Positions 1 through 27,487 of a stretch of DNA of 27,487 nucleotides are shown here, piece after piece. The notes beneath the pieces were generated by a model. That model ran no database searches. It saw nothing but the letters and a program-made list of their open reading frames with translations, and was not told the DNA's origin. The DNA is from a virus. The stretch is from IMG/VR virus record IMGVR_UViG_3300008267_000293, positions 1 through 27,487 of that record; one strand, written 5' to 3'. Numbering within the stretch: the first letter of the stretch is position 1; each line of letters begins with the position of its first letter. Position numbers and translations under genes: made by a program.

Positions 1-318
1 AAGTGCCAACATTTCATCACGAATGTTAAGCAAATCAGAATCTTCTTCACCAAGTTGTTGAGTCAAGCTAACAAGAAAACTTGTGTATTCATCAAGTGCT
101 TGTTCTACATTCTCGCCTAAGTCTTGAAGTTGAATAGATGGTGGTGCAGAAACTCTTTCGTTTTTGCCCATATATACTTCCATAAATGAATCAATCAATT
201 CGCCAAGAGCATTATAAGTGGCACCATATGCTTGGTGTCTTGAATAAAGCTTGGTTTGCCAATGCCAAATACGGAATTGTTGCTCCATTTGAATCATCTT
301 TTCAACAATTTGGTCCAT
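1..318 (-). CDS. DUF5856-like (ferritin-like) protein, 3' end outside window
   Basis: The frame is open from an ATG at 318 to the left edge (106 codons seen), so the C-terminus is missing. It begins MDQIVEKMIQMEQQFRIWHW and continues QTKLYSRHQAYGATYNALGE, then LIDSFMEVYMGK. The RIWHWQTK and H-x-A-(Y/F)-G pattern, followed by a four-helix-type amphipathic layout, is what I associate with DUF5856, a small family found mainly in phages and other viruses and thought to have a ferritin/Dps-like helical bundle. Its function is not established. An AAGGA ribosome site lies 8-9 bases upstream. It follows the broken polymerase gene and has a CTATTTAA element 18 bases before its start, so it may be expressed separately. 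The family assignment is from memory of the motif and is only moderately certain. That the frame is coding is much surer. Confidence 0.7.
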   Translation of the reverse strand, partial: MDQIVEKMIQMEQQFRIWHWQTKLYSRHQAYGATYNALGELIDSFMEVYMGKNERVSAPPSIQLQDLGENVEQALDEYTSFLVSLTQQLGEEDSDLLNIRDEMLAL

Positions 319-336
319 TTTAATATTCCTTTTGCA

Positions 337-344
337 TTAAATAG
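337..344 (-). promoter_or_regulatory. CTATTTAT-family element (CTATTTAA variant)
   Basis: The sense strand reads CTATTTAA and overlaps the stop codon of the polymerase remnant. It lies 18 bases before the ATG at 318, with AAAGGA between. It matches the octamer repeated in nine other gaps of this window at 7 of 8 positions. The promoter role is inferred. Confidence 0.4.
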
Positions 345-1258
345 TTTGTTTATAACTAATTTTCTTCATTTCTCCAAAGTTTGACCCTGCTTTAATGTTA
401 ATTAAAAACTTACCAAACTCTGTTGCTGAGAATACATCTACAATCTTTGGAAGCAAATGCTTTTCGTCATTTGCCAAATCAACAATAATGTTGTCGTGAA
501 TTGTAAATGCAATGAAAGACTTAGAACCCTCCAATAGTTTTGCAACTTCTACCATTTGTTTGAGAACCAAATCAGCAAACGTAGATTGAACAATATACGA
601 AAGTGAGTGGTGTCTATCTGCTTCTATCTCTCTTCCCCAAATATTCTTTATCAAGTTGATGAATAGGAAACGAATTTGAAATAGTAGAAAGTCTTCCTGT
701 CTTTGTTCCAAAAATATCATACTTAATATATGGAGACAGGTTATTGTACTTAACTTTTGCTCTTTTAACCATAGGATTAGCAATTTTTAGGTCAAGAACA
801 GAAGTATCAATATTAAGTCGTTGTTTAGAGATATTATTGCAAACTTTCATAACCTCAACAAGATGGTCATAATTGTTTGGCTTTTGATAATTCTCAACAA
901 CATGCTGAATTATCTTAGTCTTTACAGAAAAGTAATCAACCAAGAAGGACAACGGCACCATATCGTAATAGCAGTTCTGTTCCAAGTCAATCTTAGAAAG
1001 AAAAAATGATCGGAAGAAAGCCTTAAACTTATCATTTAAGTATTTCCAATCTTCTGCAATATGTTGAGGACATACTTCGCTAATTGTTTTTCCACCACAA
1101 TATAGTGAAACATAATCGACATTATTATAATTATCTAAAACTGGATTATATGTCCAACAAAAATGTTGTTCGTTTTTGTTTGGCAAGTCTTTATAAACTT
1201 TACCATCAAAAAAGAAACCAAAGCAATCGTGCTTATTATCGATTACTTCAAAAATCAT
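337..1258 (-). pseudogene. Family A DNA polymerase with internal deletion and frameshift
   Basis: Two overlapping frames together look like the ends of a phage family A (Pol I-like) DNA polymerase. The upstream frame (1258 to 614, 214 aa, ATG in a TAATG overlap with the preceding gene) ends with FGTKTGRLS and NSFPIHQLDKEY, the TGRLS motif that precedes the palm. The downstream frame, in use from about 640 to 337, resumes with REIEADRHHSLSYIVQSTFA and then FTIHDNIIVDL, i.e. the Q-x-T-x-A-D helix and the motif C His-Asp. Only about 35 residues separate TGRLS from QST, whereas E. coli Pol I has about 180. Motif A (Asp705 in Pol I) and the fingers helix (Arg754, Lys758, Tyr766) have no counterpart. 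The frame also changes near the GGGG at 635-638. Polymerase activity therefore looks lost, unless the sequence is misassembled or the missing part is supplied elsewhere. The frame has no 3'-5' exonuclease domain that I can recognise. Confidence 0.75.
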
Positions 1259-2463
1259 TACCCCTCTTGTTTAGATTTCTTTAAGTTTAACATAAGAGTG
1301 TTTAATGTACCAGACCCAACAAGTTGTTTTTTTATAAGTTGTTCTTCTATATGCTTTAAAGCAGAATTTAAATTTGAATTTTTTAAAATTGATGTTGCGT
1401 TAGATAAAATATTATTTTTTGTTGAATCTGACAATTCTTGCTCTTGTTCGCTTGTTCTAATTTGTAAATAAATTTTAAGTGCAGTTTTATTATCTAATTT
1501 AGTTTTAACATTTTTGAGTGATATTGGATTTCTAACAATATTTTTAAAAGCTAATTTCTTGTCGCACTCAAAAACAACTTTACTTATTGGTTTATTTTTA
1601 ACAAATGTATTATAACCATTCAATAATATAAAATTGATATTATCAATTTCAGAATTAATTGTTGGAGTAAAATGAGTAGCAAACAAATTTTGTCTTGTTG
1701 TTCCAACTTCCAACATTGCTTGCGTCATTGCTGGGGAGCCTATGTCTGCAATCAATCTCCAAGGAGCATTATAATCAATATAAAAGCCGTGTTTAATACA
1801 AACATTACGAAAATAATCAAAATTTGATGATTGTATAAAATTATACTTTTCTTCATCTTTTGAATATTTTAAATCAGCAATTTCTATAACCATGCCAGAA
1901 ACGCTTAAAGGACAAAAATTAGTTTTTAAAAAACAAGTTTTTGTAATAGGCATAATTTTTGATGTTAATTTACTATACTCAATCATGTGTGTGACATAAG
2001 AATCAAAATCTACAATTTTGTTTTCTCTTTTACCATCAATAATATAATCTTTATTTAGACTTGTCAACACAACATTCATATAAGAAGAATATTGCTTGTC
2101 TAATGATTCGTATGCTTTGTATGCCTTTATTGAGGAAAGATAGTCTTCTGTTTTACTTATAGATCCAATAGTAATAGATTTAACAAAATTTTGTTTTAAA
2201 GCATCAAATTGATTTTTTACAAAATCAAGTGCATACAAATTTTCGTTTGTTGAAATAAGTTTTAATTTTTGCTTATTAGCAATTACTGCATTTAAAGAAT
2301 CATCTACTTTACCATAAAATTGATTTTCTGCAATAAAAGTATTAAACATTGGTTTTGGTGCAGTAATTTCATCAAAGATACCAACTCTATATTTTGCTCT
2401 TTCAAAAAAAAGTGTTTTTGCTGATAATGAATTTTTACCATCAAAAGAATTATATCTTGCCAT
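1258..2463 (-). CDS. Unrecognised 401-aa protein, probably virion-associated
   Basis: I do not recognise this family. The start is set at the ATG at 2463 (MARYNSFDGK): it follows the stop of the preceding gene by four bases and has an excellent AGGTGGAGG site 8 bases upstream. The open frame extends 65 codons further up, but that part overlaps the preceding gene and is a leucine/isoleucine-rich shadow. The protein has no signal peptide or clear membrane segment. Notable stretches are SNFDYFRNVCIKHGFYIDYN then APWRLIADIGSP near residues 210-245, and a lysine- and asparagine-rich C-terminal third likely to be helical. It lies at the end of the baseplate gene run and its TAA overlaps the ATG of the polymerase remnant. 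Position suggests a baseplate or virion protein, but nothing in the sequence proves it. Confidence 0.75.
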   Translation of the reverse strand: MARYNSFDGKNSLSAKTLFFERAKYRVGIFDEITAPKPMFNTFIAENQFYGKVDDSLNAVIANKQKLKLISTNENLYALDFVKNQFDALKQNFVKSITIGSISKTEDYLSSIKAYKAYESLDKQYSSYMNVVLTSLNKDYIIDGKRENKIVDFDSYVTHMIEYSKLTSKIMPITKTCFLKTNFCPLSVSGMVIEIADLKYSKDEEKYNFIQSSNFDYFRNVCIKHGFYIDYNAPWRLIADIGSPAMTQAMLEVGTTRQNLFATHFTPTINSEIDNINFILLNGYNTFVKNKPISKVVFECDKKLAFKNIVRNPISLKNVKTKLDNKTALKIYLQIRTSEQEQELSDSTKNNILSNATSILKNSNLNSALKHIEEQLIKKQLVGSGTLNTLMLNLKKSKQEG

Positions 2464-2467
2464 ATAA

Positions 2468-5293
2468 TTATCCTCCACCTTCATTATTACGATTACGCAC
2501 ACTAGCAAACACGCTATAATTATATCCAGATTTTTGAGATAACAAAACATCACTTTCGTTAATTGTTGCAACTTCTTGTGAAGTAACACCAGTATCAGCA
2601 ACAGAACCCTCAGTAGCAGAATTAGTAACAATACTTCTCTTCTCAGCACCAGAACCAACCCATCTTGCTTTTAAACTAGTTTCAAAACCATTTGTATTTA
2701 TGGTTGACTCTACTCTATAAATTGTGTGATATCCACCAAGTTTAAGAGAATATGAAATTGAATCTGTTTCGTATGGTTCTCCAACTTTTCTACCAAATCC
2801 AGACGGATTAATATATATCATCATACCATTTATAAATAAATTGTTACCAACCATTTTAACATCAACATCGTAAGGTGTCATAAGTTGTTGTAAATCATAT
2901 CCATTTGATTCACGAACATAATTTAATTCACGTAACCCTTGCACTTGTGACCTAGAAAATGATATATTTTTTATAAGCCCTCTATCTCTTCCAAAATAAA
3001 AATGATAAATACCATTTTTTAAATCTTTTTCACATTGAACATTGTTTGGAGAAGAAGCATCTTGGCAATATATCGCAACATATTGTTTTATTTTACTTGA
3101 ATCAATATTTTTATTATCAATAGGATTTGTTTGAATTACTCTTGATAAAGTATCAACAGGTACATCTCTATTCAAATCATCTCTTTTTTCAACAATTGGG
3201 TCATTACCATCAACTTTTTTGACAAAAAAATTAGAAATATTAAATTTATTTTTTAAAGGTAACAATGTTGTTCTATTACAACTAGAAGCTAATATATTAT
3301 TAATTAATTTAGATGCAAAATCTCTTATAAAATACAAAAGCATATATTGACTTTTGTTTTGTGAAATAATAGAGGATGTAAACCATTCAACAAACCAATC
3401 AACGCTAACAGGAATGTCAAAAATATTATATGTATTTGTTTTAATTGGTAATATATTATCTCTAAGAATTGCTGAACCAAATAAAAAGTTTGGTTTATTT
3501 GGTTCTTCTTTTAAGTTTTCATAAGTGTTGTTAATAACATAATTGAACAAATCACTTAGAAAAAAATACGATATATAATAAATTCCTGTTTCAAGTTTTG
3601 GTACGATTGTGGATAAATCTGGATTTGTAGTACCCTCAGTTGTTTTAGTTAGTGCTTCTCTGACTTGTTCCTTTTTTTCGTTTAAAAAGTCACCTTCGTT
3701 TGGTTTTGGTTGATACTCAACAAACGTACTAATTTTTGCATTTGCAGTTCTATCACCTGTTGCTTTTGAAATTTCATCTTTAAACGCTTTATACTCTGCT
3801 TGTTTAATACCAACTATGTATGTTGGAATATTGTTTAATATTGTTTGTAACGATTCCTTGTTGGTTTCTAATAAAATTTCTTCATACTTTTTTCTTGCTT
3901 CTTCAAGTTTTTTGCTATTTTCTTCGCTTCTATCTTCTTCATCTTCATCCTTTGGAGCAGTATCACTAGCTACTTTTTCATAACTTCTTTTTGCATCATT
4001 AACTTTTTTTGTTTGGTCACTAGTTTTTAAACAATCTGCACTATTCTCCCATAATAGCCCTTCGAAATAAGCACGATAATTTATATCAATTGTAAATGTT
4101 CCATCTTGTGCAAAATTAAATTGATGGTCTATTAATGTCAACATTAATGTGGTTGTATTTTGTTTTAAAGACTTAATTTCATCATTTGTAAATAAATCTT
4201 TATTATTTGTATTCCATCCAATTACAACTTTAAATGTATAATATTGAGCACGATATTGGTGTGCTTCATCAAACTTTTTTCCACTACGCAAAATTAAATC
4301 AACATATCTAAATGGTTTTTTATGACCACCAGTTGTTGAATAAATAAAAAAAGGTTCAGCAAAATTATTTAAACTATTAGAAAACAAAGTTAACTTTGCA
4401 GAAATATCTCTTCTTGATGAAACAGGATTTGACCCTTCAAGAACCCAATTAAAACTTTTAACTCCAACATCCATTGGTCTTTCAAGTTCTTTTGCAATAA
4501 TTAAATTTTCAATTGTTCCATATGTTGTTCTTCCGTTTTGCCAAGCAGCGTGTGTAGAAAATGGTATAAGATAATCGTTTGTTTGTCCTCCTTCTCCATC
4601 TTGTTGAACTTTGTAAAAAGTTATATTTGGAACCAAAGAAGATAATTGATGTGGAGTAAAATCAAGAAACATTCCTTTTATATTAGAGCCATTTACATAT
4701 GAAGAAAAATAATTGTTATCACCACTCATACAAATTGTGTTAGGGTTATTATCATAATATTGTTTATTGTTTCTAAATGTATAGTTTTTTTCTGAAAGTG
4801 GATTTATTAAATCCAACAAAATACATTGAGCAACTAATCTTTCTTCTTGTCCAGTTTCTTCTGGTACTCCAGTAGAGTTAGTAATACCATAAAAATCGGT
4901 GGCTGTAACAAGTGCAGAAGATACAGCATTTGTTATTGCTTCCATAGGTGTTTGACCAGCACCTTCAACTTCTGGAAATGCTGCTTCTTTTATTGATGGA
5001 TTTACATCATTATTCAATTCTCCGTAAAAACTATTAAGTTGTGCTTCTGTTAAATTAGGTCTGTTGGCATAATCAAATGTTAATTTAACAGCAGGATTGT
5101 CCTTTATGTTTTTAAATGTTTCAACAATAGTATTCCATTGTGTATCTTCAGCACCATAGCTATATTTATCTTGACTTGAGCCAGCAGGAGGACTTGGGAA
5201 AGTAAAAAATCCACTATTTCCTTCTTTTTGTGAAACTAAATCTACGCACTTTAGTACAATTATTCTTCTTATTTTTTCTGCTTGATCGGCCAT
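2468..5293 (-). CDS. Large baseplate-type virion protein, 941 aa
   Basis: This is the longest gene of the baseplate block. The start is the ATG at 5293 (MADQAEKIRR), with only a weak GAGAG site, 5 bases after the stop of the gp53-like gene. Residues 270-415 form a beta-rich region (FNWVLEG, LTLFSNSL, YVDLILRSGKKF). Residues 425-495 are strongly charged and likely coiled coil (KKLEEARKKYEEILLE). Residues 765-880 end in a module with the look of hub/tail-protein C-termini (GLIKNISFSR, SYSLKLGGYHTIYRVEST, FETSLKARW). The GGYHTIYRVEST...F.T.L.ARW pattern resembles proteins in which a baseplate domain carries a probe-and-ring fold comparable to T4 gp27, but I cannot prove homology. The last 60 residues are low-complexity. 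The role is inferred from the module and from its position between gp53-like and unknown genes. Confidence 0.7.
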   Translation of the reverse strand: MADQAEKIRRIIVLKCVDLVSQKEGNSGFFTFPSPPAGSSQDKYSYGAEDTQWNTIVETFKNIKDNPAVKLTFDYANRPNLTEAQLNSFYGELNNDVNPSIKEAAFPEVEGAGQTPMEAITNAVSSALVTATDFYGITNSTGVPEETGQEERLVAQCILLDLINPLSEKNYTFRNNKQYYDNNPNTICMSGDNNYFSSYVNGSNIKGMFLDFTPHQLSSLVPNITFYKVQQDGEGGQTNDYLIPFSTHAAWQNGRTTYGTIENLIIAKELERPMDVGVKSFNWVLEGSNPVSSRRDISAKLTLFSNSLNNFAEPFFIYSTTGGHKKPFRYVDLILRSGKKFDEAHQYRAQYYTFKVVIGWNTNNKDLFTNDEIKSLKQNTTTLMLTLIDHQFNFAQDGTFTIDINYRAYFEGLLWENSADCLKTSDQTKKVNDAKRSYEKVASDTAPKDEDEEDRSEENSKKLEEARKKYEEILLETNKESLQTILNNIPTYIVGIKQAEYKAFKDEISKATGDRTANAKISTFVEYQPKPNEGDFLNEKKEQVREALTKTTEGTTNPDLSTIVPKLETGIYYISYFFLSDLFNYVINNTYENLKEEPNKPNFLFGSAILRDNILPIKTNTYNIFDIPVSVDWFVEWFTSSIISQNKSQYMLLYFIRDFASKLINNILASSCNRTTLLPLKNKFNISNFFVKKVDGNDPIVEKRDDLNRDVPVDTLSRVIQTNPIDNKNIDSSKIKQYVAIYCQDASSPNNVQCEKDLKNGIYHFYFGRDRGLIKNISFSRSQVQGLRELNYVRESNGYDLQQLMTPYDVDVKMVGNNLFINGMMIYINPSGFGRKVGEPYETDSISYSLKLGGYHTIYRVESTINTNGFETSLKARWVGSGAEKRSIVTNSATEGSVADTGVTSQEVATINESDVLLSQKSGYNYSVFASVRNRNNEGGG

Positions 5294-5298
5294 ATAAT

Positions 5299-5625
5299 CT
5301 ACTCTCTATAATATGATGAAATTCTTTCAAATGGTGTTGGAATATAAATAATATCACCTATTGACAAATGTGCTTCTGTTGGTTTACCATTAAATCTTGC
5401 AATTATCCACCAGTAAGTTGCATCTTGATAATATTGTGTTGCCAATTTATGATATTTGTCGCCTTCTTCCCAAACATGAGTTAATACTCTTAAAGTATTT
5501 AGTTGTTCATTTGTTAATGTTTTAAAGTTTGGAGTTGAATAATGAGAAATAGATTTTTTATTTCTTAAATCTTGCGTTAACTCATTTGCTGTTGTTATTA
5601 TATTTCTTGTCGTCATTCTTGCCAT
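5299..5625 (-). CDS. LysM/gp53-like baseplate wedge protein
   Basis: A 108-aa protein whose second half is VWEEGDKYHKLATQYYQDAT, YWWIIARFNGKP and SIGDIIYIPTPF. This is the LysM-like signature of short baseplate proteins related to T4 gp53 and P2 gpX: a W/E-G-D-K/R opening, D-x-x-Y/R-WW-x-I-x-x-x-N in the middle, and hG-x-x-h-x-I-P at the end. Such proteins help join wedges or bind the hub in the baseplate, not usually peptidoglycan. The first ATG (5625) has AGGA 11 bases upstream and is preferred. A second ATG three codons in is possible. It sits between the paralogue pair and the 941-aa baseplate protein, fitting a baseplate assembly operon. Confidence 0.8.
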   Translation of the reverse strand: MARMTTRNIITTANELTQDLRNKKSISHYSTPNFKTLTNEQLNTLRVLTHVWEEGDKYHKLATQYYQDATYWWIIARFNGKPTEAHLSIGDIIYIPTPFERISSYYRE

Positions 5626-5639
5626 TTTTATTATTATCC

Positions 5640-6578
5640 TTATTCTATTGAATCTTTTACATCAGATAGTCCACTTTGTACATCAATAGTAAAATCAGAG
5701 GCATCTGCTTGGTCGCCAGCCGCTACTTTACCTTCTAAAAATGTTACATCACCCCAAGGAAATATTTTTGTATTTTTGTCTATATTTCCATTGTTTTCAT
5801 TTATATTACCAATAAAATTAAAATCTACTTTGTTGCTTGAAACCCAACCAAGTGTTGATTCGTGAATTGCTGTAAGTGCAAGAGAAAGTTTAATTTGTTT
5901 TGGAAATAAAAATGTTTTTTGAGAAATAAAAAATCCCATTTCTAAATCTGGTTGAAATGTAAAACTTGTTGGAGCAACCAATAAACCAGAATCTACATAA
6001 TCATTGTTTGATAAGTTTTTATTAATTTTAGTGCTTTGAATCATATTGGCAAACTTCACTCTCCACAATGGAGATTGACTTATAAATGTAGCATTACTTA
6101 ATGATTCGCTGCTATCTTGTGTATAAACAGGATATAAAAATTGCGATAATGTTGAAAGTGCTTGTAAATTTTTAAGTGCATGATTTTCATCATATGCTAA
6201 TATTTTAAATGAAACGTTTATTGTTCTTGAAGTATTTTTATATTTTTGTACAGGGTCCATTCTTCCATATAATTGTTCTTGTTCAAAAGTTGGTTTAAAG
6301 TCTTCTGAATATGCATCTAGAATAGCGGGAAACACAAGGGAATATTTTTGCTTTCCGTTGTTTGGAACGTATGAGATAAACAATTTTGTTGCATTTGACG
6401 AATTATAAAAATTACCATAATCATCAGGACCAGACCCATTTTTTGGTGTTCCAATATCGTTATTTTTAATTGATTGAATATAATATTCGGTATCAACAAA
6501 ATTTTGTGTACTTGCATTGTTTAAACTACTTTGCAAATTTTCTGGAATCTTATTGTTGCTTCCTTTAAAAAATGGCAT
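5640..6578 (-). CDS. Baseplate/tail structural protein, paralogue 2 of a tandem pair
   Basis: A 312-aa protein whose central region (about residues 80-155) contains YSLVFPAILDAYSEDFKPTF, EQLYGRMDPVQKYKNTSRTI and FKILAYDENHALKNLQALS. The YGRMDPhxxYxNTxRTIxxSF pattern recurs in T4-like and other aquatic myovirus virion proteins. It ends with a conserved FPWG followed by an acidic tail of about 45 residues. It is clearly a duplicate of the next gene upstream (6597-7490). The ATG at 6578 is preceded by AAAAGGAAA. In T4 the tube-initiating baseplate proteins gp48 and gp54 are also related to one another, so a gp48/gp54-like role is an attractive inference, but I see no decisive motif for it. Confidence 0.72.
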   Translation of the reverse strand: MPFFKGSNNKIPENLQSSLNNASTQNFVDTEYYIQSIKNNDIGTPKNGSGPDDYGNFYNSSNATKLFISYVPNNGKQKYSLVFPAILDAYSEDFKPTFEQEQLYGRMDPVQKYKNTSRTINVSFKILAYDENHALKNLQALSTLSQFLYPVYTQDSSESLSNATFISQSPLWRVKFANMIQSTKINKNLSNNDYVDSGLLVAPTSFTFQPDLEMGFFISQKTFLFPKQIKLSLALTAIHESTLGWVSSNKVDFNFIGNINENNGNIDKNTKIFPWGDVTFLEGKVAAGDQADASDFTIDVQSGLSDVKDSIE

Positions 6579-6596
6579 AATATTTTTATTTCCTTT

Positions 6597-7490
6597 TTAT
6601 GGTGCCGAACCAGTTGGTGTTGATGATGGAGTTACAACTTTATTTGCTGGTGTTGAATTGTTTTTATTAAACTTAATAAAATCGTTACCCCAAGGAAAAT
6701 TTACATTTTTTGATACAACTTTACCATTGTTATCTAATTTACCAATCCAATGAAGTTGATTATTCTCAATGGTCCAACCAAGTGTTTCTTCGTGAAGCAC
6801 ATTACAATTTAATGTTATTTTTATTTCTTTTGGAAATAAATTATCATTTTCAATAAAAAAACCTGCTTCCAAATTTGGAGCAAAATTTAATGAAGTTGGA
6901 ACAATTAAAAGACCATCTTCTGCCATATATGCATTATTATCATTCTCATTTTTATTACCTCTAGCAGTTCTTTGTATTATGTTAGAAAATCTAAGTCTCA
7001 ACATAGGAGGCTCTCTTAACACTAAAGCATTACATATACTTCCCTTTACTGCACCATCATAAACTGGATACATAAATTCTGCTAATGCAGAAATAGCATC
7101 TAGATTCTTTTTTGCATGTTGTTCATCGTATGCTAATACTTTAAATGATAATGTAATTGTTCTAGAAGTATTTGAAAATTTCTGTATCCCATCGGTAAAA
7201 CCATAAATTTGTTCACTATTGAAAGTAGGTTTTAATGAATCAGAAATTGAATCTATTATTGAGGGAAAAACAAGAGTATAACCAGCCTTTACATAAGTAA
7301 TAAATATTTTTGCTGCATTACTATTACCATAATATAATGAATAATCTTCTGGTCCAAAACTATCTTCTGGTTTAGATACGTCTATTTCTTTCTCAGTTGC
7401 AATATAATAATAGGCTTTTTCTATATAAGTAGAATTTGTTTTTCTTACATTTCCTATTTTTTTGGTTGATGGTTTGGTAAAAAATGACAT
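6597..7490 (-). CDS. Baseplate/tail structural protein, paralogue 1 of a tandem pair
   Basis: A 297-aa protein with the same layout as its neighbour at 5640-6578: YTLVFPSIIDSISDSLKPTF, EQIYGFTDGIQKFSNTSRTI, FKVLAYDEQHAKKNLDAISA, then GLLIVPTSLNF and FPWG near the end. In the best block of about 74 residues I count 46 identities between the two. Here the acidic tail is replaced by a short Thr/Pro/Ser-rich end (about 25 residues). The start ATG at 7490 has GGAATAATATAA before it and follows the tape measure stop by 12 bases. The location directly after the tape measure gene, at the head of the baseplate genes, fits a part that joins tail tube and baseplate. The exact function is not shown by the sequence. 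Confidence 0.72.
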   Translation of the reverse strand: MSFFTKPSTKKIGNVRKTNSTYIEKAYYYIATEKEIDVSKPEDSFGPEDYSLYYGNSNAAKIFITYVKAGYTLVFPSIIDSISDSLKPTFNSEQIYGFTDGIQKFSNTSRTITLSFKVLAYDEQHAKKNLDAISALAEFMYPVYDGAVKGSICNALVLREPPMLRLRFSNIIQRTARGNKNENDNNAYMAEDGLLIVPTSLNFAPNLEAGFFIENDNLFPKEIKITLNCNVLHEETLGWTIENNQLHWIGKLDNNGKVVSKNVNFPWGNDFIKFNKNNSTPANKVVTPSSTPTGSAP

Positions 7491-7502
7491 TTATATTATT
7501 CC

Positions 7503-9977
7503 TTATCTTGTTGCAATTCCATATTTTGCCATTGTTGCAATTGTTATTTTTTCAATATGACCATCCAAACTTGTAGTATCTCCAATTTTTATTACAACTG
7601 GAATGTTTTTTATTACCATTTCTGTTGGACCGCTTGTTTCTGTCGTTGATGTAGTTTTAGCAGTACCAGATATTGCTGCTCCAGCGAGCAACAAACCAAC
7701 TGCTGGGTTCAAAGCGGTAATTGTATTTAATGTTGATAATGCTGTGTTTAATTGATTAAGAACAACTAATAATTGAGTGTTTACACTTGCATTTAACGAG
7801 TCAACAAGTGATTTAACTGCGGTAGCCATTTTAGTAAATTTGGTATCGTCTATTTGAGATAATGAAGATAATATGCCAAGTGGGTCTGTTCTGACTCCTC
7901 CAGTTATGATTCCGCCAATACCTCCAATAATCCCGCTAACCGCCCCAGCAGCAGAAACACCGATACCAGCACCCGCAAATGCTATAAGTGCTCCTGTTAG
8001 TACATAAAGTCCCCCAGCAATACTTAACAAATTAGATGCAGGAAAAGTTCCAAGTATTACAAATAATTTTTCTAATGATGCAAAAGAGGAAACTAAATAT
8101 CCAAATCCTGCCGCTGCTATTCCAATCGCGGCTCCGATTGCTAAAATAACACCAGCAATTGGTAATAATAAAGGAGCCGCTGTTGCTGCTGGTAGCATAG
8201 ATAAAAGCGCCATTGTAAAAAGCCCAATTGACCCAGAAACTAATAATATCGCTGTGGCAGCAGCAGTTCCGTTATCACCAACATTTTGAAATGCTTCAAC
8301 AAGATAAGACAAACCGAAAGCAGCAGCAGCAATACCAACACCAATACCAATTGCGACAAGTGCTATTGCTGCACCTAATGCAAGCAATTGCGGCCAACTC
8401 AAAGCTGCTACTTGTCCAAGCAATCCTATGCCTTGTGCTGCTGGTGGAGCAGCAGCACCAGTTCCAGCTAGAGAAGGAATTAATTTTGATAATGCTCCAC
8501 TTAACGCACCTTTGGCTGCTGCAACTTTAGTGACAGCTAATGCATATGCAAAATAAGTAAGTGTAAGAAATGTTATAGTACCAATAAGCGAAAGTAAAGT
8601 TTTTACCCAACCTTCTGTACTTTTTGCAGCCGACCCAAAAAATTCTACAATCCAAGCACCAACTTTTATTATTCCATTAATAATTTCTAAAACAGGCTGC
8701 ATAATTGATAAAAGGTTTTTAAATGCATTTGCAAATTGTTCCATTGCTGGCATTGCGTCTAACAACATTTGATTCATTTTAGCTTGTGCATTTGCTTGAT
8801 CAATTGCTGCATCTTGTTGTTTTTGCAACATTATTCCTCTATCAAATTCATCTGCATTTAAAAACTTTAATGCTTCGTTTTTATCTTTTAGACCAAGTGT
8901 TGATTGAATAGTCATAAGAGTAAAGTTTTTTTCTGCTTCACTAACATTTTTTAAAGACTCCGCAGAAAGACCAGCTTGGTCAAACGCTCCAGAAAGCATT
9001 TTTACTCTTTCTGCTGGTTCTGCAAACATCATATCTGTAACACCAATATAATCTGCACCTAATAATGCATTTAATTTTCCTACGTGTTGTGCTGCTGAAT
9101 CGAATGTGTCAAACTTGGCCGCTACTGCAACAAGAGAATCAAATTCAATTCTTGTTCTTGACGCTTGACCAGCAAGTTGTTGCAATGCTTCTTTACCAAA
9201 TACTAAAGCAATGTCAGAGCCTTTTTGCATAATTGAAGATGCTTGTGATATAGAAAAACCCATATTAGTAATTTCTAATGTTGTTTCAGCAACAATATTA
9301 GAAGCTTGTGACATTTGTGCTGAAAAATCAGCATTAGCACCAGTTGTTATAGAAATACTATTATAAACAACATCTATTGATTTTGCAGTTTGTTCAGCAC
9401 TAATACCAAATTGTTGCATCAATGCTATGTTTGTCATAACACTTTCTTTGTTTTGTAATTGGTCTTGACTTAATTTGCTAAATGTTTTACTTGCTGTATC
9501 AAAATCACCTTGCATAAGATTTAAAGACGAATTAACTACAAGCATTGCATCTTTTGTAGAAACACCAAATTTACTAATATTATTTGAAGCATCTTGCATT
9601 GCTTCACGCATTTGTGTCCCCCAAGCAGCAGTTTGCCCAGAAGAAAGAATAAATTCTCCTCTCATTTTTTCAAATGATTTTTCTAAATCTTGACTTGCTT
9701 TTAAAATAGCACCAGCAGCAAGATTTAGAGTATTTGACAAACCTTCTTTAGAAAATAACTCACCAGTTGCTTCAACTAATGACCTAACATCATCAATTAA
9801 ATTATTTGTTTTTTTACCCAAAGCAGAAAATGCTTTAAGAAGTTCACTATTTGAGTTAGAAAGCTTACTAAATGCATCAGATGTTCTTTGCATTTCTTTA
9901 GATAATTTTACAAAATTCTCCATAAATTCCTGCATTTGTTCTGGAGTCATTGAACCAAAATCAATTTTGTCTGCCAT
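7503..9977 (-). CDS. Tail tape measure protein
   Basis: An 824-aa protein with typical tape-measure composition. Residues 1-110 are helical and coiled-coil-like (MTPEQMQEFMENFVKLSKEM). Residues 110-440 are alanine-, serine- and glutamine-rich helix. Residues about 460-485, 530-560, 573-632 and 636-695 are hydrophobic Gly/Ala-rich segments long enough to span a membrane. The final 50 residues form a small beta-like domain (EMVIKNIPVVIKIGD). Such proteins set tail length, are packed inside the tube and may form a pore in the inner membrane on ejection. At the usual 0.15 nm per residue this predicts a tail of roughly 120 nm. The ATG at 9977 has AAAGGAAG upstream. A strong hairpin terminator and a CTATTTAT element lie between it and the chaperone-like gene before it, so it may have its own transcript. 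Confidence 0.92.
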   Translation of the reverse strand: MADKIDFGSMTPEQMQEFMENFVKLSKEMQRTSDAFSKLSNSNSELLKAFSALGKKTNNLIDDVRSLVEATGELFSKEGLSNTLNLAAGAILKASQDLEKSFEKMRGEFILSSGQTAAWGTQMREAMQDASNNISKFGVSTKDAMLVVNSSLNLMQGDFDTASKTFSKLSQDQLQNKESVMTNIALMQQFGISAEQTAKSIDVVYNSISITTGANADFSAQMSQASNIVAETTLEITNMGFSISQASSIMQKGSDIALVFGKEALQQLAGQASRTRIEFDSLVAVAAKFDTFDSAAQHVGKLNALLGADYIGVTDMMFAEPAERVKMLSGAFDQAGLSAESLKNVSEAEKNFTLMTIQSTLGLKDKNEALKFLNADEFDRGIMLQKQQDAAIDQANAQAKMNQMLLDAMPAMEQFANAFKNLLSIMQPVLEIINGIIKVGAWIVEFFGSAAKSTEGWVKTLLSLIGTITFLTLTYFAYALAVTKVAAAKGALSGALSKLIPSLAGTGAAAPPAAQGIGLLGQVAALSWPQLLALGAAIALVAIGIGVGIAAAAFGLSYLVEAFQNVGDNGTAAATAILLVSGSIGLFTMALLSMLPAATAAPLLLPIAGVILAIGAAIGIAAAGFGYLVSSFASLEKLFVILGTFPASNLLSIAGGLYVLTGALIAFAGAGIGVSAAGAVSGIIGGIGGIITGGVRTDPLGILSSLSQIDDTKFTKMATAVKSLVDSLNASVNTQLLVVLNQLNTALSTLNTITALNPAVGLLLAGAAISGTAKTTSTTETSGPTEMVIKNIPVVIKIGDTTSLDGHIEKITIATMAKYGIATR

Positions 9978-9995
9978 TTAAAAGCTTCCTTTCTT

Positions 9996-10003
9996 ATAAA
10001 TAG
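9996..10003 (-). promoter_or_regulatory. CTATTTAT element before tape measure gene
   Basis: Exact sense-strand CTATTTAT, 18 bases before the ATG of the tape measure gene and immediately downstream of the terminator at 10012-10039. This terminator-then-element order also occurs at 22439, 16840 and 17368. A late promoter is inferred. Confidence 0.5.
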
Positions 10004-10011
10004 AAACAAAT

Positions 10012-10039
10012 AAAAAATGCAGGAACAAAGTCCTGCATT
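10012..10039 (-). terminator. Rho-independent terminator between chaperone-like gene and tape measure gene
   Basis: Perfect 9-bp stem AATGCAGGA / TCCTGCATT around a 6-base loop, followed on the minus strand by a T-rich tract (TTTTTTATTTG, the first two T falling in the stem). It starts 3 bases after the stop codon of the frameshift extension at 10042. Confidence 0.85.
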
Positions 10040-10041
10040 AT

Positions 10042-10260
10042 TTATCTTGTTGGTGGAGTCGGATAACTTGTTTTGCCACTTCCATTTTGTGCTTCTTCAA
10101 CTTGTTTGTTTTCTTTTTCTATTTGACTAGATAATCGTTTAACAAACCAATTTCTTAAACCAATAGGAAGATTATAAAACTCTGTAAAACTCCAACCATT
10201 ATAATATTTAACATAAAAGAAGTGTTCATACACTCCTTCCATATATTTATCACTTAGGCC
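10042..10260 (-). CDS. Frameshift extension of gp26-like gene (probable tail assembly chaperone C-terminal part)
   Basis: A 72-codon segment in the +1 (equivalently -2) frame relative to the gp26-like gene, from the Gly codon just after the T7 run to the TAA at 10042. It reads GLSDKYMEGVYEHFFYVKYY, then NGWSFTEFYNLPIGLRNWFV and KRLSSQIEKENKQ: an amphipathic helical protein with a convincing coding pattern. There is no ATG before its residue 7 and no Shine-Dalgarno sequence before that ATG. The only earlier start in frame is a TTG at 10323 without a good ribosome site. Ribosomes slipping by +1 on GAG TTT TTT TGG would make a 349-aa fusion (277 + 72). Directly upstream of a tape measure gene this copies the G/GT arrangement of tail assembly chaperones. 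An independent small protein, or a lost base in the T run, remains possible. Confidence 0.7.
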   Translation of the reverse strand, partial: GLSDKYMEGVYEHFFYVKYYNGWSFTEFYNLPIGLRNWFVKRLSSQIEKENKQVEEAQNGSGKTSYPTPPTR

Positions 10261-11092
10261 AAAAAAACTCCGCAGTAAGCGGAATTTCGACCTCCTGCGA
10301 ATGTGAACAAGAAGAACAAACAAAGTCAGTTTTCATATCAAGAGAAGGAGAAACTTTCTTATACATTGTTCGTATTAATTTTGCATCCATTGCTCTTAAA
10401 GTTATGATAAATCTGTCCAATGTTTGTTGGTCAGAAACACCATTTACAGAAACAATTGAAAGTCTTAATTGGTCTGTGGATAATGCTTCTGGAAGGTTTT
10501 TACGTTTTCTGTTTTCATTTAAATCATAAATTGTTCTTTCGTCTTTACCAGTTAACAATCTCATTTGTACTCTATAATGTGTCTTTGGAAGAGTTATAAC
10601 AAATGTTCCATCATTTAAATATTCTACTTCACCATCTTCGTGGTTTTTACCATTACTTATTACAGCAGTATCAAGCTTATATATGATTTCTGATTTTGTT
10701 CCACAAGAGGGACAATTTAAACTAAAATTATAATCTTCACCATATCCAGTTATTCTTGCTGCCACCATTAAGGCAGAGCGGTCACAACTATAAAGATTAT
10801 CAACATTTATTCTTTTATCAATAATTATACTTTGCAACATTTTATCTATTGCAATTCCTTTTTTGATAAGAGATTGAGAAGTCAATAAATCTTCTTCTTT
10901 TGCTGTCATATGTTTTATTTCTATTTGTTGTTGACCATGTAACAAATGTCCAACAGGATAAAATACACCATTAGATGGTAAATCCACAAAATCAGTAGGA
11001 ACAACAAAGTCTAATGTTGTGGAAGTATTAGGAATTGTTTGATCATGAGGAACATCTGGTGTTGTTTGAAATCTATCACCATTATTACGCAA
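10250..11092 (-). CDS. T4 gp26-like baseplate hub / tail assembly protein
   Basis: A 280-aa protein with the signature of the T4-like gp26 hub family: VDLPSNGVFYPVGHLLHG, then IEIKHMTAKEEDLLTSQSLI and KKGIAIDKMLQSIIIDK near residues 35-95. It carries two CxxC pairs, CPSC at 127-130 and CSSC at 259-262, which could bind zinc together. It ends FFWPK. The start is a TTG at 11092, supported by GAGGTG just upstream. No ATG lies between that site and the conserved region. The 3' end overlaps the next frame at a T7 run (10261-10267), so a longer fusion may be made. The place immediately before the tape measure gene is where tail assembly chaperones are found. In T4, gp26 and gp51 are needed to assemble the hub around gp29. 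Hub component and chaperone are not distinguishable from sequence alone. Confidence 0.8.
   Translation of the reverse strand: MRNNGDRFQTTPDVPHDQTIPNTSTTLDFVVPTDFVDLPSNGVFYPVGHLLHGQQQIEIKHMTAKEEDLLTSQSLIKKGIAIDKMLQSIIIDKRINVDNLYSCDRSALMVAARITGYGEDYNFSLNCPSCGTKSEIIYKLDTAVISNGKNHEDGEVEYLNDGTFVITLPKTHYRVQMRLLTGKDERTIYDLNENRKRKNLPEALSTDQLRLSIVSVNGVSDQQTLDRFIITLRAMDAKLIRTMYKKVSPSLDMKTDFVCSSCSHSQEVEIPLTAEFFWPK
10261..10267 (-). other. Candidate slippery site for programmed frameshift
   Basis: The sense strand has seven T in the context GAG TTT TTT TGG. A tRNA-Phe can re-pair perfectly after a +1 or -2 slip, entering the frame that stays open for 72 codons. The zero-frame stop (TGA at 10250-10252) follows three codons later. 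Just upstream is a hairpin, ATTCCGC / GCGGAGT with a TTACT loop (one G-T pair), and an AGGAGGT 22 bases before the run. Function is inferred. A sequencing error in the homopolymer must be excluded. Confidence 0.55.
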
Positions 11093-11126
11093 TATACACC
11101 TCTATATTATTGTATTTATTTTTATA

Positions 11127-11732
11127 TTAAGTTGAGCCACTAAGTTTAAAGAACTTGGTAGTATCCGACGCGGCAACAGCAGTAACTGCTGAAGTTCCTC
11201 CTGTAGATTCTGCACCTAATTCGCATGTAGCCCAATCATATTTAAGCGATAATTTAAGAGTATTTAAATTATCACTATCATATTTGACAGAACCCCAATC
11301 TATTTTTGTTATAATTGGTTGATTAAGTGTCCATTTTTCAATTTGAACGCCTTGGTCATCAATGTGTGATACATAAATAGCACCCAATGCAACGACGGAT
11401 TTTCTTTTAGAAATTGTAACCAAACCACTTTCGGTGCTTGGTACTTCATAGCCACATGCTGCTAAAAGTGCAGCAAGAGTACCAGCAGCATCTAAATCAG
11501 AAGTTGGGTCAACCATTTCTAATGTAACTTCATTCCATTCAACAGAGCCGGGATAATTAAAACTATGATTCAAATATCTGTGTGCAACAGATTTAATTGT
11601 TGCAACTGGTTTAGTAAATGATTTGGCATACCAAACATAGCTGCTTTTATTTAAAGCACCAATTGAAACGACAAATCTAGATTCTCTTTTAGGGTCGTGA
11701 GCAGACCCATTAACACCTGTCCAAAATGCCAT
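11127..11732 (-). CDS. Tail tube protein (gp19-like)
   Basis: A 201-aa protein directly downstream of the sheath gene, as gp19 follows gp18 in T4. It reads MAFWTGVNGSAHDPKRESRF, VVSIGALNKSSYVWYAKSFT, KPVATIKSVAHRYLNHSFNY and PGSVEWNEVTLEMVDP. The pattern P-K/R-x-x-RF near the start, WxxKSFxKP, and a central hP-G-x-x-E/x-W-x-x-V/I followed by a long beta region matches the tube fold of contractile tails. Tube subunits stack as hexamers inside the sheath. An AGGGAG site precedes the ATG at 11732. A CTATTTAA element directly after the sheath stop may give it separate expression, in line with its high copy number. Confidence 0.88.
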   Translation of the reverse strand: MAFWTGVNGSAHDPKRESRFVVSIGALNKSSYVWYAKSFTKPVATIKSVAHRYLNHSFNYPGSVEWNEVTLEMVDPTSDLDAAGTLAALLAACGYEVPSTESGLVTISKRKSVVALGAIYVSHIDDQGVQIEKWTLNQPIITKIDWGSVKYDSDNLNTLKLSLKYDWATCELGAESTGGTSAVTAVAASDTTKFFKLSGST

Positions 11733-11757
11733 GTTTTAAAATCTCCCTTGTATATTC

Positions 11758-11765
11758 TTAAATAG
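11758..11765 (-). promoter_or_regulatory. CTATTTAT-family element before tube gene
   Basis: Sense-strand CTATTTAA two bases after the sheath gene stop and 25 bases before the tube ATG, with AGGGAG between. No terminator hairpin accompanies it. Promoter role inferred from the family. Confidence 0.4.
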
Positions 11766-11767
11766 TA

Positions 11768-14659
11768 TTAAGTTCCTAAAGCAGCACCAGAACGTGTGAT
11801 AATAAAGTCGAGTGCAATAAATTCAATTGCTCTTGCTGGTTTGATATACACTTTGGCATACATTATGTTTCTGTCAATTAAATCTGGTGTTGTTGTTCTT
11901 TTATCCAAGTCAACTCTGTATTCTGTTATACCTTGACGAGAAGAAACGTTTCTTAGGAAAGATTCGGTTTGATTTCTAAAGATTTCCCATGTTGCATCAA
12001 CATTTTGTTCAAACAAAATTTGTTTTGATATCTTTGTTACTTCTCTCTTTATGTACAACATTAGTCTACGAACGTTGATTCTATCAAGTGCAGATGGTGT
12101 AATTTGAAGAGTTTTTTGTCCAAATACAACCAATCCTTCTGATGGGAAGGAAGCAATTGGATTAATATTAGCTTCATATAACGTATCTCTTTCGTCGGCA
12201 TTTAATCTATAGGAAATACCAACTACATTTAATCCTGCTGCTCCTGCTGAAAGACCTCCACGGACAAATCCTGCTGGTGCAAACCAAACTTCTGAAGCTG
12301 CTTCAGAACTTGCAAATGTTCCAAGTGCTACAACGGATGGTGGAACAAGCAATTGTTGTGATGATGATTCGTCTTGAATTTTGACATATGGGAAGAATGC
12401 ACAACCATAACTTGAATTGATATTTCTATCAGCTAAAGTATCAGCAGCTTGTTGTGGGTCTGGTTTTCTTGAATCAGCATCAAGTGAGATATCTTCGTAA
12501 ATTGGTGTATGATCGTGCTTAACATCAACTACTGCAAGAGCGTCAGTTCTTTCTGAGCATACATCAATTAAGTTTTGTGTTAATGTAGACTCAGTAACAC
12601 CGGGCATTGAAATTAAATTACATTCAACAAAGTCAACATCATCGATTGTATCTAATGCTCTTTGTAGTGAGTAGAAAGCATAATTTGTAGTTTCAGTTCC
12701 ATTATTCAACAATGTGTTGTTTATAATTGGTTCTTTTTCAGTTATATCAAAACCATCAAACCCACCATAGAATGAAACGCTGAATTTTGGCATTACATCT
12801 GATTGAAGCACATAAGAATAACCACCAGAAAGAGCGGTTGCAGAGGTTCCTGCTGCTCTTGCACCTTCTGAGTATGATACACCAGTTACGTTACCACTTG
12901 AATCTCTTGTAACAATTAAATCATCAAGTGAAAACTTGTATGAATACTCGGTTGCAGACGAAGTGCTATCAAATGTAGCAAAAACACTTGGGAGTGGATA
13001 AGCTAAATCAGAGATACCACTATCAAAGAATGTACTTGAATCTTTTGTTTGGAAATCTGCACCGAAATATGCTTTCTTGATTGCCCTGCCGCCGTGGTCT
13101 GTATAATCAGCACGTTTAGCATAAGATGGGAATACGAAAGAACCTGTAAAGTCTACTGGACCTACTTTAATAAATTCTGTTACACTTCCTCTGGAATCGG
13201 CAATTGTTGCATTTGCTTTTACATATGCTTGTGTGAATTGTGCAGATGCAGATGTTGCAGAACCAAAGTTAGAAGCATAAGCACTACCAGAATGTAGTGT
13301 AAAGCCTTTAAATTTCATTCCACCAAGAATACCAAATGGAAGATATCTGGTGTCGGTTGCGCCAGCATCTACGTCTTCATTCATAACAACTCTAATATAT
13401 TTAGATTTATTATCATAGTTTCCATATTCATCTAATCTTTTGTTAACTTCATCCCAAGCATAATATTTATCACCAATTCTTCTGGCGACATAAGATTCAG
13501 AATTTGGGTCAAGCGTTAATCCACTAAATGTTTCTATAACAGATACTGCTTTGTCCAAATCAGATGCTTGTCTTACTTGAATGGTAAATGTACCATATGG
13601 ATAGATATCTGGGTTTGCAGAAGCCTTAACATCAATTATTGAAACTTTTATGTTCTTTTGTGTCCATTCACCTTCATCAAGTGAAACAAGTTTGAACAAT
13701 TTAGCCATATTTAATGGACTATATGATGCATTGTCAGTTGAAAGGTCTTGTGAAATAAACCAACCAGTTTCTGCTGCTTGGGATTCCATTCTCATGTTAC
13801 CTTTATTGGATGAACCACTTTGTAAGGCAACAATAACACCATATTGATTACCGGCAGTTAATGAAGCGACCTCGCCAACGTTTTCTTCAATTGAGCGTTC
13901 AAAAGATTCACCTAACCAATAAGTTTCAAGATTTGTTGCTGTGGTAACTTGGCTATTGACGAATATTGGATTTGTATTGAATACTTTTCTAATATAAAGG
14001 TCAGAAGCTGGATTAAAGTTGAATGAGCTTGTCAAAATTGGAGAACCAGCAGAGTTCTTGATTATTGCTGTGAATTCTGCATTGTCACCAGTAGAAGAAA
14101 TCAAAGTAGCACTACCAGTTGCTTCAACAGAACCACCTCTTGCAGTTCCAGAAAGAACAACTGCACCACCATTTTCAATATACCAAACTGCTGCAAGTGT
14201 ACCAGTTAAATGACTTGTTGAAGAACCAGAACCGATTATGAACAAACCATATGCACCACCATTTGAAGAAATAGTAGCACTTGCTGTTGCGGCTGTAGTT
14301 TGCCAACCAGCTTTACCAGAAGTTGTTGCATTGCTTGCATTTTTACCAGTAATACGGAAAAAAGTAACAGGACCAACTTCTGCATTTAAATAAGCTTGTG
14401 CTGCATATGGAGCATATGTAGGTGCTGTATAGTTTCCAGTTCTCCAAACATCACCACCAATGTTTCCAGCAATTGGTTGACCAAAGATTTCAACAAAATC
14501 TTCATATGATGCTACTTGAATTGGACGCATAGATGGACCATGCTCGGCTCTACCAATTATAATTGGACCTACACCGATTTCAGAAGCAGGAATAACGGAT
14601 TTGTCAACTTCATTGATGTATATACCGGGAGAAATAAAACGGAAACTTGATGCAGCCAT
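11768..14659 (-). CDS. Tail sheath protein (gp18-like), large form
   Basis: The N-terminus FISPGIYINEVDKS, then IGVGPIIIGRAEHGP and VASYEDFVEIFGQP, is the classical contractile sheath start. The C-terminus carries INVRRLMLYIKREVTKISKQ, ATWEIFRNQTESFLRNVSSR and the closing YIKPARAIEFIALDF. I choose the ATG at 14659 (963 aa), 10 bases after AAGGAG. The TTG three codons upstream lies almost on top of that site. T4 gp18 has 659 residues, so this sheath is about 300 longer. The extra length lies in the Ser/Thr/Gly-rich middle (roughly residues 110-620), which in sheath proteins forms outward-facing domains. Sheath contraction drives the tube through the host envelope. It precedes the tube gene with the T4 gene order. 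Confidence 0.93.
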   Translation of the reverse strand: MAASSFRFISPGIYINEVDKSVIPASEIGVGPIIIGRAEHGPSMRPIQVASYEDFVEIFGQPIAGNIGGDVWRTGNYTAPTYAPYAAQAYLNAEVGPVTFFRITGKNASNATTSGKAGWQTTAATASATISSNGGAYGLFIIGSGSSTSHLTGTLAAVWYIENGGAVVLSGTARGGSVEATGSATLISSTGDNAEFTAIIKNSAGSPILTSSFNFNPASDLYIRKVFNTNPIFVNSQVTTATNLETYWLGESFERSIEENVGEVASLTAGNQYGVIVALQSGSSNKGNMRMESQAAETGWFISQDLSTDNASYSPLNMAKLFKLVSLDEGEWTQKNIKVSIIDVKASANPDIYPYGTFTIQVRQASDLDKAVSVIETFSGLTLDPNSESYVARRIGDKYYAWDEVNKRLDEYGNYDNKSKYIRVVMNEDVDAGATDTRYLPFGILGGMKFKGFTLHSGSAYASNFGSATSASAQFTQAYVKANATIADSRGSVTEFIKVGPVDFTGSFVFPSYAKRADYTDHGGRAIKKAYFGADFQTKDSSTFFDSGISDLAYPLPSVFATFDSTSSATEYSYKFSLDDLIVTRDSSGNVTGVSYSEGARAAGTSATALSGGYSYVLQSDVMPKFSVSFYGGFDGFDITEKEPIINNTLLNNGTETTNYAFYSLQRALDTIDDVDFVECNLISMPGVTESTLTQNLIDVCSERTDALAVVDVKHDHTPIYEDISLDADSRKPDPQQAADTLADRNINSSYGCAFFPYVKIQDESSSQQLLVPPSVVALGTFASSEAASEVWFAPAGFVRGGLSAGAAGLNVVGISYRLNADERDTLYEANINPIASFPSEGLVVFGQKTLQITPSALDRINVRRLMLYIKREVTKISKQILFEQNVDATWEIFRNQTESFLRNVSSRQGITEYRVDLDKRTTTPDLIDRNIMYAKVYIKPARAIEFIALDFIITRSGAALGT

Positions 14660-14698
14660 ATTGGACAAACTCCTTTATTTTTATTTAAATATCTGGAA

Positions 14699-14706
14699 GT
14701 AAATAG
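14699..14706 (-). promoter_or_regulatory. CTATTTAT-family element before sheath gene
   Basis: Sense-strand CTATTTAC, 39 bases before the sheath ATG, in the 74-base AT-rich gap that otherwise holds only the ribosome site. One mismatch to the octamer. Promoter role inferred. Confidence 0.4.
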
Positions 14707-14733
14707 TTATGAAATTATTAAAAACCCTTTAAT

Positions 14734-15558
14734 TTATTTAAGAGTATTAATAATAACTGATTCTCTTGGTAGCTTTAGCTCAACAATCGATTCTCTTATA
14801 ATAATGTTTGGAGTATCACTTTGCTCTAGGTCAGAAAAAATATACCCTAAAACATCAAATTTAATTTCTGAAGAATATGTTCTTTCATTATTTTGCATAT
14901 TCTTAGCGTTATCGTTTAACGTTACGATAGAATCGGTTGGATACATCAATTCATAATTGTGTCCATCCCGACGAATTGAAAACACTCTTGATTGTCCATT
15001 AACAGCAATAAATTGTGTTATCATACTATTCATTTGTTCTAAATAATAACTTTTTAAACTTATTGTATATGAACATTTTACGTGAACAGGAATAGGAGCA
15101 GATATTATTTCATATACTATTTTCTTGTTTTTGTTTTTTTGATTAAATTGTTGTGCTTCTCTAAATGAATCAGCATTTGCAAATTCTGTTGTTTTTGCTT
15201 GCTGGATTAAAGTATCAATAGGAATAACACCAGAGCCACCATAATAATCAAATTTTGATGGTATTGATGCTTGATATTTGCCTCTAAAGTTTGCAGCAGG
15301 AGTTGTTCCTGTTCTGTTAATAGATATTAAAGGAAGGATTAATCTACCAGCACTATCTCTTAATTCTTTATCATTTTTGCTTTGAAATGCTCTTTCAGCA
15401 GAAGTCCAAATGATTGGGACTTTTTTATATCCTTCATGTGACAATAAATGAACGTTTATTCTGTCGTTCAGCCAATCATATACGGCAAAGTCAATAGTTT
15501 CTAATTTTGATGGAGATAAAGGTAAAGTAAATGTTTTTGGGTTTATTGGTCTTTGCAT
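14734..15558 (-). CDS. Probable neck/tail-completion structural protein
   Basis: A 274-aa protein of a family I recognise from aquatic T4-like phages, with ETIDFAVYDWLNDRINVHLL, VPIIWTSAERAFQSKNDKEL, RDSAGRLILPLISINRT, then KIVYEIISAPIPVHVKCSYT and IRRDGHNYELMY. The end, IIIRESIVELKLPRESVI, is also typical. It lies between the upstream neck-type gene and the sheath gene, where T4 has gp14, gp15 and related neck and tail-terminator genes, so a place at the head-tail junction is inferred. I cannot say which T4 protein it replaces. The ribosome site AGGA at the ATG at 15558 overlaps the stop codon of the preceding gene (AGGATAATACATG), suggesting coupled translation. Confidence 0.7.
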   Translation of the reverse strand: MQRPINPKTFTLPLSPSKLETIDFAVYDWLNDRINVHLLSHEGYKKVPIIWTSAERAFQSKNDKELRDSAGRLILPLISINRTGTTPAANFRGKYQASIPSKFDYYGGSGVIPIDTLIQQAKTTEFANADSFREAQQFNQKNKNKKIVYEIISAPIPVHVKCSYTISLKSYYLEQMNSMITQFIAVNGQSRVFSIRRDGHNYELMYPTDSIVTLNDNAKNMQNNERTYSSEIKFDVLGYIFSDLEQSDTPNIIIRESIVELKLPRESVIINTLK

Positions 15559-15561
15559 GTA

Positions 15562-16836
15562 TTATCCTACAAATATTAATGCTGGTATTTTTTGACCAAC
15601 CTTTTGAAGATTATCAGACATTGTGCTTTGTTGTTCGACAATCTTTGGATATGTCATTTCTGCAAGAATTGTCTTTAATTCATCACGTAAGTCTTTCTTT
15701 TCTGTTGCTGATTCTGTTAATAATGCAGTACCATTTAATTGTACAGTATCACCGGGAATTGGAATACTACCAAACTTAGAACGAACTTGTCCTAATATTT
15801 CTTTGCAAACAGCAAGAGCATATCTACGAATCCATTGTTTGCCAATTGAATTTATGCTTTCATATGGTATATTTGCGAATGGAAGAGTGTTCATATTGTT
15901 AACACCATTTACGCCTGTATCAGTACCATCTTCGCTTTCTGTCCAAGGGTCTGAAGGAATAGTAAATTCAACCCAGAACTTTTGTGGAGTTGCGATGTTT
16001 GGCACAGGAAACAATCTTAATTTATTGTTCTTAATCTCAAATGAATAGTGAGAGTTTCTTGTATAAATTGCTGTTTCAAATGCCATTGCTTGAAGTTTGT
16101 TTTGCCAAGTTGGAATAACTTCAAATGTTGAGTCGTCTGCATATTGTCCATAAGAAGACATATTACCAATTGTGTTTAATCCACCATAATAACCAAAGAA
16201 TCTCCACATTGATTGTGGTGTTCTATAAAACACTCTTCTAATAATAACTTTCTTTGAACCAACTTTGTTTGCATAAGGAACTGAATTTCCATTTACATCT
16301 ATTCCGCTTACTGAAGCAGATTCAATTATGTCTTGCAAATCATAATCTTGAACGTCAATAATTGTGCTTAATGAAGCAGAATATATGGTATCATTTGAAG
16401 ACAAGCCACCTTCAAGAGCAAATGCTTTACCCATATTACGAACAAAATCAAGAGAATATTTAGGATATTTTAAAGCAACATTTGATGCTGATAAGGCATT
16501 TGTTATCTCACCATCTTGGTTGAATGAACCAGTTGATTTGCCAAGCATTGAAGGCAAAGCATTAACAGCTTGATGTAAATTAACAAGATATGAATATTCT
16601 AATACTGCTTCTTCGTATGCTGCATATACATTTCCTGTTGTTAATTCAATATCAAGAATATCACCACCAAGCTTTTTATACACATAAGCTACTTGGTCTG
16701 CTGCACCAGATATAAACGCTTCAGAATTGGAATATATACCAAATGGTAAAGAAGATGCAACGTCAACAAGATTGCCAGCAGAAGGAAGTACAATAGCACT
16801 TAAAGTGCTAGCAGGGGTTAATATAGGAACAGCCAT
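15562..16836 (-). CDS. Probable neck / head-tail connector protein
   Basis: A 424-aa protein. The middle has VIIRRVFYRTPQSMWRFFGY and the C-terminal part has YALAVCKEILGQVRSKFGSI, PIPGDTVQLNGTALL and LRDELKTILAEMTYPK, ending VGQKIPALIFVG. The combination of a 'connector' helix CKEILGQ(V/I)R.KF, a PIPG turn and an LNG strand near the C-terminus is one I associate with structural proteins of the neck region in aquatic T4-like phages, possibly the gp13 counterpart. It sits between head genes and the sheath. The ATG at 16836 has no Shine-Dalgarno sequence. It is preceded after 3 bases by CTATTTAT, with a strong terminator just before that, so translation may start on a leaderless or nearly leaderless transcript. 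Confidence 0.68.
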   Translation of the reverse strand: MAVPILTPASTLSAIVLPSAGNLVDVASSLPFGIYSNSEAFISGAADQVAYVYKKLGGDILDIELTTGNVYAAYEEAVLEYSYLVNLHQAVNALPSMLGKSTGSFNQDGEITNALSASNVALKYPKYSLDFVRNMGKAFALEGGLSSNDTIYSASLSTIIDVQDYDLQDIIESASVSGIDVNGNSVPYANKVGSKKVIIRRVFYRTPQSMWRFFGYYGGLNTIGNMSSYGQYADDSTFEVIPTWQNKLQAMAFETAIYTRNSHYSFEIKNNKLRLFPVPNIATPQKFWVEFTIPSDPWTESEDGTDTGVNGVNNMNTLPFANIPYESINSIGKQWIRRYALAVCKEILGQVRSKFGSIPIPGDTVQLNGTALLTESATEKKDLRDELKTILAEMTYPKIVEQQSTMSDNLQKVGQKIPALIFVG

Positions 16837-16839
16837 ACA

Positions 16840-16847
16840 ATAAATAG
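16840..16847 (-). promoter_or_regulatory. CTATTTAT element abutting neck gene start
   Basis: Exact sense-strand CTATTTAT followed by TGT and the ATG at 16836. It comes straight after the terminator at 16852-16884. There is no room for a ribosome site between the element and the start. Promoter role inferred. Confidence 0.5.
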
Positions 16848-16851
16848 TTTA

Positions 16852-16884
16852 ATAAAAAAGAAACCCCTTTTTGCAAAGGGGTTC
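16852..16884 (-). terminator. Rho-independent terminator after head-associated gene
   Basis: 9-bp stem AACCCCTTT / AAAGGGGTT with a four-base loop, followed on the minus strand by TTCTTTTTTATT. It lies 27 bases past the stop codon at 16911. Confidence 0.9.
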
Positions 16885-16892
16885 TTGTAAAA

Positions 16893-16909
16893 CTAAACTT
16901 TTAGTTTAG
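16893..16909 (-). other. Small perfect hairpin just after stop codon
   Basis: CTAAACT / AGTTTAG, a perfect 7-bp stem with a 3-base loop, directly after the stop of the 140-aa gene and followed by TTTTAC on the minus strand. It is the first of two tandem hairpins. It could protect the 3' end of an abundant head-gene mRNA or act as a weak terminator. Confidence 0.5.
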
Positions 16910-16910
16910 A

Positions 16911-17333
16911 TTAGGCTGCACCACCCCAAATAACTGCCCATTTATCGCCAGCACTTGAAGAAGCATATACACAAACTGCACCTTGGCTACCTGTTAATAA
17001 AAGTGGTGTGTTTGCTGTAAGAGCATTAAATGCAGAACCTGTGCTTGGATATAATTTTAAAGTTTGATTTACAACTCCATTTGCAACAACATAAACTTCA
17101 CCAATAGTTGAGATTGGAAGTTGTACACCTTTTGTACCATCAGCAGCAGTTACCATAGTAACGTGTTTAACGATTGCAGCAGCATCAGTAGTTGCAGAAC
17201 CGGATGCAGCTAATGTTCCAACATCTGTTATAACAAATCCACCAACTGATGCATCACCAGATGTTGTGATTGTTGTCATTGTTTGTGCGGAAAGCTCTTT
17301 TCTCATTCTTGAAACGCTAAATTTAGAACCCAT
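16911..17333 (-). CDS. Small head-associated structural protein (possible decoration protein)
   Basis: A 140-aa protein rich in Ala, Thr, Ser, Val and Gly, with no Pro-rich or membrane segments. The N-terminus (MGSKFSVSRMRKELSAQ) is basic and helical. The rest is beta-rich: VQLPISTIGEVYVVANGVVN, QTLKLYPSTGSAFNAL, then VCVYASSSAGDKWAVIWGG. The C-terminal Y-P-S-T-G ... W-A-V-I-W pattern is reminiscent of the caps of the fibre proteins in this window, suggesting a small beta-prism-like fold. It comes right after the major capsid gene with its own AAGGAGG site and a CTATTTAT element, and is followed by two hairpins. Abundant capsid-decorating or head-fibre proteins often sit here. That role is inference. 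Confidence 0.65.
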   Translation of the reverse strand: MGSKFSVSRMRKELSAQTMTTITTSGDASVGGFVITDVGTLAASGSATTDAAAIVKHVTMVTAADGTKGVQLPISTIGEVYVVANGVVNQTLKLYPSTGSAFNALTANTPLLLTGSQGAVCVYASSSAGDKWAVIWGGAA

Positions 17334-17367
17334 AATAAAAAATCCTCCTTATTGGAAATCCAATACA

Positions 17368-17375
17368 ATAAATAG
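17368..17375 (-). promoter_or_regulatory. CTATTTAT element after capsid gene terminator
   Basis: Exact sense-strand CTATTTAT three bases past the stem at 17379-17410 and 34 bases before the ATG at 17333. The following bases TGTA match those after the elements at 16840 and 24263. Promoter role inferred. Confidence 0.5.
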
Positions 17376-17378
17376 TAA

Positions 17379-17410
17379 GAAACCCCCCGATATTTCTACC
17401 GAGGGGTTTC
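17379..17410 (-). terminator. Strong hairpin after major capsid gene
   Basis: A 14-bp stem, GAAACCCCTCGGTA pairing with TATCGGGGGGTTTC on the minus strand (two G-U pairs there that would be mismatches on the plus strand), around a GAAA loop. The T tract after it is imperfect (TTACTATTTATT). The A tract before it would also serve the plus strand. A terminator or 3' stabiliser for the capsid mRNA is likely. Confidence 0.75.
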
Positions 17411-17433
17411 TTTTTGCTAACAGCTTTTAACTA

Positions 17434-19212
17434 TTATGCGCCAGATTCACCGAACATGCCACGGATGATTACCAAGCCGTAGAAGTCTGGACGAATCATC
17501 TTCTTGGCGTAACGAGTCATTACGCCCTTACGTGGTACGAAGTCCTCGATACCAAAGATGGTTGGAGTAACTTGTAATGGAACGTATGGTGCATATACGA
17601 AGCCGCTTTCAAGGAAGGAACTTCCCTTACGACCGACGAGGATGACGTTACGGAGGAAGTATGGATCAACGTATACGTCAAACTTCTTGGAGATTGAACC
17701 AACGTTTTGTACGCCAACTTCACCCTTGTCATCATCTACTGCGATGCGAGCACGGAAACCAGCGGTCATTTCAAGAATGGAAGCGGTTTCTGGACCACAT
17801 ACGAGGAAGTTTGCACCGCCACGTAATGTCTTTCTGTGGATTTGAGCAGAAACGTCATTGATGGTTTCAATGAGGGTTTCGTACCACATGCTGACGTTAC
17901 CAGTAAAGTCTGGAGCCTTGGAAGATGCACCAACTTCTACGCCAGTAAGTTTATTGACGAAGAGGCCGGGGCTTCTGGACCAGTAGAATGTACCAGCAGT
18001 TGCACCTTTGATAAGGTCTTCAAGAATTTCACGATCAATTTCAAGACCGATTTGTTCTGAAAGAATGCTTGTTAATTCTACTTCTGCATCCAAGTTATGG
18101 TAAGCATTGAGGTCTTGACCAAGTTCTGGGGACCACTTTGCTTTCATTTTCTTGGTTACAGCGGTAACGCTGACAGAATCGACTTTGATATCAATTTCTG
18201 GGATGTTTGCTTGTGCTTCAAGACCCCATGAATCAGTACCGACTACTGCACCAAGAGCATTGGTTGTACCAGCAGTTGGAGTACCAGAGAAGTCATCAGT
18301 TTGAGCGTAGCTGAGTGTTGTAGAACCAGAAAGTACCATATCGGTGAGGATATTTGCTACTGTAGCAGTTCCATCAAGAGAGGCAAATACGAGGTAAGCA
18401 CTTGTCTTTGAAGCAGCAGAACCACCAAGAGTAGTTGCACCATCACCAAGTTGTGTTAGTCTTCTGACTAAACGAGTTCTTCCACCAGAACCAGTTACGT
18501 TTGGAGTTGCACCATTAAGTGTAACTGTAACTAAATCTTTAAGATTGAGTTGGCTGAAAGAAGCAAGTGGTGTAGAAAATACAGCCAAATTGGTTGTTCC
18601 AGAAGTGAAATCTGCATCGAAACGAACCCATTGATCAAGATATGCACCACCACCAGAAGTTGCACCAGCACCAAATGTGCCAGAAGCAACAAGTGTTAAT
18701 GCAGCAGCGTGTGAGCCAGTTGGTGAGGTATAGCCGTTATTAAGGTTGTAGAAACCCTTTTCAGCATTTGCACCAGTTAAGCTAACACCGCCTGTGATTT
18801 GTTGACCAACAACACCTTGACCATAAACGGAATCGCCAGCTTCATATCCTAATCTTGGTCCAGATCCTGCTGTTGAGGAAATGTTGAAGTCAAGGAAGAA
18901 GATAAGACCGCTTGGGAGGCTCATTGGTTGAACGCTAACGAGGTCATTTGCAATCAATCCAGCGAATACTCTACGGACGATTGGGAATGCTACGGCAGCA
19001 AAACCTTCTACGTCGCCAGCAGCCATGCTGGAAGATTCACGGAGAAGTTCTTTTGCTTGGTTTTCAAGCAAACGAGCCATGCCGTGCTTTGTTCTTTCAT
19101 CAGAAATGCCTTCAAGAAGGCCAGTTTTTTCCCACTTTTGAAGAAGAGCATGACCTTCTTTGCGTAAGTCTCTTTGGACCATGCCTTCTGTTAACTTTTG
19201 AATAATAGACAT
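17434..19212 (-). CDS. Major capsid protein (gp23-like)
   Basis: A 592-aa protein. Residues 60-115 read GDVEGFAAVAFPIVRRVFAG, LIANDLVSVQPMSLPSGLIF, the conserved start of the mature T4-like capsid fold. Residues about 345-592 hold the HK97-type core with AYHNLDAEVELTSILSEQIG, LEIDREILEDLIKGA and the C-terminal FVPRKGVMTRYAKKMIRPDF. Residues about 120-340 are a Gly/Ser/Thr-rich insertion, probably the surface domain. The first 59 residues are charged and helical, as in the gp23 propeptide, and an L-R-E at 57-59 fits the (L/I)xE cut of gp21-type prohead proteases. The ATG at 19212 has AAGGAG 8 bases upstream. Base composition is much richer in G+C than the baseplate genes, consistent with codon selection for very high expression. 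The scaffold gene lies directly upstream. Confidence 0.95.
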   Translation of the reverse strand: MSIIQKLTEGMVQRDLRKEGHALLQKWEKTGLLEGISDERTKHGMARLLENQAKELLRESSSMAAGDVEGFAAVAFPIVRRVFAGLIANDLVSVQPMSLPSGLIFFLDFNISSTAGSGPRLGYEAGDSVYGQGVVGQQITGGVSLTGANAEKGFYNLNNGYTSPTGSHAAALTLVASGTFGAGATSGGGAYLDQWVRFDADFTSGTTNLAVFSTPLASFSQLNLKDLVTVTLNGATPNVTGSGGRTRLVRRLTQLGDGATTLGGSAASKTSAYLVFASLDGTATVANILTDMVLSGSTTLSYAQTDDFSGTPTAGTTNALGAVVGTDSWGLEAQANIPEIDIKVDSVSVTAVTKKMKAKWSPELGQDLNAYHNLDAEVELTSILSEQIGLEIDREILEDLIKGATAGTFYWSRSPGLFVNKLTGVEVGASSKAPDFTGNVSMWYETLIETINDVSAQIHRKTLRGGANFLVCGPETASILEMTAGFRARIAVDDDKGEVGVQNVGSISKKFDVYVDPYFLRNVILVGRKGSSFLESGFVYAPYVPLQVTPTIFGIEDFVPRKGVMTRYAKKMIRPDFYGLVIIRGMFGESGA

Positions 19213-19235
19213 AATAATAACTCCTTAAATGTTAT

Positions 19236-20276
19236 TTATTTTTTTGGTTTGATACCTGCGAGAATTTGCATTCTGTCAATCATTGGTGATGAAACAGAAT
19301 TACGTTCCATTCTCTCTGCAATAGACATTGAATTTCTTTCGATTGCTTCGCTCAACGATTTAGGACCAGATGTAGTATTTACACCTTGCGTTGTGCTTTG
19401 AAGTGTTTCGTAAATTACTTTTGCTTGTTCTATTGTTGTTGCATTCGTAAGCGATTCGACAATCTTATTTTTTTGTCGCTCATTCAAGGAGGGGTTGCTT
19501 AGAACACGATTTTTGTAAAGCAACTTGGCATTTGATAATGTCAAATTGTCAAGTTTCTCTTGAAGAGTTTGTACAGCAGTTTCGTATTGCTCAACTTTGT
19601 TTGCTAATGCTTCTGCTACTGGTACTATCTCTTTCATCTTACTGCGATAAGTTAAAACTTTTGTTTTTAATTCTTTGTTTTCTTTTTTAAGCTCGCCATA
19701 CTCTTCTTCCAATTCTTTGTCTGTTTGTACTTTCTTGGCTTTGGCAAGCTGGTGTGCGTGTTCAATTTCTGATGCTGTTGCAAGATAAACGTGTCCGTGT
19801 GGAACAACTCTTGCATCTACTGTCAATTCTTCAAACACGTTTAATAATTCTGATTTATCAACTTCAAAAACGTTTGTATCTTTTTGAATACGATTAAGTT
19901 TAATGTTTAATGCTTCTGCTATATTCTTTAATGGAATTTCAACTTGTTCTTCGTCTTCTGGACAGGGCTTTCCATCACATAGTTTTTCTTTATCTTTAAT
20001 GCCTTTTACGTTTCTATCTTTAAAAGCAAATGGAAGGTCATCAACAAGGTTTGTTTCTTCTTGTTCTGGTTGTCCTATTCCCATTCCTAAATTTGGCATT
20101 GGTGCAGCAGCTGCACCAGATAATGCACCACCTAAATCCTCTTGTTCATTTAAAAGATTTTCTAATGCTTGCTTAACATCAATAGAGTATTTTTCTAATA
20201 CCATTGCCTCTGCATTTTTTAGTGCAGCTTCTTTAAGTGTGATTGCATCTACAATAGCTTCATCAAGCAAAGACAT
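19236..20276 (-). CDS. Prohead core / scaffolding protein (gp22-like)
   Basis: A 346-aa acidic, helical protein directly before the major capsid gene. Residues 188-245 are coiled coil (KELEEEYGELKKENKELKTK). The C-terminal part has LSNAKLLYKNRVLSNPSLNE, RQKNKIVESLTNATTIEQAK and VIYETLQ, then PKSLSEAIERNSM, a pattern typical of core/scaffold proteins of T4-like phages. Residues 40-75 are Gly/Ala/Pro-rich and residues 80-120 are acidic. Such proteins fill the prohead and are degraded by the prohead protease. The protease gene itself is not in this window. The ATG at 20276 has GGAG upstream, and a CTATTTAT element lies 29 bases before it. Confidence 0.85.
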   Translation of the reverse strand: MSLLDEAIVDAITLKEAALKNAEAMVLEKYSIDVKQALENLLNEQEDLGGALSGAAAAPMPNLGMGIGQPEQEETNLVDDLPFAFKDRNVKGIKDKEKLCDGKPCPEDEEQVEIPLKNIAEALNIKLNRIQKDTNVFEVDKSELLNVFEELTVDARVVPHGHVYLATASEIEHAHQLAKAKKVQTDKELEEEYGELKKENKELKTKVLTYRSKMKEIVPVAEALANKVEQYETAVQTLQEKLDNLTLSNAKLLYKNRVLSNPSLNERQKNKIVESLTNATTIEQAKVIYETLQSTTQGVNTTSGPKSLSEAIERNSMSIAERMERNSVSSPMIDRMQILAGIKPKK

Positions 20277-20305
20277 TAAAATTCTCCAATTTATGATTAT
20301 TCAAA

Positions 20306-20313
20306 ATAAATAG
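20306..20313 (-). promoter_or_regulatory. CTATTTAT element before scaffold and capsid genes
   Basis: Exact sense-strand CTATTTAT in the 65-base gap upstream of the scaffold gene, 29 bases before its ATG. As no terminator lies between scaffold and capsid genes, a promoter here would serve both. Role inferred. Confidence 0.5.
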
Positions 20314-20341
20314 TGCCAAATATAACAAAAAACCAAAAATG

Positions 20342-20560
20342 TTAAATTAATGATTCAAAAGACTTAGCTCTTGCAACAAGTTCATTGTTTGAATTGTAAA
20401 ACTCAACTAAACTTTGGTCTTCATTGTCATATTGCTCAACAACTATTGTTTGTCCATTTACATTTATTGTTGATTGATATTGATAATAATTTGTTATTTT
20501 AATTTTTGAAATTTGATAATTATCATGTATTAAAGTTATAATATAATTTTCTATTGTCAT
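20342..20560 (-). CDS. Small unrecognised protein, 72 aa
   Basis: I do not recognise this protein. It reads MTIENYIITLIHDNYQISKI and so on, with alternating hydrophobic residues suggesting a small beta-sheet protein. There is no signal peptide or membrane segment. Its ATG lies one base after the stop of the 317-aa structural gene (GCGTAAAATG) with AAGGCG as the ribosome site, so it is probably translated by coupling. It is the last gene before the scaffold promoter-like element. Confidence 0.6.
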   Translation of the reverse strand: MTIENYIITLIHDNYQISKIKITNYYQYQSTINVNGQTIVVEQYDNEDQSLVEFYNSNNELVARAKSFESLI

Positions 20561-20561
20561 T

Positions 20562-21515
20562 TTACGCCTTCAATAAAATAGTATTGCTTGTAGAAGCAGT
20601 AGAAGTACCAATAACAAATCCATTAGTAACACCAGATACAACAAATTTTGTAATACTAGTACCATTGGGAAAGAAAAATATTTCTCTTAATCTTCCAACA
20701 TATTGACCATTTGTAGCCCTTGATATATGTATTGGTAATCTGACAAATTCATTTGCAATATTTTTCAAAGCAACATTATCTGGGTTTGTTAGCATATTAA
20801 ACAATCTAGCTACGTTCAATGTTGTAGATAAACCAACATTCATAACATAAAAATGTGCTGATCCTGCGCTTGCATTGTGAGAAAACAATGTTGCAGTACC
20901 TTGTGAAGAGTGTGCAATAACACCAGTATTTGTATAACCAGAAGTTACTAAACCATATAACTTACCATCTGATTCTGCATTTGAAGCATTTGAACTTTCT
21001 GGGTCGTAAATTGCACCTGCTAAACTCATATATAAAGCACCAGCAGCGGTTTCCCCAAGAATTACAACACTATCTTTTGATTCATAAGCATGAATTGCTG
21101 CTACAGAAGTACCAACTAAAAATCCAGAATAACCAGAAAATTCACCAGTTGTAAAAGGATTGGCATCTGCCCAACTTGAATAAGAACCAGCATTTTTACA
21201 AAGACCAAAATTAATTCTTGTATTTGCATAAGAATCTGGAGATAACATAGTAGGAGTTCCAGCAGCACCTCCAGCATAAACAATTTTTTGACCTAATGTA
21301 GAGGTAACAGGGGTTAAAGCAACGCCAATAGTTGTACCTGTACTAATTTGAGAATATGGTGTCCAAGCAATTCCAGAACCTGTAACTCTTGAAGTACCAT
21401 CGGAATAGGTTGTGCTTGAAAATGCAGTTGCAATTGCTGCCATATTACCAGATACAGATGCTGCTGGTGCATTAAATTTTCCTATATATTTATATGATAA
21501 AGATTCTAAACTCAT
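20562..21515 (-). CDS. Virion structural protein, fibre block, 317 aa
   Basis: A Ser/Thr/Gly/Ala-rich, beta-type protein beginning MSLESLSYKYIGKFNAPAAS. Its composition matches surface-exposed phage structural proteins, and its neighbours are fibre genes on one side and head genes on the other. Recognisable pieces are ESKDSVVILGETAAGALYMS (about 144-163) and FVRLPIHISRATNGQYVGRL then REIFFFPNGTSITKFVVSG near the C-terminus. I do not recognise the family with certainty. The ATG at 21515 overlaps the stop of the previous gene (TAATG), so translation is probably coupled. A role in the head or in fibre attachment is inferred only from context. Confidence 0.62.
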   Translation of the reverse strand: MSLESLSYKYIGKFNAPAASVSGNMAAIATAFSSTTYSDGTSRVTGSGIAWTPYSQISTGTTIGVALTPVTSTLGQKIVYAGGAAGTPTMLSPDSYANTRINFGLCKNAGSYSSWADANPFTTGEFSGYSGFLVGTSVAAIHAYESKDSVVILGETAAGALYMSLAGAIYDPESSNASNAESDGKLYGLVTSGYTNTGVIAHSSQGTATLFSHNASAGSAHFYVMNVGLSTTLNVARLFNMLTNPDNVALKNIANEFVRLPIHISRATNGQYVGRLREIFFFPNGTSITKFVVSGVTNGFVIGTSTASTSNTILLKA

Positions 21516-22435
21516 TAAGATATTGTCCCACTATCAATATATATAGTTTCTGTGTAATTTGTTGATGTTCCTTCTAAAACAATTTCAGCAAAAGATGCGG
21601 CAGTAAAAGAAACTGCTGTCGCTACAACTACCCAAGTTAATTGATTATTCTTCCATCCAAGTACATAACTATCTCTACTTGTTGATGGAGGTGCTAATAC
21701 TGATGGGGTGGATGTTGAATTGTAATAAGGAACTCCATCACTTGAAGAAGGAAATTGTTTTGCATTTAAATCGTTGATTGAAGAGGATAAAGCAAACCCA
21801 CTAATTGTTAATTCCTTATTTACTCCATTTGAATTAACATCTATTGTAGTGGTTGTGATATTAATTCCATTTGTTCCTCGCATTTCTAAAGAATCTGAAC
21901 CTGTTGCAACAAGTGTTGTTTGACCATTGACAACTATATTTTTATAGTGTGAGCCAATTGATACTTCAATTTCATTTGTTGCTGATTGAGAAACTTGAAA
22001 TCCTGTATTGTTATCAAACTTTATTTTTGATACTTTATTGTCAAAAGAAACACCATTTGCACTTGTGCCAGAAACTGACAGACTTATTGGTAAACCAACA
22101 TAATTTGATGCTGTTATGGTAGTTAGAGAAACCGAATCAGCAAGGTTTAATGTTACTGCGCCAGTAGTCCCGCCACCAGTTAAATTAGTTCCAGCAGTTA
22201 CAGAAGTTATATCTCCACTTCCTCCTGCTGCACCAGATACACCTTCTAACAATGAGCCATTACCAGCTAAAACTGATGCACTTAATTGACTTGGAGTTAT
22301 TGATGCAACAAGTGTACCACTCACATAGAAATCTATTCTATCATTACCAAATTCTATTTTAGTATTTCTTTCTGGATCATCAGCAGCAACTAAATCACCA
22401 ATTATTTGAGTTTGTTTATTATAACCATAAGCCAT
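21515..22435 (-). CDS. Tail fibre-type protein starting MAYGY, 306 aa
   Basis: The start is set at the ATG at 22435 (MAYGYNKQTQIIGDLVAADD). An earlier TTG lies inside the terminator hairpin and is rejected. Residues about 65-105 hold the standard fibre motif SVTAGTNLTGGGTTGAVTLN. The remainder is Ser/Thr/Asn-rich beta structure, and the C-terminus is SFAEIVLEGTSTNYTETIYI. There is no Shine-Dalgarno sequence. Instead CTATTTAT stands 3 bases before the ATG, exactly as at the neck gene at 16836. The N-terminal MAY motif is shared with the genes starting at 24191 and 24722. Fibre proteins of this kind trimerise and make contact with the host surface. Its place on the particle is unknown. Confidence 0.75.
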   Translation of the reverse strand: MAYGYNKQTQIIGDLVAADDPERNTKIEFGNDRIDFYVSGTLVASITPSQLSASVLAGNGSLLEGVSGAAGGSGDITSVTAGTNLTGGGTTGAVTLNLADSVSLTTITASNYVGLPISLSVSGTSANGVSFDNKVSKIKFDNNTGFQVSQSATNEIEVSIGSHYKNIVVNGQTTLVATGSDSLEMRGTNGINITTTTIDVNSNGVNKELTISGFALSSSINDLNAKQFPSSSDGVPYYNSTSTPSVLAPPSTSRDSYVLGWKNNQLTWVVVATAVSFTAASFAEIVLEGTSTNYTETIYIDSGTIS

Positions 22436-22438
22436 GAT

Positions 22439-22446
22439 ATAAATAG
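22439..22446 (-). promoter_or_regulatory. CTATTTAT element abutting MAYGY fibre gene
   Basis: Exact sense-strand CTATTTAT, then ATC and the ATG at 22435. It follows the T tract of the terminator at 22452-22489 directly. Same spacing as at 16840. Promoter role inferred. Confidence 0.5.
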
Positions 22447-22451
22447 ATAGA

Positions 22452-22489
22452 TAAAAAGAAAAAGGGGGTATCCCCAAAAGGATACCCCC
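22452..22489 (-). terminator. Strong rho-independent terminator after 558-aa fibre gene
   Basis: Perfect 10-bp stem GGGGGTATCC / GGATACCCCC with a six-base loop, then TTTTTCTTTTT on the minus strand. It lies shortly past the stop codon at 22515, next to a second hairpin. Confidence 0.93.
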
Positions 22490-22492
22490 AGA

Positions 22493-22520
22493 TTCTAATC
22501 CAGAAAGATAAGGATTAGAA
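22493..22520 (-). other. Hairpin overlapping fibre gene stop codon
   Basis: Perfect 9-bp stem TTCTAATCC / GGATTAGAA with a ten-base loop. It includes the TAA stop codon (22515-22517) of the 558-aa fibre gene and lies just before the strong terminator. It is a tandem-hairpin 3' end like that after the 140-aa gene at 16911. Confidence 0.55.
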
Positions 22521-24191
22521 GACGAACCAGTTAGAGCCGTTGGATACTAACATGACGGCTGCGTATGGAGATTCAAGAACGATTGAGGCATAACCATCAA
22601 TTGTTTGTGAACCGGAAGCAGCTACAGTAACACCATTAGCAGAACCTTCTGATTTCTTGACTTTGAGGAATTGACCGCTTCTGCCAACAGCAGTTGGAAG
22701 AGTTGCAGTAAATGCACCAGAGGTAGCATCACAAAGAGCAACAGAAGATGTAACACTTCCGTTTGCACTTAAGGTTTGTAATGAATCAGCTAATGTACCT
22801 TCAACAGCACCAATGAACTTGGAAGCTTTGAGTTCAAGTGAAGATACGAATGCGCTGTTTGTGCTTGAACCATCGCCAACGACGAAGCTTGCAAGATTGT
22901 TACCAATCTCAAAACCTTGGCTGGCTGAAAGGGCTGGAGCACCATCAGCGATTGTAATCTTGGCATCTTCTACAAGCAAGCTACCGACAGAAGCTGAGAA
23001 TGTAGTACCTGTAACAATCAAGTCACCTTCGATGGTAACATTGTTTTGGAAGGTTCTATTTCCAGCAATTGTGCTCTTTAAGGCAACTTGATCGCTACCA
23101 TTGATTTCAAGTGAGTTTGAATCAACTTGTACATCAAGTGTAACTGAAGAGCCGAGGGCTACTGAACCACCAGCAGAAAGACCATTGCCACCAAGAACTT
23201 GAAGTGAAGAATTGACAAGTTTAACATTTTCAATTCCACCAGAAAGCATTGCATTGGTGATACCAAGTCCTTTAACTCTTAATACGTCAGCGTTGATTTC
23301 GATTGAAGAAGCATCAACGTTAACGTTAAGAACGCTTACATCGCCTGTTGCACCAGCAACGAATCCAAGACCATTACCAGCTATAGAGCTAGAAATAGCA
23401 ACGAAATCGTTTTTGATTGCTACTGCACCAGTAGTTTTAACAGCAAGTTGTCCACCAGCAAGCCAATCAAGACCTGCATCAGCAGCAGCAGAAGCGATAC
23501 GAAGACCATCGGTTGTAACTTCAAGAGCAGAACCAGAAAGTCTTAATACACCTTCGATTGTACCAGAAGCACTATTGTAGGTCATATCAATGCTGTTTGT
23601 ATCAACAGCAGAGAAATGTGCTCTTGTTTCGGCAGCAGATGGGCCGGTGTATGTGAATACACCAGAACCGCTATTGTAGGTGAAAGAACCATCACCACCA
23701 GCATCAACAATAGATACTGCGGCTCTTGCTCTTGCATCGGTGTAATAGAGGTTTGTGCCTTCTGATACTGCTGTAGTAGAGAATGAACCAGAAGCACCAA
23801 GAGCGACAGATACGCCGTTGAATGAAACTGATTGATTTTGAAGTTTAGCATTTGTTACGGCAGCGTCAGCAATCTTGGCTGTAGTAACGTTTGCATCTTT
23901 GATTTTTGCGGTTTCAACTGCATCTGTAGCAAGTTTACCTGCTGTAACATTTGCATCTGCAATTTTAGCAGTTGTTACGTTAGCATCTGCAATCTTTGCG
24001 GTTGTAACGTTTGCGTCTGCAATTTTTATTGTTGTAACGGCTGCGTCAGCTAATTCTGCTGTATTGATTTCACCAGCAGGAAGAGAAACGGAACCTGTAA
24101 CAACCAAACCACCAGCATCAATAGTAACACCTTCTTCGGCAACCATTGAACCAGAGTGTCTATATTGTCCTATCGAAAACTTATAAGCCAT
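22515..24191 (-). CDS. Tail fibre-type protein with decapeptide repeats, 558 aa
   Basis: The N-terminus MAYKFSIGQYRHSGSMVAEE is followed by eight ten-residue repeats (residues 43-122) on the theme TTAKIADANV. Next comes the fibre motif NLYYTDARARAAVS (147-160), then Ser/Thr/Gly-rich beta regions with FQNNVTIEGDLIVTGTTF (about 388-405). The final 60 residues are the cap FLKVKKSEGSANGVTVAASG, SQTIDGYASIVLESPYAAVM, ending NWFVF. The same cap occurs in three other proteins of the window. The repeats would give an elongated shaft and the cap a trimeric tip. Higher G+C than the baseplate genes suggests strong expression. AAGGAG lies 7 bases before the ATG at 24191, and the leader contains a large hairpin after a CTATTTAT element. 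Tail fibre or head fibre cannot be told apart. Confidence 0.85.
   Translation of the reverse strand: MAYKFSIGQYRHSGSMVAEEGVTIDAGGLVVTGSVSLPAGEINTAELADAAVTTIKIADANVTTAKIADANVTTAKIADANVTAGKLATDAVETAKIKDANVTTAKIADAAVTNAKLQNQSVSFNGVSVALGASGSFSTTAVSEGTNLYYTDARARAAVSIVDAGGDGSFTYNSGSGVFTYTGPSAAETRAHFSAVDTNSIDMTYNSASGTIEGVLRLSGSALEVTTDGLRIASAAADAGLDWLAGGQLAVKTTGAVAIKNDFVAISSSIAGNGLGFVAGATGDVSVLNVNVDASSIEINADVLRVKGLGITNAMLSGGIENVKLVNSSLQVLGGNGLSAGGSVALGSSVTLDVQVDSNSLEINGSDQVALKSTIAGNRTFQNNVTIEGDLIVTGTTFSASVGSLLVEDAKITIADGAPALSASQGFEIGNNLASFVVGDGSSTNSAFVSSLELKASKFIGAVEGTLADSLQTLSANGSVTSSVALCDATSGAFTATLPTAVGRSGQFLKVKKSEGSANGVTVAASGSQTIDGYASIVLESPYAAVMLVSNGSNWFVF
23826..24065 (-). repeat. Eight tandem 30-base (decapeptide) repeats
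   Basis: Units in order: NTAELADAAV, TTIKIADANV, TTAKIADANV, TTAKIADANV, TAGKLATDAV, ETAKIKDANV, TTAKIADAAV, TNAKLQNQSV. Small hydrophobic residues recur at fixed places, as in phage fibre shafts or beta-helices. The DNA copies are diverged but easily seen, so copy number may vary between isolates. Confidence 0.9.
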
Positions 24192-24208
24192 GTTTCAACT
24201 CCTTAAAC

Positions 24209-24259
24209 AAAAAAGTGCCAATGAGTTGAAAAGTACAAACTTTAAAACCCTTTGGCACT
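24209..24259 (-). terminator. Terminator-like hairpin in leader of 558-aa fibre gene
   Basis: 8-bp stem AGTGCCAA / TTGGCACT followed on the minus strand by TTTTTT. The 30-base loop can form an inner AAAGT/ACTTT stem. Unlike the other terminators it lies downstream of a CTATTTAT element (24263-24270) and upstream of the AAGGAG of the next gene. It may terminate the transcript of the preceding gene, act as an attenuator, or stabilise a 5' leader. Confidence 0.65.
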
Positions 24260-24262
24260 ACA

Positions 24263-24270
24263 ATAAATAG
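24263..24270 (-). promoter_or_regulatory. CTATTTAT element upstream of leader hairpin
   Basis: Exact sense-strand CTATTTAT followed by TGTA, 71 bases before the ATG at 24191, with the hairpin at 24209-24259 between element and gene. The longest element-to-gene distance in the window. Promoter role inferred. Confidence 0.45.
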
Positions 24271-24311
24271 ATTGCACTAACTCAATCTTCTTTACTTGTC
24301 AAGAAAAAAGT

Positions 24312-24722
24312 TTAATAAATAAACCAACGAGAATTACCATCAGTATAAAGGTTTAAAGAAGCATAAGGAGACTCAACAATTATGTTTGTTTGACCATCAA
24401 TTGTATCGCTACCGCTTGTTTGAATAATAATATTGTTTTGATTACAATTACCGGTTTCGTCTTTAATTAAGAAAGACCTTCCAGAAATAGAACCAGATGC
24501 TTTAGGAAGTTGAATTGTAATTGATGAAGTTGCATTTAAAGTATCAACTCCAATAAAATAGTTAGATAATAATAAATCGTGCGATGAAGAAACAACTACT
24601 CTATTTAAAATTGTAGATTGTGCAGAAATAACAGAAGCGGTTAATAATCCAGTAGAAACTTTATTAATAAATGTTTCTGTGCCTAATGCTGTAGTTCTTG
24701 ATTTACTATATTTATATGCCAT
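24312..24722 (-). CDS. Short fibre-type protein starting MAYKY, with C-terminal cap, 136 aa
   Basis: The start is the ATG at 24722 (MAYKYSKSRTTALGTETFIN), which overlaps the stop of the previous gene (TAATG). An ATG five codons earlier lacks a spaced ribosome site. Residues 50-136 are a clear copy of the cap module: YFIGVD, ITIQLPKASGSISGRSFLIK, IIIQTSGSDTIDGQTNIIVE and ending RWFIY. It is little more than an N-terminal MAYKY segment plus the cap, so it may be a minimal fibre or a tip subunit pairing with the longer MAYK proteins. Translation is probably coupled to the adaptor-fibre gene upstream. Confidence 0.72.
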   Translation of the reverse strand: MAYKYSKSRTTALGTETFINKVSTGLLTASVISAQSTILNRVVVSSSHDLLLSNYFIGVDTLNATSSITIQLPKASGSISGRSFLIKDETGNCNQNNIIIQTSGSDTIDGQTNIIVESPYASLNLYTDGNSRWFIY

Positions 24723-25765
24723 TAGAAAATAAACCATCCTGTTGTGTCTTTATAAACTGATATAGCAACGTGTTCAATATCAAGAGTTGTAAATGGTTCT
24801 AAATCTACTTGTTCTCCAGAAGACGCAGATACAATTATTGTGTTTGTATCAGCCATACCAGAAATATCTTTTATTACATATACTTTTCCATTATTTATCG
24901 TAGCTATTGGAGGAAGTGTAACAACAATACCTGCATAATTTGAATTCACACCAACAAAATAATCGTCTACTGCTATTGTATAACTTGATGTAATTATTGT
25001 TGTATTAAATGTGATACTGGAAGCTGATATAGCAGTTATTGATTGTCCATTCAATAACAAACTTCCACTAATGTTCACGGAACCAGTAATGACTACCTTG
25101 TCTGATGGATGATTTCCTAAATACGTATTGTTATAAACGCTTAAACTATTTGATGCAGTTATATTAGTAAATAATGCATTTGATGTTGGATTATACGTAG
25201 AAGCAGAACCAGTAGAAGTTGAAGTAGTCTGTCTTGTTGTTGGAATTGTATTTGCTGTAAATTGTGGATTAAATGCATTTTCTCTAACACGGAAGCATTT
25301 AGCCATAATTTCAAATTTGTTTTCTATTTGACCAAACAATCTTTTTGGCTGAGATAATTCTGTTATTTCATAATATCTGTCACCATATAAAACGAAATCA
25401 CCTTCACGTACAAATAGGTTTTGGTCTTCTGTTAATCGTTTTTTATGGAAATGAACTTCAATTGTTGTTTCACTATCTAAACCAAATGAATCTTCATTTT
25501 TTGTTATGTCACCATTAAATTTAATAAGAGCAAATACTTTAACAGGTGCATAAAATGTTTTATCTAATGCTTCACCATATAAAGGATGAAAGTTGGTTCT
25601 TTCAATATCTATTGGAAAATATAAAATTTGTTGCCCAACAACTCTCTCAATAAGTTCGTCGTTGACTTGTTTAACAAGATTGCGTTCTTTTTCACCGGTA
25701 AATAATGGTGGAGGAGGATTCGCAGGTTGGGTCCAAGCAGTATCTGATTTTTTTTGGCGTGCCAT
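24722..25765 (-). CDS. Virion adaptor protein fused to a fibre cap module, 347 aa
   Basis: Residues 1-160 are a compact, non-fibre domain: MARQKKSDTAWTQPANPPPP, then VNDELIERVVGQQILYFPID, VHFHKKRLTEDQNLFVREGD and FGQIENKFEIMAKCFRVREN. I recognise this domain from T4-like phages of aquatic origin, where I recall it as a stand-alone virion protein near neck and head-completion genes. After a Thr/Ser-rich linker (about 168-190) come fibre-type repeats (ITASNSLSVYNNTYLGN, VVITGSVNISGSLLLNG) and then the cap from about 265 (YFVGVN, VTLPPIATINNGKVYVIKDI, ending WFIF). The build suggests a fibre anchored to the particle by its N-terminal domain. The ATG at 25765 has no Shine-Dalgarno sequence and lies 5 bases after a CTATTTAT element. 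The attachment role is inference. Confidence 0.72.
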   Translation of the reverse strand: MARQKKSDTAWTQPANPPPPLFTGEKERNLVKQVNDELIERVVGQQILYFPIDIERTNFHPLYGEALDKTFYAPVKVFALIKFNGDITKNEDSFGLDSETTIEVHFHKKRLTEDQNLFVREGDFVLYGDRYYEITELSQPKRLFGQIENKFEIMAKCFRVRENAFNPQFTANTIPTTRQTTSTSTGSASTYNPTSNALFTNITASNSLSVYNNTYLGNHPSDKVVITGSVNISGSLLLNGQSITAISASSITFNTTIITSSYTIAVDDYFVGVNSNYAGIVVTLPPIATINNGKVYVIKDISGMADTNTIIVSASSGEQVDLEPFTTLDIEHVAISVYKDTTGWFIF

Positions 25766-25770
25766 TATTT

Positions 25771-25778
25771 ATAAATAG
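25771..25778 (-). promoter_or_regulatory. CTATTTAT element before adaptor-fibre gene
   Basis: Exact sense-strand CTATTTAT five bases before the ATG at 25765. No terminator hairpin and no Shine-Dalgarno sequence. Promoter role inferred. Confidence 0.45.
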
Positions 25779-25792
25779 AACAAAACATTATA

Positions 25793-25987
25793 TTATTCTA
25801 TCAATTGAGGATATTCTCTTGTTACTATTATGGGCCAAGTTGTATTATTTTTAAGTTCTTCTTGTAAGTACGGTGGAATTGATAAATAAATTACAGCTAC
25901 ACCATTTTGAATAGCAAATTCTCCTGCTTCTTCTAAAGTGCTTGTTGGAGCTACGACAACTTTTTCTTCTTGCATTATGATTGCCAT
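25793..25987 (-). CDS. Small unrecognised protein, 64 aa
   Basis: I do not recognise this protein. It reads MAIIMQEEKVVVAPTSTLEE, then AGEFAIQNGVAVIYLSIPPY: a small alpha/beta pattern with no signal peptide. The ribosome site TAGGAGATACA before the ATG at 25987 overlaps the stop codon of the glycine-rich adhesin gene, so translation is probably coupled to it. A helper in adhesin folding, like the small partners of gp37/gp38-type adhesins, is conceivable, but nothing in the sequence shows it. Confidence 0.6.
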   Translation of the reverse strand: MAIIMQEEKVVVAPTSTLEEAGEFAIQNGVAVIYLSIPPYLQEELKNNTTWPIIVTREYPQLIE

Positions 25988-25995
25988 TGTATCTC

Positions 25996-26892
25996 CTATG
26001 CTAATATAACTATTGCCACCGAACCTGATGAACCGGGGCCACCACTACCGCCACCAACAACGCCAGTTCCCCCAGAACCACCATTAGCTGTGATTACACC
26101 ATACGATGTTGATTTGGTTACTAAACATACTAATCCACCAGCGCCGCCAGCGCCGCCAGCAGAAGCACCAGCGGAGCCGCTAGCATTGCCGCCATTGCCA
26201 CCATTTGCAGAAATTCGACCATTATTTACTACATTTTTTGCCGCAATCCAAACTACACCACCACCAGAACCTCCAGCACCAGAAGCAAGAGCAGGGTCAG
26301 CTACAGCACAACCACCACTCCCTCCTCCACCACCCCCATTAAATGCTCCACCTGTCCAACGACCATCGTACCATCTTCCATTCCATTTTTGATGTGGAGA
26401 GGTTTGTGAAGCACCACCACCAGTACCACCTGCTCTTGCGCCTGCTGTACCGCCAATACCACCAGTTGGAGGAAGGCTCAATGAATTAAAAGAAGCATTG
26501 GTACTACCACCCCCATTGATGCCAGAAGCAACAGCATTAAGTATGCTATTTGCGCCACCGCCACTAGCACCGCCCAAATAATTTCTTGCTGTCAATGCAA
26601 CACCGCCGGTAGTTCCAACAGGAGCATTTCCATCATCATTAATAGAAGCAGAAGTTTGTATTGTTAGAGTTTCTTTTACATAAATTTTATAACCATTTGG
26701 TTTGATACTACCAGTTCCAGTTATTGATAAATTATTATAATATAATTCTCTTGAAGCCGTTAAAGAACCAGTAATTGTCGCGTCACCATCAGAACCATCG
26801 CCAAAATAACCAAATCCATATGTTGATGATAGTACATCGCCAGAAGTGATTATATAGTCTGTTCCGCTTAATGTTTTATTAAAAGTTGGCAT
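25996..26892 (-). CDS. Glycine-rich adhesin-like tail protein, 298 aa
   Basis: The N-terminal 90 residues are a beta-rich domain (MPTFNKTLSGTDYIITSGDV, ELYYNNLSITGTGSI, IYVKETLTIQTSASI). The remaining two thirds are glycine-rich blocks such as GGASGGGANSI, GGIGGTAGARAGGTGGG, GGGGGGSGG and GGNGGNASGSAGASAGGAGG, separated by short variable pieces. Runs of this type form stacked polyglycine-II helices in phage adhesins, such as gp38 of Salmonella phage S16, where the loops between them touch the receptor. One loop is unusually rich in Trp, Arg, Lys and His (HQKWNGRWYDGRWTGG, about 167-182) and is a good receptor-contact candidate. The ATG at 26892 overlaps the stop of the upstream fibre gene (TAATG). 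Adhesin function is inferred from composition and context. Confidence 0.78.
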   Translation of the reverse strand: MPTFNKTLSGTDYIITSGDVLSSTYGFGYFGDGSDGDATITGSLTASRELYYNNLSITGTGSIKPNGYKIYVKETLTIQTSASINDDGNAPVGTTGGVALTARNYLGGASGGGANSILNAVASGINGGGSTNASFNSLSLPPTGGIGGTAGARAGGTGGGASQTSPHQKWNGRWYDGRWTGGAFNGGGGGGSGGCAVADPALASGAGGSGGGVVWIAAKNVVNNGRISANGGNGGNASGSAGASAGGAGGAGGLVCLVTKSTSYGVITANGGSGGTGVVGGGSGGPGSSGSVAIVILA

Positions 26893-27487
26893 TATGTTAG
26901 TCCTACGATATAAAATCCATCAACACCATTTGATACTAGTGTCGCACTACCAGAAGTGCTTGAAATAATTAAACTTGTTGCTCCATCAATTGTTTGTGAG
27001 CCACTTGGTTGAATACGAATATTATTAGTACCAGCATTACCACCAACGTCCTTAAATATCAAGGTTTGACCAGCAGGATAAGTTGTTGCACTATTTAAAC
27101 TTGCTGTAACAACGCTTCCTGTCGTGCTGATACCCATAAAATAATTTGCTTGGGTTGCTGTAAAGCTGCCAGTATATGTAGAATAGCCTGCTTTAAATCC
27201 TTGTGACCCAACTATGTTTCCTGCTATGATTGCATCAGAATTTAAGAAAGAAGTACCTGCAACCTGTAATTGATTTGATGCTGAGATATTCGAACCAGTT
27301 ATCGTTGTAAATCTTGCTGTTGAACCTGTAATAAATCCACCATCAATATCTAATGAACCAGTTCCAATCATATTGAAAGAACCAGTTAGTGTTAAAGTAT
27401 TAGTAGGATTATTCCAAGTAAAGTTTGCAGAACCATTAAAACTTCCACCATCATTATATTGAATTTGTGTTGTAGAACCGCCGGGAG
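26892..27487 (-). CDS. Tail fibre-type protein, 5' end outside window
   Basis: The frame stays open to the right edge, giving 197 residues with the N-terminus missing. An internal ATG at 27371 is not the true start, because the upstream codons read PGGSTTQIQYNDGGSFNGSA, the standard phage fibre motif (GGSxTQIQxNxGG). Beyond that it has TLTLTGSF, ITGSNISASNQLQVAG and SQGFKAGYSTYTGSF, typical fibre repeats. It ends with the cap YFMGISTTGS, AGQTLIFKDVGGNAGTNNIR and SGSQTIDGATSLIISS, with a final GFYIVGLT where the other three copies end W-F-(V/I)-(F/Y). It is translationally coupled to the glycine-rich adhesin by TAATG, which suggests the two act in the same fibre. Confidence 0.82.
   Translation of the reverse strand, partial: PGGSTTQIQYNDGGSFNGSANFTWNNPTNTLTLTGSFNMIGTGSLDIDGGFITGSTARFTTITGSNISASNQLQVAGTSFLNSDAIIAGNIVGSQGFKAGYSTYTGSFTATQANYFMGISTTGSVVTASLNSATTYPAGQTLIFKDVGGNAGTNNIRIQPSGSQTIDGATSLIISSTSGSATLVSNGVDGFYIVGLT

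Follow-up and report, generated by a model that had tools for sequence, protein, structure and literature searches.

Vladimirov, Gautam and Davidson (2022, Virology 566:9-15) reportedly found frameshifting to be conserved in several groups of T4-like phages, and T4 is said to use its genes 26 and 51. The study is cited in PMC12846349 and PMC10885494, and the sites of T4-like tail assembly chaperones (TACs) were described as poly-T signals for a -1 shift (PMC12846349). For long-tailed phages, Atkins et al. (2016) described the G-T frameshift as widely conserved except in T4, with -1, -2 and +1 shifts all occurring among the G-T genes (PMC5009743). A +1 shift at TTT-CGC was proposed for the haloviruses of the HF1 group (PMC7230728). 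The prfB gene uses CTTT and rarely TTTT in front of UGA, and the rare TTTTTGA sites are read by tRNA-Phe (PMC12421855).

Here we describe a gp26-like gene of a bacterial virus, for which a programmed +1 frameshift yielding a long tail assembly chaperone is, in our assessment, the highly probable reading. A frameshifted chaperone of the G/GT type in a gp26-type gene directly upstream of the tape measure gene had been proposed in an earlier note on this DNA, and the comparative evidence speaks for it. The central claim, a frameshifted TAC in a T4-like phage, is a confirmation of published work; the connection of T4 hub genes with the G/GT system predicted in the same note was right, and had already been published in 2022.

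Organization of the locus

The window, i.e., the whole stretch of DNA analyzed, is a virus fragment of 27.5 kb (27,487 nucleotides; IMG/VR record IMGVR_UViG_3300008267_000293). Its minus strand bears a T4-type structural cluster, comprising genes for a gp23-like major capsid protein, a sheath, a tube and a gp26-like protein as well as a large gene at the position of the tape measure gene (Table 1). This position matches that of the annotated tape measure genes in the phages immuto and LIS04, and the gene order tube, TAC, tape measure is that of G/GT-type systems. The 0 frame of the gp26-like gene closes with GAG TTT TTT TGG CCT AAG TGA on the minus strand. As had been read before, the +1 frame, which equals the -2 frame, is open through a run of seven T (10267-10261, minus strand) and reads on GGC CTA AGT GAT for 72 codons up to a stop at 10044-10042. 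The hairpin ATTCCGC/GCGGAGT, likewise noticed earlier in front of the T run, is present at 10285-10267.

A hairpin resembling a terminator, with a T run behind it (ATGCAGGAC TTTG TTCCTGCATTTTTT; 10012-10038, minus strand), lies past the extension and before the tape measure gene. Three relatives (L010, L012 and L013) have a terminator-like hairpin in the same place, in which the letters of the stem differ and the pairing is kept (GCAGGA/TCCTGC, GCAGAG/CTCTGC).

Table 1. Features at the putative frameshift locus, in positions of the window.
Feature	Position	Strand	Remarks
TAC-N, gp26-like gene, 280 aa	10250..11092	-	TTG start with GAGGTG upstream (SD at the start site); ends ...AEFFWPK-stop
TAC-C extension, +1 frame, 72 codons (GLSDKYMEGVYEHFFYVKYY...) and stop	10042..10260	-	proposed to be made as a fusion to TAC-N
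Putative shift site TTT_TTT_TGG	10259..10267	-	E-site TTT 10267-10265, P-site TTT 10264-10262, A-site TGG 10261-10259; UUU-to-UUU re-pairing at +1
TGA stop of the 0 frame, closing TAC-N	10250..10252	-	read from the sequence
Hairpin ATTCCGC-TTACT-GCGGAGT, abutting the E-site codon	10267..10285	-	possible +1 stimulator
SD-like AGGAGGT	10290..10296	-	25 nt upstream of the P-site codon
Tape measure gene, 824 aa, directly downstream	7503..9977 (start 9977)	-	called by position and size
Tail tube gene, directly upstream	11127..11732	-	PHROG 4542 tail tube, E=2.8e-14

Conservation of the extension in a shifted frame

By tblastn the gene was also found in cultured phages, and scans of IMG/VR yielded five close relatives (74-75% identity) and about 80 others at roughly 35-50%. 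A profile of the extension was then run against each of the three frames near the end of the gene in 89 loci. The extension was located in the +1 frame in 85 of them, in the -1 frame in four and in frame in none. In 89/89 loci its protein sequence is evidently kept, and always out of frame, which is far beyond chance. In the group formed by the window and the five relatives closest to it, the extension is under purifying selection (dN/dS 0.03-0.18). The two-frame layout looked for in an alignment of relatives was thus found to be conserved, while the T run, for which the same had been asked, was not and is replaced by YTT_TGG as the constant element.

Ten further +1 loci comprise MAG contigs and the Rhodothermus phage RM378, for which the extension profile itself gives no score. 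In four jumbo phages that are more distantly related (RAS14, XacN1, Paride and Atu_ph07), it is the -1 frame that is open, at T_TTT_TTT or T_TTT_TTC, and the extension profile is weak or scoreless in them. Among the -1 loci, three possess A_AAT_TTC and LR756511 has T_TTT_TTC. By their sequence, the -1 members carry canonical -1 heptamers (A_AAT_TTC or T_TTT_TTY) in place of the +1 site.

The MAG contigs with the gene (L100-L108) are mostly assigned to Flavobacteriales and are probably phage contigs in bacterial bins, which suggests Bacteroidota as hosts for a part of the clade. The use of SD sequences in initiation is rare in Bacteroidota.

The shift site and the direction of the shift

Over the relatives the site reads TTT_TTT_TGG_CCT in 59 cases, TTT_CTT_TGG_CCT in nine and TTC_TTT_TGG_CCT in six, to which a few variants are added. 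The Phe codon in the P site is TTT in 85/85 loci compared with 75.5% gene-wide (p=4e-11; this and the p-value given below take the loci as independent, though the phages are related), and a Leu codon in this place is CTT in 9/10. A redundancy filter based on shared 12-mers was passed by 90 of 95 loci. To judge from these alignments, the conserved element is YTT_TGG and not the run of seven T. The slippery CTTT or TTTT of prfB-type sites thereby stands at the P site, and the A-site codon is UGG in nearly all +1 members; as this is a sense codon, the cause of a pause is not obvious.

The T run in the window itself also permits a -2 shift or slippage of the polymerase. TTC_TTT_TGG is present in relatives at 75% identity and TTT_CTT_TGG in others, and since the two-frame layout is kept in both, neither of these processes nor an error in the homopolymer can be the general explanation. 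A -2 ribosomal frameshift in the style of phage Mu would reach the identical frame, with one extra Phe in the fusion, and TTT_TTT_T, which the window shares with the other TTT_TTT_TGG loci, re-pairs perfectly at -2. At TTC_TTT_TGG or TTT_CTT_TGG, however, it would put the P-site tRNA on TCT or TTC, so that re-pairing at -2 is not possible in all members of the family, as it would have to be for a site of the Mu type. The phages SP-15, GXN1 and BRock, moreover, have the site TTT_C, which fits +1 and argues against -2. A -2 shift is therefore improbable. From the pair of directions named in the earlier note, +1 is favored, as the variant sites allow no good re-pairing for -2.

The extension could alternatively be a separate gene with its own start, or be translated by termination and reinitiation. 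In some relatives the +1 frame does contain a start codon about 8 nt behind GGAGGT, and a small ORF is annotated separately in some GenBank records. The +1 frame was searched between the stop upstream and the tenth codon beyond the site; 31/95 loci contained no ATG, GTG or TTG in this stretch, and a start with an SD-like sequence was found in only 21. The window has no start in register with its GGAGGT, the conserved nucleotides sit at the shift site, and the -1 members use textbook -1 heptamers, all of which make a separate gene highly improbable.

By slippage of the RNA polymerase on the T run, a share of the mRNAs would obtain six T (or nine T) and become readable in one frame. A run of seven T in a genome of low GC content can be a slippage site, but relatives with four T at most in succession (TTCTTTTGG, TTTCTTTGG) keep the two frames, and this explanation is barely credible. 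As to the number of T giving one continuous frame, the expectation of six or eight holds for six (and also for nine), while with eight T the reading GAG TTT TTT TTG GCC TAA stops. That a sequencing or assembly error in the homopolymer hides a true gene in one continuous frame is a negligible possibility: runs of seven T are error prone, but the layout is found in about 100 separately assembled contigs with differing shift-site sequences and in isolate genomes from several laboratories, so that the relatives already refute this reading.

The comparison of sequences establishes the two-frame gene and its conservation, the shift site and, as the most likely direction, +1. In the programmed +1 frameshift proposed here, most ribosomes would halt at TGA and release TAC-N. 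A smaller share, whose P site holds peptidyl-tRNA-Phe paired to UUU while UGG occupies the A site, would move ahead by a single base, pair anew with UUU and resume at GGC. The product would be TAC-NC with 349 aa and the junction ...AEFFGLSDK.... On the model of lambda G/GT, the short product would be the one to coat the tape measure protein, and tube subunits would be drawn in through the C-terminal portion of the long one. Shifting in vivo, its rate, its stimulators (e.g., the hairpin adjoining the E-site codon) and the roles as chaperones are what we infer from this pattern.

RNA elements upstream of the shift site

The folding predicted for the 24 nt just 5' of the P site is stronger than that of synonymous sequences (n=90 loci, mean z -1.37, s.e. 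0.19), and control windows at a distance have a mean z of about -0.1. The hairpin of the window itself is strong. Its register is kept in 18/90 loci only and in a covariation test with fixed register a single pair (-15/-9) was clearly above the shuffles, so the argument for a hairpin is one of folding energy. In L009, L012 and L013 the CCG/CGG pairing is present in another register. On 70S ribosomes, a hairpin close to the E site can promote +1 shifting at CUUUGA (PMC6321510), and a stimulator role of the candidate hairpin is therefore plausible. A stimulatory structure downstream of the site was considered and rejected, as windows compared with a simple base shuffle yielded only weak signals everywhere.

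In a survey of positions -40 to -14 of the P site, most loci were found to have GGAGGT at 19 or 25 nt upstream of the P codon, and its codon phase varies. The Glu of the Glu-Val codons is GAG in 57/57 cases compared with 34% gene-wide (p=2e-27), and pairing with the anti-SD at this distant element exceeds the synonymous null with a z of about -13. In the eight -1 members examined such an element is weak or absent. Known spacing rules of SD sequences for frameshifting are 3 nt for +1 and 8-11 nt for -1. The GGAGGT 19-25 nt upstream is, as codon choice and pairing indicate, strongly selected and fits neither of these rules. In most loci it is out of register with any start of the extension. Conservation of GGAGGT for pairing with GGCCT was considered and rejected, as loci with TCT or CTT replacing CCT retain it. 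Anti-SD pairing 3 nt before the slippery codon also differs from the synonymous null (z about -8 to -10), but its energies are weak, with a mean of -2.7 kcal/mol.

These observations lead us to the tentative idea that one chaperone family may switch the direction of its shift by lineage, using +1 at a prfB-like YUU_UGG_C, helped by an E-site hairpin and a new, distant SD-like GGAGGT, and -1 at standard heptamers, and that selection may keep only the ratio of the products.

Affiliation of the gene products

TAC-N matches the family PF12322 with E=3.9e-16 and 59.8 bits (curated cut-off 24.5), its residues 49-278 lying on positions 8-219 of the 219 of the profile, and it also matches PHROG 150. 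T4 gp26 corresponds to PF12322 over its whole length (residues 1-206 of 208, E=9e-64, 215.6 bits), and T4 gp51 over residues 1-201 (177.5 bits), followed by a C-terminal piece. On the 282 positions of PHROG 150, TAC-N ends at 233 and gp26 at 235, and gp51 reaches 280. As gp26 represents the domain alone and gp51 the domain plus a C-terminal piece, the products of the two-frame gene are most likely a short and a long tail assembly chaperone, TAC-N and TAC-NC.

TAC-N and the extension were folded as separate parts. The AF2 model of TAC-N has a pLDDT of 91 and, in a library of viral models searched with Foldseek, resembled the hub protein of SP-15 (E=7e-18) as well as T4-type hub and hub-assembly proteins. 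The extension was modeled as three helices. Searches of the PDB by sequence, and by fold for the extension and for TAC-N, were unhelpful. "Baseplate hub" is an old annotation, and an assembly chaperone is the more likely identity of the protein. TAC-N contains the motifs CPSC and CSSC (at about 10700 and 10310), and these two CxxC pairs, which suggest a predicted zinc ribbon, are common to many relatives and absent from immuto and Mel-JY01.

Similarity of the extensions to PHROG 634, the family of T4 gp51, was weak and confined to the C-terminal part of the profile (11/54, best E 5e-4), and hhalign aligned the extension with gp51 residues 223-245 without significance (E=0.56). The extensions of 37/54 members are DUF6760-like (best E 1.8e-5). 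With 21.0 bits (E=3.4e-4), the extension of the window lies under the curated cut-off of 27 bits of DUF6760 (PF20546); it looks related and is no member.

In a search for DUF6760 in bacterial injection systems, 2/198 Bacteroidota genomes gave a match. In the injection-system-like cluster of one (L111), the DUF6760 piece and the gene before it overlap in different frames, and the piece has no standard start; in that of the other (L112), it is fused in frame to the preceding gene. Both pieces could possibly belong to long forms of chaperones in contractile injection systems.

Implications

The reading as a frameshifted gene explains a mis-annotation in the cultured phages Mel-JY01, immuto, SP-15, LIS04 and GXN1, for which the public annotation gives no frameshift and the extension is absent or appears as a separate, often truncated ORF. 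It also adds support from independent sequences to T4 gp26 and gp51 being the short and long tail assembly chaperones, and the "baseplate hub" labels of PF12322 would consequently be due for revision. The loci moreover form a large natural collection of +1 sites whose A site holds a sense codon, which can help to study the causes of forward slippage in bacteria, and the upstream SD-like element is open to a simple reporter test. In the papers compared, among them PMC5009743, PMC7230728 and PMC12846349, no earlier report was found of a +1 prfB-like site in this clade, of a switch in direction or of the upstream elements. The prfB-like +1 site, the +1/-1 switching within one family, the stronger upstream folding and the distant GGAGGT may therefore be new.

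Comparison with known systems

T4 gp26 and gp51 share the PF12322 domain with the proteins described here, and the short form likewise consists of the domain alone and the long form of the domain plus a C-terminal piece. In T4, however, they are encoded by two separate genes on opposite strands, in contrast to one gene with two frames. The T4-like TACs of PMC12846349 differ in their poly-T -1 signals from the +1 site of this clade. With lambda G/GT and other TACs of long-tailed phages (Xu, Hendrix and Duda, 2004; PMC5009743), the locus has in common an overlapping two-frame gene adjoining the tape measure gene and a low-level shift close to the end of the short form, which is here predicted from sequence. 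Those systems mostly shift by -1 on XXXYYYZ, and Mu by -2, and they are likened by layout, not by protein similarity.

The TAC of the haloarchaeal myovirus HSTV-2 and the HF1 group (PMC5009743, PMC7230728), annotated in HSTV-2 as a joined CDS, has a predicted +1 shift at UUU_CGC between the tube and tape measure genes, and UUU_C is also found in the SP-15, GXN1 and BRock members. Homology with the HSTV-2 chaperone is not supported, since the latter has no match to PF12322 and its N domain has no profile similarity.

The site of prfB (RF2), AGGGGG_UAU_CUU_UGA_C (PMC12421855, PMC8710568), shares the YUU in the P site and a following U, with purine-purine-C from the second base of the A site onward; its new frame is read as CTTT then GAC, and here as YTTT then GGC. 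Rare UUU_U sites occur in prfB as well, and the window has GGAG 3 nt before the P codon. Unlike in prfB, UGG (Trp) takes the place of the stop in the A site, so no feedback by a release factor is expected, and a weak SD-like complementarity at the 3-nt position is joined by a second, strong one 19-25 nt upstream. The putative site would work like that of prfB, but it is no prfB site.
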